DNA from: Pedobacter sp.
Lineage (GTDB): Bacteria; Bacteroidota; Bacteroidia; Sphingobacteriales; Sphingobacteriaceae
Reading direction: 5' to 3'
Assembly (NCBI GenBank): GCA_031119475.1
Contig: JAVHXV010000002.1
Span: forward strand, 1-64,000
DNA length: 64,000 bases
This document shows positions 1 through 64,000 of this stretch, piece by piece; positions within the stretch are counted from its first letter, which is position 1, and each line of letters opens with the position of its first letter. The notes below the pieces were generated by a model. That model worked only from the letters and a program-made list of their open reading frames with translations, ran no database searches and was not told where the DNA came from. The translations under genes were made by a program, and so were the position numbers.

Positions 1-56
<56 letters not shown>

Positions 57-60
57 TAAA

Positions 61-366
61 ATGTTCGACAAACTCATGGCTGCCCAACAAAAGGCAGACG
101 AAATTAAAAAACGGCTGGATACGATTACCGTGTTTGGCGAAGTTGAGGGAGGCGCCATCCGTGTAACGGCAACGGCAAACAAATCGATTACCGGCATCCA
201 GATTACGGATGAGTTTTATGGACAAGCCGATAGGGAAGAACTCGAAGAGCTGCTGTTAACGGCTGTAAACAAGGCATTGGCCCAAGCAGAACAGGTAAGT
301 GCCACAGAAATGCAATCGGCAACGAAAGATATGCTGGGCGGATTGGGCGGCCTATTTGGCCAGTAG
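61..366 (+). CDS. YbaB/EbfC family nucleoid-associated protein
   Basis: A 101-residue protein with the family layout: an N-terminal helix rich in Lys, Gln and Glu (MFDKLMAAQQKADEIKKRL), a central beta region with GEVEGGAIRVTATAN, and a C-terminal helix ending in a Gly-rich tail. YbaB/EbfC proteins form tweezer-shaped homodimers that bind DNA. In many bacteria the gene sits beside dnaX-recR, but the right-hand neighbour here is a metallo-hydrolase. The ATG lies right after the heptamer array. The family call is firm; the target is unknown. Confidence 0.9.
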   Translation: MFDKLMAAQQKADEIKKRLDTITVFGEVEGGAIRVTATANKSITGIQITDEFYGQADREELEELLLTAVNKALAQAEQVSATEMQSATKDMLGGLGGLFGQ

Positions 367-416
367 CTGGCTAAGCTGTCTCACATCTCAAATCTCTTAT
401 CTCTTATCTAACTGAC

Positions 417-1094
417 ATGAAATATACCTATTATGGCCAATCTTGCTTTCTATTGGAAGCAGCTGGCACAAAATTACTGTTCGACCCTTTCATTAGCCAA
501 AATCCATTGGCAAAAGCAATCGATATCACTAAAATTGAGGCCGACTATATCTTGGTGAGCCATGCGCATGGCGATCATATCGGCGATCTGGTAACGTTGG
601 CCAAGCAGACCAACGCCAAGGTTATTGCCATGGTCGAACTGGGCGATTGGCTGGAAAGCAAAGGCGTTAAAAATGTGCACAGCATGAACTTCGGAAAATA
701 CACATTCGATTTTGGTACGGTTCGCATGGTTTGGGCAGCCCACTCGGCTGGGTTGCCCGATGGCAGTTATGGCGGTAACCCTGCAGGGTTTGTTGTAGAG
801 ATAGAAAATAAACAGCTTTATTTTGCTGGAGATACCGGGCTAACGCTAGAAATGAAATTATTGGCCGATCTCTATCAACTGGACTATGCCATTTTGCCGA
901 TCGGGGGCAATTATACCATGGACGTTGAAGACGCGATCATCTCCTCTGATTTTATCAATTGCAACAAAGTGGTCGGCGTCCATTATAACACGTTTCCGGT
1001 TATCGAGATCGATACCAAACTTGCCAAAGAAACTTTCGAAGCCAAAGGCAAGACTTTGTTGCTGCCTGCCATTGGAGAAACAATCGACATTTAA
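417..1094 (+). CDS. Metal-dependent hydrolase, MBL-fold (UPF0173/YtkL type)
   Basis: A 225-residue protein with the short metallo-beta-lactamase fold. It begins MKYTYYGQSCFLLE, has the metal motif SHAHGDHIGD near residue 47, a second metal region at FAGDTG, and the family signature PIGGNYTMDVEDA near the C-terminus. Members of this family bind two metal ions; their physiological substrate is generally unknown. The length matches the family. Its TAA stop ends one base before the stop of the convergent symporter gene, so the two genes abut with no intergenic space. Confidence 0.9.
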   Translation: MKYTYYGQSCFLLEAAGTKLLFDPFISQNPLAKAIDITKIEADYILVSHAHGDHIGDLVTLAKQTNAKVIAMVELGDWLESKGVKNVHSMNFGKYTFDFGTVRMVWAAHSAGLPDGSYGGNPAGFVVEIENKQLYFAGDTGLTLEMKLLADLYQLDYAILPIGGNYTMDVEDAIISSDFINCNKVVGVHYNTFPVIEIDTKLAKETFEAKGKTLLLPAIGETIDI

Positions 1095-2720
1095 CTACCA
1101 GTAAACCGTATAGAGCGCTGCCAATATTCCTGAAATAATCACTGATAAGACGATAAAAGAGGTACCTACTTTAAAATCAGATCGCTCAGGCGGCACAAAA
1201 GCGGAGCTGGAAGTTTTGGGCTTGGCCAAACTGATCACTACCATCATCAAGACCACTAATACAAATGTAATTTCCATGCGATTGAGGAATGGAAGATCTG
1301 GAAATGACCCATTTGTCCAAATCGGCAAAAACTTGAGCACGGTAGAAATTGGGATAGTAAAAATGGCTGCTGTTAGTGCCGCAGCGGTCGAAGTTCTTTT
1401 CCAGAACAGGCCGAGCATAAATATGGCCAGTACGCCAGGAGAAAAAAATCCGACGTATTCCTGTATAAACTGATAAGCCTGGTCTAGGGACCGAAGCGCA
1501 GGCGTTACAATGGCCGCCAACAGCATCGACACGATTACGGCCCATCGCCCAACAAGCACTACCGATCTTTCTGAAGCTTTTTTATTGAAATATTTATGGT
1601 AGATGTCTAGCGAGAAAATGGTAGAGATACTATTGGCCTTTCCTGCCAAAGAAGCTACAATGGCTGCCGTTAACGCAGCAAATGCGACGCCCTTAAGTCC
1701 TGCGGGCAATAAGTTCATCAAAGTCGGATAGGCCCTATCGGGCTTTACTTCGCCCAATGGCCCCATCATTTCTTGTTGAAAGAGTCCTTTTTTATGGAGC
1801 ACATACATTACTATCCCAGGTAATACAGCAATCAACGGAACCAGCAATTTCAAAAAAGCAGCAAATAAAATGCCCGCCCTTGCGGTTTTCAGGTCAGCGC
1901 CCAGGGCCCGCTGAACAATGTATTGGTTACAGCCCCAATAGGCGAGGTTGTTGATCAGCATGCCGCCGATCAGTACCGAAATACCCGGCAGTTCTTTATA
2001 GTGCGCGCTGGAGTGGTCAAATATCATGTGCAGATGTCCAGCAGCTTCTGTTTTCAATACAGAAAGTCCTTTGAAAATATCATTTCCAAATCCAAATTCC
2101 CTAGATAGCAGCGATAAGGCCAGATAGGTGGTGATCAGTCCGCCCACAATAAGCACCAGGACCTGGATCACATCTGTATAGCCGATTACCTTCATCCCGC
2201 CAAGGGTAACCACAACCGCAAAAAGCGATAGGCCAATAATGGCCACTTCGAACGAAATGCCCGAAATGGAAGAAATGGCAAGCGCACCAAGGTAGATGAT
2301 CGATGTGAGGTTTACAAAAACATAGACCAATAACCAGAAAACGGCCATTACCGTACTGACACTTCCATCATAGCGCTGGGCCAGGAATTGCGGCATGGTA
2401 TAGACCTTATTTTTCAGATAGAGTGGAATAATCAGCCAGGCAACCAGGATCAAGGTGGCCGCAGCCATCCACTCGTAGGTAGAAATGGCCAGCCCAAGCG
2501 CAAAGCCAGAGCCAGACATCCCAATAAAATGCTCTGCAGAAATATTTGAGGCAATCAGCGAAGCACCGATGGCCCACCAGGTTAAGGAGCCTTCTGCAAG
2601 AAAGAAATCCCTTGAAGAATCGTTCTTTTTCTTTTTGTGATAGATGTAATAGCCGTAGCCAACAATGATCAAAAAATAGATGACGAATACGACATAATCT
2701 GCCGTTTGCAAAGTGTTCAT
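1095..2720 (-). CDS. Sodium:solute symporter (SSS family), probable inositol transporter
   Basis: A 541-residue integral membrane protein with roughly 13-14 hydrophobic segments and the SSS/SGLT landmarks: an early helix pair with WWAIGASLIASNISAEHFIG, then GGMKVIGYTDVIQ, and a late helix with the conserved SLAGKANSISTIFSLDIY stretch. These carriers move sugars, polyols or amino acids with sodium. It lies 46 bases downstream of a myo-inositol oxygenase gene on the same strand. This makes myo-inositol or a product the likely substrate, which is an inference from context only. Confidence 0.85.
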   Translation of the reverse strand: MNTLQTADYVVFVIYFLIIVGYGYYIYHKKKKNDSSRDFFLAEGSLTWWAIGASLIASNISAEHFIGMSGSGFALGLAISTYEWMAAATLILVAWLIIPLYLKNKVYTMPQFLAQRYDGSVSTVMAVFWLLVYVFVNLTSIIYLGALAISSISGISFEVAIIGLSLFAVVVTLGGMKVIGYTDVIQVLVLIVGGLITTYLALSLLSREFGFGNDIFKGLSVLKTEAAGHLHMIFDHSSAHYKELPGISVLIGGMLINNLAYWGCNQYIVQRALGADLKTARAGILFAAFLKLLVPLIAVLPGIVMYVLHKKGLFQQEMMGPLGEVKPDRAYPTLMNLLPAGLKGVAFAALTAAIVASLAGKANSISTIFSLDIYHKYFNKKASERSVVLVGRWAVIVSMLLAAIVTPALRSLDQAYQFIQEYVGFFSPGVLAIFMLGLFWKRTSTAAALTAAIFTIPISTVLKFLPIWTNGSFPDLPFLNRMEITFVLVVLMMVVISLAKPKTSSSAFVPPERSDFKVGTSFIVLSVIISGILAALYTVYW

Positions 2721-2766
2721 ATCTGGTTTGATGGGCGTTTGAGCGCGTTAAATGATGTGATTCCGA

Positions 2767-3636
2767 TTAGAACTTCAATTTTTCTGGCAGGTATTTCTTT
2801 ACCAGTGCCTCATAATAGGCACGGAGCTTCTCCCAATCGGGAGCAACCGGATTTTTGGAGTAAAGATCATACGGATTAAAGAGATGTACCCATTTTAACA
2901 TTTCGCGATCATGGTCATCGAGCAAATATTCATATTCACCTTCGCGGTGCCAGGCATAAAAGGAATGATAGCGCAACATGTACAGTGCAGGCTCCGGCAG
3001 GTAGTCCTTCATCATCTGATATACGTACTCATCGTGTCCCCACGACATGTGCACATTTCTCAGGCCACAGCCAGCGGTATAGACACCCAATTTGGTATTA
3101 TAGCGGGGATTATTGTAATCTTGGTTCGCCGAAAAGAATTCGGGATAGACAATTTTTGGGGAATAGGCACATCCCACTGGGAATGTGTCTCCTACTACGG
3201 CCCATTGTGGCTCACCAAATAGGCACAAAACCTTGCCCATGTCGTGCATCAGACCTGTAAGCACCATCCAATCTGGATGCCCATCCTGCCTGATGGCTTC
3301 TGAGGTCTGCAGCAGGTGCTGAAACTGGCTCAGATCTGTATCCGGGTCTGAATCGTCTACCAATTGGTTTAAGAAATCGAAGGCTTCCCAAACGGTCATT
3401 TCCTTACGATTAAAGCGCAGGTAATCTGCACGTTTTTCCATCACAAAATCATACGTCTGGTAAGTATGGTTTAAACGATAGAATTCCTTTACCGTATCCC
3501 TAGCTGGATCGTCGTATTGGCGATAATCTTTTGTTTCCTTGCCTTCGGCAATCTGCTCGGGATCTGGGTAGCGCAATAACAGATCATCTTCCCATTCATC
3601 TAGCGCTTTTAAGGGATTGAGCTGGTTCTCCTCCAT
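2767..3636 (-). CDS. Inositol oxygenase (MIOX)
   Basis: A 289-residue homologue of eukaryotic myo-inositol oxygenase, the diiron enzyme that cleaves myo-inositol with O2 to D-glucuronate. All six iron ligands of the family can be located: His107 ([12 protein letters not shown]), His131 and Asp132 (HDMGK), His201 (WGHDEY), His224 (RYHSFY) and Asp257 (FNPYDLYSK). The lid region DDSDPD is also present. The full length matches the mammalian enzyme. It leads a two-gene operon with the sodium symporter, suggesting uptake plus oxidation of inositol. The route from glucuronate onward is not in this window. Confidence 0.93.
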
Positions 3637-3712
3637 GGTGGTTAAATTTGGTTAGTCGTACTTTCTTAAAATTAGGAAAATAATTTTTAAAAAATTGCAC
3701 AACGAAACAAAA

Positions 3713-3730
3713 TGTACGCACATATGTACA
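3713..3730. promoter_or_regulatory. Candidate operator upstream of inositol oxygenase
   Basis: A dyad TGTAC-N8-GTACA lies about 80 bases upstream of the inositol oxygenase start in an AT-rich promoter region. Its symmetry and position fit a repressor or activator site for the inositol operon. No regulator gene is adjacent, and a short dyad can occur by chance. Confidence 0.3.
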
Positions 3731-3760
3731 AATACATATTGGTAACCGCAGTTCCTTTAA

Positions 3761-6187
3761 CTAATTTTTCATCCTTCCCTGCTCTGATTCGGTACCAGTA
3801 GCACGGCGGCGAGCCGGTTTAATTTCGTTTTTACCAAAGCGGTAGGTAAAGCTGATCCTGCCCACCTGCGACTCGTTCTTTTGATGGAGGGTATAGGAAA
3901 GCCCTGGGTAGGCACTGGTGAGGTCTGAATCATTGGTATTGAATACATCGTTAAGAGCCAATTTCAACGTCGCTTTTTTGTTCAGCAAAGATTTGCTCAA
4001 TCCGGCATCCAAACTATACCTCGATCTAAGGCTTAAGGTTCCATAATCCAAAGGCGATTCGTAATTGCCGCTCAGCTCCGCAGTTAAGCCACTGGCAATG
4101 ATAAAAGTCTGCTGGCTTTTGAACTGGAAGGACGTTTTTCCGGTTTTCAATGCTGATCCACCAAGATTGGGCGATTCGAAGCTCAAATGAAAAACATTCA
4201 GGTTGTTGTTCATGGTCCAGCCTTTTACCACCGTAACTGGGATGTTGATATTTGCCCCATAGCTAATGTTTCTTGCCACATTGGCATAGGTCTGAAAAAG
4301 TGCCTTCTGTACCTGATCTGGTAACAGTACTTCAGTTATAGCGTCATTAGTTCGGCTATAGTTCAGGGAAATATTATATTTCTGCAGCAAGGTATAATTG
4401 ATTTCAAAACTGTGCGTGTATTGCGGATTTAAAAAAGGATTACCCTTATTATAGGTGTACTGATCTAGATAATAAACGAAAGGATTGAGCGCATCATAAC
4501 TTGGCCGGTCGATCCTTCTGCTATACGAAAAGCCGATCTGGTTATTTTTTGACAAATTCTGCTGAACGAAAAATGTCGGAAAAAAATCCCAATAGCTTCT
4601 TTCCACCACATTATTGGTGGTAAGGAGATTCCCTTTGGAGTTGGTCTGCTCAACCCTTAGTCCGAGTTGCACACTGGTAGACTTAAACTGTTTTTGAAGA
4701 CTGGTATAGGCCGCATTTACATTTTCATCATAAACAAACTGGTTGCTTCGCCTGGCATCGTTTTGCCAGCCCGTGGCCAGATAGGCTTCTGCCTTCAGGT
4801 TGTTATCGGTTTCGACCCAACTGCTCTTCAGTCCTGCTTCCAATTTCAGGGTCTTGCTAAGCGATACGTTATAATCTGCTTTGATGGCCTTGATCTCGAT
4901 CACGGCAGGGGTTTCATTCCTTGTGTTTACCACTGGCCTGATCAGGGTTCCATTTGCATATCGATAATCGTTCGTATAGTCGGCCAGTTCATTGCCCTTA
5001 TATTTGGAGTAATCTGCATCGATAGAAAGCTCGGAGCCCGCACTATCCAAAACAGATTTATAGTTAAGGTTATAGGCCATGTTCTGATATTTGCTCCGCT
5101 GCAAGCTCATGGCCAGCAGAGACGAGTCGACCTGTGCAAAAGAAGGGCCGATCAATGTGGTGTTGTCCGAAAATTCAGTTCCAGTATTGCGATAGCCGTT
5201 TACCAAAAATCCAATGGTATTCTTTTTATCCAAGAAAACATCAAGCCCAAGTTTAAAGTTGTTGTTTTCGCGCTTTCTGTAGGTCTCGCCAACCTGCATG
5301 AAATAGGTATCCGGCGTTCCGTTTGAAATACGGTCGATGGTCAGGATTCCTTCGTTCCTAAAATTCCCGTAATTGTAGTTGCCAAACAGGTTAGTTTTGT
5401 TTGTCCTATGGTTAAGATTGACCCCCGTATTCGCTTTTAGATTTTTTCCATACCCGGCATTGGCATATATGCTGCCATTTGTGCCCGCATTCTTTCCTTT
5501 TTTTGTTTTGATATTAATGATGCCTGCATTCCCAGAAGCATCATATTTGGAAGAAGGATTGGTAATCAATTCGATGGTTTCCAATTGCGAGCTCTGCATG
5601 TTGCGCAACAGATTGGCCACATCGGCATTGCTCATGTAGGTCATTTTGCCATCGATCATGATCAGCACGCCACTTTTGCCCTGCATGGAGATGTTATCAT
5701 TCTGGTCTACTGTTACCCCTGGTGCCTTTTGCAGCACTTCTAAGGCAGTTGAGCCAACTAAAATGCTGCTATTTTCCACATTCATGACCATTTTGTCGGT
5801 CCTGCGCTCGATCAAGGGCTTGGTTCCTGTGACATTCACGGCATTTAAGGCCTTGCTCGTGGCCAATAACCGGATGTTGTCCAACTTTAGATCCTGTCCT
5901 TCACTTAATGCAAAAGTCTTGCTCTTAAAAATGGCATAGCCCATCATGTTGGTCTTAATGTAATAATTTCCAGTGCCGATATTTGAGAATTCAAATTTTC
6001 CGTCGGGATTGGTCAGGGCAGTTTTTACCAATGTTGAGTCCGATGCCTTGAAAAGCCCTACCGTAACGTAATCCATGGGTTTAGACTGTTCATCGACCAC
6101 CAGTCCGCCAATCGTACCCATTTTGGTATGGGCGAAGGCAGCTATATTCAGCAAAAAAAGAAGGAGCGTAAGGGATAAAGATTTCAT
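3761..6187 (-). CDS. TonB-dependent receptor, carboxypeptidase-like N-terminus
   Basis: An 808-residue outer-membrane receptor. Order of parts: signal peptide (residues 1-19, ending AFA), a carboxypeptidase-regulatory-like beta-sandwich (about 22-105, GTIGGLVVDEQSKP), a plug (about 115-225, with VLQKAPGVTVDQNDNISMQGK and the NPSSKYDASGNAGIINIKTK signature), then a beta-barrel ending in the arginine-rich RRRATG tail. It resembles the outer-membrane beta-barrel family 3 subgroup rather than SusC: no SusD-like lipoprotein follows, and the SusC-specific box is absent. Substrate unknown. It is separated from the upstream peptidase gene by a perfect 36-bp palindrome. Confidence 0.88.
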   Translation of the reverse strand: MKSLSLTLLLFLLNIAAFAHTKMGTIGGLVVDEQSKPMDYVTVGLFKASDSTLVKTALTNPDGKFEFSNIGTGNYYIKTNMMGYAIFKSKTFALSEGQDLKLDNIRLLATSKALNAVNVTGTKPLIERRTDKMVMNVENSSILVGSTALEVLQKAPGVTVDQNDNISMQGKSGVLIMIDGKMTYMSNADVANLLRNMQSSQLETIELITNPSSKYDASGNAGIINIKTKKGKNAGTNGSIYANAGYGKNLKANTGVNLNHRTNKTNLFGNYNYGNFRNEGILTIDRISNGTPDTYFMQVGETYRKRENNNFKLGLDVFLDKKNTIGFLVNGYRNTGTEFSDNTTLIGPSFAQVDSSLLAMSLQRSKYQNMAYNLNYKSVLDSAGSELSIDADYSKYKGNELADYTNDYRYANGTLIRPVVNTRNETPAVIEIKAIKADYNVSLSKTLKLEAGLKSSWVETDNNLKAEAYLATGWQNDARRSNQFVYDENVNAAYTSLQKQFKSTSVQLGLRVEQTNSKGNLLTTNNVVERSYWDFFPTFFVQQNLSKNNQIGFSYSRRIDRPSYDALNPFVYYLDQYTYNKGNPFLNPQYTHSFEINYTLLQKYNISLNYSRTNDAITEVLLPDQVQKALFQTYANVARNISYGANINIPVTVVKGWTMNNNLNVFHLSFESPNLGGSALKTGKTSFQFKSQQTFIIASGLTAELSGNYESPLDYGTLSLRSRYSLDAGLSKSLLNKKATLKLALNDVFNTNDSDLTSAYPGLSYTLHQKNESQVGRISFTYRFGKNEIKPARRRATGTESEQGRMKN

Positions 6188-6373
6188 TTGGTGTGGTTAA
6201 GTTGAGGCAATAGTTTTCCAGTTGCACTTTCATGCAATTTTTTTAAATCATTAAAATGTTAGCTAGTTCCTTTGGCCTTTTATTGGGCTTCCAATAGTTA
6301 ATACCGTATAGACGAGCAGAAAGATGGAAAGGTTACAAGATTTTTTAATTTTTTAGCAATGGGCAAAAACAGA

Positions 6374-6409
6374 ACAACCTCGCAGGTTCTTAAGAACCTG
6401 CGAGGTTGT
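6374..6409. repeat. Perfect 36-bp palindrome (CCTCGCAGGTTCTTAAG element)
   Basis: Two 18-base arms (6374-6391 and 6392-6409) are exact reverse complements with no spacer, centred on TTAA. It lies between two minus-strand genes, just past the stop of the M49-like peptidase. Read on that strand it is followed by TCTGTTTTTG, so it may end the peptidase transcript. Its length and perfection exceed an ordinary terminator, and it may be a mobile palindromic unit. Confidence 0.85.
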
Positions 6410-6434
6410 CATGGACCTGGGATCTGCACTACTA

Positions 6435-8105
6435 CTACTTCATGCCCAATACATCAACTCCCTGCTCAAAAACAAGGTCTACAGGAATGCCTTTTTTACT
6501 CAGACGGTCCAGGTCTTTTTGAAGTTCTGGCTCAATAATACCGCGCTGTTTCTGTGCGTTTTCTACGGCTGCCTTATCGCCATTGCCCTGAAGCTTAAGA
6601 ATAAAGCTGCTCAGCTCGTTCATGGCCGATTCCGTTTTCTCGAAATTCACACGATAAGTTCCATTTGCGTTTCTGGTAAAAGCACCCTTTTCCTTAAAAA
6701 AATTAAAGCATTGCATATTGGCCTTGCCGTGTGCTTCTGATGCACCAAATCGCACAGAACGCAGTAGTCCGGCCATAAAAGTGGTATAATAATCTTTAAT
6801 ATCTCCATTCAGTTCGCCTTTTTTGAGCAATCCTGCTACCATGTAAAGTCCTAAAATATCGGCTTTACCTTCTTCTAACCATGAATTTTGCTCTTTTAGT
6901 GCAGACCGAACGGTACCTTTGCCATTTATGGTGTTTTTTATGCCCAAACCATGCGCCACTTCATGGAACATCACATTGGCAAAAAAAGCATCGAATTTAA
7001 TGTACTGCTGTTGTTCCGCATCGATCAATTCTTTGGCAATCGGTACCAGTATCTTATCAAATTTGGCTTTCATGGCGTTTTTTAGCTGCGATCTTCTTGT
7101 ACCTTTCTCCTTTTGGATCAGTTCATCATTGGGAAGGTTCACGGCAATCGTTTTAGATCCCGCATTGCAATCGCCTGCATAATAAACCACATCGTAGGCA
7201 TTCAGCTCCGAATCAGTTCCCGGGACTTCTTTCTTGTAGCTGGCTTCTACCGGAAGGTTGCGCTGCAATTCTGGCAACATGGCTACATATTTGGCCAACC
7301 GCTTGCTCCAGACCTTATCTTTCACGAGCACATACGACTCAAAGGCCGCTCTAGAATTGAAGAGTTTATCTTCATAGTTTTCTATGGCCCCGATAATTAC
7401 ATCCAGTCCGTTGGTCTTCATGTCAAGCCAGGCGTTGTCGCTCGGTGCATAATTATCGGTAACCAGTGCATCTGCCCTCAAGTTGAGGTATTTTTTAAAT
7501 GCGGGATCATCGGTCAGCAAGGCCGCCTGTTTCAAGAGGCTGCTCGCTTTTTGCAGTTCTTCAGCAAAAATAACATGGTAGGGCACCGAGATCAATTTCC
7601 CTTTTTCCATCCGGATTACCGAATAAAGGCCATGTTTGTCTTTTACATCTGATTTTTCAAGCGCTTCCTTGGTCATGTTGGCCGGATAAAAAGTCCCGCC
7701 ATCTGGCTTAGGGCCAATGCCAGCCACGAAGGGTTTGTCGCCATTTAACCGATCCCATGGACCATAATTGATCATGATGAAATCACGTGTCTTCTCATCC
7801 CTCACCTGGTTCAGCAAGCTGTCGCGCTGCGGATATACCTGTTTCCAATACAGTTCATCCATAATTTTCGCAGCCTGGATCAGCAGTGGCAGCACCTTCC
7901 GCTCACTCACGGTAAGTTCGTTCAGGTTGGTGGTCAACCTAACCCGTTCATAAATCGGTAAGCGTTGGGCAACATAGGTCAGCAAGCTATCTTTTGCCTT
8001 GCCGTTAACTTTTTTATCGTCTGGATTAGTATTTGTGCAGGCGCATAAGAGGGTCGTGATCGCGCAGCCAAGGCCAAGGCCCGCATTTAATATATTTTTT
8101 TTCAT
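6435..8105 (-). CDS. Dipeptidyl-peptidase III-like (M49) lipoprotein
   Basis: A 556-residue exported protein. A signal sequence ends in LLCAC, giving a likely lipid-modified Cys23. The zinc site is HEVAH at 381-385 plus EEGKAD at 411-416, the paired arrangement of peptidase family M49. Classic DPP III has a six-residue HExxGH motif; the five-residue form seen here occurs in bacterial relatives. NYGPWDRL near 114 is also typical of this group. It probably acts on peptides at the envelope. It is monocistronic or leads into the palindrome and receptor gene downstream. Confidence 0.82.
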   Translation of the reverse strand: MKKNILNAGLGLGCAITTLLCACTNTNPDDKKVNGKAKDSLLTYVAQRLPIYERVRLTTNLNELTVSERKVLPLLIQAAKIMDELYWKQVYPQRDSLLNQVRDEKTRDFIMINYGPWDRLNGDKPFVAGIGPKPDGGTFYPANMTKEALEKSDVKDKHGLYSVIRMEKGKLISVPYHVIFAEELQKASSLLKQAALLTDDPAFKKYLNLRADALVTDNYAPSDNAWLDMKTNGLDVIIGAIENYEDKLFNSRAAFESYVLVKDKVWSKRLAKYVAMLPELQRNLPVEASYKKEVPGTDSELNAYDVVYYAGDCNAGSKTIAVNLPNDELIQKEKGTRRSQLKNAMKAKFDKILVPIAKELIDAEQQQYIKFDAFFANVMFHEVAHGLGIKNTINGKGTVRSALKEQNSWLEEGKADILGLYMVAGLLKKGELNGDIKDYYTTFMAGLLRSVRFGASEAHGKANMQCFNFFKEKGAFTRNANGTYRVNFEKTESAMNELSSFILKLQGNGDKAAVENAQKQRGIIEPELQKDLDRLSKKGIPVDLVFEQGVDVLGMK

Positions 8106-8218
8106 TTGGCTAGAAATAATTCTTCGTTTTATATCAATGCACTAAATTAGCAAAAAAATATGCCGCAGAAATATTAAATCCTATTATTTGCGCTACAATA
8201 TCACTAAAAAACCAAACT

Positions 8219-9052
8219 ATGTCTTTATCAAAAAAAGTCTTCAAGCCGTTTTTCCTCCTAGCCTTTGCCCTGCTATTTTCCAATTGTAGCAGCAATAAAT
8301 ACGCAGCTACCAATAAGACCTACAAGCACATGGCCAAAGACTTTGCGGCCAACATCAAAGCTTTTCCACCTAACGGACAGACCATAGACTCCCTAAATAA
8401 CGAACAATCCTTTGTCGGTTCGATCAATATGGGGATGAGAAAACCTAATTATGTAATCATCCACCATACTGCACAAAATTCGACAGATGAAACCCTAAGG
8501 ACCTTCACCATTGCCAGAACAGCCGTAAGTGCACACTATGTGATTGGCAGGGATGGAAAAGTGGTACAGATGGTCAATGATTTTTTGAGGGCGCAACATG
8601 CAGGATTGGGCAAATGGGGCACTGTTACCGACATGAACTCCATTTCGATCGGTATTGAATTAGATAACAATGGTACAACCGACCCATGGCCTGATGCACA
8701 GATCAACAGCTTATGTTCGCTTTTGGCTACCCTGAAGAAAAAATACGGCATCCCAACAGCAAATTTTATTGGCCATGCCGATTATGCACCTAGCCGTAAG
8801 CCAGACCCGCACAATTTTCCCTGGAAAACACTGGCCAAAAGAGGCTTCGGATTGTGGTATGATGATGTGCTACAAATGCCGCCGGCAGATTTCGACACGA
8901 CTGCCGCCTTGCGCATTATTGGGTATGATGTAAAAAATCTTGGTGCAGCCATTATCGCCTTCAAGCGTCACTTTGTGGGCACTGATCTTACACCGACTTT
9001 AACCGACCCAGACAAGCTGATTTTGTACAATCTCTACAAAAAATATATGTAA
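8219..9052 (+). CDS. N-acetylmuramoyl-L-alanine amidase, lipoprotein
   Basis: A 277-residue lipoprotein: the signal ends LLFSNC, so Cys23 is the likely lipid anchor. The amidase_2 (AmpD/PGRP-like) domain spans roughly residues 75-210. Zinc and catalytic residues are visible in VIIHHTAQ, SIGIELDN and the C-terminal block GHADYAPSRKPDPHNFPW, which carries the Asp-Pro-His ligand motif. The enzyme cleaves the MurNAc-L-Ala bond of peptidoglycan or its fragments, probably in the periplasm. Its stop overlaps the start of the DUF922 gene by one base, so the two are likely co-translated. Confidence 0.92.
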   Translation: MSLSKKVFKPFFLLAFALLFSNCSSNKYAATNKTYKHMAKDFAANIKAFPPNGQTIDSLNNEQSFVGSINMGMRKPNYVIIHHTAQNSTDETLRTFTIARTAVSAHYVIGRDGKVVQMVNDFLRAQHAGLGKWGTVTDMNSISIGIELDNNGTTDPWPDAQINSLCSLLATLKKKYGIPTANFIGHADYAPSRKPDPHNFPWKTLAKRGFGLWYDDVLQMPPADFDTTAALRIIGYDVKNLGAAIIAFKRHFVGTDLTPTLTDPDKLILYNLYKKYM

Positions 9053-9579
9053 TGGTCTTATCGAAGAAAAATTGGCCATTTCTGATCCTGCTTTCGATCT
9101 TTCCATTTTTTGCAGCTGCGCAGGAACGGCCCATCCTCGATTGGAATTTCTTTAAGAATGACCGGCCCGCCAATGCCGAACACCAGGCATACACCTGGGC
9201 AATTGTAAGCTATCGTTATCAGCCTACTCAGCTGAAAGGCGATAAAATGGAGGTCCAATTTGAGGTTAAACTGAAAATGGATACCGCTAGGTCATATTTT
9301 CAGGCCGATAAAAGGGCTGCAGGATCTAAGCTCCTCAAACACGAGCAGGGCCATGCCGACATTTCCTGTATCTATGCCCGAAAACTCAAGGAGAAGTTTA
9401 CATCAGCTACCTATTCGGCCAATCACTATCAAAAAGAAATCAAGGCCATCTTCGATGAGGTGTTTGCCGAAATGAATGCCGAACAGCTCAGATACGATGC
9501 CGAAACCAACCACAGCATGAATGCTTCAGCACAGCAAAAGTGGGATTCCTATTTTTCGGCACAGCTGGAAGGAAAATAG
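9052..9579 (+). CDS. DUF922-type putative zinc protease
   Basis: A 175-residue secreted protein with an N-terminal hydrophobic signal ending FFAAAQ. The recognisable motif is LLKHEQGHADISCIYARKL, in which HEQGH is a zinc-binding HExxH; the surrounding sequence fits the DUF922 family of predicted zinc-dependent proteases. It overlaps the upstream amidase by one base (TAATG). The context suggests a shared cell-wall role, but no substrate can be inferred. Confidence 0.8.
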   Translation: MVLSKKNWPFLILLSIFPFFAAAQERPILDWNFFKNDRPANAEHQAYTWAIVSYRYQPTQLKGDKMEVQFEVKLKMDTARSYFQADKRAAGSKLLKHEQGHADISCIYARKLKEKFTSATYSANHYQKEIKAIFDEVFAEMNAEQLRYDAETNHSMNASAQQKWDSYFSAQLEGK

Positions 9580-9583
9580 CTCC

Positions 9584-11239
9584 TTAATTCGGCTTCCAGT
9601 TTTCCTTTAGCGACACCGTACGGTTAAAGATCAATCGATCCGGACTCGAATCCTCATCGACACAGAAATAACCTTTTCTGATAAATTGATAGCCCAATCC
9701 CTGTTCAGCTTTAGCCAGATGGGGCTCAATATAAGCCCTTTCGATTACTGCCATGCTCAATGGGTTTAGGTATTCCTTAAAATCACCTTCTTCCGCATCA
9801 GGAGATTCGACGCTGAACAGGCGGTCGTACAGCCTTACTTCGGCAGTTGCTGCATGTGGCGCACTTACCCAATGGATCGTGCCCTTCACATGGAGGCCGC
9901 TGGTATCTGATCCGCTTTTCGATTCTGGGATATAGGTACAATGGATTTCTGTCACGCCCCCATTTTCGTCCTTCTTAAAACTTTCACACTTGACAATGTA
10001 GGCAAATTTTAACCTGACCATCGCCCCTGGCGCCAAACGGAACCATTTTTTTGAGGGCTCTTCCATAAAGTCTTCACGCTCGATCCAGAGTTCGTGGCTA
10101 AAAGGAATTTCGCGTGTACCGCCCTTATCCTCTGCTTCAGGATTATTATCACCGATCAGGATTTCACTCCTATCGGCAGGATAGTTCGTAATGATCAGCT
10201 TGATCGGATCCAATACGGCCATGGCCCTCGTAGCCCTTTTGTTCAGGTCTTCACGGATACAAAATTCCAATAGGCCCAATTCGATCAGGTTTTCACGTTT
10301 GGCAATACCAATGCGCTCACAAAATTCCCGAATGCTTTCTGGCGTGTAGCCCCTCCTGCGCAATCCGCTTATGGTTGGCATCCGTGGGTCGTCCCATCCA
10401 CTTACCAAACCTTCGGTAACCAGCTGCAATAACTTGCGTTTGCTCATCACGGTATAGGTAAGGTTCAGGCGGGCAAATTCATATTGTTTGGATGGAAAAA
10501 TCTCCAGTTGGGCAATAAACCAATCATACAGTTCCCGATGTGCCACATATTCGAGTGTACAGATAGAATGCGTAATGTTTTCGATGCTATCGCTCTGTCC
10601 ATGCGCAAAATCATACATCGGATAGATGCACCAGGCATCTCCGGTGCGGTGGTGGTGGGCATGTTTGATCCTATAGATGATGGGATCGCGCATCAGCATA
10701 TTCGGACTGGTTAGATCTATTTTGGCCCTTAAAGTGCAGGCACCATCTGGAAACTCGCCATTTCTCATGCTGTTAAAGAGCGAAAGATTTTCTTCGATGC
10801 TGCGATCGCGGTAGGTGCTCGCTTTTCCGGCTACGGTAGGCGTTCCCTTTTGTTCGGCAATTTCTTCAGCAGTGCTGTGATCTACATAGGCCAATCCCTT
10901 TTCGATCAGTTTAATGGCAAATCCAAATAGCTGGTCGAAATAATCGGAGGCATACAGTTCATTCTTCCACTCGAAACCCAGCCAATGGATGTCCTCTTGC
11001 TGGCTATTTACATATTCGGTTTTCTCGGTTACCGGATTGGTATCGTCGAAACGCAGGTTGGTATAGCCACCATATTTTTGTGTCAGTCCAAAATTTAGGC
11101 AGATGGCCTTGGCATGGCCGATATGCAGATATCCATTGGGTTCCGGTGGAAACCTGGTCACCAAAGTTTCGTATTTCCCACTTTTTAAATCACCCTCTAT
11201 CAGTTCTTCAATAAAGTTCAATGATTTCTCTTCGCTCAT
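9584..11239 (-). CDS. glnS: Glutaminyl-tRNA synthetase
   Basis: A 551-residue class I synthetase that charges tRNA-Gln. It has the HIGH motif at about residues 39-42 in PEPNGYLHIGHAKA, a KMSKS-equivalent in VMSKRKLLQLV, and the C-terminal beta-barrel anticodon-binding region that distinguishes GlnRS from bacterial GluRS. The length matches E. coli GlnRS. A separate GluRS gene at 53.6-55.1 kb supports direct glutaminylation in this organism. Confidence 0.95.
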   Translation of the reverse strand: MSEEKSLNFIEELIEGDLKSGKYETLVTRFPPEPNGYLHIGHAKAICLNFGLTQKYGGYTNLRFDDTNPVTEKTEYVNSQQEDIHWLGFEWKNELYASDYFDQLFGFAIKLIEKGLAYVDHSTAEEIAEQKGTPTVAGKASTYRDRSIEENLSLFNSMRNGEFPDGACTLRAKIDLTSPNMLMRDPIIYRIKHAHHHRTGDAWCIYPMYDFAHGQSDSIENITHSICTLEYVAHRELYDWFIAQLEIFPSKQYEFARLNLTYTVMSKRKLLQLVTEGLVSGWDDPRMPTISGLRRRGYTPESIREFCERIGIAKRENLIELGLLEFCIREDLNKRATRAMAVLDPIKLIITNYPADRSEILIGDNNPEAEDKGGTREIPFSHELWIEREDFMEEPSKKWFRLAPGAMVRLKFAYIVKCESFKKDENGGVTEIHCTYIPESKSGSDTSGLHVKGTIHWVSAPHAATAEVRLYDRLFSVESPDAEEGDFKEYLNPLSMAVIERAYIEPHLAKAEQGLGYQFIRKGYFCVDEDSSPDRLIFNRTVSLKENWKPN

Positions 11240-11358
11240 AAAAATTCCAATTATAGCTTCAAAGTTAACAACAATAAGGGTATTTTAAGGTTGTTTTTTA
11301 GCCTTTGCTGATAAAACCGCTATTTTCTTTACATTTACACCCTACTTTGAAATCAAAT

Positions 11359-11778
11359 ATGAACAAAACATTGAACAGGCCCATACGGGTGCTAGTTGCA
11401 AAAGTTGGTTTGGATGGACATGATCGTGGCGCGAAGGTAATTGCGACCTCACTTCGCGATGCCGGGATGGAAGTAATTTACACCGGCCTCAGGCAAACGC
11501 CTGAAATGGTAGTCAACACTGCACTACAGGAAGATGTAGATGCCATCGGGATTTCGATCCTTTCTGGTGCGCACATGACTGTTTTTCCAAAGATCATGAC
11601 CTTGATGAAAGAGAAGGAAATGACCGATGTTTTGTTGACTGGTGGCGGTATCATTCCAGAAAAAGACATGCAAAAATTACAGGAAAGCGGCGTGGGCACA
11701 CTTTTCCCACCGGGAACGGCCATGGCGACCATCGTTTCCTATATCCAAGATTGGGTAGTTACCAATAGAAATTTTTAA
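11359..11778 (+). CDS. Cobalamin-binding domain protein (mutase small-subunit-like)
   Basis: A stand-alone 139-residue B12-binding domain. It contains the base-off/His-on motif DGHDRG (Asp-x-His-x-x-Gly) in [18 protein letters not shown], then the ISILSGAH and LTGGGIIP segments that line the cobalamin tail, as in the C-terminus of methylmalonyl-CoA mutase. The start at [10 protein letters not shown] is preferred because the 18 residues before it do not resemble the family. No catalytic TIM-barrel partner is adjacent; an enoyl-CoA hydratase follows after one base. It may pair with a distant mutase subunit. Confidence 0.87.
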
Positions 11779-11779
11779 T

Positions 11780-12562
11780 ATGGCAGACTTACAGGTACGT
11801 TCAGAAATAAAAGATCAGATTTTATACCTGACCATTAATAGGGAGCAAAAATTAAATGCCTTGAATAGGGCTGTGCTTAGCGAGCTCGCAGTAATTATCG
11901 CCGATGCGGCGAATAACAATGAGGTAAGGGGAATTTTACTGACCGGCGCAGGAGAAAAAGCTTTTGTGGCCGGTGCGGATATTGCTGAATTCCAAAACTA
12001 TAGCCTGGAAGAAGGTAAAGAATTGGCCAAAACTGGTCATGAACAAGTTTTTAATGCGATTGCAAACTGCCCTAAACCCATTGTAGCTGCCATTAACGGG
12101 TTCGCTTTGGGGGGTGGACTTGAGCTCGCCATGGCCTGTCACATCCGTGTAGCCAGCGAAAACGCAAAATTGGGGCTACCTGAAGTTACTTTGGGCCTTA
12201 TTCCAGGATATGGTGGCACCCAGCGCCTCACCCAATTGGTGGGCAGGGGAATTGCCATCGAAATGATCACTACCGCAGAAATGATCACGGCAGAAAAAGC
12301 ATTAGCTATCGGCCTGGTCAACCATGTGGTGCCACAATCGGAATTGATCGCCAAAGCCGAAGAAATTTTATCAAAAATTAGATCAAGGGCACCATTGGCC
12401 ATTGCAAGTGCAATCAAAGCGGTAAATGCTTCGCTCCAAACAGACGTAAACGCCTATGAAACAGAAATCGAAGAATTTGGCAATTGTTTCCAGACCCAAG
12501 ACTTTAAAGAGGGCGTAAGCGCCTTTTTGGAAAAGCGAAAAGCTAATTTTAGCGGGAAATAG
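11780..12562 (+). CDS. Enoyl-CoA hydratase/isomerase family protein
   Basis: A 260-residue crotonase-fold protein. The oxyanion-hole region appears as AFVAGADIAEF and INGFALGGGLELAMACH. The two catalytic glutamates of the hydratases are visible at GGGLE and at LPEVTLGLIPGYGGTQRL, so it is probably an active hydratase such as a short-chain (crotonyl-CoA) type. It is co-transcribed with the B12-binding protein, which suggests acyl-CoA catabolism or rearrangement. The exact acyl substrate cannot be read from sequence. Confidence 0.9.
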   Translation: MADLQVRSEIKDQILYLTINREQKLNALNRAVLSELAVIIADAANNNEVRGILLTGAGEKAFVAGADIAEFQNYSLEEGKELAKTGHEQVFNAIANCPKPIVAAINGFALGGGLELAMACHIRVASENAKLGLPEVTLGLIPGYGGTQRLTQLVGRGIAIEMITTAEMITAEKALAIGLVNHVVPQSELIAKAEEILSKIRSRAPLAIASAIKAVNASLQTDVNAYETEIEEFGNCFQTQDFKEGVSAFLEKRKANFSGK

Positions 12563-12736
12563 TCGGTAGTTATAATTTTTAGTTCGACTATTGACCATAA
12601 ACTTCTCTCTAGCAACAGATTACCTTGTCCTCCGTGCCAGCGGGTAGCCAAATATACCAATTGGCGGGTATGGTTTTGTTTGCAGGTCATCAACATCTTT
12701 GTGATGACAAATAATTGCAAACAAACTCAAACAAAC

Positions 12737-13264
12737 ATGAAAAAATTAGTATTCACACTACTTGCTGGCGCACTTTTGCTGGCAAACATCAACCTTAGGG
12801 CACAAGAGGTAAGCGGCTTTAGGTTTGGCATCGGCCTAGAAGGAGCATTGCCCGTAAATGGCCTGGCTGGTTATGATTATGGAGGAGGTGCAACCCTAAG
12901 GTTTGGCAAAGGTGTAGCCGAAAACATCGACGTTACCCTTACAGGTGGCATTATGGGCTTCATCCCTAAAGATATCAGTCCAACAATCGATACCAAAGCA
13001 GCCCTATTTTTCCCGATCAAGGCAGGCGGTAGGTACATGATTTCCAAAAATTTCTATGCCATGGCCGAAGCAGGTGTTACTGTAGTCAAAACCTTTTTGC
13101 CAAAAGTAACAGGAACATCTGGAAGCTTTACTTCGGTTAACTCCAGTAGCTTTACTTATGCGCCAGGACTAGGCGTAAGGTTTGGTGGATTGGATATTGG
13201 TGCGCGATACGAAGGCCTTGATGGTGCAGGGTTTTTCGGCGTAAGGTTGGGCTACGATTTTTAG
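12737..13264 (+). CDS. Small outer-membrane beta-barrel protein
   Basis: A 175-residue exported protein starting MKKLVFTLLAGALLLA with signal cleavage after RAQ. The mature part has alternating hydrophobic and polar strands, glycine-rich turns and a C-terminal FFGVRLGYDF ending in Phe, as expected for an eight-stranded outer-membrane barrel. The ATG at 12737 is chosen because the signal peptide begins there. Function unknown. It is followed by a clear hairpin terminator. Confidence 0.75.
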   Translation: MKKLVFTLLAGALLLANINLRAQEVSGFRFGIGLEGALPVNGLAGYDYGGGATLRFGKGVAENIDVTLTGGIMGFIPKDISPTIDTKAALFFPIKAGGRYMISKNFYAMAEAGVTVVKTFLPKVTGTSGSFTSVNSSSFTYAPGLGVRFGGLDIGARYEGLDGAGFFGVRLGYDF

Positions 13265-13286
13265 TGCGGACGAACAGGAGGATAAA

Positions 13287-13312
13287 GGCATCTCGTTAGG
13301 GATGCTTTTTTT
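13287..13312 (+). terminator. Intrinsic terminator after the beta-barrel gene
   Basis: GCATC (13288-13292) pairs with GATGC (13301-13305) across an 8-base loop, followed by seven T residues. It sits 25 bases after the stop. Confidence 0.75.
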
Positions 13313-13439
13313 ATGAGATCACCTTTATGCTTATCGACAATTGTAGTACAAGTAAAATTTATATAAAAAAGTGTAGAAAATATTTCCCAAATCAAATAAT
13401 TCTCTATATTTAGCTATTTATAAGGTAAGTAGCACAGAC

Positions 13440-14861
13440 ATGAAAAAAATATTGATCGTAGACGATGAAGTAAATATCGGATTATTGCTTTCGAAATTTT
13501 TAACCAAAAACTCCTTCAGTGTAGAGACAGCCGTAAGCGGAAATGCCGCATTGGATTACCTGTCCAGGCAAAAATTTGACCTGGTACTTTGCGATTACAG
13601 GTTGGAAGATACCGATGGAAAAACGATGTTGGTCAAGATCAAGGAAAAATATCCAAGCACTGGAGTCATCATCATTACCGGTTATTCCGACATTAAATTG
13701 GCAGTAGAACTGATCAAGTTAGGTGCATACGATTACATTACCAAACCGCTTTATCCAGATGAGATCCTAAATACCATCAATAAGGCCATCGAAACGCAGA
13801 TGGCACTCAATGAGAATGCTACAGAGCCCGCCGTTGAAAACAAAAAGAGCAAAAATACCAAGGCACAGGCCGAAACTGGAGAATTTGTAGTGGGCCAAAG
13901 CAGTGCCTCTAAAGAGCTCATGAAACAGATCATGCTGGTGGCACCAACTTCTTACAGCGTAATCCTGACCGGTGAAAGCGGAACAGGCAAAGAATCGGTA
14001 GCGAAGACCATCCACCTTAACAGTGCCCGAAAAGATAAGCCCTTTATTGCCATGGATTGTGGTTCTTTAACCAAGGAATTGGCCGGAAGCGAATTCTTTG
14101 GTCATGAAAAAGGCTCTTTTACAGGTGCACTCTATACCAAGATCGGACATTTTGAAATGGCCAACGGGGGAACGTTATTTTTGGACGAAGTCGGCAACTT
14201 GTCTTATGAAATCCAGGCTGCCTTATTGAGGACCGTACAAGAAAGAAAGATCAAAAGAATTGGCAGCACCAAAGAAATAGACCTTGATGTGAGGATCATT
14301 GTGGCAACCAATGAAAATTTTGGCGAGGCCATGCAAAAAGGCAAATTTCGGGAAGACTTGTATCACCGCTTTAACGAATTTTCTATCCATTTGCCGCCAT
14401 TGAACCAGCGGGGAAGCGACATCATGGTTTTTGCGCATACCTTCTTAATGAAGGCGAACGAAGAACTGAACAGAAATGTACAAGGATTTTCTCCTGAAGT
14501 GGAAGAATGCTTCCTGACCTATAATTGGCCTGGAAATGTGAGGGAAATCAAAAATGTGGTGAGGAGGGCAACCTTATTGACCGAAACGGAAGAGATCCAA
14601 TTAAAAGCCCTGCCTTTAGAAATTTCTACCTATGCCAAGGCCACAGCGATTGAAAATGCCGTTGAAAATGCCATCAGCCGATCTGCGGCACCTGCCAGTC
14701 GTACGCGCGATCTAAAAAACGCAGCATTGGAAGCAGAATATGATACCATCCTTAGCGTACTGAGGGAAGTGAATTTCAATAAATCCAAGGCTGCCAAAAT
14801 CCTGAATATCGATAGAAAAACGCTTTACAACAAGATGAAGGCCATTGATCTGGATAATTAG
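13440..14861 (+). CDS. Sigma-54-dependent response regulator (NtrC family)
   Basis: A 473-residue regulator. The receiver domain (1-120) has the acidic pair Asp8/Asp9, phospho-acceptor Asp52 in LCDYRL and the conserved Lys in TKPL. The AAA+ domain (about 150-390) has Walker A GESGTGKE, the sigma-54 contact loop as GSFTGA (usual GAFTGA with A to S) and Walker B GGTLFLDEVG. A Fis-type helix-turn-helix closes the protein (NKSKAAKILNIDRKTLYNKM). It should activate sigma-54 promoters when phosphorylated. No partner kinase is adjacent. Confidence 0.93.
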   Translation: MKKILIVDDEVNIGLLLSKFLTKNSFSVETAVSGNAALDYLSRQKFDLVLCDYRLEDTDGKTMLVKIKEKYPSTGVIIITGYSDIKLAVELIKLGAYDYITKPLYPDEILNTINKAIETQMALNENATEPAVENKKSKNTKAQAETGEFVVGQSSASKELMKQIMLVAPTSYSVILTGESGTGKESVAKTIHLNSARKDKPFIAMDCGSLTKELAGSEFFGHEKGSFTGALYTKIGHFEMANGGTLFLDEVGNLSYEIQAALLRTVQERKIKRIGSTKEIDLDVRIIVATNENFGEAMQKGKFREDLYHRFNEFSIHLPPLNQRGSDIMVFAHTFLMKANEELNRNVQGFSPEVEECFLTYNWPGNVREIKNVVRRATLLTETEEIQLKALPLEISTYAKATAIENAVENAISRSAAPASRTRDLKNAALEAEYDTILSVLREVNFNKSKAAKILNIDRKTLYNKMKAIDLDN

Positions 14862-14873
14862 CGGAAAGCCCAC

Positions 14874-15042
14874 AGCCCAAAGCGAAAAGCGGAAAGCGGA
14901 AAGTGAAGGCAAAACGAAAGCATAAATTTAATGTGATGTTCATCTAGGTTTTTTAGGTTCGCTCATTGTTCTTTGCTCTTTGTTCTTTGTTCTCTTCCCT
15001 ATGCGCTTTGTTCTTTGCTCTTTGCTCTTTGCTCAAACAATT
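14874..15042. repeat. Intergenic 7-bp-period tracts (AGCGGAAA and TTTGCTC types)
   Basis: The gap after the NtrC-like gene holds two degenerate tandem tracts with a period near seven bases. One is purine-rich (AGCGGAA-like, about 14874-14905). The other is pyrimidine-rich (TTTGCTC/TTTGTTC, about 14966-15034). They are partly complementary to each other and could pair as a loose hairpin. No gene is visible in this gap. Confidence 0.75.
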
Positions 15043-15081
15043 TAAGGGTTTTTGATATTTATATAGTAATCTAAGGCTCCT

Positions 15082-16134
15082 ATGTCCATCTTTAGCTATA
15101 AACAGCGCAATTACATTACCCTGGTCATTATTATTGCCCTGGGTTGTCTGATTGCCTACTCACTGACCGGAATTTTCGGCTCTTTATTGAGTACGCTGGT
15201 ACTTTACACCATTTTACGTCCGGGATACATTTTTTTAACAGAAGTAAAAGGCTGGAAGCGTAGTTTTACTGCCATTCTGCTGCTTTTTATTTCCATTATT
15301 GTGCTGGTACTCCCATTCTATGCGCTGAGCAGTATGGTGATCGAAAAAATTACCGAACTTAAAAACGACCAGATCTATTTCAAAAACCTGTTGTACAAGA
15401 TCCAACACCTGCTTCCAGTGGGCAGCAATGTGCAGCAGATCATAGAAGACGGATTAAAAAGCGTTGGTACCTGGGCCACAGGACTGTTCCCCTCACTGAT
15501 TTCAGGGATCTTTAACATTGTACTCGGCCTATTGTTGATGTATTTCCTGCTTTATTTTATGCTGGTAGAGCGTGAAGCCTTCGAACGTGCCTTGGTAAAA
15601 TATGCACCGTTCCGTGAGCAAAATGCCTATCGCTTCGCCGAAGAAATGCGCAACACCACCTATGCGAATGTAGTCGGACAGGGTTTCATCGCATTGGTGC
15701 AAGGCTCCTTACTGAGCCTGGCCTTTTATGTGCTGGGCTACAACGATCCGCTGTTTTGGGGAGTAGTCACCACTTTCATTTCACTGGTTCCTTTGCTCGG
15801 TCCACCCGTAATTTTTGTGCCTGCTGCCCTGTTGCAGCTGGCCGATGGAAATAATTTCGCCGCCTGGGCCATGCTGATCTTTGGTTTCGTGATCATCATC
15901 AATATCGATAATGTGCTGAGGTTCATGATCGCGAAAAAAATGGGCAACATCCATCCCATCATCACCGTTTTGGGCGTGGTGATCGGTATTCCGCTATTTG
16001 GTATCTTAGGATTGGTTTTTGGACCCCTACTTCTTTCGTATTTCTTTTTGTTGATCAAAATATATGAAACAAGTGCCATGGCCAGCGAAAGATTGGAAAG
16101 AATTAAAACAATTCAGGATGCAGAGGAGTTATGA
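15082..16134 (+). CDS. AI-2E family transporter (PerM-like)
   Basis: A 350-residue inner-membrane protein with about eight hydrophobic helices: two pairs near the N-terminus (residues 10-80), a soluble stretch (about 85-135), then helices to the C-terminus, with the family-typical loop around SLVPLLGPPVIFVPAAL. Family members have been linked to autoinducer-2 export or sodium/proton exchange; which applies here is unknown. It leads a run of short membrane-associated genes (YtxH, holin-like). Confidence 0.85.
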   Translation: MSIFSYKQRNYITLVIIIALGCLIAYSLTGIFGSLLSTLVLYTILRPGYIFLTEVKGWKRSFTAILLLFISIIVLVLPFYALSSMVIEKITELKNDQIYFKNLLYKIQHLLPVGSNVQQIIEDGLKSVGTWATGLFPSLISGIFNIVLGLLLMYFLLYFMLVEREAFERALVKYAPFREQNAYRFAEEMRNTTYANVVGQGFIALVQGSLLSLAFYVLGYNDPLFWGVVTTFISLVPLLGPPVIFVPAALLQLADGNNFAAWAMLIFGFVIIINIDNVLRFMIAKKMGNIHPIITVLGVVIGIPLFGILGLVFGPLLLSYFFLLIKIYETSAMASERLERIKTIQDAEEL

Positions 16135-16246
16135 AAGAGACGAGAGACAGTAGATGGAATGGGAAATGGTTGTATAAGACTGTAATCTTCAGCTAACCAT
16201 CGACTATAACAGTAAACAAAATTATAAACCATAAAAATTAAAGATC

Positions 16247-16513
16247 ATGAGTGATAATTCAAAAGTTTTGGTTGCGCTTTTAGCGGGTTTAGCTGCGGGA
16301 GCGGCATTGGGATTGTTGTTTGCGCCTGATAAAGGAAGCGAGACAAGGGACAAATTGGGCCAATCGTTAAAAGATTTCGGCGATTCGATCAAAGACCGTG
16401 CTGCTGATGAGATCAATAACCTGAGTGCATTGAAAGACAAGGTTGTCGATTCGATAAAAAGCAAACTACGTGATGTTGAAGATGAATATTCTTCAGAAGT
16501 AGAAAACGTTTGA
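16247..16513 (+). CDS. YtxH domain-containing protein
   Basis: An 88-residue protein with one N-terminal hydrophobic helix (VLVALLAGLAAGAALGLLFAP) followed by a charged helical tail rich in Asp, Lys and Ser (GSETRDKLGQSLKDFGDSI). This is the YtxH/gas-vesicle-like stress protein pattern. It probably sits at the membrane with a cytoplasmic coiled tail. It lies 21 bases upstream of the holin-like gene and is likely co-transcribed. Confidence 0.85.
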   Translation: MSDNSKVLVALLAGLAAGAALGLLFAPDKGSETRDKLGQSLKDFGDSIKDRAADEINNLSALKDKVVDSIKSKLRDVEDEYSSEVENV

Positions 16514-16534
16514 TCGGTTTAACAACGATAGATA

Positions 16535-16918
16535 ATGGAAGAGAACAAAGAAAAAGACCTGGAAACCCTATTTGCCGATGCCAAGGTCTATCTTGAAACA
16601 CGGATAGAATACACCAAGCTATCGGCTGTAGAAAAAGGCTCCAAGATATTCGCAGATCTGATTACCAATGCAGCGGTGATCATCAGTTTTGTATTGGCAT
16701 TCTTGTTTGCATCCTTTACCTTGGCCCTTTATCTTTCAACCGTATTTGGAAGCCATACTGCAGGCTTTGGATGTGTGGCAGGTATTTATTTATTGCTATC
16801 TATTATTGTTTACTTAACCAAAGACAATTTTATAGAACGTTTCTTGGTGAACATCTTCATCAGGAAATATTTTGATAAAGTGGCTGATAAAAAAGAATTC
16901 GATGAAGATAAATTATAA
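16535..16918 (+). CDS. Phage-holin-III-like membrane protein
   Basis: A 127-residue protein with an acidic amphipathic N-terminus, two strong membrane helices (about 45-75 and 80-105) and a charged C-terminus. The pattern matches the holin superfamily III proteins that accompany YtxH genes in bacterial chromosomes. These are not normally phage genes, and nothing else here suggests a prophage. Its 3-prime end overlaps the next gene by 17 bases. Confidence 0.7.
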   Translation: MEENKEKDLETLFADAKVYLETRIEYTKLSAVEKGSKIFADLITNAAVIISFVLAFLFASFTLALYLSTVFGSHTAGFGCVAGIYLLLSIIVYLTKDNFIERFLVNIFIRKYFDKVADKKEFDEDKL

Positions 16919-17342
16919 CGATATCAACACTTTAGGCGATCTCCAGGCCCAGATCCATCGGTTGAAGCACGATTATGAGGAAAAGGGATTGCTGTTGAAA
17001 ACGGATGCCAAAAACTATGTGAAACAGTTTACACTTGGCAACCTGATCAAGAAATATGCTACGCCAAGCGGATTCTTAAAGCTTGATGAAAAAACAAATA
17101 TCAGCAGCAAGATCATGTCGGTCGTATTGCCACTACTTTTAAACAAGACGATCTTTAGGGGCTCCGGGCTCATTACCAAGGCCCTAGCGGCGATGGTCTC
17201 TGGAAAAGTGGGCCAACAACTGGATGGAGAGCACCTCTCTGGCGTATTCAACATGGTGAAATCCCTGTTCAAGGGGAAAAAATCAAAAAAAGAAAATGCC
17301 TTTGTAGATTATGGCATTCCGCCTGATAGCGAGACTTATTAA
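16902..17342 (+). CDS. Hypothetical protein, YtxH/holin cluster
   Basis: A 146-residue protein of no recognised family. It starts at MKINYNDINTL inside the end of the holin-like gene (17-base overlap), which implies translational coupling. The first 45 residues are a charged helix (LGDLQAQIHRLKHDYEEKG). The middle is moderately hydrophobic (IMSVVLPLLLNKTIF and LITKALAAMVSGKVGQ), and the end is Lys-rich. It probably associates with the membrane or its cluster partners. Confidence 0.7.
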   Translation: MKINYNDINTLGDLQAQIHRLKHDYEEKGLLLKTDAKNYVKQFTLGNLIKKYATPSGFLKLDEKTNISSKIMSVVLPLLLNKTIFRGSGLITKALAAMVSGKVGQQLDGEHLSGVFNMVKSLFKGKKSKKENAFVDYGIPPDSETY

Positions 17343-17375
17343 CAAAAAACCAGCTCAAAAAGCTGGTTTTTTTGT
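17342..17375. terminator. Bidirectional intrinsic terminator
   Basis: The arms at 17342-17355 (AAAACCAGCT core) and 17361-17375 (AGCTGGTTTT core) pair perfectly across a CAAAA loop, with an A-run on one side and a T-run on the other. It separates two convergent transcription units and can stop both. Confidence 0.9.
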
Positions 17376-17396
17376 TCCAATTACCTAATTAGCACA

Positions 17397-19148
17397 TTAG
17401 CTAATCAAATCGGTTTTAATCCTCAGCTCCTTCAACTGCTTTTCATCAATAGTACTAGGGCTATCGATCATTACATCACGTCCTGAATTATTTTTAGGGA
17501 AGGCCATCACGTCCCTGATGCTGTCAAGCCCTGCAAATAGGGAGCAAAGGCGATCGAAGCCAAAGGCGATGCCACCGTGTGGCGGTGCACCAAATTCAAA
17601 GGCCTCCAGTAAAAACCCGAACTGTTTTTGGGCTTCCTCTTTACTAAAACCTAAATGTTTAAACATTAATGATTGCAGTTCACGGTCGTGGATCCTAATG
17701 GAGCCACCGCCAATTTCTGTTCCATTTAGCACCATGTCATAGGCATTGGCGCGGACTTCACCGGGTTTGGTATCCAATAGTGCAATATCTTCTGGCTTTG
17801 GCGAGGTAAATGGATGGTGCATGGCGTGGTAGCGCTCAGTTTCTTCGTCCCATTCCAATAACGGAAAATCCAATACCCAAAGTGCCGCAAATTTATCTTT
17901 ATCCCGTAAGCCCAAACGGTTGCCCATTTCCAGACGCAATTCACCAAGTTGTTTGCGCACTTTGTCTATTCCTCCAGCCATGACCAATACCAAGTCGCCA
18001 GGTTCTGTTTGGCAGGCAGCTGCCCATTTGGCCAGTTCTTCTTCGTTATAAAACTTATCTACAGATGATTTTAAGGTACCATCATCATTGTGGCGCATAT
18101 AGATCAATCCGGTAGCCCCAATCTGCGGGCGTTTGATAAAATCTGTCAATTCATCCAACTGCTTGCGGGTATAATGCGCGCAGCCTTTCGCGTTGATCGC
18201 AATCACAAGCGCTGCCTTGTCAAATACGGCAAAGTCCTTTCCTTTTACGACTTCATTCAGTTCAATAAATTGCATGTCGAAACGTGTATCTGGTTTATCC
18301 GACCCATATAGCCGCATGGCATCTGCATATTGCATGCGCGGTACTTCAGGAAGATCGTAATTCCGAACTTCCTTAAAGAGTGTCCTGATCAATCCCTCAA
18401 ATATGTTCAAAATGTCTTCCTGTTCAATAAATGACATTTCACAATCGATCTGCGTAAATTCTGGCTGCCGATCTGCGCGCAGGTCTTCATCCCTAAAACA
18501 CTTTACAATCTGAAAATAACGATCAAATCCAGACACCATTAGCAATTGCTTAAACGTTTGCGGCGATTGTGGCAGCGCATAGAATTCGCCTGCGTTCATA
18601 CGGCTCGGCACCACAAAATCCCTAGCGCCTTCTGGGGTAGATTTGATCAATACAGGTGTTTCGACTTCTATAAAATTCAATCCGTCCAAATACCTGCGTA
18701 CCGATTGTGCCATGCGGTGGCGCAGCACAAGGTTGTTCCTTACCGGGTTCCGGCGCAAGTCTAAATAGCGATATTTCATCCGGAGGTCATCACCCCCATC
18801 CGTTTTATCATCGATCAAAAATGGTGGTAATTTTGCTTCGTTCAATACTTCCAAAGCCGAAACCTTGATCTCGATATCCCCAGTTGGGATATCTTTATTT
18901 TTATTGGAGCGCTCTACCACCGTACCGCTCACCTTGATTACGTACTCTCTGCCAAGCGTTCTCGCATCGGCGCACAAGGCCTCATTATCGTTCATGTTAA
19001 AAACGAGTTGGGTAATGCCATAACGGTCACGGATGTCGATAAAAGTCATCCCGCCCAGATCCCTGGAATTGTGCATCCAACCACACAGGGTTACGTTTTC
19101 GCCTAGGTTTTGTAGCGTCAAAGCGCCGCAAGTTGTTGTTCTTAACAT
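17397..19148 (-). CDS. aspS: Aspartyl-tRNA synthetase
   Basis: A 583-residue class II synthetase. It has an N-terminal OB-fold anticodon-binding domain (about 1-110), motif 2 ([19 protein letters not shown]), a bacterial GAD insertion (about 285-420) and motif 3 ([14 protein letters not shown]). The length is that of bacterial AspRS. Whether it is discriminating or non-discriminating cannot be settled by eye. A strong terminator follows. Confidence 0.95.
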
Positions 19149-19227
19149 GCTTAAAATAAGTTTTCGAGCCGCAAAAATACAATAAGTTTTTTAAAGTTGG
19201 GCGCAAAGCCAGCACGACCCAAATCAA

Positions 19228-19587
19228 TCAACAAGATAAGGTATCGAGCGCTTCGGCAATCGTGCCCACAAAATTTACATGGCCCAATTTGTTGCTCTCC
19301 AACATGAAATCCCTAAAGCTCTTGCTTTCAAATTTCGAAAAGTCTCCAATGATGGCCAAGCCTAGTCTGTAGTTGGAGAATTTCTGCAAGATTTCTCCAG
19401 CAATGCCCGTTTTCAAGTCAAAAAAAGCACCATCAATATTCTGCAGATGAAGGATAACCTTGTCGAAGCCCCTATAATAGGCATTTCCAACGAGATCTGT
19501 TCCATCTGCAACATTCGCAATCAGGATGCCTTTTGCACGTAATTCGACTAGTCTAAATTGATTAATTTCATGCTCGATCATTTCCAT
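19228..19587 (-). CDS. DUF4180 domain-containing protein
   Basis: A 119-residue cytoplasmic protein starting MEMIEHEINQF. It has alternating beta and helical segments (ILIANVADGTDLVGNAYY, KVILHLQNIDGAFFDLKTGIAGEILQKF, LGLAIIGDFSKF), the pattern of the DUF4180 family, whose function is unknown. The frame stays open further upstream, but that part lies inside an interspersed repeat, so the start at 19587 is chosen. It belongs to the same fold class as STAS-like proteins by eye, which is a guess. Confidence 0.7.
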   Translation of the reverse strand: MEMIEHEINQFRLVELRAKGILIANVADGTDLVGNAYYRGFDKVILHLQNIDGAFFDLKTGIAGEILQKFSNYRLGLAIIGDFSKFESKSFRDFMLESNKLGHVNFVGTIAEALDTLSC

Positions 19588-19617
19588 TGCACAAAGATAG
19601 CAAATGTTCAGGCCAGG

Positions 19618-19733
19618 AAACACTTGCGTCAACGATGGAAGCGGCATCCTTTTGGCCAGATCAAACGTATGGATTGAGGTCAAATTCGCCAAAAGATATA
19701 GCGGACAGCGTGTTAAGACGCCCAATCTATTAA
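19618..19733 (-). repeat. Interspersed structured repeat upstream of DUF4180 gene
   Basis: Read on the minus strand, this 116-base segment begins GGGCGT and contains a GCGT/ACGC hairpin, then CGCTATATCTTTTGGC, a long loop, GCCAAAAGGATGCCGC and TTGACGCAAG. CTTTTGGC (19649-19656) and GCCAAAAG (19688-19695) are exact complements. From memory, the CGCTATATCTTTT...AAAAGGATGCCGCT frame recurs between genes across Bacteroidota. The 19588-19911 gap otherwise holds only the promoter of the downstream sigma factor. Confidence 0.6.
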
Positions 19734-19862
19734 TTGCATTAGTTTTAAAGTCTTGCGTTAAGCGATCAGCGTTTTAAATTCCCCAAACACCATCCGCCAA
19801 ACGCAAATAACTGATTTTTGTGCCCATGGCCTATTGTGTCCAAAAATTTTTCTGCACCTTGA

Positions 19863-19890
19863 TGCAACGTTTTAGAAATAACATTGTCTT
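19863..19890 (+). promoter_or_regulatory. Candidate ECF-type promoter of sigma operon 1
   Basis: TGCAAC (19863-19868) and TTGTCTT (19884-19890) are spaced like ECF -35 (AAC) and -10 (GTC) elements and lie about 22 bases before the TTG start. The second sigma operon in the window has a similar pair, consistent with autoregulation. Confidence 0.5.
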
Positions 19891-19911
19891 TTAATCAGAA
19901 CGCTTTTAAAA

Positions 19912-20463
19912 TTGGAAACAGTATACATCGATAAGCACGTTGAGCTCGTAAACGAATGCCGCAACGGAAGTAGAAAAGCACAATTTGACCTGTACAAATT
20001 GTATGCGACGGCTATGTACAATGTGGCCTTGCGGATTGTGAACGATGAGGCAGAGGCCGAAGATGTATTACAGGAAGCGTTTTTGGATGCGTTTAACCGT
20101 ATTGCCGACTTTAGACAGGAAACTACTTTCGGGCTTTGGCTTAAACAGATCGTCATCAACAGGTCTATCAACTACTTGAGGAAGCGAAAAGTAGAACTGG
20201 TAGGAATAGATGAGGTCGAGGTTGCCGATGAGCCCAACTATGATGAAAGCGAAACGCAATATAAGGTTGCAGCCATTAAAGCTGCCATGGATGAGCTTCC
20301 TGATGGGTATCGCATTGTACTGAGCCTATACCTTTTTGAGGGCTATGACCATGAGGAGATTGCACATATTTTGAAAATAACAGAAAATACATCACGCTCT
20401 CAGTACATGAGGGCAAAGAGAAAGTTGAATAGTTTATTAGAAATGAAAGGAGTAGCAAGATGA
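19912..20463 (+). CDS. ECF RNA polymerase sigma factor
   Basis: A 183-residue sigma-70-family factor. Region 2 is at about 15-85 (AMYNVALRIVNDEAEAEDVLQEAFLDAF, then FGLWLKQIVINRSINYLRK) and region 4 at about 120-175 (LPDGYRIVLSLYLFEGYDHEEIAHIL, then SQYMRAKRKL). The start is TTG at 19912: an in-frame stop lies at 19879-19881, no ATG occurs between, and the next ATG would remove part of region 2. It overlaps the next gene by four bases (ATGA), and the pair is probably sigma plus its membrane regulator. Confidence 0.92.
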   Translation: METVYIDKHVELVNECRNGSRKAQFDLYKLYATAMYNVALRIVNDEAEAEDVLQEAFLDAFNRIADFRQETTFGLWLKQIVINRSINYLRKRKVELVGIDEVEVADEPNYDESETQYKVAAIKAAMDELPDGYRIVLSLYLFEGYDHEEIAHILKITENTSRSQYMRAKRKLNSLLEMKGVAR

Positions 20464-20984
20464 AAAATAAATTAGAGGGGTTTATTAAAGAAAACAAAAG
20501 AGAATTCGAAGTAAAAGGTCCATCAGAACAATTGTGGGAACGCATTTCTGCAGAGCTTGACAAAAAACAGCAAAAAAAGTCTTTTAAGCTGTACCAATGG
20601 ATGAGCATTGCCGCCATGCTGGTGATCGGGCTGGGTGCCTACCTCACTTATAGCTATCAAAGTCACAGGCAGATCGATGTGGCCGACGTGAGCAAGTCTT
20701 TCGGTAAAAAAGAAGTGCACCTGGCAAGTCTGATCGAGGAGAAAAAAGACAGCCTGGAGGTTTATGCAAAAGATAACCCAGAGCTCTACCATAAATTCAT
20801 GTCGGATGTGAGCAAGCTAAATGCCGACTATGAGACCTTAAAAAAACAACTGCAGACCAGTCCCAACAGCCAGATCGTAGTTAGGGCAATGATGAAAAAC
20901 CTCGACATCCAGTTGCAGGTACTTAATCAGCAGTTAATGATCATAAACCAAGTCAATCAATATAAAAAGGAGAATTCAATATGA
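20460..20984 (+). CDS. Probable anti-sigma factor, single-span membrane protein
   Basis: A 174-residue protein with a cytoplasmic N-terminus (about 1-45), one membrane helix (MSIAAMLVIGLGAYLTY, about 50-66) and an extracytoplasmic helical tail with coiled-coil character. The ATGA overlap with the ECF sigma gene and a second ATGA overlap with the next gene indicate tight coupling. The topology and position are those of an anti-sigma factor, though no zinc-binding anti-sigma motif is visible. Confidence 0.75.
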   Translation: MKNKLEGFIKENKREFEVKGPSEQLWERISAELDKKQQKKSFKLYQWMSIAAMLVIGLGAYLTYSYQSHRQIDVADVSKSFGKKEVHLASLIEEKKDSLEVYAKDNPELYHKFMSDVSKLNADYETLKKQLQTSPNSQIVVRAMMKNLDIQLQVLNQQLMIINQVNQYKKENSI

Positions 20985-22357
20985 AGAAATTAGTCTTAGG
21001 CCTGGCCAGCTTGTGCATTGCACTGCCGGCATTGGCGCAGGAAGTTCCTGCCGCCACGGGTGGTGGAAATGTTACGGAGGCCGCACCCAGAACAAAAATA
21101 ACCAGGCCGGTTAGGCCACAGCGCCCACTATTTAAAGTAAAAGGCAGGGCCGAAGTTGCGCCAAGCGTTAGTGTGGGTGCGCCATCAGCACCAGGTGCCC
21201 CATCAGCCCCTCGGGCAGTTATCGGCGAAGGCTTTAGGGCCACAACTGGTGTCGGCTCAACATATTCCTACTCGGCCAATGCCAATAGCGTTACTGCAAT
21301 GGGAACAAATGCAGAGCCAAGAAATCGGCAGGAACAGGGCGATGATCCCGTAAAAACAAAGTTCTACTCCCATTCTTACAAGGTAGACCGCAACGATAAG
21401 ATCAATATCTCGAATAGCTATGGGTCGATTACCATCAAAACATGGGATAAAAACGAAATCAAGATCGATGCAGACATCAAGGCCTATGCCAATACAGAAG
21501 AGGAAGCACAGAAACTGTTGGATGGCGTTATTGTTAAACCGACAAAAGAAAGCGACCAATTGACCTACAAAGCCGGCGTAAGCGAACGGAGCGGATCTTG
21601 GGGAAGGGGAAGCATCAACGGCAAAAGATGGAGGAGGGAAGTAAAGATTTATCTTACTGTTTATATGCCAAAGAATAATCCGTTGAACATTTCGCAGGAA
21701 TATGGCAATGTTTATATAGATGATTTTGACGGTCCTACCTCGATCAAGGTTCAGTATGGAGCTATTGCGGGTGGAAACCTGACAAATCCGAACAACTACA
21801 TCTCTGCAGAATACTCAAGTACAAAGTTCAAGTCAATTAACCAAGCCAGGATCAAACAGGCCTATGGTGGTGGATTGTATATCAACAGTATTGGCAACAT
21901 CGACCTAGATTCGCAATATGCAGGAGTTAACATTTACACCATTAAGAATAGTGGCAACATCAGGCAGGAATATGGTGGCGGGGTAAATATTGTCAATGCA
22001 AATAACCTAACGCTAAATGCACATTACATCCGTACCAAAATTACAACCTTGACAGGCAATCTCAACGCAAAGCTGGAATATGGTGGTTTTTCGGTCGATA
22101 ATGTAGAAACGAGTGCAAAGGTCTTTAACATCACCTCATCTTATACTACCATGAACCTTGGCTTCGGCGAAAATTATCATGCCAACTTTAAGGTTTCGAC
22201 AGATTACGCACCTTTTAAGTATGGAGACAATATCAGTGCCAAAAAATTGGGCGACGATAAATCATACACGTCTAAAAGCTATGCTGGTCAGATCGGAAAA
22301 GGTGGGTCGGCAAATGTGACCGTAAAAGCCGAATATGGCTCGGTAACCTTCAAATAA
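20981..22357 (+). CDS. Secreted DUF4097-like putative adhesin
   Basis: A 458-residue exported protein (signal peptide MKKLVLGLASLCIALPALAQ). A Pro/Ala/Gly-rich linker (about 40-80) precedes a repetitive beta domain in which EYGG/QYGG/SYGS-type turns recur (SNSYGSITIKTWD, QEYGNVYIDDF, QAYGGGLYI, RQEYGGGVNI, AEYGSVTFK). This is the beta-helix-like pattern of DUF4097/DUF2807 adhesin-like proteins. It is translationally coupled to the sigma/anti-sigma pair and is probably their envelope output or sensor. Confidence 0.75.
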   Translation: MKKLVLGLASLCIALPALAQEVPAATGGGNVTEAAPRTKITRPVRPQRPLFKVKGRAEVAPSVSVGAPSAPGAPSAPRAVIGEGFRATTGVGSTYSYSANANSVTAMGTNAEPRNRQEQGDDPVKTKFYSHSYKVDRNDKINISNSYGSITIKTWDKNEIKIDADIKAYANTEEEAQKLLDGVIVKPTKESDQLTYKAGVSERSGSWGRGSINGKRWRREVKIYLTVYMPKNNPLNISQEYGNVYIDDFDGPTSIKVQYGAIAGGNLTNPNNYISAEYSSTKFKSINQARIKQAYGGGLYINSIGNIDLDSQYAGVNIYTIKNSGNIRQEYGGGVNIVNANNLTLNAHYIRTKITTLTGNLNAKLEYGGFSVDNVETSAKVFNITSSYTTMNLGFGENYHANFKVSTDYAPFKYGDNISAKKLGDDKSYTSKSYAGQIGKGGSANVTVKAEYGSVTFK

Positions 22358-22381
22358 TAAGACCAAACAAATAATAACCAG

Positions 22382-22412
22382 GCCTGTTGATGTAAGTTGA
22401 CAGGCTTTTTTT
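22382..22412 (+). terminator. Intrinsic terminator of sigma operon 1
   Basis: GCCTGT (22382-22387) pairs with ACAGGC (22400-22405) across a 12-base loop and is followed by seven T residues. Confidence 0.85.
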
Positions 22413-22437
22413 ATATTCGTGCCAGATAAGATCAACT

Positions 22438-23232
22438 ATGGAACTACTCACCAGCGCAGAGGCGTGGATTTCTCTTTTTACGCTTACCCTTTTAGAAATT
22501 GTTCTCGGAATAGACAATGTGATCTTTGTGAGCATCATCCTGAACCGGGTTAAAAAGGAAGCGCAAAAAAAAGCAAGGCTGATCTGGATGATCACCGGTA
22601 TCGCTTCCCGTTGCCTGATGTTGTTTGGCCTCAGCTGGCTGCTCGCACAAAAAGGCAATTACATTGTCCCAGAAAGCTGGTTTGGCAAGGGATTTGACCT
22701 GGCCAGTCTGGTCATGCTATTTGGCGGATTGTTTCTGATCTATAAATCGGTGATGGAAATCCACCATAAGTTGGAAGGTGAAGATCCAGCTGCGGATACC
22801 AAGAACAAAAAGCCATTGGGTTTTGGACAAGCGATTTTCCAGATCATGCTGATCGATGCCGTTTTTTCATTCGATAGCATCATTACTGCGGGAGGAACGG
22901 CCAAACACTTGGAAGTGATGATCATCGCCGTAGTCATTGCCATGGCGGTCATGTTCCTATTCAGCCCAAAAATTGCAGGTTTCATCCATAAACATCCAAC
23001 GCTCAAAATGCTGGCACTCTCCTTTTTGGTGATGATCGGCCTAAGCTTGGTAATTGAAGGATGGGATGCCCGCGCAGCGCATGAAATGCACCTTAAAAAC
23101 TACATCTACTTCGGCATGGCCTTTTCTGTTGGCGTAGAAATATTGAACATGGTCTTCAGGAAAAGGCAGCAGAAAAACCACTTGGTCGAATTGAATGAAC
23201 CGATGATGACGGAAGAACAGGGAAAGAAATGA
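22438..23232 (+). CDS. TerC family integral membrane protein
   Basis: A 264-residue protein with about seven hydrophobic helices and the TerC signatures: LEIVLGIDNVIFVSI in the first helix and IMLIDAVFSFDSIITAGG in the fourth, each with membrane-embedded Asp residues thought to take part in metal transport. Relatives include TerC and Alx/YkoY-type manganese exporters. The C-terminus is short and basic. It stands alone between two hairpins. The transported ion is not evident. Confidence 0.9.
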   Translation: MELLTSAEAWISLFTLTLLEIVLGIDNVIFVSIILNRVKKEAQKKARLIWMITGIASRCLMLFGLSWLLAQKGNYIVPESWFGKGFDLASLVMLFGGLFLIYKSVMEIHHKLEGEDPAADTKNKKPLGFGQAIFQIMLIDAVFSFDSIITAGGTAKHLEVMIIAVVIAMAVMFLFSPKIAGFIHKHPTLKMLALSFLVMIGLSLVIEGWDARAAHEMHLKNYIYFGMAFSVGVEILNMVFRKRQQKNHLVELNEPMMTEEQGKK

Positions 23233-23240
23233 TGTGCTAT

Positions 23241-23276
23241 TTAACTTTGACAAACTTAAAAGTTTGTCAAAGTTAA
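23241..23276. repeat. 17-bp-arm palindrome of the CTTTGACAAA family
   Basis: TTAACTTTGACAAACTT (23241-23257) and its exact reverse complement (23260-23276) are separated by two bases. It follows the TerC stop by eight bases and could terminate transcription, although no long T-run follows. Its core matches palindromes at 26257, 26332, 62681 and 62809, so it is listed as a repeat. Confidence 0.85.
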
Positions 23277-23357
23277 ATTAATACTATTGGCGAAACTTCC
23301 TATTAGCTTTTCTTAACTTTTCAAAACCGTTTGCGTACAACACTTTTTACTTTTTAA

Positions 23358-24413
23358 ATGATTTCCTTCCACGAAGCAACATTAGCAGAACTTTCCATCC
23401 ACCGGATCGGGAACCGTCTACAGGATGAATTTTATATGCTTTCAGAGCAGTCCATGAACATTCAAGATGAGATGCTGAACCAGTTGCTGTTGCAATATTT
23501 TCTCTCACCATACGAAAAAGTGAACGAAATCTATCGCTTTATGCATCCGAATGGAGATTTGGGCCTAAATGAAGTTTACCATTTTGCCACTGAAATTTTT
23601 GCCGATGGCAGCAGCTTCCATGAGAACAGCAAAAAATTGGCTACCTATCTCTACGAGGTCGCAAACCATCCCAAAATCAAGTCTGGCGAGCTATATGTCG
23701 CATTTTTTGAAAATGTACAGATCGAGGGAGAGCTACATGATGGCATTGGGATCTTCAAGTCAGAAACGAAGGAAAGTTACCTTAAGGTTTTTCCCGAGCA
23801 GGGCGGATTTGCGCTCGGATATGATCAGGAAGGGATCAACATCAGCAAATTGGACAAAGGTTGCCTGATCTTTCACACAGAAGCCGCCGAAGGCTATAAA
23901 GTTGCGGTAATTGACCAGACCAACCGCAGCGCGGAAGCTGTGTATTGGAAAGATGAGTTCCTGAAGCTAAAAGTGCGGAACGACAACTATAGCCAGACGC
24001 AGAACGTAATGGGCGTTTACAAAAGTTTCGTGACCGAAAAGCTGGATGAGGATTTTGAGATTTCCAGGACAGATAAGATCGATCTGCTTAACCGCTCGAT
24101 GAAATATTTTAAGGAAAAAGAAAGCTTTGACGTGGATGAATTTGCCAATGAAGTCATTGCCAATAAAGAGGGCATCGAGTCATTTAAGACCTATAAGAAA
24201 AATTTTGAGGAGGAATTCGATAGCCCGATTGCCGATCAGTTCGACATTTCTGATGCGGCCGTAAAAAAGCAGGCCAAGATATTCAAGAGCATCCTCAAAT
24301 TAGATAAGAACTTCCACATCTACATCCATGGCAACAAGGAACTGATCGAAAAAGGCTATGACGATAACCGCTCCATGAACTTTTATAAGGTCTATTTCCG
24401 CGATGAGCAGTAA
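23358..24413 (+). CDS. Nucleoid-associated protein, NdpA/YejK-like
   Basis: A 351-residue protein with the 37-kDa nucleoid-associated family pattern: an N-terminal HRIGN motif, a central beta region (LYVAFFENVQIEGELHDGIGIFKSE), the turn CLIFHTEAAEGYKVAVIDQ and a helical C-terminus. E. coli YejK localises to the nucleoid. The function in Bacteroidota is untested as far as can be inferred here. It is probably monocistronic; a separate leader precedes the next gene. Confidence 0.85.
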   Translation: MISFHEATLAELSIHRIGNRLQDEFYMLSEQSMNIQDEMLNQLLLQYFLSPYEKVNEIYRFMHPNGDLGLNEVYHFATEIFADGSSFHENSKKLATYLYEVANHPKIKSGELYVAFFENVQIEGELHDGIGIFKSETKESYLKVFPEQGGFALGYDQEGINISKLDKGCLIFHTEAAEGYKVAVIDQTNRSAEAVYWKDEFLKLKVRNDNYSQTQNVMGVYKSFVTEKLDEDFEISRTDKIDLLNRSMKYFKEKESFDVDEFANEVIANKEGIESFKTYKKNFEEEFDSPIADQFDISDAAVKKQAKIFKSILKLDKNFHIYIHGNKELIEKGYDDNRSMNFYKVYFRDEQ

Positions 24414-24464
24414 TTGCTGAACTACAGATTAGCTAATTTGCTAATTAATTGTATTTTAGTCGTT

Positions 24465-25994
24465 ATGAACCACGAAACCAAACAGAACAGTATTTTTAAA
24501 GTGATTGGCGCATCGTCGCTGGGCACGCTCATCGAATGGTATGACTTTTATATTTTCGGAAGTCTGGCCAGCATTATTGGCGCACAGCTTTTTCCGGCAG
24601 ATGCCGGAGCTTCGGCACTGATCAATACGCTTGCCATTTTTGCAGCAGGATTTATCGTGAGGCCTTTCGGCGCATTAGTCTTCGGCCGTTTGGGCGACCT
24701 GATCGGCCGTAAATACACCTTTTTGCTTACCCTCGTACTCATGGGCGGATCTACTTTCGTGATCGGTCTGATCCCCTCTTATGCAAGCATCGGTTATGCG
24801 GCGCCCATTCTGGTGCTGATTTTAAGGCTGATCCAAGGCCTAGCCCTCGGTGGCGAATATGGTGGTGCAGCAACCTACGTTGCCGAACACGCGCCAAAAG
24901 GTAAGCGCGGCTTTTTTACCAGTTGGATCCAGACTACAGCAACCTTGGGGCTTTTCCTTTCACTGGGCATCATCGTACTGGCCAAGAATGTGGTGGGCGC
25001 AACGGCTTTTGCCGATTGGGGATGGCGGATTCCTTTCCTGCTTTCTATCCTTTTGGTAGGGGTATCCATCTACATTCGCCTTAAGATGCACGAATCGCCA
25101 ATGTTCACCAAATTAAAGACAGAGGGCAACATCTCTAAAAATCCGCTTAAGGAGAGCTTTAGTAAAAAAGCCAATTTTAAGATGGTTCTGCTTGCCTTGT
25201 TTGGAGCCACCATGGGCCAAGGTGTCATCTGGTATACCGGGCAATTCTATGCGCAATCTTTCATCGAAAATACCTGTAAGATCGACTTCAACGATTCACG
25301 CTATATCTTGCTCTGGGCCATCGCTGGCGCAACACCTTTCTTTGTTATTTTTGGGTCCTGGAGCGATAAGGTTGGCCGAAAATGGATCATGCTCACAGGC
25401 ATGCTGTTGGGAATAGTTTTTTACCGCCCAATCTATCAGCTCTTTATCGACAAAAGTGAGGTGGCTACCTTGAGCACTTCGCCGATCCTTAAAATTGCCG
25501 ATCCAGTGGTCACTACTGCCCCACTCCATGATAAAGGTGATAGCCTGGTAACTACGAGTACCAATGTTTCACTACAAAATGGTGCATCTTTCAATAAGGT
25601 TGTGGTCGACACGGTATATGCGGACAGCTCGAAACCCATCGGCCATGCCAAGGAAATCTATAAGGACAAAAAACTTGATCCTGGAACATTTTGGCTGTTT
25701 GTGGCCCTGGTCTTTTTCCAGATTATTTTGGTAACGATGGTCTACGGACCGATTGCCGCATTTTTGGTAGAGCTTTTCCCCACAAAGATCAGGTATACGT
25801 CGATGTCATTGCCATATCACGTTGGAAATGGTGTTTTTGGTGGATTGGTACCCTTTGTGGCAACGCTAATCGCAAGCTTTTCGGGTGCAACCCCACTTTC
25901 GGGACTATGGTATCCTATTGGAATCGCTGCGCTTAGCTTTGTGATCGGGGCAGTGTACCTCTCCAACAAAAAAGATGAAAATGTAACTGATTAA
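24465..25994 (+). CDS. MHS-family MFS transporter with central insertion
   Basis: A 509-residue major facilitator of the metabolite:H+ symporter branch (proline/betaine, citrate, ketoglutarate relatives). The N-terminal GTLIEWYDFYIFG is diagnostic of the branch, and the loop 2-3 motif is GRLGDLIGRKYTF. An unusual hydrophilic insert of about 85 residues (roughly 325-408) separates the helix containing GIVFYRPIYQLF from the last helices; it is Ser/Thr/Asp-rich with no clear domain. The start at MNHETKQN is chosen over upstream in-frame codons. A small membrane protein gene follows after 17 bases. Confidence 0.87.
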   Translation: MNHETKQNSIFKVIGASSLGTLIEWYDFYIFGSLASIIGAQLFPADAGASALINTLAIFAAGFIVRPFGALVFGRLGDLIGRKYTFLLTLVLMGGSTFVIGLIPSYASIGYAAPILVLILRLIQGLALGGEYGGAATYVAEHAPKGKRGFFTSWIQTTATLGLFLSLGIIVLAKNVVGATAFADWGWRIPFLLSILLVGVSIYIRLKMHESPMFTKLKTEGNISKNPLKESFSKKANFKMVLLALFGATMGQGVIWYTGQFYAQSFIENTCKIDFNDSRYILLWAIAGATPFFVIFGSWSDKVGRKWIMLTGMLLGIVFYRPIYQLFIDKSEVATLSTSPILKIADPVVTTAPLHDKGDSLVTTSTNVSLQNGASFNKVVVDTVYADSSKPIGHAKEIYKDKKLDPGTFWLFVALVFFQIILVTMVYGPIAAFLVELFPTKIRYTSMSLPYHVGNGVFGGLVPFVATLIASFSGATPLSGLWYPIGIAALSFVIGAVYLSNKKDENVTD

Positions 25995-26011
25995 GGTTTT
26001 AAACAAGAACA

Positions 26012-26254
26012 ATGAAAAGAATTTTAGGCATACTTTGGATTATCCTCGGACCTTTGGCCATGGCATTGATGGCCTGGCAGGCCTACGAAAAAATCAGTGT
26101 GGCAGAACCTGGTGTGGCACAGACCAACACGGCACTGCAATGGGGCATTATTTTACTGATCTTTATCCCAATCGCAATCGGGTTGGTGATTTTTGGGAAA
26201 TATGCATTGACCGGAGCATACGACCAATTACCCGGAAAGTCAGAAGATTTATAA
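26012..26254 (+). CDS. Small two-helix membrane protein (DUF6814-like)
   Basis: An 80-residue protein with two membrane helices (ILWIILGPLAMALMAWQAY and WGIILLIFIPIAIGLVIFG) linked by a short loop. It lies 17 bases after the MFS transporter gene, an arrangement that suggests an accessory subunit. It resembles small proteins assigned to DUF6814 in Bacteroidota, but this is a recollection and not a domain search. Confidence 0.65.
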   Translation: MKRILGILWIILGPLAMALMAWQAYEKISVAEPGVAQTNTALQWGIILLIFIPIAIGLVIFGKYALTGAYDQLPGKSEDL

Positions 26255-26256
26255 TA

Positions 26257-26347
26257 CACTTTGACAAAGTCCCCATGCAGAAAGTCCCTCAGCAAGCATA
26301 AAATGCCTGGTTAGGCTTTTATGCGGGTGATGGACTTTGACAAAGTG
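26257..26347. repeat. Composite palindromic element bounded by ACTTTGACAAAGT
   Basis: CACTTTGACAAAGTCC (26257-26272) and its exact reverse complement (26332-26347) enclose 59 bases that contain another hairpin, GCATAAAATGCCT (26296-26308) with AGGCTTTTATGC (26313-26324). Each terminal core is itself nearly palindromic. It sits between the tail ends of two convergent genes, so it may also act as a terminator. Confidence 0.85.
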
Positions 26348-26367
26348 CATGACAAAACAATGACAAT

Positions 26368-27555
26368 TTAAACTAGCCTTACCAATAAACCCTTCAAATA
26401 TTCGCCTTCTGGAAAGGATAAGCGGATGGGATGGTCTATTGGCTGTGTAAACTGATGCACAACCTGCACTTCTTTGCCAGCATCCAATGCAGCCCAGGCA
26501 ATAATCTGCTTGAACGTTTCGATGTCTACGGCACCGGAGCAGGAGAAAGTAGCCAATAATCCGCCCCGCTCCAACAGCAGCATGCCCAATCTGTTCAAAT
26601 CCTTATAGGCGCGTGCGGCACGGTCTAGTGCAGACCTCGAAGGTGCATATTTAGGCGGATCGAGTATCACGATATCAAATTTCCTTCCCTCGTCCTTAAA
26701 ATTCCGGAGTTGTTTGTTCACATCAGATTGGATGGAAACATGCGGTTTATGATTGAATCCGTTAAGTTCCAAATTCTGTTTCAAGGTCTCGATGGCCAAG
26801 GCAGAGCTGTCTACACTGGTTACCGCAGTGGCCCCGTTGTTAAAGGCATTGAGCGTAAATCCACCGCTATAGCTGAAACAGTCCAGCACCGTTTTACCGC
26901 TCGCAAAGCTGGCTAGAACCCTCCTGTTATCCCGCTGGTCGCAATAAAATCCAGATTTCTGCCCTTCGGCAATGTTGATGTGATATTTGATACCATTTTC
27001 GCGCACCTCAATAAAAGTTTCTGGAGCGTCTCCCCAAAGCAGCCCATTTTCTGCTGTTATGCCCTCATGGGTACGCGCTGTGGCATCGCTCCGATCAAAT
27101 ATGCCTTTCGGATGCAATAGATCTACCAAAATTTCAATAATCATCGGCTTCGCCTTTTCTATCCCAGCACTTAAGATCTGGACAGATAAAAAATCTGCAT
27201 ATTGGTCTACGATCAGTCCAGGCAAAAAGTCGGCTTCGCTAAAAATCAGTCTGCAGGTATTGGTATCTTCAAGACTGATCAGATCTGTTCTCAACTGAAT
27301 GGCCTGAGCGATTTTCTGTGCATACCAAGTTTTGTCGATCACCTCGCCTTCATCCCACGATAACAGCCTCACGGCCACCCGCGATTGTGCATTGAAGTAG
27401 CCATAGCCCAAAAATTCCTTCTTGCCATTTAGCACCTTAACGAGGTCGCCGTTCTCCGGCTTGCCCTTGATCTTCTCTACAGCTCCAGAAAATATCCATG
27501 GATGGCGCTGCAGTACCGCTTTTTCTTTTCCCTTCTTGAGTTCGATTTCTACCAT
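26368..27555 (-). CDS. 23S rRNA methyltransferase, RlmI/RlmK-like
   Basis: A 395-residue SAM-dependent methyltransferase. An N-terminal PUA domain (about 1-80, RHPWIFSGAVEKIKGKPENGDLVKV) is followed by a central RlmI-specific region containing EGQKSGFYCDQRDNR, then the Rossmann domain with VLDCFSYSGGFTLNA (SAM loop) and DPPKYAPSR (catalytic loop). E. coli RlmI makes m5C1962 in 23S rRNA. The target here is inferred by homology. The length matches RlmI. Confidence 0.88.
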   Translation of the reverse strand: MVEIELKKGKEKAVLQRHPWIFSGAVEKIKGKPENGDLVKVLNGKKEFLGYGYFNAQSRVAVRLLSWDEGEVIDKTWYAQKIAQAIQLRTDLISLEDTNTCRLIFSEADFLPGLIVDQYADFLSVQILSAGIEKAKPMIIEILVDLLHPKGIFDRSDATARTHEGITAENGLLWGDAPETFIEVRENGIKYHINIAEGQKSGFYCDQRDNRRVLASFASGKTVLDCFSYSGGFTLNAFNNGATAVTSVDSSALAIETLKQNLELNGFNHKPHVSIQSDVNKQLRNFKDEGRKFDIVILDPPKYAPSRSALDRAARAYKDLNRLGMLLLERGGLLATFSCSGAVDIETFKQIIAWAALDAGKEVQVVHQFTQPIDHPIRLSFPEGEYLKGLLVRLV

Positions 27556-27596
27556 TTTGCAAAGATAAGGTTAATCGAGCTAAAGCAGAAGTCGGT

Positions 27597-27712
27597 AACA
27601 TGCCTTAAGCCTTCCGGTTACCTTCAGATTTTTGTACTTTTCGCTTTAACCTGTATACTTTTCACTTTAACCTTTAGGCTTTATGCTTCCTGCTTTTAAA
27701 CTAATCCCGTAA
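27597..27712. repeat. Degenerate 7-bp-period intergenic tract
   Basis: The gap between two divergent genes contains CTTTAACCTGTATACTTTTC-like units at a spacing near seven bases, pyrimidine-rich on the plus strand. No gene is visible. Confidence 0.5.
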
Positions 27713-27721
27713 CTTTAGGCC

Positions 27722-28057
27722 ATGAACGAAATTACCTGGAACGATTTCGAAAAGGTCGAATTAAGAACGGGCACCATTTTAGAAGTCCTGGATTTTCCCG
27801 AAGCACGAAAGCCGGCCTATAAGGTCAAGGTAGATTTTGGACCGTATGGTGTGAGGATGAGCAGCGCGCAGATTACAAAACATTACACAAAGGATGAACT
27901 GGTAGGCCGACAGATCGTTGGTGTCATCAATTTTCCGAAAAAGCAGATCGGCAAGTTCATGAGCGAATTTTTGGTAACCGGCTTCGCTGATGAAAATGGC
28001 GATATCGTGCTGACTACCATTGACAAAAAAGTGCCAAATGGACACAAATTGATATAA
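27722..28057 (+). CDS. csaA: tRNA-binding protein CsaA
   Basis: A 111-residue protein forming a single tRNA-binding OB-fold, as in CsaA and the C-terminus of MetRS. Visible motifs are FEKVELRTGTILEVLDFPEARKPAYKVKVDFG, the family loop MSSAQITKHY and VVGVINFPKKQIGKFMSEFLVTG-like strands. CsaA has chaperone and tRNA-binding activity in vitro. The length and start match the family. Confidence 0.92.
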   Translation: MNEITWNDFEKVELRTGTILEVLDFPEARKPAYKVKVDFGPYGVRMSSAQITKHYTKDELVGRQIVGVINFPKKQIGKFMSEFLVTGFADENGDIVLTTIDKKVPNGHKLI

Positions 28058-28162
28058 GGGTTGCTTAGCTGTTGAGGTGATGAGGTGTTTAGCATAGCAT
28101 CGACCTCGACTCCTAAACAACTCAACAAATAACAACTCAACATTATCAACAATTAACCACCA

Positions 28163-28642
28163 ATGTCTTTCTACAACTTTGAGCCCAATCGAGATCCACA
28201 ACAGGAAGATGAACATTTTATGCGCCTGGCCTTAAATGAGGCAAAAAAAGCATTTGATCAGGAAGAAATTCCCATTGGGGCCATCATTGTGCATAAGGGC
28301 AAGATCGTGGGCCGTGGATCCAACCTCACCGAGCAGCTCAATGATGTAACAGCACATGCCGAAATGCAGGCCTTTACCGCTGCAGCACAGACCTTGGGCG
28401 GAAAATACCTGCGCGACTGCACCCTCTATGTGACCATCGAGCCCTGTGTGATGTGTGCCGGGGCGAGTTATTGGACACAGATCAGTAAGATCGTGTATGG
28501 CGCCAAGGAGGAAAAACGCGGTTTTACCAAGGTCGGGGAAAATCTTTTGCACCCCAAAACGTTGTTAGTTGGCGGTGTACTGGCTGCGGAATGCGGGGCA
28601 CTCATGACCCTTTTTTTCCAAAATAAACGAAAAGAAAGTTGA
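28163..28642 (+). CDS. tadA: tRNA-specific adenosine deaminase-like nucleoside deaminase
   Basis: A 159-residue zinc deaminase. The catalytic motif HAEMQAF supplies the zinc ligand His and proton-shuttle Glu, and PCVMCAG supplies the two Cys ligands. FMRLALNEAKKAFDQEEIPIGA at the N-terminus is the TadA pattern. TadA converts A34 to inosine in tRNA-Arg(ACG). A guanine-deaminase role is less likely given the sequence style. It follows csaA after a short repeat-containing gap. Confidence 0.88.
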   Translation: MSFYNFEPNRDPQQEDEHFMRLALNEAKKAFDQEEIPIGAIIVHKGKIVGRGSNLTEQLNDVTAHAEMQAFTAAAQTLGGKYLRDCTLYVTIEPCVMCAGASYWTQISKIVYGAKEEKRGFTKVGENLLHPKTLLVGGVLAAECGALMTLFFQNKRKES

Positions 28643-28661
28643 CAAACTCGTGTATAAAATC

Positions 28662-28683
28662 TAACCTTTGTAAATTATATTTG
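28662..28683 (+). promoter_or_regulatory. Candidate Bacteroidota-type promoter elements for SOD
   Basis: TATATTTG (28676-28683) matches the TAnnTTTG -7 box 35 bases before the SOD start. An alternative TAACCTTTG (28662-28670) lies 20 bases after a TTG at 28639-28641. Which is used cannot be told by eye. Confidence 0.35.
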
Positions 28684-28717
28684 TACTTCACAATTTTAAA
28701 CTTAAATCAATAACATT

Positions 28718-29326
28718 ATGGCTTTTGAATTACCAGCGTTGTCCTATGCAACAGACGCACTAGAACCACATATCGATAAAATGACCATGGAAATCCACCA
28801 TGGAAAACACCATGCTGCCTATGTTACCAACCTGAACAAGGCTTTGGAAGGTAAACCTGAGGCCAATGGAAATATCGAGGACATCGTTAAAAACATCTCA
28901 AAATATCCAGCTGCAGTGCGCAATAACGGTGGTGGCCATTATAACCACTCGCTTTTCTGGACAGTATTGGGTCCGAATAAAGGTGGTGAGCCAACAGGCG
29001 ATTTAGCAAAGGCCATTAATGCCGCTTTTGGCTCTTTTGCCGAGTTCAAGACCAAGATCCAAGAGGCCGGCGCAACACGTTTCGGTTCGGGATGGGCCTG
29101 GCTTTCGGTAGGTGCCGATAAAAAATTGGTCGTTTCTTCTACACCAAACCAAGATAACCCCTTAATGGATATTGCCGAAGTAAAGGGCACGCCTATTTTC
29201 GGAATAGATGTTTGGGAGCACGCCTATTACCTGAAATATCAGAATAAACGTCCTGATTACCTAGCAGCGATCTGGAATGTTGTAAATTGGGACGCCGTAG
29301 CAGAACGCTACAAAAAAGCATTGTAA
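28718..29326 (+). CDS. Superoxide dismutase (Fe/Mn)
   Basis: A 202-residue cytosolic SOD. Metal ligands are present in order: His in [10 protein letters not shown], His in [11 protein letters not shown], and Asp and His in [19 protein letters not shown]. The outer-sphere region is [11 protein letters not shown]. Whether iron or manganese is used cannot be decided safely. A hairpin with near-perfect arms follows. The peroxide sensor OxyR is encoded two genes away on the opposite strand. Confidence 0.95.
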
Positions 29327-29348
29327 TAGGGTAGAGCCTTATACAGCT

Positions 29349-29400
29349 AATCACCTAATTAACTAATTTGATCATTAGCTAGTTAGGTGATTTATTTTTT
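29349..29400 (+). terminator. Hairpin terminator after SOD
   Basis: The 19-base arms 29349-29367 and 29374-29392 (AATCACCTAATTA and its complement, two G-U type mismatches) are followed by TATTTTTT. Confidence 0.8.
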
Positions 29401-29434
29401 ATGGATATTTGCGTAAATTGCAAGCGATTTACAG

Positions 29435-29881
29435 ATGAAGATGAAAAGATTGATTTTAATACTTTTGTTGGCCATGGGCCTTGGTGCCGCAGGCTTCGCG
29501 CAGAAGATGCCAACGGCAGATGAAGTTGCAAAAAAGAACGTGGAAGAACTGGAAAAACGCCTAAATCTTTCCGCCACGCAGAAAAGCATTATCTATAACT
29601 ATGCCTACGAGGCGGCCAAGGAACAGTTTGCACTCTTCAAAAAACAGCAGGCCGGAACGTTCCAACAGGAAGATGAGACCCGTTTCTACAAGATGCAGGC
29701 CGACCTGAACAAAAGCATCAAAACGGTCTTAAAACCCGAACAGGTGATCGAATTCAACAAGGTCATCGAGGAGCGCCTGAGCGGGATCGACCCTAACAAA
29801 AAGAAAAAGAAACTTAAAAAAGGCGAAGAAGAAGAAAAAGTGGTTGGCATTGAAGGACTCAAGTCCGTTACCAACAACTAG
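29435..29881 (+). CDS. Secreted helical protein of unknown function
   Basis: A 148-residue exported protein (signal to about residue 22, GFAQ). The mature part is helical and rich in Lys, Glu and Gln, with ATQKSIIYNYAYEAAKEQF and VLKPEQVIEFNKVIEERL, resembling the LTxxQ-type periplasmic helical proteins (Spy/CpxP-like). A Lys/Glu cluster (KKKKKLKKGEEEEK) lies near the end. A second ATG at 29441 is an equally possible start. Its stop codon shares bases with the stop of oxyR. Confidence 0.6.
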   Translation: MKMKRLILILLLAMGLGAAGFAQKMPTADEVAKKNVEELEKRLNLSATQKSIIYNYAYEAAKEQFALFKKQQAGTFQQEDETRFYKMQADLNKSIKTVLKPEQVIEFNKVIEERLSGIDPNKKKKKLKKGEEEEKVVGIEGLKSVTNN

Positions 29882-30810
29882 AGCCCGATTACATCCTTCT
29901 TTTTCCTTTGCTTCATGGTTTTCGGTACCACGGCCAGCACCTCTTCTTTGAGCGCGTTCAGCATCCGTCTTTTAATGAAGTTCTTATGTGTCACCAGACT
30001 GATTTCCCTTACGGGCTCTGGCGACCTAAAATAACGTACCTTGTTCAACTGCTTGGTACTGAGTTCTGCCAATGCCAGTTCGGGCAATAAGGTAGCCCCA
30101 TCATTAATGTCGACCATCCTGATCAGCGTTTCCACGCTTCCGGTATTATAGGTCAGTGCCTGAAGGCGGTTGTTCTGCGTTGACCGGCAGATATTCAGTA
30201 CCTGGGTACGCATGCAATGCCCTTCATCCAATAGCCAGATATTTTCTTCTGCCAGGTCATCGGCCTCGATGGCCTTCTTTTTATAGAGCTTGCTGTTCTT
30301 GCTGATGTAGCTCACAAAGTTTTCATAATAAAGTGGGGTCTCCGTGAGGTGCGAATTGGCCAAAGGTGTGGCTAAAATTCCACAGTCTATGGTTCCGTTC
30401 TTTAAATGATGGATGATGTCATCCGTGGTATATTCCCAGATCAACAATTTCAACCCGGGATATTTTTCCAACATCGATGCAATTACTTCGGGCAATAGGT
30501 AGGGTGCGATGGTCGGGATGATGCCAATCTTCAATTCACCCACAATATCTTTTTGTTGACTGTTGATCAGCTCCTGGATCTTTTTATTTTCTTGGAGCAC
30601 GATGCGTGCCTGCGCAATGACCTGACTGCCGATTTCTGTCGGAACAATGGGCTGCGTGCTCCTATCGAAGATTTTTACGTTGAGGAACTCCTCTAACTTC
30701 TGTACCTGCATGCTCAAGGTGGGCTGGGTCACAAAGCATTTTTCTGCAGCACTTACAAAACTCCGGTAGGTATCAACAGCCACGATGTATTCTAACTGGA
30801 CTATGGTCAT
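29878..30810 (-). CDS. oxyR: Hydrogen peroxide-sensing LysR-type regulator OxyR
   Basis: A 310-residue LysR regulator. The N-terminal winged helix is at 1-60 (FVSAAEKCFVTQPTLSMQVQKLE). The redox pair Cys199 and Cys208 lies in LLDEGHCMRTQVLNICR, at the same numbers as in E. coli OxyR, so disulfide-based peroxide sensing is very likely. Closeness to SOD fits an oxidative-stress role. It is convergent with the secreted helical protein, the genes sharing four bases. Confidence 0.93.
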   Translation of the reverse strand: MTIVQLEYIVAVDTYRSFVSAAEKCFVTQPTLSMQVQKLEEFLNVKIFDRSTQPIVPTEIGSQVIAQARIVLQENKKIQELINSQQKDIVGELKIGIIPTIAPYLLPEVIASMLEKYPGLKLLIWEYTTDDIIHHLKNGTIDCGILATPLANSHLTETPLYYENFVSYISKNSKLYKKKAIEADDLAEENIWLLDEGHCMRTQVLNICRSTQNNRLQALTYNTGSVETLIRMVDINDGATLLPELALAELSTKQLNKVRYFRSPEPVREISLVTHKNFIKRRMLNALKEEVLAVVPKTMKQRKKKDVIGL

Positions 30811-31005
30811 ATCATCAAAATCTATATTTGATTCTAAAGTTATAAATTTTAACTATAATAAAATTCATTATTTTTTAAGTTAAAATGCTTCACCTTTTTA
30901 GAAAATTTTCTTTTGGCACGCTTTTGTCTTTCTACTCTGCAACCCGCACAACATGAAGTTGTAAGGGTGTTGGAAGCGCCTAATTTTTTGATAATTTTTA
31001 CTGGA

Positions 31006-31023
31006 TATAACAAAATTGTTATA
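31006..31023. promoter_or_regulatory. Inverted repeat in leader of outer-membrane gene
   Basis: TATAACAA and TTGTTATA flank two bases about 50 bases upstream of the following gene. It may be an operator, but it lies in AT-rich DNA and could be chance. Confidence 0.3.
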
Positions 31024-31072
31024 ACTTTATCTAATATTCTATAAATAGGCCAACTATTGCTTTATTATAGAC

Positions 31073-31963
31073 ATGTTTATGAATAAATTAATTGATCTCA
31101 AGTCTACCGTTAAAGTCCTTGCTGTTATAGCGCTCATTTTCACTGCATTTCCGAAAACCGGGAACGCGCAAAATGTGTTTGAAGATAAGCTGAGGGTGAA
31201 ATTGGACTCTTTGCGGAAAGAGAAGGAGTTGAGTTTTTTTGGCGATATTACCTTGTTGCCGAACAATGCGGTTTCGAGCGTAATGACACCATCTGGATGG
31301 GGCGGTGGAAATACAACGTACATTTATGTAGTGGGAGGAGGGATTTTCCCTGCGCAATATAAAGATCCAAGTACTGGGGACTTGATTGCTGCTGCCGGGA
31401 TCAGTTTCGGCGATCCAAAGAAATGGGTCAATGTTTCGGCCAGCATCAATGTAGGAAGGGTTGATGATTTCAGGGACTTATCTGGAAACATTATCCTGAG
31501 CAGACAGATCTTCAAGGCGAGCAGCATCGCCGTTGGCGGATTACAGGTGTTGGCGAGCAGATCGGTGTCTGACGCTCCAGATCCTACATTTTACATCGCA
31601 TTTAGCCATGCGGTACAGTCGGTGCACTCTAAAACGGGCGGCCGGTCTGCATTGGGCTATACCATCGGGATTGGAACTGGACGTTTTTTATATAAGAGTC
31701 CGCTCGATGTACAGACTGGAAAAGGCAAGTATGGCACGGGCGTTTTCGCCAATGTGTCTTACGAGCTGTTTAAGAACGTAAACCTGAATGCCGAATGGTC
31801 GGGACTGAATTTAGGAATATCAAGCGGTATCAGGCCTTTTAAGAGGTCTGCGCTTACATTTGGTTATGGCGTATATAACCTGACCAAAAACTCGGGAGAC
31901 CGGATCTCGTTCATCGGATCGCTGGCCTATCCGTTTGTGTTAGATAAAACAGTAAAACAATAA
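31073..31963 (+). CDS. Exported protein, probable outer-membrane barrel
   Basis: A 296-residue protein of unrecognised family with an N-terminal signal ending near GNAQ. The mature part has many alternating beta strands with Gly/Ser turns (GYTIGIGTGRFLY, LTFGYGVYNLTKN) typical of porin-like barrels. MNK at 31079 is an alternative start. Two further exported proteins follow at short spacing, forming a likely operon of envelope proteins. Confidence 0.65.
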   Translation: MFMNKLIDLKSTVKVLAVIALIFTAFPKTGNAQNVFEDKLRVKLDSLRKEKELSFFGDITLLPNNAVSSVMTPSGWGGGNTTYIYVVGGGIFPAQYKDPSTGDLIAAAGISFGDPKKWVNVSASINVGRVDDFRDLSGNIILSRQIFKASSIAVGGLQVLASRSVSDAPDPTFYIAFSHAVQSVHSKTGGRSALGYTIGIGTGRFLYKSPLDVQTGKGKYGTGVFANVSYELFKNVNLNAEWSGLNLGISSGIRPFKRSALTFGYGVYNLTKNSGDRISFIGSLAYPFVLDKTVKQ

Positions 31964-31970
31964 TAAAGAA

Positions 31971-32402
31971 ATGAAAAAGCTAGTCATAATGTTAATTGCT
32001 ACTTTGGGGATGATGGGCATTAACAATGCAAAAGCACAAAATGCAACAGGTTCGGCATCTGATAACAATGTGCCGATTACACAGGTTACACCACAGATTA
32101 CACCTCCGGTAACGGCGGCACCCGTGGTAACCGTGCCCGCTGCACCTGCCATGCCTGCCATTGCCGCCCCAGCGGCAGCAGCTCCTGCGCCAGGCGCAGT
32201 AACAACCGGAGCTCCGGCCGCAGCTACAACCGTCCCTACGGTACCAGCTACGCCAGCAGCACCTGCAGCACCCCCTGCAAATGCTACAGCTCCACCACCA
32301 TCATCTGTTCCAACATCTATTCCATTACCTCAAATGACGGTTTTGCCACCAATTCCCGCCATTCCGCCTAGCCCAAGTATCAGGTTGGCACTTGGGGTCT
32401 AA
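31971..32402 (+). CDS. Ala/Pro/Thr-rich secreted protein
   Basis: A 143-residue exported protein (signal MKKLVIMLIATLGMMGINNAKA). The mature region is almost entirely low complexity, with repeated PAAPAAP, PVVTVPAAP and PPPSSVPTSIPLP-like stretches. It is probably an extended, disordered wall or surface spacer. It begins seven bases after the preceding gene. No domain is recognised. Confidence 0.65.
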   Translation: MKKLVIMLIATLGMMGINNAKAQNATGSASDNNVPITQVTPQITPPVTAAPVVTVPAAPAMPAIAAPAAAAPAPGAVTTGAPAAATTVPTVPATPAAPAAPPANATAPPPSSVPTSIPLPQMTVLPPIPAIPPSPSIRLALGV

Positions 32403-32438
32403 TCAGCTATTATCAGTTAAAAAATTTATTTCAATACT

Positions 32439-33281
32439 ATGTACAAAGTCAATAAATTGCTATTGAAGGCCACGCTTTTTGCTATATTTTTCTTGTCTTT
32501 TACCGCCGTACAGGCGCAGGTCGGACACCGGGTCTTCACTTTTAAGGCTGGCGATGAATATGAAACAGAGATGATCACCAACTCCAACGCCGTATTGAAG
32601 CGTGGCAACCAGGTGCTCAACATCAACTCTACCACCAATGCGACAAAAGCCTATAAGGTGGCCACGGCAAATGCCGAAGAAACCAACCTGACCGTAGAGA
32701 TCAAGAGCATGGACAACATGATCGAAGCCCTGGGAGAAAAGCTACATTTTAACTCGGCCAACAAAGTCGATTCTTCATCCACCATCCTCAGAGCGCTCGA
32801 TTTTATGGTGAAAAAACCAGTTAAAGTTGCGCTAGACAAATATGCGGTGATCAAGACTTCAACAGATTATCGCGCCGAGCTGGCTACCGATACCTTGGTC
32901 TCTTTTGCCGGACTTAAGCCAGAGTTTTTCGAAAAAGGCACTTTGTTTAGCCTATTGGCTGATATCTCTTACAACAAGAACATCCAGAAAGGCTTTACCT
33001 GGGGCGATACGGTAGAAATGGACAAGCAAAAACTGGTAAGCAAATGGACCATCGAAAGCATGACCGAAAAGAATACGGTCGTTAAGTTCAGTACAACCAT
33101 TACCGGAAAGCTTGTCAACAGCAGCAGTAATGGCACTTATGTAGTCGACAATGCGACCGGACTTGTGGTCGAAAAACTCGTGTACAGCGTTTCTGTGGGC
33201 TATCAGATCTCTGCCGGAAATACGGTGTATGCGGTTTCCAGATCGACCAGTATTGCCGAACGAACGCGAAAGGTAAAGTAA
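32439..33281 (+). CDS. Secreted protein of unknown function
   Basis: A 280-residue exported protein (signal to about residue 27, AVQAQ). It appears all-beta with long polar strands (VFTFKAGDEYETEMITNS, EKNTVVKFSTTITGKL, GLVVEKLVYSVSVGYQ). No family is recognised with confidence. It is the third of three consecutive genes for exported proteins and is followed by a repeat-rich gap. Confidence 0.6.
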   Translation: MYKVNKLLLKATLFAIFFLSFTAVQAQVGHRVFTFKAGDEYETEMITNSNAVLKRGNQVLNINSTTNATKAYKVATANAEETNLTVEIKSMDNMIEALGEKLHFNSANKVDSSSTILRALDFMVKKPVKVALDKYAVIKTSTDYRAELATDTLVSFAGLKPEFFEKGTLFSLLADISYNKNIQKGFTWGDTVEMDKQKLVSKWTIESMTEKNTVVKFSTTITGKLVNSSSNGTYVVDNATGLVVEKLVYSVSVGYQISAGNTVYAVSRSTSIAERTRKVK

Positions 33282-33283
33282 GT

Positions 33284-33425
33284 TGAAGGTTCAAAGTTGA
33301 AAGTTGAAGGTTAAGAGCATAAAGCTTAAAGCCAATCCAAAGCAGAAAGCTGAAAGCGCAAGGCGCAGAGCTAGCCAAAAGAAATGCTGCTTTCCGCTTT
33401 TGGCTTTTAGCTTTAAGCTTCAAAT
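33284..33425. repeat. 7-bp-period tract with long imperfect inverted repeat
   Basis: Units of the AGTTGAA/AGGTTAA type are followed by AAAGCTTAAAGCCAA-like purine units (about 33318-33360). These are partly mirrored as complement by TTTGGCTTTTAGCTTTAAGC (about 33398-33420), so the gap before trmB can fold into a long imperfect hairpin. No gene is visible. Confidence 0.65.
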
Positions 33426-33452
33426 GTTACTTTTGCAGCTTAATCTCAAATT

Positions 33453-34103
33453 GTGGGCAAAGATAAATTAAGAAAATTCGCCGAAATAGATACGTTTCCC
33501 AATGTTTACCAGTTGCATTTGGGCAAGGTAATGAAGGGAAATTGGGCGGCAGGGCATTTCAAGAACAATCATCCGATCGTATTGGAACTGGCCTGTGGCA
33601 AAGGCGAATATTCGGTCAACCTGGCCAAACTGTTTCCAGAAAAGAACTTCATCGGCATCGACCTTAAGGGCAACCGCATCTGGCGGGGCGCCAAAACTGG
33701 TGTAGAAGAAGGTATCCAGAACCTGGCCTTTCTTCGGATCCAGATCGAAGACATCCTCGAATTTTTTGCCCCGGGCGAAATCGATGAAATTTGGATTACT
33801 TTCGCTGATCCACAGCCACAGGAAAGCCGTGAAAAGAAAAGGCTCACCTTCCCAGGATTTCTGGAAAAATATAGAATTTTATTGCGGCCTGGCGGGAAAA
33901 TCAACCTCAAGACTGATAACGACGGGCTGTATGCCTATACGGTAGAAAAAGTAAAGGAGCTGAACCTCATGACCCATAAAAATACCGCAGACCTTTACCA
34001 TTCTGATCTGGCAGATGAGGTCCTGTCGATCAAGACCCATTACGAAAAAATATACCTCAAGAAAGACAAGAACATCAACTACATCCAGTTTTCATTTGAC
34101 TGA
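33453..34103 (+). CDS. trmB: tRNA (guanine-N7-)-methyltransferase
   Basis: A 216-residue SAM-dependent methyltransferase that makes m7G46 in tRNA. The SAM site is VLELACGKGEYSVNLAKLFP with IGIDLKGNR; the catalytic region is WITFADPQPQESREKKRLT, the Bacteroidota form of the family DPWPKxRH stretch. The start is GTG at 33453, because no ATG precedes the conserved N-terminus. The length matches TrmB. Confidence 0.9.
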   Translation: MGKDKLRKFAEIDTFPNVYQLHLGKVMKGNWAAGHFKNNHPIVLELACGKGEYSVNLAKLFPEKNFIGIDLKGNRIWRGAKTGVEEGIQNLAFLRIQIEDILEFFAPGEIDEIWITFADPQPQESREKKRLTFPGFLEKYRILLRPGGKINLKTDNDGLYAYTVEKVKELNLMTHKNTADLYHSDLADEVLSIKTHYEKIYLKKDKNINYIQFSFD

Positions 34104-34230
34104 AACGTCGACTTGCGATGTCCTTATGGCATTAAGCTGACGACTTCGTAAGTCTATAGACTACGCATGTGGAATAACGATAAATGCCAGTGTTTGCTTA
34201 TCTTCACCTCTGTATTATAATGAATGAGCT

Positions 34231-34566
34231 ATGCCAAAATTAGATTCAAATTTCTACGATCAGGTATTCGAGATTGTCCGGCTCATCCCGAAAGGTAGGG
34301 CCACCTCTTACGGTGCAATTGCCAAGGCTCTAGGCGCTGGAGGTTCGGCGAGGATGGTGGGCTATGCGATGAGCAATGCAGGGATCGCACATTCCAAGGT
34401 ACCGGCGCATCGGGTGGTCAACAGCAGCGGACTGCTCACGGGCAAGTTCCATTTCTCCCCTCCCGAGCTCATGCAGCAAAGCCTGGAAGCCGAAGGGATT
34501 GTCGTGGTAAACGATAAGATCAAGAATTTTAAGCAGGTGTTCTGGAACCCCTTGGATGAGATTTAA
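34231..34566 (+). CDS. Alkyltransferase-like (ATL) protein, MGMT family
   Basis: A 111-residue protein equivalent to the DNA-binding half of O6-methylguanine-DNA methyltransferase. The active-site PCHR motif is PAHRVV here, so the methyl-accepting Cys is Ala. The family winged helix (GRATSYGAIAKALG with the Arg finger) is intact. ATL proteins bind alkylated guanine without repairing it and hand lesions to nucleotide excision repair. Its stop overlaps the stop of the convergent membrane protein by three shared bases. Confidence 0.88.
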   Translation: MPKLDSNFYDQVFEIVRLIPKGRATSYGAIAKALGAGGSARMVGYAMSNAGIAHSKVPAHRVVNSSGLLTGKFHFSPPELMQQSLEAEGIVVVNDKIKNFKQVFWNPLDEI

Positions 34567-34910
34567 GGTTTTCGGATAAAGTCCGTTAGCAGGAACACCA
34601 CTACAATGACCACGGCAACAATGGCGAAAAACAGGTGGTCGTTAAAGGATGACCGGAAGTAGGTGGCGGCCATGATCCCCAAAAAGAAAGCGACAAAAAG
34701 TTCGATCAATCCATGGATCCGGAATGGGATCACGCGCATGATACCACCAGTATTATTTGTAGCAAGCGTCAACAACAGGTGGATGCCACCCAGAAGGTAA
34801 CAATAAGTACCTGCAATGTCCGACAATGGGATAATGGACGGTGCCACAAAAAAGAAGATCACGGTGATGAAATCTAATGCGGCATGCACTTGTGGCGAAA
34901 TGATTTTCAT
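34563..34910 (-). CDS. Four-helix membrane protein, SPW-like
   Basis: A 115-residue protein with four hydrophobic helices (LDFITVIFFFVAPSII, YCYLLGGIHLLLTL, IELFVAFFLGIMAA, AIVAVVIVVVFLL). The layout resembles SPW-repeat or small DoxX-like proteins, but no diagnostic motif is seen. Function unknown. It is divergent from the AhpD-like gene, leaving a 58-base shared promoter region. Confidence 0.6.
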   Translation of the reverse strand: MKIISPQVHAALDFITVIFFFVAPSIIPLSDIAGTYCYLLGGIHLLLTLATNNTGGIMRVIPFRIHGLIELFVAFFLGIMAATYFRSSFNDHLFFAIVAVVIVVVFLLTDFIRKP

Positions 34911-34968
34911 GTTTTGAGGATTTCTAATTAAACAATTAGCTTAGAAAAAAGATTTATATTTCAGACAA

Positions 34969-35322
34969 ATGGGAAAATTAGCAGAAGAATTTAACGGTTA
35001 CCGGACCAAAATGAACGAGCGGATCATGGAATCTGCCAATACCAATATCAAACGTTTTTTCGCGCTAGACACAACTTCTTATGCCGAAGGCGCATTATCG
35101 GTCAAAACGAAGGAGATGCTCGGCCTGGTGGCTTCAATGGTGCTCCGTTGCGATGACTGCATCAAATACCACCTCGAGAAATGCTACAATGAAGGCGTTA
35201 GCCATGAAGAGATGAACGAGATCTTCATGATTGCCAACCTGGTTGGTGGATCGATCGTGATCCCGCATTACCGCAGGGCGGTGGAGTTTTGGGATGAATT
35301 AAATCAGTCTGAAAGTCAGTAA
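34969..35322 (+). CDS. Carboxymuconolactone decarboxylase family (AhpD-like) protein
   Basis: A 117-residue all-helical protein with the AhpD-like redox motif RCDDCIKYH, in which CxxC plus the downstream His form the peroxidatic site. The conserved surroundings SVKTKEMLGLVASMV and GVSHEEMNEIFMIANLVGG also match. Family members act as disulfide reductases or decarboxylases; the CxxC favours a redox role. Confidence 0.87.
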   Translation: MGKLAEEFNGYRTKMNERIMESANTNIKRFFALDTTSYAEGALSVKTKEMLGLVASMVLRCDDCIKYHLEKCYNEGVSHEEMNEIFMIANLVGGSIVIPHYRRAVEFWDELNQSESQ

Positions 35323-35324
35323 GT

Positions 35325-35372
35325 CGGGAAGTCCGGTGTGGAGAGTCCAAGAGTCCAGAAGTCCAAAAGTCC
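35325..35372. repeat. 7-bp-period tract (AGTCCAA type)
   Basis: Units AGTCAGT, AGTCGGG, AGTCCGG, AGTCCAA, AGTCCAG and AGTCCAA occur in succession after the AhpD-like stop, mostly at 7-base spacing. Confidence 0.75.
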
Positions 35373-35459
35373 ACTTTAAATCCTTCGCACTTTGTTCATG
35401 CTGAGTATCTCTGTAGGTGTGTAATTATCTGTCCTTTCTTTCAAGTAGATGCTTCAACA

Positions 35460-35687
35460 TCACCTCAAATTCGGCCTTTCGATGGTATCCGACTTCACAT
35501 GGTCTGCCCTATTGATGGCGCTATCGGCCAAGCGGACGGAATCGCCTGGGGCCTGTGCGCTCACGGTGTCGGCCATGGTACTATCTTTCGTAACAGAGTC
35601 GGCATTTTGCGCTTCACTTTGGTTCGAGCTGCATGCTGCCAAGGCCATCCCGGCCAGGGCAACTGTGGTGATCAATAACTTTTTCAT
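35460..35687 (-). CDS. Small lipoprotein, Ser/Asp/Ala-rich
   Basis: A 75-residue protein with a textbook lipoprotein signal (MKKLLITTVALAGMALAAC, Cys19 after LAA). The mature chain is short, polar and rich in Ser, Asp and Ala (QSEAQNADSVTKDSTMADT), with no fold predicted by eye. It probably is an envelope lipoprotein of unknown role. Confidence 0.65.
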   Translation of the reverse strand: MKKLLITTVALAGMALAACSSNQSEAQNADSVTKDSTMADTVSAQAPGDSVRLADSAINRADHVKSDTIERPNLR

Positions 35688-35699
35688 AGCTAGGTTTTT

Positions 35700-36370
35700 G
35701 GGTATAACAAATGGGGAGGGGATGTGTTCTGGCGAAATTCAGGTTTTGGGTTGCGGGTTGTAGGTCTTAAGCATCTAACCCAACCTACAACCTTAGGTTT
35801 AAGCTAGTTTTATTACCAATTGCCCTTGCTCTAGAATAATCATTACTCTTTTGCCACAATCGAAGCCTGCACTACGAAGCCATTCGCCCGCAAGTTGCAA
35901 CGCGGGAATATCCTTGTTTCACTCGGCATTTCCCAAGCTCCTTGGTATAACCGTTGTTTTGGTTTGCACCGTCAGTTGCCGGATAGGCTGATGGTATTTG
36001 AGTTGTTTCATTCTTTTGGGAAGGATTTGGTTTTGGTTCATTGATGTCTTGTTTTTCATTGCTTGCATATTTAATAGGTGTAAATGAATACCCAGATCAC
36101 CGCAAGCAATGTCGGAGACCGAATTGTTACTGGACTTTCACCAATTTGTCTGGGTATGGCTTTTTATCTAATCATGTTAAATCGCTCCAACATTACTTGC
36201 GAAATAAAGATGAGAATTAGAAAATTTCTAGTCGGAGATTATGCGGGTATAATCGATTATTTCACATCTACTCACATTTCTCTAGGATCACAAACATTAA
36301 CCATTGCGAAATTGCGGTAGTTTAACACCGCAGTATTTTTAACTAATATGCAGAAATTGAACCCTTAGTT
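35700..36370. other. Gene-poor gap before the accessory module
   Basis: About 670 bases with no convincing gene. It contains a hairpin-forming 7-bp-period segment (GGTTGTAGGT at 35756-35765 with its complement at 35783-35792). A roughly 200-base stretch of higher GC (about 35840-36040) looks like a decayed insert. AT-rich sequence leads to the XRE gene. A 78-codon frame at 36084-36320 has no recognisable features. Confidence 0.5.
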
Positions 36371-36383
36371 CTGAAGGTTCAAC

Positions 36384-36614
36384 ATGTCCATAAATTCCAA
36401 GCTTTCCATTCAAAAAAAATTCGGCGAAAATTTGCAAAAGATTAGGCTTGAAAAGGGCCTAACGCTGCGTGCATTAGCAGCAAATTGCGAATTGGATGAT
36501 AGCAATATTTCAAAAATAGAACAGGGAAAGGTTGATATCCAGTTGTCGACGCTGTTTGAATTGGCGAAGGGGTTGGGGGTTGAGGTACATAATCTATTAA
36601 AATTTGAATTATGA
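36384..36614 (+). CDS. XRE-family helix-turn-helix regulator
   Basis: A 76-residue single-domain Cro/C1-type DNA-binding protein: FGENLQKIRLEKGLTLRALA, then ANCELDDSNISKIEQGK (recognition helix) and LSTLFELAKGLGVEVHNLL. Its size matches controller proteins of restriction systems. It overlaps the downstream endonuclease gene by four bases (ATGA), which strongly suggests it regulates that gene and itself. Confidence 0.87.
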   Translation: MSINSKLSIQKKFGENLQKIRLEKGLTLRALAANCELDDSNISKIEQGKVDIQLSTLFELAKGLGVEVHNLLKFEL

Positions 36615-37534
36615 GATATTGGTGGGTAAATCATAAGCAAACATTTAAAGAAGAAGTTCGAGGAGGATATATTTGGTCGCCTACGAAAAATAAGGATGGA
36701 AAAGCCAATAAAACATACACAAATCTTACCCTTGTACAACCTGGTGATCTAATTTTCTCTTATGCAGATACACAAATAAAAGCATTAGGTGTAGCAACAG
36801 CCGAGCATATATTAGCTAGTACACCTGCTGAATTTGGCTCTTTGGGGAAACAGTGGGATAATAATGGATATTTGGTTTCTATTACCTGGACTATCTTAGA
36901 ATTCTCATTCAAGCCAAAAACGGAAATTAATTTATTAAGAGACCTATTGCCGATTAGACATTCTCCAATTCAACAGAACGGGAATGGCAATCAAGGTATT
37001 TATTTAGCTGAAATAGCCCCTAAAATGGCGGCAAAACTGTTAGAACTTATTAATATTTATAATCCATCCATTCCATCCTTTGTTGAAGATTTCGAAAAAA
37101 AATATGCTGAAGATAATGAACAGAAAAAGATAGAGCAAAAAAACATACCTAAAACTCAAAAAGAACAATTGATTATGGCTAGAGTTGGTCAAGGAGTTTT
37201 TAAAAACGAGCTAACTTCAATCGAAAAAGAATGTAGAGTAACTAAAGTTAAAAATATATCATTTTTAACCGCCAGCCATATAAAACCATGGTCTAAATCT
37301 GATGATACAGAAAAGTTAGATGGAAATAATGGACTATTACTTAGTCCTCATATTGATAGACTATTTGATCAAGGCTGGATAAGCTTTTCACTTAAAGGAA
37401 ATATTCTTGTTGCTGACTCCTCAGTATTAGAAGTGCTAGAAACTTGGAGAATTACAACAAAAAACGTTGGCGGCTTTAATGATAGACAAAAAATATATTT
37501 GAAGTATCATCTTGATAATCGTTTCAAAGGCTAA
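36611..37534 (+). CDS. EVE-HNH modification-dependent endonuclease
   Basis: A 307-residue nuclease. Residues 1-150 form an EVE/PUA-like reader domain (RYWWVNHKQTFKEEVRGGY, then LVQPGDLIFSYADTQIKALG), a fold that flips and reads modified bases. A charged linker (about 160-185) leads to an HNH domain (about 188-305) with the triad His223 (ASHIKPW), Asn240 (DGNNGLLLS) and His248 (PHIDRLFDQGW). Similar EVE-HNH enzymes such as VcaM4I cut DNA with modified cytosine. The gene is AT-rich relative to its surroundings and coupled to a controller-like gene. No methyltransferase is adjacent. Confidence 0.85.
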   Translation: MRYWWVNHKQTFKEEVRGGYIWSPTKNKDGKANKTYTNLTLVQPGDLIFSYADTQIKALGVATAEHILASTPAEFGSLGKQWDNNGYLVSITWTILEFSFKPKTEINLLRDLLPIRHSPIQQNGNGNQGIYLAEIAPKMAAKLLELINIYNPSIPSFVEDFEKKYAEDNEQKKIEQKNIPKTQKEQLIMARVGQGVFKNELTSIEKECRVTKVKNISFLTASHIKPWSKSDDTEKLDGNNGLLLSPHIDRLFDQGWISFSLKGNILVADSSVLEVLETWRITTKNVGGFNDRQKIYLKYHLDNRFKG

Positions 37535-37913
37535 TCAAATATTGAGCAGTTGAAATATCCGCCTCTGCCCAATCTAATTCCCCAAGCTTATCTTTCTGCA
37601 ACCAAATATAAGCTGCATGTTCAGTTAATTTAATTTCACCTGAGGTTATTTCGCAAATAAAAGGAATTAGACGGATGCTGAAATCGTTATAATGATATTC
37701 ATTTGGTTTTAAAGCCTGCTTGATAATTATATTGATATCAAGTTCTTCTTTAATTTCCCTAATCAAACATGCTTCCGCAGATTCATCTTTTTCGATCTTT
37801 CCTCCTGGAAATTCCCATTTTAGCGATAATTTCATTGACGCACTTCTCTGCGTAACAAGAATTTCCTTTCTTTCATTAATAATAATTGCACAGGCTACAT
37901 CAATCATAAGCAA
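37524..37913 (-). CDS. Nudix hydrolase, MutT-like
   Basis: A 129-residue Nudix protein. The Nudix box is GGKIEKDESAEACLIREI followed by KEELDI, complete except for the usual final Gly, which is Asp. The N-terminal VACAIIINERKEILVTQR and C-terminal WLQKDKLGELDWAEADI match the 8-oxo-dGTP/CTP pyrophosphohydrolase subgroup. Its 3-prime end overlaps the convergent endonuclease gene by 11 bases. Met3 is an alternative start. It shares the AT-rich character of the accessory module. Confidence 0.87.
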   Translation of the reverse strand: MLMIDVACAIIINERKEILVTQRSASMKLSLKWEFPGGKIEKDESAEACLIREIKEELDINIIIKQALKPNEYHYNDFSIRLIPFICEITSGEIKLTEHAAYIWLQKDKLGELDWAEADISTAQYLISL

Positions 37914-37991
37914 AAACTATTGATTGAAGATATGAACTAAAAGTGGAAAACTTCCTTCCCCAACTCTTCACTTTATCTCTAAATTAGCGTT

Positions 37992-38552
37992 ATGCCACAA
38001 TCCACCACCCGCTGCTCCTGGTGCGGCTCCGACCCACTGTACATCAAATACCACGACGAAGAATGGGGAAAACCCGTTTACGACGACAAGATCCTATTCG
38101 AATTCCTCATCCTCGAAGGCGCGCAGGCCGGATTGAGCTGGATCACCATTTTGCGGAGACGCGAAAACTACCGCAAGGCATTTGCCGATTTTGATGTGCA
38201 CAAGGTAGCCGCCTTTACCGAAAAGGATGTAGAACGGCTGATGAATGACGAAGGCATCATCCGCAACCGCTTAAAGATCAATGGGGCCATTACCAATGCC
38301 AAGCTGTTCATCGAAATCCAGAAAGAATTTGGCTCCTTCGCCAATTACATGTGGGGCTATCTGCCAGGTGGCAAGCCGATCGTCAACGATTTCAAACAGG
38401 GTGGCATCCCTGCCCGTACCGAAATCTCAGACCAGATTGCCAAAGACATGAAGAAGCGCGGCTTCAAATTCTTCGGCACCACCATTTGCTATGCGCATAT
38501 GCAGGCTACGGGGATGGTGAACGATCATGTTATCGGCTGCATTGCTAGGTAG
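37992..38552 (+). CDS. tag: DNA-3-methyladenine glycosylase I
   Basis: A 186-residue Tag glycosylase that removes 3-methyladenine from DNA. Zinc-site and substrate motifs are present: RCSWCGSDPLYIKYHDEEWG (Cys and His ligands), EGAQAGLSWITILRRRENYR in the base-binding pocket, FFGTTICYAHMQATGMVNDH and the terminal GC. Its composition returns to the local norm, so the AT-rich block ends just before it. Confidence 0.95.
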   Translation: MPQSTTRCSWCGSDPLYIKYHDEEWGKPVYDDKILFEFLILEGAQAGLSWITILRRRENYRKAFADFDVHKVAAFTEKDVERLMNDEGIIRNRLKINGAITNAKLFIEIQKEFGSFANYMWGYLPGGKPIVNDFKQGGIPARTEISDQIAKDMKKRGFKFFGTTICYAHMQATGMVNDHVIGCIAR

Positions 38553-39209
38553 CCGAGGCAATAGGTGTTGTAGGTTGTGGGTTAAAGGTTACGAGCCTTG
38601 GCGCATAGGCAAATTAAAAGATAACTCTGCTTTGAATGCTTGAATGTTGTAAGTTTCGGGTTGCAAGGCTAGATGCTTAGGGTCAATCCAGATTTAGTTT
38701 GGGGCATCGCCAACAACTTCGCAAGTTGGAACGCTCAATATAAGACAACTAGCAAGCAACTGACGAAGTTGAGGTTTGGACTGTTGGGCTTCTCGACTCT
38801 TGGACCCCTCGCATCTAAACATCGGTCTTGCTGACTCCCGACTTCCCGACTTCCCGACTAATACTTCATAAACGTAACCAACTGCTCCATCGGCAGGCCC
38901 AAGTATTCGCTGGCATGGTAAACAGTGAGGGGTTGGTGTTCGCGCAGTCCAAAAGCATCCCGCATCAGCTTCACTTAGTGTAACTTCGATCAAAAATTGC
39001 CACACCTTAAAAATTCTCGTAATTAAAACCTCGTGCGCTAAAACCTGCCAAATTAAGGTAATTCGACCAAGTCTTGAACAAAGCTTAACCAAAGCATAAA
39101 CAAAGCATAACCTAAGCATGCCAAGTATTTAGAAAAGTTTTTTCAAAAAATTTTAGCGGTTGGGGTACCTTAGTGTACTGAACTTTAAATTCGGACCCTG
39201 ACTGCTTAC
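38553..39209. other. Repeat-rich gap with a possible gene remnant
   Basis: About 650 bases without an intact gene. It holds 7-bp-period tracts (GTTGTAGGTTGTGGGTTAAA near 38568-38590; GACTCCCGACTTCCCGACTT near 38831-38858), A-rich units of the AAAGCATAAAC type (about 39078-39120), and a 38-codon minus-strand frame at 38858-38974 that reads like a protein tail. Confidence 0.5.
38858..38974 (-). pseudogene. Possible C-terminal gene fragment
   Basis: A 38-codon open frame reads VKLMRDAFGLREHQPLTVYH, then ASEYLGLPMEQLVTFMKY and a stop. Its amino-acid mix is that of a folded protein and unlike the translated repeats around it, but upstream sequence in the same frame is closed by a stop. It may be the decayed end of a lost gene. 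The parent family is not recognised. Confidence 0.25.
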
Positions 39210-39875
39210 TCACAACTTCGAATTGTAAGCCTTAATGTATGCCGCCAAATTCTTCGCATCAAAACTTTCGGTAGCTTCAATGCTTTTGGCCAGATCTTCG
39301 TCGTTGGTAAGTTTTTGGAGCAGGATGGTCTTTACGGCATTCGTGTTGTTCAGGTTGACTTCCTGCATGGGGCCTGAGCCTGGTTTCTCCAAGAAATAGG
39401 CAATCTTCGTTTTTGGCGCAGGGCCCTGTTCCTCCTGGTTTCTGCGTCCGCCACCGATGCCGATTGAAATTCCACCGCCTACTCCGCCGCCGAAACCACC
39501 TGACCCTACACCGATCCCAATACTCGGTCTCACTTTTGTACGTTGTGGCGCGGGCTGTTCGGCATTGCCATTGTCGCCATAGGCATAGAGGTTCACCTTA
39601 CCGGTTTCAATGACCTTAAAAAAGCGGTATTCCATCTTCTTTTTCACCACAATGGGCTTGCTTTCGAAGGTTTCGCCATTCCACACAAAAGATTTGATTT
39701 CTTTGGCCTGGTAAACCGACTGTACGTTCTCATCCGTAACAATCGAAACAGAAACCGAATTGCTGCCCTGGATCACACCACGAACAAAGTTGCCCTCGCT
39801 GATCAAAATGGCATCCTGCGCAGCAAGCTTGCCCGCAAGAAGAAGCAGCAGAAAAAGGAATTTTATGGTTTTCAT
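39210..39875 (-). CDS. Secreted protein with glycine-rich segment
   Basis: A 221-residue exported protein (signal MKTIKFLFLLLLLAGKLAAQ). The first half appears beta-rich (ILISEGNFVRGVIQGSNSVS). The centre is a Gly/Ile/Val repeat (GIGVGSGGFGGGVGGGISIG, about 120-143), and the end is helical (LTNDEDLAKSIEATESFDAKNLAAYIKAY). No family is recognised. It lies just left of the polA-flanking repeat array. Confidence 0.65.
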   Translation of the reverse strand: MKTIKFLFLLLLLAGKLAAQDAILISEGNFVRGVIQGSNSVSVSIVTDENVQSVYQAKEIKSFVWNGETFESKPIVVKKKMEYRFFKVIETGKVNLYAYGDNGNAEQPAPQRTKVRPSIGIGVGSGGFGGGVGGGISIGIGGGRRNQEEQGPAPKTKIAYFLEKPGSGPMQEVNLNNTNAVKTILLQKLTNDEDLAKSIEATESFDAKNLAAYIKAYNSKL

Positions 39876-39921
39876 CGATACAAATAACGTAAAATTTTGG
39901 TTTTTATGATGGCTTGTGGGT

Positions 39922-39950
39922 TGTCATTCCGAACGCAGTGAGGAATCTCT
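39922..39950. repeat. TGTCATTCCGAACGCAGTGAGG interspersed repeat
   Basis: A short motif reading TTGTCATTCCGAACGCAGTG followed by AGGAATCTC. Sequences of this style recur between genes in many Bacteroidota genomes, from memory. It directly precedes the structured array. Confidence 0.5.
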
Positions 39951-39980
39951 GTAGATGTTCGGTAGCAAGTCGAGATCATG

Positions 39981-40313
39981 CCATCCTCCCCCTGCCCCCT
40001 CTGAAGGGGGATAGCGAAGCGCATAAAACTTAACCGTTATGAGGGGCCTGCACTTTGCATGGAAGGCCTTAAAACTTAAGAAGGAAAAATAGTTAATTGT
40101 CCATAGGGCGAATTCTCTCTAGCGTGCATAGCAGGGTGGAGAAGTGAAGCCGAGATCGGCGAACGGCTCAGCCAGCGTAAGGGGACAATTGACGTATTTT
40201 TCAGCACTTAAGATTTGAAGCCTTGATTTCCTGCCTGCCGGCAGGCAGGTTTGGTTACTTTTTCATCAAGGAAAAAGTAATAAACCGCCGCCCGCGAAGG
40301 GCATAAATATATG
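39981..40313. repeat. Structured repeat unit A1 (left of polA)
   Basis: A 333-base unit. In order it can form: hairpin CCCCC-TCTGAA-GGGGG (39996-40011 region); a helix GTTAATTGTCC (40092-40102) with GGACAATTGAC (40183-40193) enclosing a 25-base segment and a branched GC-rich loop; and hairpin TTACTTTTTC (40255-40264) with GAAAAAGTAA (40271-40280); then GCCC-GCGAA-GGGC. It is near-identical to unit A2 at 43741-44099. A 20-bp palindrome is inserted at 40230-40249. Frames in it are not credible genes. Confidence 0.88.
40230..40249. repeat. 20-bp palindrome inserted in unit A1
   Basis: CCTGCCTGCCGGCAGGCAGG is a perfect palindrome. It interrupts a T-run that is continuous in the sister unit A2, so it behaves as a clean insertion. 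Confidence 0.85.
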
Positions 40314-40624
40314 ACCATTCCTCCCCCTGCCCCCTCCCAGAGGGGGATAGCGTGATGCATAGGATTAGCGTTATGAGGGGCCTGCACCATGCAGGGACGG
40401 CCTAGCAGACTTTGGAAGGGAGCATAGTTGATTGTTCAGGGAACCATTCGTTTACGGTAGAGATAGCAGGGCGCAGAAGTGGAGCCGATAGGCGGAACGG
40501 CTTGCCCTGCGTAACCAAACAATCAACGTATGATCCCGACAAAGGATGCAAGCCTTGATCTTTGGCTACCTTTCCATCAAGGGAAAGGTAGGAAAACGCC
40601 GCCGCGAAGGGCATAAAGAATATG
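40314..40624. repeat. Structured repeat unit B1 (left of polA)
   Basis: A 311-base relative of unit A1 following it head-to-tail. The equivalent helices are GTTGATTGTT (40427-40436) with AACAATCAAC (40518-40527), CAGGGC (40467-40472) with GCCCTG (40504-40509), and CTACCTTTCC (40566-40575) with GGAAAGGTAG (40582-40591). Several base pairs differ from A1 on both sides, which preserves pairing. The segment 40437-40462 is unrelated to the equivalent block of unit B2 although flanking bases are almost identical. Confidence 0.88.
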
Positions 40625-40711
40625 ACCATTCCTCCCCTGCCCCCCTCCTCCAAGGGAGCTCCTGTCTAGCCAGCGTGACGAAGGGGGATAGCATGATGCA
40701 TAGAATTAACC
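40625..40711. repeat. Truncated third unit (left array)
   Basis: It starts with the unit opening ACCATTCCTCC and the C-rich/G-rich hairpin (enlarged by an insert between its arms), continues to GCATGATGCATAGAATTAACC, then stops matching. About 155 bases of unique, A/T-rich sequence follow up to polA. Confidence 0.75.
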
Positions 40712-40865
40712 GAGCAACAGGCATTGTAAAACAAGAGAGATTGCTTTGCTTCCTCCCTCGCAACCGCTGCGCTCCTCGCAAAGCGATAAGAAAAAAACTA
40801 CCTAATTCCGATCCGATTATTAACTTTACCAAAATCGGTAAAATCAATTCAATCGGTACATCAAA

Positions 40866-43664
40866 ATGAAAAAATTATTCCTACTCGATGGTATGGCGCT
40901 CATTTACCGCGCACACTTCGCGCTGAGCAAAAACCCCAGGTTTACTTCTACAGGGGTCAATACTTCTGCGGTAATGGGTTTTGCCAACACGCTGCTCGAA
41001 GTACTCCGCAAGGAAAAGCCCAGCCACATTGCCGTCGTTTTTGATACGGATGCACCGACCGAAAGGCACATCGATTTCGAAGCCTACAAGGCTCATCGGG
41101 AGGCGATGCCCGAAGACCTGTCCAAAGCTTTGCCCTACATCTTTAAGCTTATTGAAGGGTTCAACATCCCAGTAATTACGCTTGATGGCTATGAGGCCGA
41201 CGACATTATCGGCACGCTGGCCAAAGAAGGCGAACGCAGGGGATTTGAGGTATACTGCATGACGCCCGATAAGGATTTCGCACAGCTGGTTTCAGAAAAA
41301 ATCTTTATTTACAAGCCTGCACGGATGGGCAACGAAATGGAAATCCTTGGCGTAAAGGAAGTGCTGGCCAAATGGGAAATCGAAAAGGTAGAACAGGTGA
41401 TCGACATCCTTGGCCTTTGGGGCGATGCGGTCGACAATATTCCGGGCATCCCGGGGATTGGCGAAAAGACAGCCAAACTCCTGATCAAACAGTATGGCAG
41501 CATGGAAAACATCATTGCCAACAGCCATGAACTGAAAGGAAAACAACGTGAAAACGTGGAGAACTTTGCCAACCAAGGATTGATTTCCAAAAAACTAGCC
41601 ACCATTATCCTCAATGTACCCATCGAGTTCGATGAAACCAGGCTCATTCTGGAAGAACCCAGTAGGGAACTGTTGGAGCCTTTGTTTGCCGAACTGGAAT
41701 TCAGGACCATTGGCCGACGGGTATTCGGGGAAGATTTCAGTGTAAACGACCCAAATGCCAATGCACAAAAAGACCTCTTCGGAAACGATGTAGCCGCCAA
41801 GGCCAAGACTTTTGTAGAACAGCCCTCTTTATTCGATACCCCGATCGATGCAAAGAACATCAGCAATACGCCGCATGAATATTTTTTGATCGATACGCCC
41901 GAAAAGCGTGCAGAGCTGATCAATCTATTGCTCCAACAACCGAGCATTTCTTTCGATACGGAAACCACGGGTACAGATGCCAACATGGCCGACCTGGTCG
42001 GATTATCATTCTCCATTAAACCGGGCGAAGGCTACTATATTCCAGTGCCCGAAGACCGGGATGCGGCCCAAGCCATCGTAGACGAGTTTAAGGTCGTATG
42101 GGAAAATGAAGCCATTGAAAAAATAGGCCAGAACATTAAATACGACATGCTTGTGCTCAAATGGTATGGTGTAGAGGTGAAAGGGATCTTATTTGATACG
42201 ATGCTGGCACACTATCTGATCGACCCAGATACGCGTCATAACATGGATGTCCTGTCTGAAAACTATTTGGGCTATACACCGATTTCCATCACCACATTGA
42301 TCGGGGCGAAGGGAAAAGGACAGGGAACCATGCGCGATGTCCCGGTAGAAAACGTGGTCGATTATGCCGCAGAAGATGCGGATGTGACGTTACAGCTGGC
42401 CAATGTATTCAGGCCGATGCTTACCGAGCGAAATGCTGCCAAACTGGCCCAAGAGATCGAAAATCCGCTCATCTATGTACTGGCAGACATGGAAAAAGAA
42501 GGTGTCCGGATCGATATCGATACGCTGAACAATTACTCGGCAGAGCTGCAGGAGGAAATCATCAAAGCAGAGCAGCGCGTTTACGATAAAGCCGGACTGA
42601 AATTCAACCTCGCCTCACCAAAGCAATTGGGCGAAGTGCTGTTCGACCACCTGAAGCTCGATCCAAAGGCCAAAAAGACCAAGACCGGACAATACCAGAC
42701 GGGCGAGGATGTGCTGATACAGCTGGCCTCAAAAAGCGACATCGTACAGGATATTTTAGATTTTAGGCAGATGCAGAAGTTGAAATCGACCTATGTCGAC
42801 GCACTTCCGCTGATGGTGAACCCAAAAACCGGAAGGGTGCACACCAGTTTTAATCAGGCGGTTGCCGCTACCGGAAGATTGAGCTCTAACAATCCGAACC
42901 TGCAGAACATCCCGATCAAGACCGAACGGGGACGCGAGGTCAGGAAGGCCTTTATTGCCAGAGATGACGACCACATCTTGCTTTCGGCAGATTATTCGCA
43001 GATCGAACTTCGCATCATCGCAGAAATCAGCAAGGAACAGAACATGCTCGAAGCCTTTGGCAAGGGGATCGACATCCATACGGCAACTGCAGCAAAGGTC
43101 TATGGGGTTGAAATTGATGTGGTAGATTCGACCAAGCGCAGAAATGCGAAAGCGGTAAATTTTGGGATCATTTATGGCCAGAGCGCTTTTGGGCTTTCGC
43201 AGAACCTGAACATCCCGCGCAAGGAAGCCGCAGAAATCATTGAGCAATATTTTAACCAATATCCCGGCATTAAACAGTACATGAGCGATACAATGAATTT
43301 TGCCAGGGAAAATGGCTATGTAGAAACGATCATGGGCAGGAGAAGATACCTGCGCGACATCAATTCTGCAAACCAGACCGTTCGTAGCTATGCCGAACGA
43401 AATGCCATCAATGCCCCGATACAGGGCTCTGCGGCCGATCTGGTGAAGATTGCCATGATCAACATCTATAAGGACATGCAGGCCCAGCACTTACAATCAA
43501 AAATGACCATGCAGGTGCATGATGAGCTTGTTTTTGATGTGATCAGGAGCGAAGTAGAACAGATGAAGACCATCATTACCCATCGCATGAAAACAGCCAT
43601 CCAAACCGAAGTACCGATAGAAATCGAGATCGGTGAAGGGATGACATGGCTGGAAGCGCACTAG
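40866..43664 (+). CDS. polA: DNA polymerase I
   Basis: A 932-residue family A polymerase with all three domains. The 5-prime nuclease is at about 1-290 (KLFLLDGMALIYRAHFAL; DGYEADDIIGTLA). The 3-5-prime exonuclease is at about 345-520, with the Asp-x-Glu motif SFDTETTG near 362. The polymerase is at about 560-932: motif A SADYSQIELR near 707, motif B RRNAKAVNFGIIYG, motif C QVHDELVFD near 884. The exonuclease acidic residues look intact, so proofreading is likely. It is bracketed by direct copies of a structured repeat array, an unusual setting for this gene. Confidence 0.96.
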   Translation: MKKLFLLDGMALIYRAHFALSKNPRFTSTGVNTSAVMGFANTLLEVLRKEKPSHIAVVFDTDAPTERHIDFEAYKAHREAMPEDLSKALPYIFKLIEGFNIPVITLDGYEADDIIGTLAKEGERRGFEVYCMTPDKDFAQLVSEKIFIYKPARMGNEMEILGVKEVLAKWEIEKVEQVIDILGLWGDAVDNIPGIPGIGEKTAKLLIKQYGSMENIIANSHELKGKQRENVENFANQGLISKKLATIILNVPIEFDETRLILEEPSRELLEPLFAELEFRTIGRRVFGEDFSVNDPNANAQKDLFGNDVAAKAKTFVEQPSLFDTPIDAKNISNTPHEYFLIDTPEKRAELINLLLQQPSISFDTETTGTDANMADLVGLSFSIKPGEGYYIPVPEDRDAAQAIVDEFKVVWENEAIEKIGQNIKYDMLVLKWYGVEVKGILFDTMLAHYLIDPDTRHNMDVLSENYLGYTPISITTLIGAKGKGQGTMRDVPVENVVDYAAEDADVTLQLANVFRPMLTERNAAKLAQEIENPLIYVLADMEKEGVRIDIDTLNNYSAELQEEIIKAEQRVYDKAGLKFNLASPKQLGEVLFDHLKLDPKAKKTKTGQYQTGEDVLIQLASKSDIVQDILDFRQMQKLKSTYVDALPLMVNPKTGRVHTSFNQAVAATGRLSSNNPNLQNIPIKTERGREVRKAFIARDDDHILLSADYSQIELRIIAEISKEQNMLEAFGKGIDIHTATAAKVYGVEIDVVDSTKRRNAKAVNFGIIYGQSAFGLSQNLNIPRKEAAEIIEQYFNQYPGIKQYMSDTMNFARENGYVETIMGRRRYLRDINSANQTVRSYAERNAINAPIQGSAADLVKIAMINIYKDMQAQHLQSKMTMQVHDELVFDVIRSEVEQMKTIITHRMKTAIQTEVPIEIEIGEGMTWLEAH

Positions 43665-43740
43665 GGTTGAAAGTTATGCCAAAGGCATCCCTTTGGGAAA
43701 GGTTGAAAGGTTAAAAGATTGGTAACCAAAGAGGAATGAC

Positions 43741-44099
43741 AACCATCCTCCCCCTGCCCTCTCCTCCAAAGGAGTCCTCCAAGGGAGCTCCTGCGGAGCC
43801 TGCGGGACAAAGGGGGATAGCGAAGCGCATAGAACTTAACCATTATGAGGGGCCAGCACCATACAGGGACGGCCTTAAATCTTAAGAAGGAAAAATAGTT
43901 AATTGTCCCTAGGGCGAATTCTCTCTAGCGTGCATAGCAGGGTGGAGAAGTGAAGCCGAGATCGGCGAACGGCTCAGCCTGCGTAAGAGGACAATTGACG
44001 TATTTTTCAGCACTTAAGATTTGAAGCCTTGATTTTTTGGTTACTTTTTCATCAAGGAAAAAGTAATAAACCGCCGCCCGCGAAGGGCAGAAAGATATC
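43741..44099. repeat. Structured repeat unit A2 (right of polA)
   Basis: The second A-type unit, in the same orientation as A1. The first hairpin carries an extra GC-rich insert between its C-rich and G-rich arms (about 43760-43808). The helix, the 25-base enclosed segment (one base differs from A1) and the terminal TTACTTTTTC/GAAAAAGTAA hairpin are conserved. The site of the 20-bp palindrome is empty here (GATTTTTTGG). Confidence 0.88.
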
Positions 44100-44434
44100 G
44101 CCATCCTCCCCCCTGCCCCCTCCCAGAGGGGGATAGCGAAGCGCATAGAACTTAACCATGATGAGGGTTCTGCACCATGCAGGGACGGCCTAGCAGACTT
44201 TGGAGAGGAGCATAGTTGATTGTTCTATGAGATCATTCTCATTTAAGCAAATAGCAGGGCGCAGAAGTGGAGCCGATAGGCGGAACGGCTTGCCCTGCGT
44301 AACCAAACAATCAACGTATGATCCCGACAAAGGATGCAAGCCTTGATCTCCTGCCTGCCGGCAGGCAGGTTTGGCTACCTTTCCATCAAGACAAAAGAAC
44401 GAAACCGCCGCCCGCGCAGGGCATAAAGAACATG
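44100..44434. repeat. Structured repeat unit B2 (right of polA)
   Basis: The second B-type unit. Bases 44251-44348 are identical to 40463-40560 of B1, and the 50 bases before the variable block differ at only two positions. The block 44225-44250 shares essentially no more than chance identity with its B1 counterpart. It contains a small dyad, ATGAG/CTCAT. The 20-bp palindrome is inserted at 44350-44369, and the last hairpin is partly lost. Confidence 0.88.
44350..44369. repeat. 20-bp palindrome inserted in unit B2
   Basis: A second exact copy of CCTGCCTGCCGGCAGGCAGG at the position equivalent to the one in A1. It is absent from B1. Confidence 0.85.
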
Positions 44435-44487
44435 ACCATACCTCCCTCCCTGCCCCCTCCAAAGGGGGATAGCGTGGTGCCTAAGCC
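44435..44487. repeat. Truncated third unit (right array)
   Basis: It opens like the other units (CCTGCCCCCTCC-AAA-GGGGGATAGCG) and then diverges after about 50 bases. Unique leader sequence of the TonB/MORN gene follows. Confidence 0.7.
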
Positions 44488-44599
44488 AAACCTCAATATA
44501 GCCTCCCTGCAAATTCATCTTAAATTTCTCATTGTACACAAATTTCAGTTAAATTACACTGGTTTAACCAGAACAACCGTTATCCTTAAAAATCATTAC

Positions 44600-45469
44600 A
44601 TGTTAAAGAAATATTTCCTGCTTGCCTGCTGCGTATGTCTGTCCATCTGGGCCGATGCGCAACAAGATACTACCTTGGTCTACGCCAGACGCGGTATAGA
44701 AAAAGATCCCATCCGCTCCAAGCTGAAAAAGGACGTCGTAAAGAAAGATAGTTTGTGGACCGTAAACCTCAGCACCAAAAAAGGTAAACTCCAAGAGACC
44801 ATTTCCTTTGCTGATGAAGAACTGAGCGTCCGTAAGGGGCCCTATGCGCTGTATAACGAAGAAAGTCAGCTCGTAGAAACGGGCAATTACAACCGTGGCT
44901 ATAAGATTGGTCCATGGACCAGCTATTATCCAAACCAGAAGCCCTCCGTTAAATCTACCTATAGCTGGGGCAAGCTCACGGGCATCTTCCAAAAGTTTTG
45001 GGACAACGGACAGTTGAAAGAAGAAGTGAACTATGCGAACGGCAAAAAATCTGGCGACCGCAACATGTACTATCGTGACGGGAAACAGGCCCTCAAAGAA
45101 TTCTACGAAGCTGATAAAAAAATTACAGGAACTTATTTTGATCAGGAGGGGAAGACCACCAGTAGCCTAAAGATCATCCAGCCACCTAAATTTCCGGGAG
45201 GAACGGAAGCTTTCTACGATTTCTTAAGGAAAGAAATCAAATATCCACCTAATGCACAGAAAAACAATGTTTCGGGTACGGTCAAGTTATCGTTTACGGT
45301 CATGAAAAACGGACGCATCGATAACATCAAAGTAATTGACAGCCCAGATGAAGAGCTGACCCGCGAGGCCATCCGCGTGCTGCGCTATAACATGGAATGG
45401 TTACCAGGCCTCGAACTTGGCGAACCTGTTGAGATGAAGCATACGGTGCCGATCAAGTTTTCACTGTAA
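44600..45469 (+). CDS. TonB C-terminal domain protein with MORN-like repeats
   Basis: A 289-residue exported protein (signal to about residue 22, ADAQ). The middle holds three or four MORN_2-like repeats (GNYNRGYKIGPWTSYYPNQK, GIFQKFWDNGQLKEEVNYANGKKSG). The end is a TonB C-terminal domain (about 205-289: PKFPGGTEAFYDFLRKEIKY, GTVKLSFTVMKNGRIDNIKV, MEWLPGLELGEPVEM). It lacks the N-terminal Pro-rich periplasm-spanning arm of classic TonB. The frame extends upstream through the repeat array, but the signal peptide fixes the start at 44600. Confidence 0.83.
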   Translation: MLKKYFLLACCVCLSIWADAQQDTTLVYARRGIEKDPIRSKLKKDVVKKDSLWTVNLSTKKGKLQETISFADEELSVRKGPYALYNEESQLVETGNYNRGYKIGPWTSYYPNQKPSVKSTYSWGKLTGIFQKFWDNGQLKEEVNYANGKKSGDRNMYYRDGKQALKEFYEADKKITGTYFDQEGKTTSSLKIIQPPKFPGGTEAFYDFLRKEIKYPPNAQKNNVSGTVKLSFTVMKNGRIDNIKVIDSPDEELTREAIRVLRYNMEWLPGLELGEPVEMKHTVPIKFSL

Positions 45470-45542
45470 CGATACCAATGTCATTGGGGCATTAATCATC
45501 GGGTCATTAGTCGTTAGTCGTTAGATTGGGACAGATGATAGC

Positions 45543-45905
45543 CTACTTGCCAATATGGCTAACCACCATTTCTTCTAAGGTCTGGATATCAAAAGGCTTG
45601 GATAGATAGCTATCGGCACCTGCCTTTTCTGCTAGGGCACTTACGTCATTATTTGCCGAGAAATAGATAACCGGGATGTGTTTCAGGTCTGGATGGCTTT
45701 TGAGTTCTTGCGTAGCCTCGATCCCGCCTACATCGGGCAACCAGTTGTCCATAAAGATCAGGTCGGGCATATAGGCCGAAACCTGGTCAACAATGCCATT
45801 CGAGGTCACCGAGGTCTTGATTTCATATCCGGCATCTTCCAGAATGAGCGTACAGAGCTCGAGGATGTCGGAATTATCGTCGAAAATAAATACTTTTTTA
45901 GTCAT
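45543..45905 (-). CDS. Single-domain response regulator
   Basis: A 120-residue receiver-only protein: acidic residues Asp9/Asp10 in FIFDDNSDIL, phospho-acceptor Asp53 in LIFMDNWLPDVGG, Thr/Ser switch region PVIYFSANND and Lys in SKPFD. It has no output domain. It is the last gene of a six-gene signalling operon, seven bases after CheB, and may act as a phosphate sink or relay for the kinases upstream. Confidence 0.92.
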   Translation of the reverse strand: MTKKVFIFDDNSDILELCTLILEDAGYEIKTSVTSNGIVDQVSAYMPDLIFMDNWLPDVGGIEATQELKSHPDLKHIPVIYFSANNDVSALAEKAGADSYLSKPFDIQTLEEMVVSHIGK

Positions 45906-45912
45906 TGAGCCT

Positions 45913-46476
45913 TTAATTTAAGGTATTGATATAAGCGGCTATCGCTTCTGTTGATAAGATATGGTCTACTTTTACACTTGCAATGGCCTGTGCGGGCATG
46001 AAATCTACCTGCGCCGTGCTGGGATCCTGTACACAGATCTCTGCACCATAATTCCGGGCCGTAATCAGTCCATTTACCCCATCTGTGTTAGAGCCCGAAA
46101 GCAATAGACAGACCAGCTGTTCACCATAGACTTCTGCGGCCGATTGGAAGGTCACGTCAATGGATGGTCTCGAATAGTTTACCTTTTCAGAATAATCTAG
46201 CGAAAAGGTATGGTCGTTTTCGATCAGCAGGTGATAATCTGATGGAACGATATAGATGGTTCTGGCCAGGATTTCTTCCTTTTCTTCCACCTCCTTGACC
46301 AAAAGTTGGGTCTTGGTGGATAGCAGATCTGCCAACAAGGAATCGGTCCCTTTCTTTCGGTGGATCACAATAATGATCGGAAAGGCCAAATCCGTATCTA
46401 GCTCTGGCAATACTTTGATCAGTACATCAAGGCTACCGGCAGAGCCGCCAATTACCAATGCTTTACATCCTTTCAT
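45913..46476 (-). CDS. CheB-type methylesterase domain protein
   Basis: A 187-residue protein consisting only of the CheB methylesterase domain, without the receiver domain of classical CheB. The catalytic triad is visible: Ser in IGGSAGSLDVL, His in IIVIHRKKG, and Asp in LLSGSNTDGVNGL. The enzyme would remove methyl groups from glutamyl esters or deamidate Gln. It overlaps cheR by four bases. No chemoreceptor is present in the window, so its substrate may be a kinase in the same operon. Confidence 0.9.
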   Translation of the reverse strand: MKGCKALVIGGSAGSLDVLIKVLPELDTDLAFPIIIVIHRKKGTDSLLADLLSTKTQLLVKEVEEKEEILARTIYIVPSDYHLLIENDHTFSLDYSEKVNYSRPSIDVTFQSAAEVYGEQLVCLLLSGSNTDGVNGLITARNYGAEICVQDPSTAQVDFMPAQAIASVKVDHILSTEAIAAYINTLN

Positions 46477-47300
46477 TCGTTGATTTTCCTCCAGATTTTT
46501 TCGGTTTCCAATCTTTTATATCGCTTGCTGATCGGTGAGAAATCGGTTGTTTCCTTTGTTCCCAAAGCCAGATAGCCCAATTTCTCCAAACTGTTGTCGA
46601 ACAGCGTAAGCACCTTGAATTGCAGGTCGCGATCAAAATAGATGAGCACATTTCTGCAAAGAATAAGCTGAAATTCGTTAAATGAATGGTCTGAGACCAG
46701 GTTATGCGTCGAAAAAATCAATTTGGCCTTGAGCTCTGAATCGAATTTCGCCAAGGAATAGCTTGCACTATAATACGACGAAAATTCCTGAGTTCCACCA
46801 GATTCGATATAATTTTCTGAATATTGTTTCATATGGCCCAACGGAAACATGCCCTGTGCCGCTTTTTCCAGCACCGTTGGATTGATATCTGTGGCATAGA
46901 TGAGCGATTTATGCAACAGGTTGAGCTCTTTCAGCAAGATGGCCATCGAATAGGCTTCCTCGCCCGTAGAACATCCGGCCAGCCATACCCTGATGAAAGG
47001 ATAAGTGGCCAAATTGGGCAATACTTTATGGCGCAGTGCCTTGTAAAAGCTGGGATCCCTGAACATTTCCGTCACGTTGACCGTAATCTGTTCTACAAAA
47101 CGTCTGAAATATACGCTATCCTTACAGATCTTGTACCTGAACTCCGCAAAGCTGACCTGTTTGTCAAGCGTATACAGCCTGATCAACCGGCGCTTTAAGG
47201 ATGCCCTAGAATAGCCCGTAAAGTCGTAGCCATACTGCTCAAGCACGTCGCCGATCAGGATTTCGACCTGTTCATCTGTTATGGCTGATAGAGTTGGCAC
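46473..47300 (-). CDS. CheR-type protein glutamate methyltransferase
   Basis: A 275-residue CheR protein: an N-terminal helical CheR_N domain (about 1-75, GYDFTGYSRASLKRRLIRL) and a SAM-binding domain with NVTEMFRDPSFYKALR, then VWLAGCSTGEEAYSMAILL and IYATDINPTVLEKA. Downstream FNEFQLILCRNVLIYFD is also typical. It lacks the C-terminal TPR found in some CheR. It is coupled to cheB by overlap and to the upstream regulator by one shared base. Confidence 0.92.
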   Translation of the reverse strand: MPTLSAITDEQVEILIGDVLEQYGYDFTGYSRASLKRRLIRLYTLDKQVSFAEFRYKICKDSVYFRRFVEQITVNVTEMFRDPSFYKALRHKVLPNLATYPFIRVWLAGCSTGEEAYSMAILLKELNLLHKSLIYATDINPTVLEKAAQGMFPLGHMKQYSENYIESGGTQEFSSYYSASYSLAKFDSELKAKLIFSTHNLVSDHSFNEFQLILCRNVLIYFDRDLQFKVLTLFDNSLEKLGYLALGTKETTDFSPISKRYKRLETEKIWRKINE

Positions 47301-47674
47301 TAGATATACTGGTTTAATTGCTGCACCAACTCATCTACATTCACAGGTTTGGATATATAGCTTGCCGCACCCGCCTGCAGGCAGCGCTCCCGATCACCGA
47401 TCATGGCCTGTGCCGTTACTGCAATTACCGGGACATCCCTTAGTTTTGGGTCTTCCTTCATTTTGCCCATCGCCTCATAACCATCCATATCAGGCATCAT
47501 CATGTCCATCAGCACAACGGCAATATCCTGATCATTGGCGATCATATCAAAACCTTCCTGGGCACTACTTGCAGACAGACAGATATATTTTTTGGCCTTC
47601 AGCACGGCTGTCAAGGCAAAAATATTCCTGCTATCGTCGTCTATGATTAAAACTTTTCCTGTTTTAATTTCCAT
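47300..47674 (-). CDS. Single-domain response regulator
   Basis: A 124-residue receiver-only protein with Asp12-14 in LIIDDDSRNIF, phospho-acceptor Asp57 in VVLMDMMMPDMDGYEA and SKPVNVDEL near the end. It closely resembles the third receiver of the hybrid kinase encoded just upstream, suggesting duplication of that domain. The context implies phosphorelay from the hybrid kinase. Confidence 0.92.
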   Translation of the reverse strand: MEIKTGKVLIIDDDSRNIFALTAVLKAKKYICLSASSAQEGFDMIANDQDIAVVLMDMMMPDMDGYEAMGKMKEDPKLRDVPVIAVTAQAMIGDRERCLQAGAASYISKPVNVDELVQQLNQYI

Positions 47675-47691
47675 ACTTATTTAAACGGATT

Positions 47692-50600
47692 TTAAACTCT
47701 ATCATATAACCATACCCTTAACAGGGAAATCAACTGATCGATATCTACGGGCTTCGAAATGTAGTCTGAGGCGCCCGCAGCAATGCATTTCTCTCGATCT
47801 CCCATCATGGCCTTTGCTGTAACAGCCAAAATTGGCAATTGTTTGTAGGCCTTCATCGCCCTGATCTGCGTAGTGGTCTGGTAACCATCCAGTTCCGGCA
47901 TCATCATATCCATCAATACCACATCTACCTTCGGATTTTCGGCCAGCACACGCAGGGCATCCTTTCCATCCACCGCCGAAAGCACCTTCATCTGGTGCTG
48001 CTCCAGTGCTTTGGTCAGCGAGAAGATATTGCGCACATCATCATCGGCCACCAATACCGTTTTGTTCTTGAGCACCTCGTTCAGGCCCTGCAGGTCTTTT
48101 TCGATAGGCTTTTGCTGTTTCCCTTTTTCCTCTACCAGGTGAAGGAACAATCCTGCCTCATCCAAAATGCGCTGGTAAGAATGGGCAGTCTTCAATACGA
48201 TCGAATCGGCATATTGCTTGATCCGGATCTCTTCGCCTTTTGAAATATTTTTCCCTGTGAAGATAATGATCGGCAATTTTTCAAGTCCATCATTCTTCTT
48301 AATGGCTTCCAAGGTCTCATAGGCACCCTTATCAGGGATGCCCATATCCAAGATTACACAGTCGATTTCTTTTCGTTGCAGGGCTTCTATACTTTCGGCA
48401 ACGTTTTTGGCCACCAGGGTGTGGATGTTCGAATTGCTCAAGAAGTGGCTCAAAGCCTTGGCATGCTGCTCATTTTCTTCTACAATAAGCACCTTCTTCG
48501 GGAAACGGCTCAGTACATCTTCCAATTTCTCGAAGATCTGTTTCATGTGCTCCAAAGCAAAAGGCTTGTCGATAAAATCTACCGCACCTTTGAGCAGGCT
48601 TTCCTTTTTGACCGAAAGCGACGACATGATGTGCACCGGAATGGCCCTGGTCTTGGCGTTCGATTTCAGTTCTTCCATAACCTGCCAACCATCCTTCACA
48701 GGAAGCTGGATATCCAAGAGAATGGCCAATGGATTATAGTTGTTTGCCAATTCTATGCCTGCGTCACCGCGAACGGCTACAATGCCCTTATAATTGCGCT
48801 TCCGTGTAAAATCGAGCAGCATCTTGGCAAAGGCGGTGTCATCTTCGATGATCAGGATCACTTTGTCGCCCTCAGCAATGTCATTGCGGTCGTCTTCTAT
48901 ATCGCCCGGAATGTGCGGCACGATAAAACGTGGTTGTGGAACAGTCTTCACCGCCAACATTGCTTTTTCCTCATTCTCTTTATTGGTTTTCTGTTCTTCC
49001 AATAGTGCAATGCGGTCATGGTAATCGACCGGGATCGCTAGCGTAAACGTACTGCCAACGCCTTCTTCACTGTCTAGGGTAATTTCACCGCCCAAAAGCT
49101 TGGCCAATTGCTTGCTGATGGAAAGGCCCAGCCCTGTTCCTCCAAATTTACGTCTGGTCGAGCCATCAGCTTGTTGGAAAGCCTCAAAAACCATAGCCAG
49201 CTTGTCTTTGGCAATCCCGATACCCGTATCTTTTACCGTAAAGATCATCGCCTTGTGCCGCTGGTCCAAACTCACGCCCAGCTTCACTTTCCCTTCTGAT
49301 GTAAACTTAAAGGCATTAGAAAGCAGGTTTTTTAAGATCTGTTCCACCCGCATTTTATCTGTCTGCATGTTCGATGGCAATTCTTCACTAGCCTCTACCT
49401 CAAATTCAAGTTTTTTATCCTGGGCAATCGGGTTGAAGAGCATCTTCAGGTCGGAAATCATTTCCTTAACCTTTACCTCTGCAATATCGAGGTCCATTTT
49501 CCCTGCCTCGATTTTTGATAGATCCAGGATCTCGTCGATCAAGCTCAATAGCCCTTGTCCCGAGCTCTGGATGACCGAGGCGTATTCATTGATTTCCTTG
49601 TCCAGTTCCTCATTGTCTGACATGAGCTTGGACAATAACAAAATGGAGTTCAGCGGCGTCCGCAGCTCGTGCGACATATTGGCCAGGAATTCTGATTTAT
49701 ATTTCGTGCTCTGCTCCAACTGTTCTGCCTTCTGCTGGATATCGAGATTCCGTTCTTGGATGAGCTGGTTTTTCTCTTCCAGCAGGCTCGAACGCTCTTC
49801 CAGTTCCTGGTTGCTCTGCAAAAGTTCTTCCTGCTGTACGCGAAGTTCTTCTTCAGAAGCCTGTATTTTTTGTGTCTGCGCTTCGAGCTCGGCATTCAGT
49901 CCTTCCAGTTCGCTATGCTGCGCCTGTAGTTCTTCGGCCTGTGCCTGTGTCTCTTCCAAAAACTCCTGTAATTTTTTGCGGTTCTGCGAAACATGGATGG
50001 CAATGGCCACATTGCGCGAAATGCTGTTCATGTAATCGAGCTTACGAGCGGTATAGCTATTGAGCGATGCCAGTTCAATCACCCCAACCACCATGCCGTC
50101 ACGCTGCAATGGGAACACGACCACATTTTTTGGCTGTGTATGTCCAGAAGCATAGCTGATGGTGAGTTCGCCCTCTGGAATATCTTCCAAGAGCAGCAGC
50201 TTGCCCGACTGCAGGCATTGGCCAACCAGGCCTTCGCCGATACCGATCTTTTGTGCCTGATCTGGCGAAAGTGCGTAACTGCCGGTCAGGTAGAGGTTTT
50301 TATCGTCTTCGAGCACATACAGGGCGCCAACATGGCTCTTGGTCTGTTCTACAATCAGCGCAAGCATATCGGAAGCGAGCAGGTCGACTTCCTTTTCGCC
50401 CACAATAGCATCATTGAGTTTGGCAATGCCCGATTGGAGCCATTCTTTATCTTCAAGCTGACCGAAAGAATATTGTAGCGATTCGGCCATGGCATTCAGT
50501 GAACCTGCCAAGCTGCCCAGGCTATCTTTTAAGCCTTCGTCTAATCTTACTTTATAATCGCCACTAGAAATCTGTCGTGCAATGCCCTGTATCACCTGTA

Positions 50601-51276
50601 TGCGGTGCGAGGTTTCGTCGTTAACCCGTTGAAGGGCCTGGTGCAGCCCCATGCGTTCGTCGAAATCGGCGGCAACTTTTCGATAGAAGAAAATGGTGAT
50701 GAGCAGCGAAAGGATGGCCGCGAAAATAATCAGTCCTGGTGTATAGCTCGCAAATGCATTGAGTTCTTCAGTCCGGAGGTCGAGCAGGCGCCTTTCTTCG
50801 GTCTGCATCTCCCTGATTACGCGTCGGGCATCGTCCATGTAATGCTTTCCATCGAGCATCGCAGCAACAGGCACGCTGCCGCCCCGTTCTTTATCGGCAA
50901 TGGTTTCATCAATAATCTTTAGCCTGCTCGTGAGCAAACGGTTCAGTTCAATCAGCCTGGTCTGTTGAAACTTGTTGTCTACCGTAAGTTTCCTAAGCTT
51001 GTTGTACAGGTTGTCGACCTTTTCCCGTGTGCCATTATAGGGATCCAAAAAAACCTTATTATTGGTTAACAGATAGCCGCGCTGGCCAGTTTCGGCATCT
51101 TTTAGGTAGGAGATGAGGTTGTCTACCCCATTGATGACTTCATTGCTGTGCGCCACCTGATCGGAACTTTTGATCAGGTTCCTGATGCTGACATAAGAAG
51201 CCAGTGAGCTGATGATCAGCAAGACAAGCGATAGTCCCAGACCGAGGCGGAGATTGCTTTTTAGCGAAAGTTTCAT
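47692..51276 (-). CDS. Hybrid sensor histidine kinase, CHASE3-HAMP-GAF with three receivers
   Basis: A 1194-residue membrane kinase. Order: TM1 (about 10-30), periplasmic CHASE3 domain with DAETGQRGYLLT (about 35-175), TM2 (180-197), HAMP (about 200-270), GAF (about 285-425), a long coiled coil rich in Glu, Gln and Leu (430-525), HisKA with phospho-acceptor His536 (FLANMSHELRTPLNS), HATPase, then three receiver domains ending with LMDMMMPELDGYQ. Two adjacent receiver-only genes and a CheR/CheB pair lie in the same operon. Input signal unknown. Confidence 0.94.
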   Translation of the reverse strand: MKLSLKSNLRLGLGLSLVLLIISSLASYVSIRNLIKSSDQVAHSNEVINGVDNLISYLKDAETGQRGYLLTNNKVFLDPYNGTREKVDNLYNKLRKLTVDNKFQQTRLIELNRLLTSRLKIIDETIADKERGGSVPVAAMLDGKHYMDDARRVIREMQTEERRLLDLRTEELNAFASYTPGLIIFAAILSLLITIFFYRKVAADFDERMGLHQALQRVNDETSHRIQVIQGIARQISSGDYKVRLDEGLKDSLGSLAGSLNAMAESLQYSFGQLEDKEWLQSGIAKLNDAIVGEKEVDLLASDMLALIVEQTKSHVGALYVLEDDKNLYLTGSYALSPDQAQKIGIGEGLVGQCLQSGKLLLLEDIPEGELTISYASGHTQPKNVVVFPLQRDGMVVGVIELASLNSYTARKLDYMNSISRNVAIAIHVSQNRKKLQEFLEETQAQAEELQAQHSELEGLNAELEAQTQKIQASEEELRVQQEELLQSNQELEERSSLLEEKNQLIQERNLDIQQKAEQLEQSTKYKSEFLANMSHELRTPLNSILLLSKLMSDNEELDKEINEYASVIQSSGQGLLSLIDEILDLSKIEAGKMDLDIAEVKVKEMISDLKMLFNPIAQDKKLEFEVEASEELPSNMQTDKMRVEQILKNLLSNAFKFTSEGKVKLGVSLDQRHKAMIFTVKDTGIGIAKDKLAMVFEAFQQADGSTRRKFGGTGLGLSISKQLAKLLGGEITLDSEEGVGSTFTLAIPVDYHDRIALLEEQKTNKENEEKAMLAVKTVPQPRFIVPHIPGDIEDDRNDIAEGDKVILIIEDDTAFAKMLLDFTRKRNYKGIVAVRGDAGIELANNYNPLAILLDIQLPVKDGWQVMEELKSNAKTRAIPVHIMSSLSVKKESLLKGAVDFIDKPFALEHMKQIFEKLEDVLSRFPKKVLIVEENEQHAKALSHFLSNSNIHTLVAKNVAESIEALQRKEIDCVILDMGIPDKGAYETLEAIKKNDGLEKLPIIIFTGKNISKGEEIRIKQYADSIVLKTAHSYQRILDEAGLFLHLVEEKGKQQKPIEKDLQGLNEVLKNKTVLVADDDVRNIFSLTKALEQHQMKVLSAVDGKDALRVLAENPKVDVVLMDMMMPELDGYQTTTQIRAMKAYKQLPILAVTAKAMMGDREKCIAAGASDYISKPVDIDQLISLLRVWLYDRV

Positions 51277-51286
51277 TTAGTGGTAA

Positions 51287-52420
51287 TTATAATGATGAAT
51301 CGGTTTGAAGGTTGATGGGCATGAAAAAGTAAAAGGTCGAGCCTTTACCATATTCACTGTTTACGCCAATCTGCCCACCATGTCTCCTGATGATTTCGGC
51401 AGAGATGTAAAGCCCGATGCCCAATCCCTGAAACCGCTGTGAAGTTTCTTCTACACGATAAAATTTGTCGAATACATGGTTCAGCTGTTCAGGCAGCATG
51501 CCGATGCCCGAATCCTTTACACCAATATACAATTGATCGTCTTTTACACTGACCTGCAGTTCGATGGTATCGGTTCCTGGCGAGTACTTAATGGCATTGG
51601 TCAGAAAATTGACGATGACCTGTTCGATTCGCATTTCATCGCCATATATACTGCAATGGGCACTGCCTTTTTTGATAATGGTAAACTCTGGGTTTGACTG
51701 GTGCATGATTTCGATCACATTGTCGATCAACGTATCGATCTGGAAATCCTGCTTGTTGAACTTTAGTTTTCCACTTTCGATCTTCGAGATATCAAGAAGG
51801 TCGGCAATCAGGTTATTTAGCTTTTCGAGCTGAAGCTGTGCTTTTTCGAGGTGTTTCTGGACCGTAACATGGTCACCTTTTTTAGCGCTCCGTTCCAACA
51901 ACTGTACATAGCCCTTTACGCTGGTGAGCGGCGTTTTGAGCTCATGACTTGCAATGCTGATGAATTCATCTTTTTTGCGTTCCGCTTCCTTCCTGAACTC
52001 GATTTCCTCGATCAGCGACTTCTGCATCTCGTTCAGCTTTCGGTTCTGGTCGTAGATGCGGTAAAAAGTCTTGACCTTTAAGAGCAGGATGTTGATATCA
52101 ACGGGTTTAGTGATGTAATCTAATCCTCCCGACGAGTATCCCTTGGCGATAAACCTAAATTCTGTATTGGCTGCTGATAGGAAGATGATAGCTGTATCTT
52201 TGGCTTTGCTGTAGCCGGAAATGGCCTCAGCCACTTCAAAGCCATCCATGCCTGGCATCTGGACATCCAGGATGATGAGCACATAAGAATTTTTTAGAAC
52301 CTTTTTGAGCGCTTCTTCTCCAGAGGAGGCCGTATCTACTTCAAAATCATGTTTTTCGAGCACCTTTTTTAAAGAAATCAGGTTCTCGGGCGTATCATCT
52401 ACAATAAGGATCATTCCCAA
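51287..52420 (-). CDS. Receiver-histidine kinase protein
   Basis: A 377-residue soluble protein: an N-terminal receiver (phospho-acceptor Asp52 in IILDVQMPGMDG), a short coiled linker (about 120-150), HisKA with His159 (ISIASHELKTPLTSV) and an HATPase domain (NAIKYSPGTD, GLGIGLYISAEII). There is no transmembrane segment. It is the promoter-proximal gene of the six-gene operon, 10 bases before the hybrid kinase, and could pass or receive phosphate within the same network. Confidence 0.92.
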   Translation of the reverse strand: MGMILIVDDTPENLISLKKVLEKHDFEVDTASSGEEALKKVLKNSYVLIILDVQMPGMDGFEVAEAISGYSKAKDTAIIFLSAANTEFRFIAKGYSSGGLDYITKPVDINILLLKVKTFYRIYDQNRKLNEMQKSLIEEIEFRKEAERKKDEFISIASHELKTPLTSVKGYVQLLERSAKKGDHVTVQKHLEKAQLQLEKLNNLIADLLDISKIESGKLKFNKQDFQIDTLIDNVIEIMHQSNPEFTIIKKGSAHCSIYGDEMRIEQVIVNFLTNAIKYSPGTDTIELQVSVKDDQLYIGVKDSGIGMLPEQLNHVFDKFYRVEETSQRFQGLGIGLYISAEIIRRHGGQIGVNSEYGKGSTFYFFMPINLQTDSSL

Positions 52421-52558
52421 TAAATGTTAAAGCTTGGCGTTCACGTCTGTTTGGTTTTTATGGTGGCAAAACCACTATAAGAAATGAAAACAAATGAAGT
52501 GAATTTTTGTTTGGGAATACTTAAAATATTTTATTCCTGAGAAGAATGTTACAAAGTG

Positions 52559-52665
52559 AAGGGAGGGCAAAGAGCAAAGGGCAAAGAGCAAAGAGCAAAG
52601 AGTAAGAGTAAGAGTAAGAGTAAAGATTATTGATAAATAACCAATGACTAGTGACTAGTGACTAA
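52559..52665. repeat. 7-bp-period tracts (AGCAAAG and GACTAGT types)
   Basis: Tandem AGCAAAG/GGCAAAG units (52564-52603), then AGTAAG units with a 6-base period (52603-52625), and GACTAGT repeated twice plus GACTAAA (52646-52666). They fill the gap between the signalling operon promoter and the metallopeptidase stop. Confidence 0.8.
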
Positions 52666-52666
52666 A

Positions 52667-53503
52667 TTACAGCCTTGATGCATTAAACGTATCGCCTTGT
52701 TTGATGTCTCCGGTTTCGAAGCCTTTTTTAAACCAGTACATTCTTTGTGCCGATGTTCCATGCGTAAAGGCATCGGGTACCACTTCGCCCTGTGCCTGCT
52801 GCTGCAGTTTATCGTCGCCGATGGCATTAGCGGCGTTCAGCGCTTCGTCGATATCTCCGGCATCCAACCTAAAGTCTTTAAGCTGTTGCGCTTTATTTGC
52901 CCAAAGGCCGGCATAGAAATCTGCCTGGAGCTCGAGCTTTACAGAAAGTTTATTGTATTCGACCTCGCTCATGGTGCGCCGGGCCTGATCTACTTTGGCC
53001 GAAATGCCCAAAAGGTTCTGCACATGGTGACCAACTTCATGTGCGATGACATAGGCCTGCGCAAAATCGCCTGCAGCACCAAACCTATCTTTCAGTTCCT
53101 GATAAAAAGAAAGGTCGATGTATACTTTTTGATCCCCTGGGCAATAAAATGGCCCTACTGCCGAACTTGCTCCGCCACAGGCCGATTGCACGCTGGATGT
53201 AAACAACCTCAATGTGGGTTGGTCGTAGTTCAGCCCGAGTTCCCTAAATTCTGCTCCCCAGACCTGCTCTGTCGATTCGAGCACGCCAGATACGAACTGT
53301 GCCTGTTCATCGCCAGCTGGCACACCTTTTTTAACCTCTACCTGATCGGCAACCGGAAGCTGCCCCACCAATCCACTAAGATCCTTGCCAAATAAAAGCC
53401 CTAAAATGACGACCACAATACCGATCCCGCCGCCAACTGCGACACGGCCTCCCCCACCTCTTCCGTCTTCTACATTGCTGCTTCCCTTACCGAACCATTG
53501 CAT
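52667..53503 (-). CDS. Neutral zinc metallopeptidase (YpfJ family)
   Basis: A 278-residue protein with a Gly-rich N-terminus (DGRGGGGRVAVGGG), a single membrane helix (about 25-42) and a zinc-peptidase domain with HEVGHHVQNLLG (HExxH) and a downstream ELQADFYAGLWA helix supplying a Glu ligand. The family signature ACGGASSAVGPFYCPGDQKV is present. It is of the length usual for YpfJ. It probably acts in the periplasm; no substrate is known. Confidence 0.9.
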   Translation of the reverse strand: MQWFGKGSSNVEDGRGGGGRVAVGGGIGIVVVILGLLFGKDLSGLVGQLPVADQVEVKKGVPAGDEQAQFVSGVLESTEQVWGAEFRELGLNYDQPTLRLFTSSVQSACGGASSAVGPFYCPGDQKVYIDLSFYQELKDRFGAAGDFAQAYVIAHEVGHHVQNLLGISAKVDQARRTMSEVEYNKLSVKLELQADFYAGLWANKAQQLKDFRLDAGDIDEALNAANAIGDDKLQQQAQGEVVPDAFTHGTSAQRMYWFKKGFETGDIKQGDTFNASRL

Positions 53504-53580
53504 AGTTTTGGTTAATTGCTAAATTGATTAATCGGTTAATTGTTTAATGAACAAAATAACAATGGCAGAAGTCGATTTGT

Positions 53581-55089
53581 TTAGCTGAACGCAATAATTC
53601 CCTTATTTATACGTTGTTGAGTAGTGTCGGCGCCGAGCAGTTTGGCAATGTCGAATACGCCTGGGCCAAATTTGCCGCCCACCAACATGATCCTGAATGG
53701 AAGCATGACCTCTCCAGGTTTTAGTCCTTTGGTCTCTGCCATTGCCTTGAATTGTTCTTCCCATTGCTGTGCTGGATCTGAATTGTTGAGCTGCGCAGCA
53801 AAGGCCTCAAAAAAAGCAGCCTTTTCGGGGGTCCATTTTGGCCTGACCGAATCTGCCTCAACTATTTCTGGGTCGTCGAAAAAGAACGAAGCTTCTTTCC
53901 TGAAATCTGTAATTCCGTTTAACCTTTCTTTCACCAGGTCGATTACCTGATCGAGATATTGGGTAGTTACGTTCTTAAGGGCCAGATCATCAAAAGCATT
54001 CAGTATTTCTGTACGGAGCAGGTCGGTGTCTGTGAGCTTGATCCATTCGTGGTTGAACCATTTTGCTTTTTCAAAATCAAACTTTGCTCCAGCTTTGCTG
54101 ATCCGGTCGACCGAGAAGGCGGCAACCAATTCTGGCAACAAAAAGATCTCTTTTCCCGAACCATCGTTCCAGCCCAGCAGGGCCAGCATGTTAACAAATG
54201 CCTGCGATAAAAATCCGCGCTCCTTAAATCCTTCGGTTACCGCACCTGTTTTGGGGTCGGTCCAGGTCATGGCGTACACCGGAAAACCAAGGCGATCGCC
54301 ATCGCGCTTGCTCAATTTGCCATGCCCATCTGGCTTTAAGATCAGTGGAAGGTGTGCCCATTGTGGCATAAGCGATTCCCAACCAAGATATTTCCATAGC
54401 AGCAGGTGGATCGGTGCTGATGGCAGCCACTCTTCCCCCCTAAAAACATGCGAAATTTCCATTGCCTTATCGTCTACCACTACAGCCAAATGATAGGTAG
54501 GCATGCCATCGGCCTTGAGGAGCACCTTATCATCGACCAGGTTGGTATCAAAACTTACCTGTCCGCGGATCATATCGGTAAAGGTTACCTGTTCGTTCTC
54601 AGGCATCTTGATGCGCACCACATGTGGCGTTTGGCTGGCCAATAAGCTGGCTACCTCTTCGGCAGGCAAAGTGAGGGAGTTCCGCATCGACATCCGCGTC
54701 TGTTGCCCGTAAAGGAAATTTGGCAATTCTTCACGCTTTGCGGCCAGTTCTTCAGGAGTATCAAAAGCATAATAGGCATATCCATCTGCAACCAGCTGAT
54801 CGGCAAATGGTTTATAGGTCGATTTCCGTTCGCTCTGGCGGTAAGGGCCGTATGCCCCTGGTTTTTGTGGACTTTCATCGGGCGTAATGCCGCACCAGTC
54901 CAGGCAATCTACAATATACTCTTCTGCGCCGGGTACAAAACGGTTCTGGTCGGTATCTTCAACCCTTAAAATAAAGGTTCCGTTGTGCTGTTTGGCAAAC
55001 AGGTAATTGAAGAGGGCCGTACGTACGCCGCCCAGGTGAAGTCCGCCTGTAGGACTAGGTGCAAATCTTACTCTGATGTTCTTTTCCAT
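53581..55089 (-). CDS. gltX: Glutamyl-tRNA synthetase
   Basis: A 502-residue class I synthetase. The HIGH-equivalent is HLGGVRTALFN in PSPTGGLHLGG, the KMSKS-equivalent is KLSKRDGDRLG, and the all-helical C-terminal anticodon domain is bacterial in type. A separate GlnRS is encoded at 9.6-11.2 kb, so a discriminating GluRS is likely. It is divergent from the histidine kinase gene that follows. Confidence 0.95.
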   Translation of the reverse strand: MEKNIRVRFAPSPTGGLHLGGVRTALFNYLFAKQHNGTFILRVEDTDQNRFVPGAEEYIVDCLDWCGITPDESPQKPGAYGPYRQSERKSTYKPFADQLVADGYAYYAFDTPEELAAKREELPNFLYGQQTRMSMRNSLTLPAEEVASLLASQTPHVVRIKMPENEQVTFTDMIRGQVSFDTNLVDDKVLLKADGMPTYHLAVVVDDKAMEISHVFRGEEWLPSAPIHLLLWKYLGWESLMPQWAHLPLILKPDGHGKLSKRDGDRLGFPVYAMTWTDPKTGAVTEGFKERGFLSQAFVNMLALLGWNDGSGKEIFLLPELVAAFSVDRISKAGAKFDFEKAKWFNHEWIKLTDTDLLRTEILNAFDDLALKNVTTQYLDQVIDLVKERLNGITDFRKEASFFFDDPEIVEADSVRPKWTPEKAAFFEAFAAQLNNSDPAQQWEEQFKAMAETKGLKPGEVMLPFRIMLVGGKFGPGVFDIAKLLGADTTQQRINKGIIAFS

Positions 55090-55172
55090 TGTGCTGCAAA
55101 GATATGTTTTTTGCCTCGTTTACGTTTCTGTTGGTAGATTTTTGATTCTATTTTGTAATTTGCCTTAACGTT

Positions 55173-56396
55173 ATGAACCCCTACCAAAAAAAGTTCCGCT
55201 GGAAAGTTTTCTTACTTGTTTTTGCACTGGTCATTGGCGGTGCTTCCGTGTGGTATTCGAATTTCTTTGTGCGGAAAATGGAGCGGGAAGAGGCCTTACA
55301 GTTCCAGTTGAGGGTAAAAGTGCTCGAAAAGCAGATGCAGATGTACGATAACGAAGAGCTGACGGATGTTTTCGAGACCATCAAAAAAAACAACAAGATG
55401 GCCGTAATCATTACCAAGCCAGATGGGGCGCTCTTTCCCGATGGACTCGATTCGACCAAAACATTTTACCCTACCGATACCACAAGGGAATATGATTCGC
55501 TGTACTTTGTGAAACAGTTGGCCAAGATGAAGGAACAGCATCCACCAATTTCGTTTGAGTTTAATGGTGAAAAGCTGACGGCCTATTATAAGGATTCATT
55601 TATTTTAACACAGCTTCGGTTATTCCCCTACATCCAATTGGGGGTAATTGCCCTCTTTTTGGGCATGGCCTATGTGGCTTTTAGTTCGGCCCGCTCGGCC
55701 GAGCAGGACCAGGTATGGGTGGGCATGGCCAAAGAGACCGCCCATCAGCTCGGCACGCCCATTTCGTCGCTCATGGCCTGGGTAGAACTGATCAAATCGC
55801 GGTTCAATGCCGAAGAAGATTCTTTGGTTGCCGAAATGGAAAACGACATCCACCGTTTGGAGATCATTACAGATCGTTTTTCGAAAATTGGTTCCAAACC
55901 CATGCTCGAAGACCACATCGTGTATATCGTTGTCAAAAATTTTGTGGATTATTTCAAGGTAAGGACATCAGAAAAAATAAATTTTGTGATTACCGGTGAT
56001 ACCCAGGTAAGGGCCATGCTGAGTATTCCCCTATTTGACTGGGTGATTGAAAATCTCCTCAAAAATGCAGCAAATGCCATTGAAAATGAAGGGACGATCA
56101 CGATCAACATCATTGAGCACCTGACCAAGGAAGAAGTTTTCATCGACGTTTCGGATACTGGAAAAGGCATTTCGAAAACTAATTGGCAACGGGTATTCCA
56201 GCCCGGATATACCACAAGAAAAAGGGGCTGGGGACTTGGCCTGTCGCTTACCAAGCGGATCATCGAGAACTACCACAGCGGGGAGATTTTTGTGCGGCAC
56301 TCCGAAATTGGAAAGGGAACAACATTTAGGATCATTTTAAAAAGTAGTATAACTTATGAACCGACCACAAATACAGGAATACCCCGAGTGGGCTAA
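55173..56396 (+). CDS. Sensor histidine kinase
   Basis: A 407-residue membrane kinase. Two membrane helices (about 11-33 and 150-170) flank a periplasmic region of about 115 residues. The phospho-acceptor His191 is in MAKETAHQLGTPISSLMAW, an AHQLGTP-type H-box distinct from the usual SHELRTP. The N box is NLLKNAANAI, and the G boxes are DTGKGI and RGWGLGLSL. No response regulator is adjacent. Its last 41 bases overlap the DinB-like gene in another frame. Confidence 0.9.
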   Translation: MNPYQKKFRWKVFLLVFALVIGGASVWYSNFFVRKMEREEALQFQLRVKVLEKQMQMYDNEELTDVFETIKKNNKMAVIITKPDGALFPDGLDSTKTFYPTDTTREYDSLYFVKQLAKMKEQHPPISFEFNGEKLTAYYKDSFILTQLRLFPYIQLGVIALFLGMAYVAFSSARSAEQDQVWVGMAKETAHQLGTPISSLMAWVELIKSRFNAEEDSLVAEMENDIHRLEIITDRFSKIGSKPMLEDHIVYIVVKNFVDYFKVRTSEKINFVITGDTQVRAMLSIPLFDWVIENLLKNAANAIENEGTITINIIEHLTKEEVFIDVSDTGKGISKTNWQRVFQPGYTTRKRGWGLGLSLTKRIIENYHSGEIFVRHSEIGKGTTFRIILKSSITYEPTTNTGIPRVG

Positions 56397-56859
56397 TACC
56401 TACATTAGCAAGGTTGAGGGCAATGCGATGCAGATCCTGACCGAGCAGCTCGACGACTTTACCAGCTTTATGGCCAGTCTGGAAGCCAAGGCTGATTATG
56501 CCTATGCCCCTGGAAAATGGACAATCAAAGAAATGATGGGACATCTTATTGATTCGGAAAGGATTTTTGCTTATCGGCTGTTATGCTTTGCCCGAGGGGA
56601 AAAAACGCCATTGCCAGGATTTGAAGAAGACGACTATGTGGCCAATGCGCATTTTTCCGATCGCACGTTAGATAGTTTTATCGAAGAATTTAAACTGATG
56701 AGAAAATCGCATCTGTTCTTGCTACAATCTCTTAATGAACAGGAATTGGCCAAGATGGGCAATGCCAATGGGAAAGAAATGAGCGTACGGGCTTTAGTAT
56801 ATATTATGGCGGGGCATATCATTCATCACACGGCCGTGATCAAAGAACGCTACTTATGA
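56356..56859 (+). CDS. DinB-like (DinB_2/YfiT-type) protein
   Basis: A 167-residue four-helix metal-binding protein. The three His ligands of the fold can be placed: KWTIKEMMGHLIDSE, MAGHIIHHTAVI. LLCFARGEKTPLPGFEED is also typical. Bacterial relatives include thiol-dependent transferases and damage-induced proteins. The ATG at 56356 lies inside the end of the kinase gene (41-base overlap), and its own end overlaps the thioesterase gene by four bases. Confidence 0.83.
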   Translation: MNRPQIQEYPEWANTYISKVEGNAMQILTEQLDDFTSFMASLEAKADYAYAPGKWTIKEMMGHLIDSERIFAYRLLCFARGEKTPLPGFEEDDYVANAHFSDRTLDSFIEEFKLMRKSHLFLLQSLNEQELAKMGNANGKEMSVRALVYIMAGHIIHHTAVIKERYL

Positions 56860-57281
56860 TCTGGTTCAGGAAATTTACCCCAGAAGAAATCAATGGCAGA
56901 CCAACCAACCATATCGGGGCGCTGCTCGGAATTAAATTCGTGGAAATTGGCGATGATTATCTGGTAGCTACCATGCCGGTAGATGAGCGCACCCATCAGC
57001 CTGCAGGTATCTTGCATGGCGGCGCATCTGTGGTGCTTGCGGAAACGCTGGGCAGCATTGCCTCCTATCTTTGTACCGACCCTGAAAAATATGTTGCCGT
57101 CGGACTGGAAGTAAACGCGAACCACTTAAGGCCAGTACGCAGTGGTGAGGTTAGGGGTGTCTGCAGACCGATCCACATAGGCGCCAAAACACATGTGTGG
57201 GAAATCAAGATGTATACCGATAAAGACAAGATGAACTGCATTAGTAGGTTAACGGTGGCTATTTTGCCGAAGACGGGCTAA
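56856..57281 (+). CDS. Hotdog-fold thioesterase (PaaI/YdiI-like)
   Basis: A 141-residue hotdog protein with the PaaI-family motif GILHGGASVVLAETLGSIAS, in which the His-Gly-Gly and following Glu form the active site. YVAVGLEVNANHLRPVRSGE is also typical. It likely hydrolyses acyl- or aryl-CoA thioesters such as the DHNA-CoA or phenylacetyl-CoA type. It is translationally coupled to the DinB-like gene. Confidence 0.9.
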   Translation: MIWFRKFTPEEINGRPTNHIGALLGIKFVEIGDDYLVATMPVDERTHQPAGILHGGASVVLAETLGSIASYLCTDPEKYVAVGLEVNANHLRPVRSGEVRGVCRPIHIGAKTHVWEIKMYTDKDKMNCISRLTVAILPKTG

Positions 57282-57284
57282 TGG

Positions 57285-57365
57285 GGAGAGAGCCCAAGAG
57301 TCGAAAAGTCCAAAAGTCCAATTCATCATGGACTCCTGGACTCTTGGACTTCTGGACCGAGTTAA
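57285..57365. repeat. 7-bp-period inverted tract (AGTCCAA / GGACTCT)
   Basis: AAGAGTCGAAAAGTCCAAAA units on one side and GGACTCCTGGACTCTTGGAC units on the other form an imperfect hairpin with a TTCATCA-like loop, between two convergent genes. It may terminate transcription in both directions. Confidence 0.75.
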
Positions 57366-57373
57366 GTCCTTGT

Positions 57374-57733
57374 CTATCCCTGCTTATCCAACCAATTCTT
57401 TTCGATCGAATAAGAAACGATCAGCCCTAGGCCTCCGAAAATCCCAAGGCATCCAAAATAGATGGCTACGGCCTGTCCTTCTTGTCCGCCAGACAGATCA
57501 GTGCCCAGCAAGGCCCTTACAATAAATAAAGCGACCAAAAGGCCAAGTCCTAGTCCGACCAATAATAGTCCGAATTTGAGGCTTAAAAAAGGTTGCGGCG
57601 TAGATTTGCGGACGCCAGGGTCGATACCGCGTTCGATCATTGCCATTTTTTCCTTGTTGGCAAAATACCTGATCCCGAAGACCAATGCGAAAGTGCAGAT
57701 GAAAAATGTAATGGGTACTAATATTCCTTCCAT
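57374..57733 (-). CDS. Three-helix membrane protein (DUF6249-like)
   Basis: A 119-residue protein with an N-terminal helix (LVPITFFICTFALVFGI), the charged stretch RYFANKEKMAMIERGIDPG and two further helices (GLLLVGLGLGLLVALFIV and IYFGCLGIFGGLGLIVSY). The MIERG-type motif after the first helix is common in Bacteroidota proteins assigned to DUF6249. That assignment is from memory. Function unknown. Confidence 0.65.
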   Translation of the reverse strand: MEGILVPITFFICTFALVFGIRYFANKEKMAMIERGIDPGVRKSTPQPFLSLKFGLLLVGLGLGLLVALFIVRALLGTDLSGGQEGQAVAIYFGCLGIFGGLGLIVSYSIEKNWLDKQG

Positions 57734-58083
57734 GATTTCTATTTTTTTTGTGTGAATGTAAAATTGTTTGTTTCCACCTATGACTACATGAAAAAAATTT
57801 AGGTTACACTTGCGGAGGATTTTTTCTTAAAGAGGATTTTTTGGTAGCAGGGAGCGAGTAGCAGATAGGAAGTATCAGTATCAAGTAGCAGGTATCAAGT
57901 AGCAAGTATCTAGACAGTGTGTCTTTAACTTGTTCTGGGTTTCTTTGCTTCGCTCAGCATGAAAATCGGAGGAGGGGGTAATCTCGCCATACGCTTTACT
58001 CTCTATCTTGCTACCTGATACTTGTAACTTTCTGAAAACCCACTGTAACCTGTTCTTAAAAACTTGCGTCTAAATGTTATCTT
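57734..58083. other. Repeat-rich divergent gap
   Basis: About 350 bases with no gene. From 57840 to 57915 it holds GTAGCAGGTATCAAGTAGCA-type units with a period near seven, mirrored by TTGCTACCTGATACTTGTAAC at 58007-58027, so it can fold on itself. A CTTCGCTCAGCATGAAAATC segment (about 57949-57966) resembles common interspersed sequence. The last 40 bases carry the promoter of the second sigma gene. Confidence 0.65.
58044..58073 (+). promoter_or_regulatory. Candidate ECF-type promoter of sigma operon 2
   Basis: TGTAACC (58044-58050) and CGTCTAA (58067-58073) are 16 bases apart, the AAC/CGTC pattern of ECF-dependent promoters, ending 10 bases before the ATG. This suggests autoregulation with a very short leader. 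Confidence 0.6.
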
Positions 58084-58665
58084 ATGCAACAGAAAGAAAC
58101 AGACCTTGAGTTGATCACGGCCGTACTGGCCGGAGATACTGCGCGCTATGCCGAATTGGTGAAGCGCCACCAGAGGTTTGTTTTTACCATGGCTTTCCGT
58201 TTTGCAAAAAACAGGGAAGATGCCGAAGAAATTGCACAAGATTGTTTTGTAAAGGCCTATCGCGCCTTGGGAACTTTTAAACAGTCGGCCAAGTTTTCGA
58301 CATGGCTCTATACCATCACCTACACCACGGCGATGACCTTTTTAAGGAAAAATCAATTGGAAACACAATCGATCGATGACCATGAGCATGTGTTGCAATT
58401 GCCAAACCAAGGTTATGGTAGCGGAGCTTCTGATGTGGAAAAGAAATCAGCTTATGCTTATCTTGATCAGGCCATTACACAGCTGTTGCCCGATGATTCA
58501 GCGATTATCACCTTGTTCTATAAAGGCGAGCAAAGTTTGGAAGAAATAGGCGAAGCACTGCGCATGGACCCGAAGACCGTGAAGGTCAAGTTACATCGGG
58601 CGCGGCAAAGGCTAAAGGATAAATTATATGGCCTATTAAAAGAAGAAGTAAAGGAACTGATCTGA
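58084..58665 (+). CDS. ECF RNA polymerase sigma factor
   Basis: A 193-residue sigma-70-family factor: region 2 (about 25-95: FVFTMAFRFAKNREDAEEIA, QDCFVKAYRALGTF, FSTWLYTITYTTAMTFLRK) and region 4 (about 135-185: LLPDDSAIITLFYKGEQSLE, MDPKTVKVKLHRARQRLK). It resembles RpoE/SigW-like ECF factors. The regulator gene follows after 16 bases. The promoter in front has ECF-type elements. Confidence 0.93.
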   Translation: MQQKETDLELITAVLAGDTARYAELVKRHQRFVFTMAFRFAKNREDAEEIAQDCFVKAYRALGTFKQSAKFSTWLYTITYTTAMTFLRKNQLETQSIDDHEHVLQLPNQGYGSGASDVEKKSAYAYLDQAITQLLPDDSAIITLFYKGEQSLEEIGEALRMDPKTVKVKLHRARQRLKDKLYGLLKEEVKELI

Positions 58666-58681
58666 AAATGATAAAACAGCT

Positions 58682-59158
58682 ATGGAAATGAACACGATCG
58701 AAGAACAGATTTGGGACTATCTAGACGGAACACTAGATGCAACAACACACGCAGCCATTGCCGCAAAAATTGCAAACGATCCGGATTACGGGAGCTGCTA
58801 CCGGGAATTGCTAAAGCTGCATGAACAGCTCGGCGACCTTGCATTAGAAGCACCATCGCTTTCTTTTGCCAGAAATGTAATGGAGGAGGTGAGTGCTGTA
58901 CCTGCACCCGTGGCCTTAAAAACCAAAATCGATAAACGTATTGTGTATGCGATAGGATTTTTATTCACTGCCATGATTGTCGGCATTTTTGCCTATGCCA
59001 TAACGATGAACAAGGATACATTTCAAATGCCAGAAATCAAGTGGAGCAATTTTACCCAACAAATAGGGAATCCGGTCTATCTCACTATTTTTGTCCTGAT
59101 AGATGTAGCCTTGGGACTGCTGTATCTGGATGGATATTTGAGAAGAAAGTTAAATTAG
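58682..59158 (+). CDS. Probable anti-sigma factor, two-helix membrane protein
   Basis: A 158-residue protein. The N-terminal half is cytoplasmic (EEQIWDYLDGTLDATTHAAI, AKIANDPDYGSCYRELLKLH), reminiscent of anti-sigma domains with a His and Cys (HAAI...C) but not a clear ZAS motif. Two membrane helices follow (about 83-102 and 125-148). The position directly after an ECF sigma gene supports an anti-sigma role. An alternative start is Met3 at 58688. Confidence 0.75.
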   Translation: MEMNTIEEQIWDYLDGTLDATTHAAIAAKIANDPDYGSCYRELLKLHEQLGDLALEAPSLSFARNVMEEVSAVPAPVALKTKIDKRIVYAIGFLFTAMIVGIFAYAITMNKDTFQMPEIKWSNFTQQIGNPVYLTIFVLIDVALGLLYLDGYLRRKLN

Positions 59159-59161
59159 TTT

Positions 59162-59252
59162 GTTGGTCCGGATTTGGATGGCTGGTTCGGATTTAAAATC
59201 ATAGCTGGTCCGGATTTGAAATCCGGACCAACGACTCAAATCCGGACCAACG
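59162..59252. repeat. GTTGGTCCGGATTT inverted repeat cluster
   Basis: Four related units: GTTGGTCCGGATTT (59162-59175), a diverged copy near 59183-59194, GGTCCGGATTT (59207-59217) facing its exact complement AAATCCGGACC (59219-59229), and a further AAATCCGGACCAACG (59238-59252). It fills the gap between two convergent genes and probably terminates both. Confidence 0.85.
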
Positions 59253-59253
59253 A

Positions 59254-59826
59254 TTATTTCTTAAACAAGATCGGCAAAGCTACTTGGGTGGTATCCCAGG
59301 CCATCATCAGGTTGGCACCCTCGGGCTGGTCAACAAAGGTCATCGAAAACGATTCGATTGCTTTTTCCAATTTGGTGACCGGAACATCTACACGGACCAC
59401 ATCTTTTGACTGGTCGTAGTTAAATGCACCCCAACGATCGGTTTGTTTATTGACAATGATCGTCCATTTTTCTTTCCCCGGAATAGCAAATAGGGCATAA
59501 GTTCCTGCCTTGATTTTTTTATCGCCGATGGTTACCGCTTTTGCGAAATATATCTCTGTATTTTCGTTGGCTCCCAGGCGCCAAACTTTGTCGAACTGCT
59601 CCAGCACACCAAAAATTTCCCTTCCTTTTTTCTGTGGACGGGAATACACAACCTTGATCAACGGTAGTGAAGTATCTTCTTTTTTGACCTTCACAGCGTT
59701 CAATGGATAGTATAGGGCATCCATCGGACTGGCATCAAGGTTTGGATATTTTACAGGAGAGGTCTGTGCGTGCAGCGCAGCGCAGCAGAATGCCAATGCA
59801 AGGCACAAGCTTAATTTTTTAAACAT
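59254..59826 (-). CDS. DUF2911 family secreted protein
   Basis: A 190-residue exported protein with signal MFKKLSLCLALAFCCAALHA. The DUF2911 landmarks are visible: VVYSRPQKKGREIFG, KVWRLGANENTEIYFAKAV and IPGKEKWTIIVNKQTDRWGA. The family is beta-rich with unknown function and common in Bacteroidota. The start is set at 59826 because the signal peptide begins there; the frame is open for 14 more codons upstream. Confidence 0.87.
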   Translation of the reverse strand: MFKKLSLCLALAFCCAALHAQTSPVKYPNLDASPMDALYYPLNAVKVKKEDTSLPLIKVVYSRPQKKGREIFGVLEQFDKVWRLGANENTEIYFAKAVTIGDKKIKAGTYALFAIPGKEKWTIIVNKQTDRWGAFNYDQSKDVVRVDVPVTKLEKAIESFSMTFVDQPEGANLMMAWDTTQVALPILFKK

Positions 59827-59845
59827 AAAGGAAATATAATGCCGA

Positions 59846-60028
59846 TTAATAGTGACGGCCTTTAACAATATTGTTCAAGAATAGACCAGCGAAGATGAGG
59901 CCTAAAATGCCTCCCAGTAAGATCCAGCCCAAGCTTGAAGTTACCGAAATTACGGCCAACATTCCGGTCAATAAACCAAGAACATACCACACCCACTCAA
60001 AACTGTTTTTATTTTCGTTGTTATCCAT
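59846..60028 (-). CDS. Small two-helix membrane protein
   Basis: A 60-residue protein with a polar N-terminus (MDNNENKNSFEWVWYVL) and two hydrophobic helices (LLTGMLAVISVTSSLGW and LLGGILGLIFAGLFL). It ends 19 bases before the DUF2911 start. Its compact, hydrophobic composition supports a real gene. No family is recognised. Confidence 0.6.
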   Translation of the reverse strand: MDNNENKNSFEWVWYVLGLLTGMLAVISVTSSLGWILLGGILGLIFAGLFLNNIVKGRHY

Positions 60029-60110
60029 TGTTGTATTTGATTGATGAACTGATCAATATGATTTGCGCCAAAGTTAATTATTATTTAAAAAAATACGCCA
60101 ATTCTTTCGT

Positions 60111-62618
60111 TCATTTTAACAATTCATCAATCTTAACCAATTCGTAATGCCGGCTTTTAAGATACTCGACCAGTTCGGGCAGGCGATCGTAAAATTTATC
60201 GGTCCGCCTTGGGTCTGTCCCAATGTGCAATAACAGGATAAAACCATTCAGTCCATTGGCATTGTCCTGATCGTACTTGATGATCGATTGATAGATCTCA
60301 TCGCTTGAACGGTAGCTTTTTCCCATTTCTGGATAGGTATAATCGGCATTAGATCGTGTTCCCGATGAAAAATTGACCAGTTGAAGGCCAATATCATGTG
60401 ACCAATCGGCAATCTGTTGGTTATACCATTCATAGGGCGGTAAAAAATAAGACGCTTCATCCGGCTTGATGCCGAATTTGGCCATTGCCGCATAATTTTG
60501 CTTCAGATCTTGTTTAAACTGCTGCTCGCTCACCAAAAGGCTGTCCCTCTTGCTCCAATCATTATATAAAAGGTGTCCATCGGAATGTGCGCCCAGATAA
60601 TGCCCATTTGCTTTCAATTTTTTGATCAATGTGCTGAATTGCTGTTGCCCATAAAATCTTCCGGTCAAAAAGAAAGAGGCTTTAATCTTGTTATTGGCCA
60701 AGGTGGTATTGATTTTTTCCCCTCCATCAGCAAATTCATCGCCCGTAAAGACCAGGGCAATTTTCTTTTCGTTTTTATTTCCCCTGATAATTGCACCCTG
60801 ATAGTAGTCAAACTTCTCTTTCTGGATGGGGGTCCTGCTATCGAAGGCCGCCAAAAGGTAGATCAGCGAAGCGGTCCCGTCCATCGTGGGCTCGTTTGTG
60901 CTATAGTCGCCATAATCATCATGGTAAACAGCCAGATCGCTCTGAAAATCAGCGTATGCATCAGGTTTATAAAGTTGGATACCGATAAGGCCTTTATAGA
61001 TGCTGGTGTAGACCGGCCCATCGACCAGCCCGCCATCTATCGGATATTGTTTCAGGTGCGTAAACGCAGAATGCGGGTCGGTTGGCGTATCGCTCCAATT
61101 GGGCAGGCCGTACACCATGCTCGTTCCCCATGGGTTACAGCCAAAAATCCAATCAAAGTTGGCCTGGGCCAATTCGGCATAACTTTCATCGCCACTCAAT
61201 TGCGCATACCAATAGCATTGCTGGGCAAAGGCAACAGTTAAGTTATTGCTGCACCAGATAAAGGGAATTCCCCGATAAAATGCATTCTTTTTAGCTCGGC
61301 CCCATACCTGTTCAATTCCAGACTGATAATATTTGATCAGCTGTGGTCGGTTTCTTGCATCACGCATCGCCAATTCGTAGTGGCCAAGGTTGATAAATGG
61401 ATAATATTGATAATGTTTGGCAGTATCTGTACTGAACCAGGGCGTAGTTGGTTCCTCTCTGGCATAATCGAATGCTGTTTTGTTGTGGTTTCTTGCATTG
61501 CCATCTACCATCGAAATCGAAGCATAGGCCAGTTCCATATCGTCGGTCCAGTTATCTTCTGCATAAATGTAGGGCGATTTGACTGAGACCGTTTGTGTTA
61601 CGCCTTTTTTGATGTTGGCAAAAGCCAATGCCGATTTTGCCTTTTCGGCCAATAATGATGCATATCTTTCATCTTTTGGTGAGAATATTTTCGATCCGAG
61701 CGCAAAGGCACTGCTAAATTTTGCTGCGGTTGAACTTGTGCCAGTCGTATTGTTCATGAACTTTCCGCGCTGTTGAGGTGCGCCATCGATGAAATAAAGT
61801 GGCCTTTCAAATCCTTTCCCGTATTGACTGTCCATTTTGGGAATGCGCATCGAAATGTGGTCGCGGTCATCTGCCAATTGATTGAACATGATGTTGTTTT
61901 TGGGATGCATTTTCAAAAGCCAATCCAATCCCCATCTGGCTTCATCCAGCACATCTGCGGTCCCATTTTTTCCTTCAAGGCCATTGGCCTGTTTTTCGTC
62001 GCCGAAGGCCTGCGGAAAATCGCGATAGGCCATCAGCAAATGTTGTGTGGCATTGGCCGATGTGGTCGAATATTGGAGATAGTCGCTGGCATCATGCCAT
62101 CCGCCGGCGGCATCAAAATGCGTGCTGTCTTTAATTCCCGCTTTTGCACCATATAACACAAATCCATCGTGCGTGTGGCAGCTGTCCTTTAAATAGGGAT
62201 TAAATCCGCTCCGCTGTTGGCGCATGTATCGCAGCGCAAAATCGGCGGTATGCCGATAAACTTCGTTGTTGATGATGATCAGGGGCGAAACAATTCCTTC
62301 TGCACGCAACAGGTATTTTCCGGCGGTGGTAAAAGAAGAAAAATCTAGACGTGCGGTACTGGCAAATGGGCCATAGGCTCCAAATGCCTGTATTTTGGAA
62401 GAAGAGAAGACTACTTTCTGAGTTTGCGCATCGATGAGCTCAAAACTAGACGGAACCGTATTCGTTTTGCTGGCCCAGATGGCCACTTTTACAGATTTAG
62501 GCTGATAGCCCAGTAAATTGATACGGATCCAACTATTGGATGGGTCGATTTTGGTTTTGTGGGTAAAGGCCAATAAAGCGATAAGAGATAGGGCGATTAG
62601 AAAATAGAATCTTTTCAT
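60111..62618 (-). CDS. GH9 glycoside hydrolase fused to polysaccharide deacetylase (NodB)
   Basis: An 835-residue exported protein. After a short signal comes an Ig-like CelD_N domain (about 25-125) and a GH9 (alpha/alpha)6 barrel (about 130-590), with catalytic-region motifs DAAGGWHDASDY (Asp pair) and YSTNEPTMDGTASLIYLL (Glu). A NodB deacetylase domain (about 615-835) follows, with VFTGDEFADGG (metal Asp627), His678 and His682 in HSDGH, and FLPPYEW. GH9 enzymes act on beta-glucans and some on chitin-derived or exopolysaccharide chains; the fusion suggests an N-acetylated polymer. Confidence 0.9.
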   Translation of the reverse strand: MKRFYFLIALSLIALLAFTHKTKIDPSNSWIRINLLGYQPKSVKVAIWASKTNTVPSSFELIDAQTQKVVFSSSKIQAFGAYGPFASTARLDFSSFTTAGKYLLRAEGIVSPLIIINNEVYRHTADFALRYMRQQRSGFNPYLKDSCHTHDGFVLYGAKAGIKDSTHFDAAGGWHDASDYLQYSTTSANATQHLLMAYRDFPQAFGDEKQANGLEGKNGTADVLDEARWGLDWLLKMHPKNNIMFNQLADDRDHISMRIPKMDSQYGKGFERPLYFIDGAPQQRGKFMNNTTGTSSTAAKFSSAFALGSKIFSPKDERYASLLAEKAKSALAFANIKKGVTQTVSVKSPYIYAEDNWTDDMELAYASISMVDGNARNHNKTAFDYAREEPTTPWFSTDTAKHYQYYPFINLGHYELAMRDARNRPQLIKYYQSGIEQVWGRAKKNAFYRGIPFIWCSNNLTVAFAQQCYWYAQLSGDESYAELAQANFDWIFGCNPWGTSMVYGLPNWSDTPTDPHSAFTHLKQYPIDGGLVDGPVYTSIYKGLIGIQLYKPDAYADFQSDLAVYHDDYGDYSTNEPTMDGTASLIYLLAAFDSRTPIQKEKFDYYQGAIIRGNKNEKKIALVFTGDEFADGGEKINTTLANNKIKASFFLTGRFYGQQQFSTLIKKLKANGHYLGAHSDGHLLYNDWSKRDSLLVSEQQFKQDLKQNYAAMAKFGIKPDEASYFLPPYEWYNQQIADWSHDIGLQLVNFSSGTRSNADYTYPEMGKSYRSSDEIYQSIIKYDQDNANGLNGFILLLHIGTDPRRTDKFYDRLPELVEYLKSRHYELVKIDELLK

Positions 62619-62680
62619 CTGTAAAATTTGGTTGCCCTAAGGTAATGAAGTTTGCGGATACGAAAAAAGCTAGCCCATGC

Positions 62681-62823
62681 ACTTTGACAAAGTCCCCCAA
62701 AATAATTTAGGCTGCTCCATAAAAAATTCGTTAATGTCCAATCACGGAATCATACATTTTGAAATAGAAACGCCGTTTTTGCGTATAAATTAATCATTTT
62801 AACTCAATGACTTTGACAAAGTC
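62681..62823. repeat. Pair of ACTTTGACAAAGT palindromes
   Basis: ACTTTGACAAAGT at 62681-62693 and GACTTTGACAAAGTC at 62809-62823 bound 115 bases with no gene. The same core bounds the element at 26257-26347 and occurs extended at 23241-23276. The segment lies between the GH9 gene start and the tetR promoter. Confidence 0.75.
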
Positions 62824-62857
62824 TTTATCATCTAATTGTCATTTCGAACATACAACT

Positions 62858-62887
62858 CAAAATTAATCAATCGATTGATTAATTTTG
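62858..62887. promoter_or_regulatory. 30-bp palindromic operator overlapping a -7 box (tetR-tolC)
   Basis: Arms 62858-62872 and 62873-62887 are exact complements (core AATCAATC/GATTGATT). The right end contains TAATTTTG (62880-62887), a match to the Bacteroidota -7 box TAnnTTTG, 17 bases before the tetR start. A TetR dimer bound here would block its own promoter. Confidence 0.75.
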
Positions 62888-62904
62888 TGCCGTTAAATTC
62901 AATC

Positions 62905-63522
62905 ATGGAAAAAGCAGATAAAAGAACGGAGATTTTGAGGGCAGCAGAGCAGTTATTTGCCGAATTCGGCTATGAAGGCACCTCAACCCGACAGATTTCT
63001 AAAGAATCCGGGGCCAATATGGCCATGATCAATTATTATTTTGGTAGCAAGGAAGGTGTTTTTCTAGAAATCATGGAAAGCCGGATTTCGGGTTTCAAAA
63101 CCCAATTGAACCAGATTGCTGAAGAAAAAATTACGGCTAAAGATAAGTTGCTCAAGGTAGTGAGCGTATATGCCTCTCGTATCTTTTCCAATGTCTGCTT
63201 CCACAAAATGATGCATCGGGAACTGTTGCAGACCCAACGCCCTGAAATATTTACCCAGGTAAAAGAGGCGATGGCACAAAACTTGGAAGTTATCGAATCC
63301 ATCATCAACAACGGCATCAAAGAAGGCAGCTTTAGGAAAGTGGATGTCAGGATGCTTATTGTAAGCGTGATGGGAACGATCAATATGGTGGCGACCTCTC
63401 CGAGCAAAGTGATTTCCGACCCCAACTTCGACATTAAAAACGATACAGACCGCGATCAGCTGCGCGTACGCCTGATCAATCACCTCAACGATCTTTTACT
63501 TACCCACTTAATCAAACACTAA
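62905..63522 (+). CDS. TetR/AcrR family repressor
   Basis: A 205-residue TetR-type regulator. The N-terminal helix-turn-helix (about 8-55) reads RTEILRAAEQLFAEFGYEGT, STRQISKESGANMAMINYYF and GSKEGVFLEI, the usual signature. The C-terminal ligand domain is helical. The start at MEKADKR is chosen because the palindromic operator and -7 box lie just upstream of it, inside the longer open frame. It shares one base with the TolC-like gene (TAATG) and likely represses that efflux operon. Confidence 0.92.
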   Translation: MEKADKRTEILRAAEQLFAEFGYEGTSTRQISKESGANMAMINYYFGSKEGVFLEIMESRISGFKTQLNQIAEEKITAKDKLLKVVSVYASRIFSNVCFHKMMHRELLQTQRPEIFTQVKEAMAQNLEVIESIINNGIKEGSFRKVDVRMLIVSVMGTINMVATSPSKVISDPNFDIKNDTDRDQLRVRLINHLNDLLLTHLIKH

Positions 63523-64000
63523 TGATTAGCATTAAATTCAGAATCCTACTCGTTGCGTTACTGTTTCCCGCAGTTCTGCAGGCGCAGACGCTTAGAAAGC
63601 TAAGCCTTCAGGAAGCCCTTGACCTTGGTATTGCCAACAGCAAAAACCTAAAATTGGCACAAAATAAAATTGACGAATCCAATGCACGGCTTGCCGTTAT
63701 CAAGGACAATGTTTTGCCAAGTGCTTCTGCAAGCCTATTGTACAATCATGCCGAAATTACGACCAATAAACTTTCCATTGGCGAAGGTAATCCGCTTACC
63801 CTACCTAAACGGGCCGATGCCTTTCTGGGGACGGCAGCGGTTCAGGAAACGATCTATGGTGGAGGCCGTTATAAATATGCACAGGAATCGACACGTTTAC
63901 TGACCGAAGTAGCCCGTTTGGATGCCGATAAAAACAAGGAAGAGATCAGCTATGCCATCATCAACACTTATTTTTCTTTGTTTAAGGTGATGCAGAGCAA
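63522..64000 (+). CDS. TolC-family outer-membrane efflux protein (partial)
   Basis: The first 159 codons of a gene cut by the window end. The signal peptide is MISIKFRILLVALLFPAVLQ with cleavage near AQ. The mature part has the TolC-family opening LSLQEALDLGIANSKNLKLA, then LPSASASLLYNH and the QETIYGGGRYKYA stretch typical of outer-membrane factors. It follows the TetR gene with a one-base overlap. RND or ABC pump subunits would be expected downstream but are outside the window. Confidence 0.92.
   Translation, partial: MISIKFRILLVALLFPAVLQAQTLRKLSLQEALDLGIANSKNLKLAQNKIDESNARLAVIKDNVLPSASASLLYNHAEITTNKLSIGEGNPLTLPKRADAFLGTAAVQETIYGGGRYKYAQESTRLLTEVARLDADKNKEEISYAIINTYFSLFKVMQS

Follow-up and report, generated by a model that had tools for sequence, protein, structure and literature searches.

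ERIC, Correia and stem-loop sequence families are large foldable intergenic repeats whose function is not known, and the attC sites of integrons are imperfect hairpins recognised by their fold, with extrahelical bases, a variable tip and R boxes of the form RYYYAAC..GTTRRRY at the stem ends. Pedo-repair (RF01715) and Flavo-1 (RF01705), like the units described here, are structured, non-coding and come from Pedobacter and relatives. We analysed a window, i.e., the whole stretch of 64,000 nt from Pedobacter sp. (contig JAVHXV010000002.1, positions 1–64,000), in which a pair of repeat units, A and B, lies on either side of polA. As our best explanation, with a probability of about 50%, the A and B units belong to a family of structured intergenic repeats, in which a short variable block is a weakly held junction strand that was overwritten once in the pair B1/B2. 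More interest attaches to the element family than to the block: its hairpins are large and covary strongly, mismatches recur in them, and the 3-prime hairpin is conserved. It would represent a new non-coding RNA family if the element is RNA, or a new repeat if it is a DNA hairpin.

Layout and folding of the units

Each unit is predicted to form an imperfect long hairpin, made up of an outer stem and P1, which widens into an asymmetric junction followed by a second hairpin, P3; a conserved 3-prime hairpin module comes after each unit hairpin (Table 1). The block is the 5-prime strand of this junction and is predicted to be mostly unpaired, with a small optional hairpin in B2. Fold z-scores of -6.7 (40055–40315, A1 region) and -5.5 (40385–40605, B1 region) were obtained; in the minimum-energy fold of A1, the P3 part was paired otherwise than in the alignment to models R1/R2.

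Table 1. Positions of the predicted features of the A and B units, and of polA, in the window
Feature	Positions	Strand	Remarks
Unit A1	40065..40222	+	imperfect long hairpin, GGCCT to AGCC, contains P1, block and P3
A1 variable block	40103..40127	+	P1/P3 junction, 5-prime strand
A1 P3 hairpin	40131..40176	+	alignment to models R1/R2
A1 3-prime hairpin module	40220..40281	+	GCCTTGAT...ATCAAGG, broken by 20-nt palindrome
Unit B1	40399..40554	+	imperfect long hairpin, GGCCT to AGCC
B1 P1 5-prime arm	40424..40436	+	partner 40518–40531, bulged G at 40528
B1 variable block	40437..40462	+	26 nt
B1 P3 hairpin	40466..40510	+	internal loop GAAGTGGA/GGAACGG
B1 P1 3-prime arm	40518..40531	+	partner 40424–40436
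B1 3-prime hairpin module	40552..40591	+	
polA	40866..43664	+	A-B pair on either side; outside the element
Unit A2	43871..44028	+	
A2 variable block	43909..43933	+	1/25 changed vs. A1
Unit B2	44187..44342	+	
B2 variable block	44225..44250	+	20/26 changed vs. B1; holds small ATGAG/CTCAT hairpin
B2 P3 hairpin	44254..44298	+	no differences to B1 P3

When arms were swapped between 20 clusters (78 of 83 units used), own arms paired at a mean of -33.8 kcal/mol compared to -18.1 for swapped arms, and the native pairing was best in 16 of the 20. In alignment A4, which is fitted to the structure, changes on both sides were detected in 22 of 25 pairs, and all five covariation measures lay above 500 of 500 shuffles. 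Stem covariation in the family is strong, which fits a structured RNA and is also expected of a functional DNA hairpin. Specific stem mismatches recur among copies; 36 copies revealed 46 G.T versus 13 A.C, with 29 of the 46 G.T at one position, and distinct contexts, the conserved T.G position aside, gave 7 G.T versus 5 A.C (p 0.77). Since wobble G.T was no commoner than A.C across distinct contexts, the mismatches argue only weakly for RNA over DNA, and the folded molecule may be either + strand RNA or single-stranded DNA.

Block variability and the probable B1/B2 replacement

In the aligned copies, the block turned out to be the most variable part, with a mean pairwise difference of 0.437 among 34 non-redundant copies, yet it barely exceeded the opposite, short junction strand (0.408), followed by P3 (0.290) and the P1 arms (0.217 and 0.235). 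These figures are based on 34 of the 48 rows of alignment A4; L037 and L038, incomplete rows, near-duplicates and two truncated copies of L061 were removed. Column diversity was graded, displaying two fast lobes and a slower core between them, and most copies retained CTCTCTAG or close variants in the block. Based on the small margin over the opposite strand and the shared motif, the block is probably a loosely constrained junction loop and not generally the sharp-edged cassette that had been proposed. Of the earlier interpretation, a structured scaffold that stays constant while change concentrates at one fixed place in the junction is supported; programmed diversity is not. The letters of the block would be dispensable for the fold and held weakly by a preference for CTCTCTAG, which may be the reason why the block changes fastest, and the block itself is presumably passive. 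It is not free everywhere: in A1/A2, and in one orthologous pair from two genomes with 32 of 32 identical block positions, block and stems are conserved to the same degree. Among the four window units, a clear ATGAG/CTCAT block hairpin was found in B2 only.

The pair B1/B2 differs from this general picture. Recomputed coordinates agreed with those annotated initially, and the two B blocks of equal length differ at 20 of 26 ungapped positions, i.e., their identity is at chance level, whereas the 98 nt 3' of the block are identical (40463–40560 and 44251–44348) and the 50 nt 5' of it differ at two positions. The arms GTTGATTGTT/AACAATCAAC, the conserved ATAGCAGGG and an ATTC in all four window blocks were likewise present as described. 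In the same duplication, 7 of 298 stem positions changed, compared to 24 of 142 in leader plus spacer. With region limits chosen after inspection of the alignment, the 20/26 exceeded both the A block (1/25; Fisher p 6e-8) and the rate of the A-B spacer (14/65; binomial p 3e-9), so that the change goes beyond ordinary drift and a replacement of the B1/B2 block is supported. The sharp block edge is mainly a property of this pair: a localised low-identity window was seen in seven of the 88 unit pairs (drawn from 83 units) that share at least 85% identity over 140 or more columns, at the block in five of the seven, and in none of the 20 pairs with at least 95% identity.

In B1/B2, the block of one copy may have been overwritten by an unrelated sequence of equal length with the stems being kept, in what looks like one event; a diverged copy may, for example, have taken part in recombination or conversion. 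A donor of the B1 or B2 block was not found in the own genome using 21-base cores with up to three mismatches. Drift or weak constraint alone would not predict an equal-length jump such as that of B1/B2, which counts against our best explanation.

Neutral drift, with the block as a stem-loop or loop in which B1 and B2 just gathered more changes, is the strongest alternative, but we consider it unlikely. The graded diversity with its two lobes fits it, as does a tandem array in a third genome, with scattered substitutions and short indels setting its three blocks apart; the weaker alternative of the first-pass annotation, a drifting loop, fits the family as a whole. It does not account for the B1/B2 jump, in view of the excess over spacer and A block and of the missing counterpart among the 20 nearly identical pairs, and a block hairpin is present in some copies but not shared among the copies as a whole.

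Distribution, mobility and possible recognition

Of 145 genomes searched from the genus, 11 carried the family, with 43 matches between them, and divergent relatives from other genera of the class revealed the same layout. The units, 150–330 nt long, are intergenic and dispersed, their number varies at one locus, and tandem groups adjoin genes such as polA, nhaA and porV. A search of the whole window and 13 loci against Rfam 15 at the gathering threshold matched Flavo-1 alone, outside the units, and permissive thresholds for region 39900–44600 and 12 loci yielded no score at gathering level. Plasmid and phage collections searched via blastn with an A1-B1 query, and IMG/VR scanned with the 3-prime arm of the unit and with the 3-prime module, resulted in no matches. 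No description of these units was found in the literature searched, including passages of PMC3733652 and PMC2864571, and the element family is apparently undescribed so far.

Dispersal and the variable number at one locus would also be expected if the unit were a mobile REP-kind single-stranded-DNA hairpin that depends on a Y1 (RAYT-like) transposase acting in trans, with the block as a tolerated apical part, which we regard as rather improbable. All 12 unit-bearing genomes tested gave Y1_Tnp matches (the own genome three), versus three of eight genomes taken as unit-free, five of the eight having been checked with narrow models only, and unit dimers and clusters recall the REP organisation (PMC3733652). 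However, the roughly 3 kb flanking each of 20 Y1 genes to the left and right yielded no unit with R2 or the module pattern, of which the latter detects two of the four window units and R2 the narrow type only; at least ten of these genes adjoin other short palindromes, as judged by eye, and the units are about ten times as long as REP. Mobilisation by RAYT, suggested by the genome counts, is thus weakened by the unit-free flanks. One intergenic region harbored two units in G125 and none in G317, and another one unit in G343 and none in G317 and G125; neither locus had a clear-cut edge or showed duplication of a target. A third query taken from a flank found no match in three genomes, and the gene downstream in the window had DNA matches in none of 40 other genomes.

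It is less probable still that the block serves for recognition, as a guide, antisense seed or target-binding loop on a constant RNA scaffold, and is exchanged between copies to retarget, and we give equally little credence to an undescribed, class-wide Bacteroidota family of structured RNA whose constant scaffold of long stem, P3 and 3-prime hairpin displays a short, single-stranded piece of the junction for copy-specific recognition, occasionally swapped whole between copies. Equal block length, fixed position and constant scaffold in B1/B2 are in line with it, and block-centred divergence was also observed in the same-genome L056 pair, in G338 units L098:14087/L099:11836 and in G324 units L049/L048. 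Forward matches between block and flank were slightly long (8.82 vs. 8.46; 5 of 44 at p <= 0.05), but reverse-complement matches were at shuffle level (8.50 vs. 8.40 for 44 blocks; 1 of 44 at p <= 0.05), most copies have the block motif in common, and blocks stay similar in tandem or orthologous copies. The proposal of a guide, target-recognition loop or programmed diversity is not supported, as no convincing target match was obtained for the blocks: within the own genome, the 21-base cores matched nowhere else at up to three mismatches, save at one place with three mismatches (B2), exact 20-mers of the B blocks were absent from IMG/VR, and blastn of the B blocks against phages gave best matches of E 2 or worse. 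For the B1 block, an 11-nt forward match within 3 kb (p 0.017; p 0.20 for the whole window) and the matching of its reverse complement over the entire window (p 0.07) were taken as chance.

That the B1 block is the ancestral block inverted is very improbable, although inversion would preserve block length and B1 resembled the family blocks more as reverse complement (shuffle p 0.013) than forward (0.217), given that 22 tests were made and this p was lost after correction, that the adjoining P3 is not inverted, and that no inverted repeats were seen at the block flanks.

Comparison with known systems

In guide RNAs of the CRISPR-like or omega-like kind, a variable segment matches a target; the collections searched held no such match for the blocks. 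With REP/BIME sequences and RAYT, the units have in common that they are extragenic hairpins found dispersed and frequently paired or clustered, in a genus with RAYT-like genes, but they measure 150–330 nt with an inner junction and P3, and the RAYT-like genes examined adjoin other short palindromes, with no unit found there. Though imperfect hairpin, extrahelical bases and variable tip resemble attC, unit arms start with GTT (5-prime) and end with GAC (3-prime), RYYYAAC..GTTRRRY is absent on both strands, and some of the neighbours are chromosomal genes, among them polA and nhaA. Flavo-1 matches occur inside this window and near two units, but neither the Flavo-1 nor the Pedo-repair model matched in any unit searched, and the units show another design, i.e., a long covarying stem, P3 and the 3-prime GCCTTGAT hairpin. 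Like ERIC, Correia and stem-loop sequence families, the units are repeated, foldable and located between genes; they differ from them in that the arms of the 20 clusters diverge yet stay complementary, with specific mismatches recurring.

Divergence between the duplicated A-B pairs

The A-B pair of units is duplicated around polA, with A1 and B1 located 5' and A2 and B2 located 3' of the gene. Global alignment of the two pairs confirmed what the first-pass annotation had noticed, namely a 26-base block at about chance identity within otherwise near-identical B units: B1 and B2 differed at 20 of 26 block positions, compared to no mismatch in the 98 bases 3' of the block and two in the 50 bases 5' of it. 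The block of A1 and A2 revealed one mismatch in 25 bases, the A leader 10/77, and the A-B spacer 14/65. In contrasts whose regions were chosen once the alignment had been seen, the stem parts of the units displayed 7/298 mismatches vs 24/142 in leader plus spacer (p 1e-7) and are under constraint, and the B block was more divergent than even the A-B spacer (p 3e-9) and than its A counterpart in this duplication (p 6e-8). The block of this one pair, B1/B2, was replaced or has diverged beyond what ordinary drift explains. If replaced, the B block may have taken its new sequence from a diverged copy through recombination or conversion.

A 20-nt palindrome (CCTGCCTGCCGGCAGGCAGG) was detected in A1 and B2 at the same point (CTTGAT/TTTGG) of the 3-prime module, i.e., the hairpin after AGCC. 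Its absence from A2 and B1 shows that its gain or loss was not tied to the A-B duplication.

Coordinates of units, gene, and matches (window positions unless a locus is named)
Feature	Context	Position	Strand
Variable block	A1	40103-40127	
Palindrome	A1	40230-40249	
Variable block	B1	40437-40462	
polA	between the A-B pairs	40866..43664	+
Variable block	A2	43909-43933	
Variable block	B2	44225-44250	
Palindrome	B2	44350-44369	
Flavo-1 (RF01705) match	window	19623-19719	
Flavo-1 (RF01705) match	near unit, other genome	L014:1322-1409	
Flavo-1 (RF01705) match	near unit, other genome	L013:315-410	

Fold, architecture, and distribution of the unit

A typical unit consists of a leader, GGCCT, an outer stem and P1, the variable block, and a terminal hairpin (P3). 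The strand then returns through P1, where a G is bulged, and AGCC and GCCTTGAT lead to a further hairpin, for example TTACTTTTTCATCAAGGAAAAAGTAA. Across 20 arm-sequence clusters, own arms paired at a mean of -33.8 kcal/mol vs -18.1 kcal/mol for swapped arms, the own arm being the best partner in 16 clusters. Covariation was demonstrated in an alignment of the units, with two-sided changes in 22/25 pairs and all five measures exceeding 500/500 shuffles; because this alignment was fitted to the structure, the arm-swap test is the more independent of the two. Individual units also folded better than all 200 shuffles, the P3 part of A1 and A2 being paired differently in the minimum-energy fold than in the model. 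A T.G pair in P1 recurred in 29/36 copies, and a G.A mismatch farther out was present in 27 of 68 distinct arms, in two contexts.

The four copies of the narrow unit type found in the genome of the window all lie around polA. A covariance model of this type (R2) yielded 43 matches in 11 of 145 Pedobacter genomes, that of the window among them, and an earlier model (R1) matched 5/301 genomes of the family, all from Pedobacter (1/25 genera). The exact 19-base arm was identified in named records of Pedobacter polaris, P. frigiditerrae, and a Pedobacter MAG. Searched alone, the 3-prime module was present in 13/26 genomes and 5/11 genera (no matches for its reversed control in the same search), with units of the same layout and different letters upstream of the matches. 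The window's genome holds a tandem pair of very divergent units of this wider family as well, on a different contig (C7; L106). In the P3 loop, units in L045/L029 and also in L022, L026, L054, L055, and L057 carry an inserted module of about 50 nt (GCAATCTTGAGGGCAAAAACAAAACTAC...CCGAAAAACT); it is absent from the orthologous P. frigiditerrae unit (L062) and occurs within the 3-prime hairpin of a unit of genome G324 in L048.

Variability and nature of the block

Both the position of the block and its rank in variability were demonstrated. It forms the 5-prime strand of the P1-P3 junction, whose 3-prime strand comprises about 7 nt, and among 34 non-redundant copies the mean pairwise difference was highest in the block (0.437), followed by the short junction strand (0.408), P3 (0.290), and the P1 arms (0.217 and 0.235). 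The profile of the block revealed a slower CTCTCTAG-like core between two fast lobes, common to most copies and missing from B1 and B2 as well as from several further copies. The block is identical (32 nt) between orthologous units of P. frigiditerrae and a MAG, one of which carries an insert of about 50 nt in the P3 loop, and three blocks of a tandem array in a third genome differ via scattered substitutions and small indels. Localised low-identity windows were detected in 7/88 unit pairs of at least 85% identity, five of the seven at the block, and in 0/20 pairs of at least 95% identity. The block is thus a real hotspot, generally graded, with B1/B2 as the extreme case. The sharp edges proposed in the first pass hold mainly for this pair; per-column diversity over the 34 copies was graded.

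In our reading, the unit is an intergenic element conserved in its structure, with a weakly constrained junction loop, which would be passive. The folded molecule may be RNA or single-stranded DNA. RNA is slightly favoured by the T.G pair that is conserved in P1 and by an inner loop of P3 that we read as G.A-rich, but outside the single T.G position there was no G.T excess (G.T in 7 vs A.C in 5 distinct contexts, p 0.77). The main rival is that the unit as a whole is a mobile DNA hairpin, as suggested by dispersed copies, by a porP-nhaA gap with 1, 2, and 4 units in three species, and by two gaps bearing units in one species and empty in another. The units of the porP/sprF-nhaA gap belong to two alternating subtypes (L100, L101, L109). 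RAYT transposases appear unlikely as movers, since no unit was detected within about 3 kb of 20 RAYT-like Y1 genes and other short palindromes were seen by eye at at least 10 of these, though Y1 matches occurred in 12/12 unit-bearing genomes vs 3/8 others. Pedobacter RAYT-like Y1 genes (L110-L129) often possess short flanking palindromes of their own, differing from gene to gene.

Regarding a guide function of the block, genome searches with 21-base cores of the two B blocks found that of B1 once and that of B2 once, plus one place at 3 mismatches for B2. Exact 20-mers of the B blocks were absent from IMG/VR, and matches to phage sequence had E values of 2 or worse. For 44 blocks, the longest reverse-complement match to the flanks averaged 8.50 vs 8.40 in shuffled blocks and the longest forward match 8.82 vs 8.46, a slight excess (5/44 at p <=0.05). 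The guide reading of the first-pass annotation is not supported by these genome, IMG/VR, phage, and flank searches, from which external targets or short seeds could escape. On balance, we view the block as a rapidly changing loop in a structured repeat that appears to be undescribed. One replacement stands out, and the unit family merits follow-up above the block itself.

Comparison with known systems

Integron attC sites are comparable by analogy, and membership failed, as attC boxes were not matched. A literature search, outside whose reach subscription journals mostly lay, revealed no description of the units. REP elements (PMC3733652) are among the closest known systems; membership in REP/RAYT systems failed, with no unit detected beside the 20 RAYT-like genes. 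Flavo-1 matches were found in the window and near two units in other genomes. In Rfam, no family reached its threshold on the units, including the models of Pedo-repair and Flavo-1, which are likewise among the closest known systems and are named as candidate RNAs of Bacteroidetes in a table of PMC2864571.
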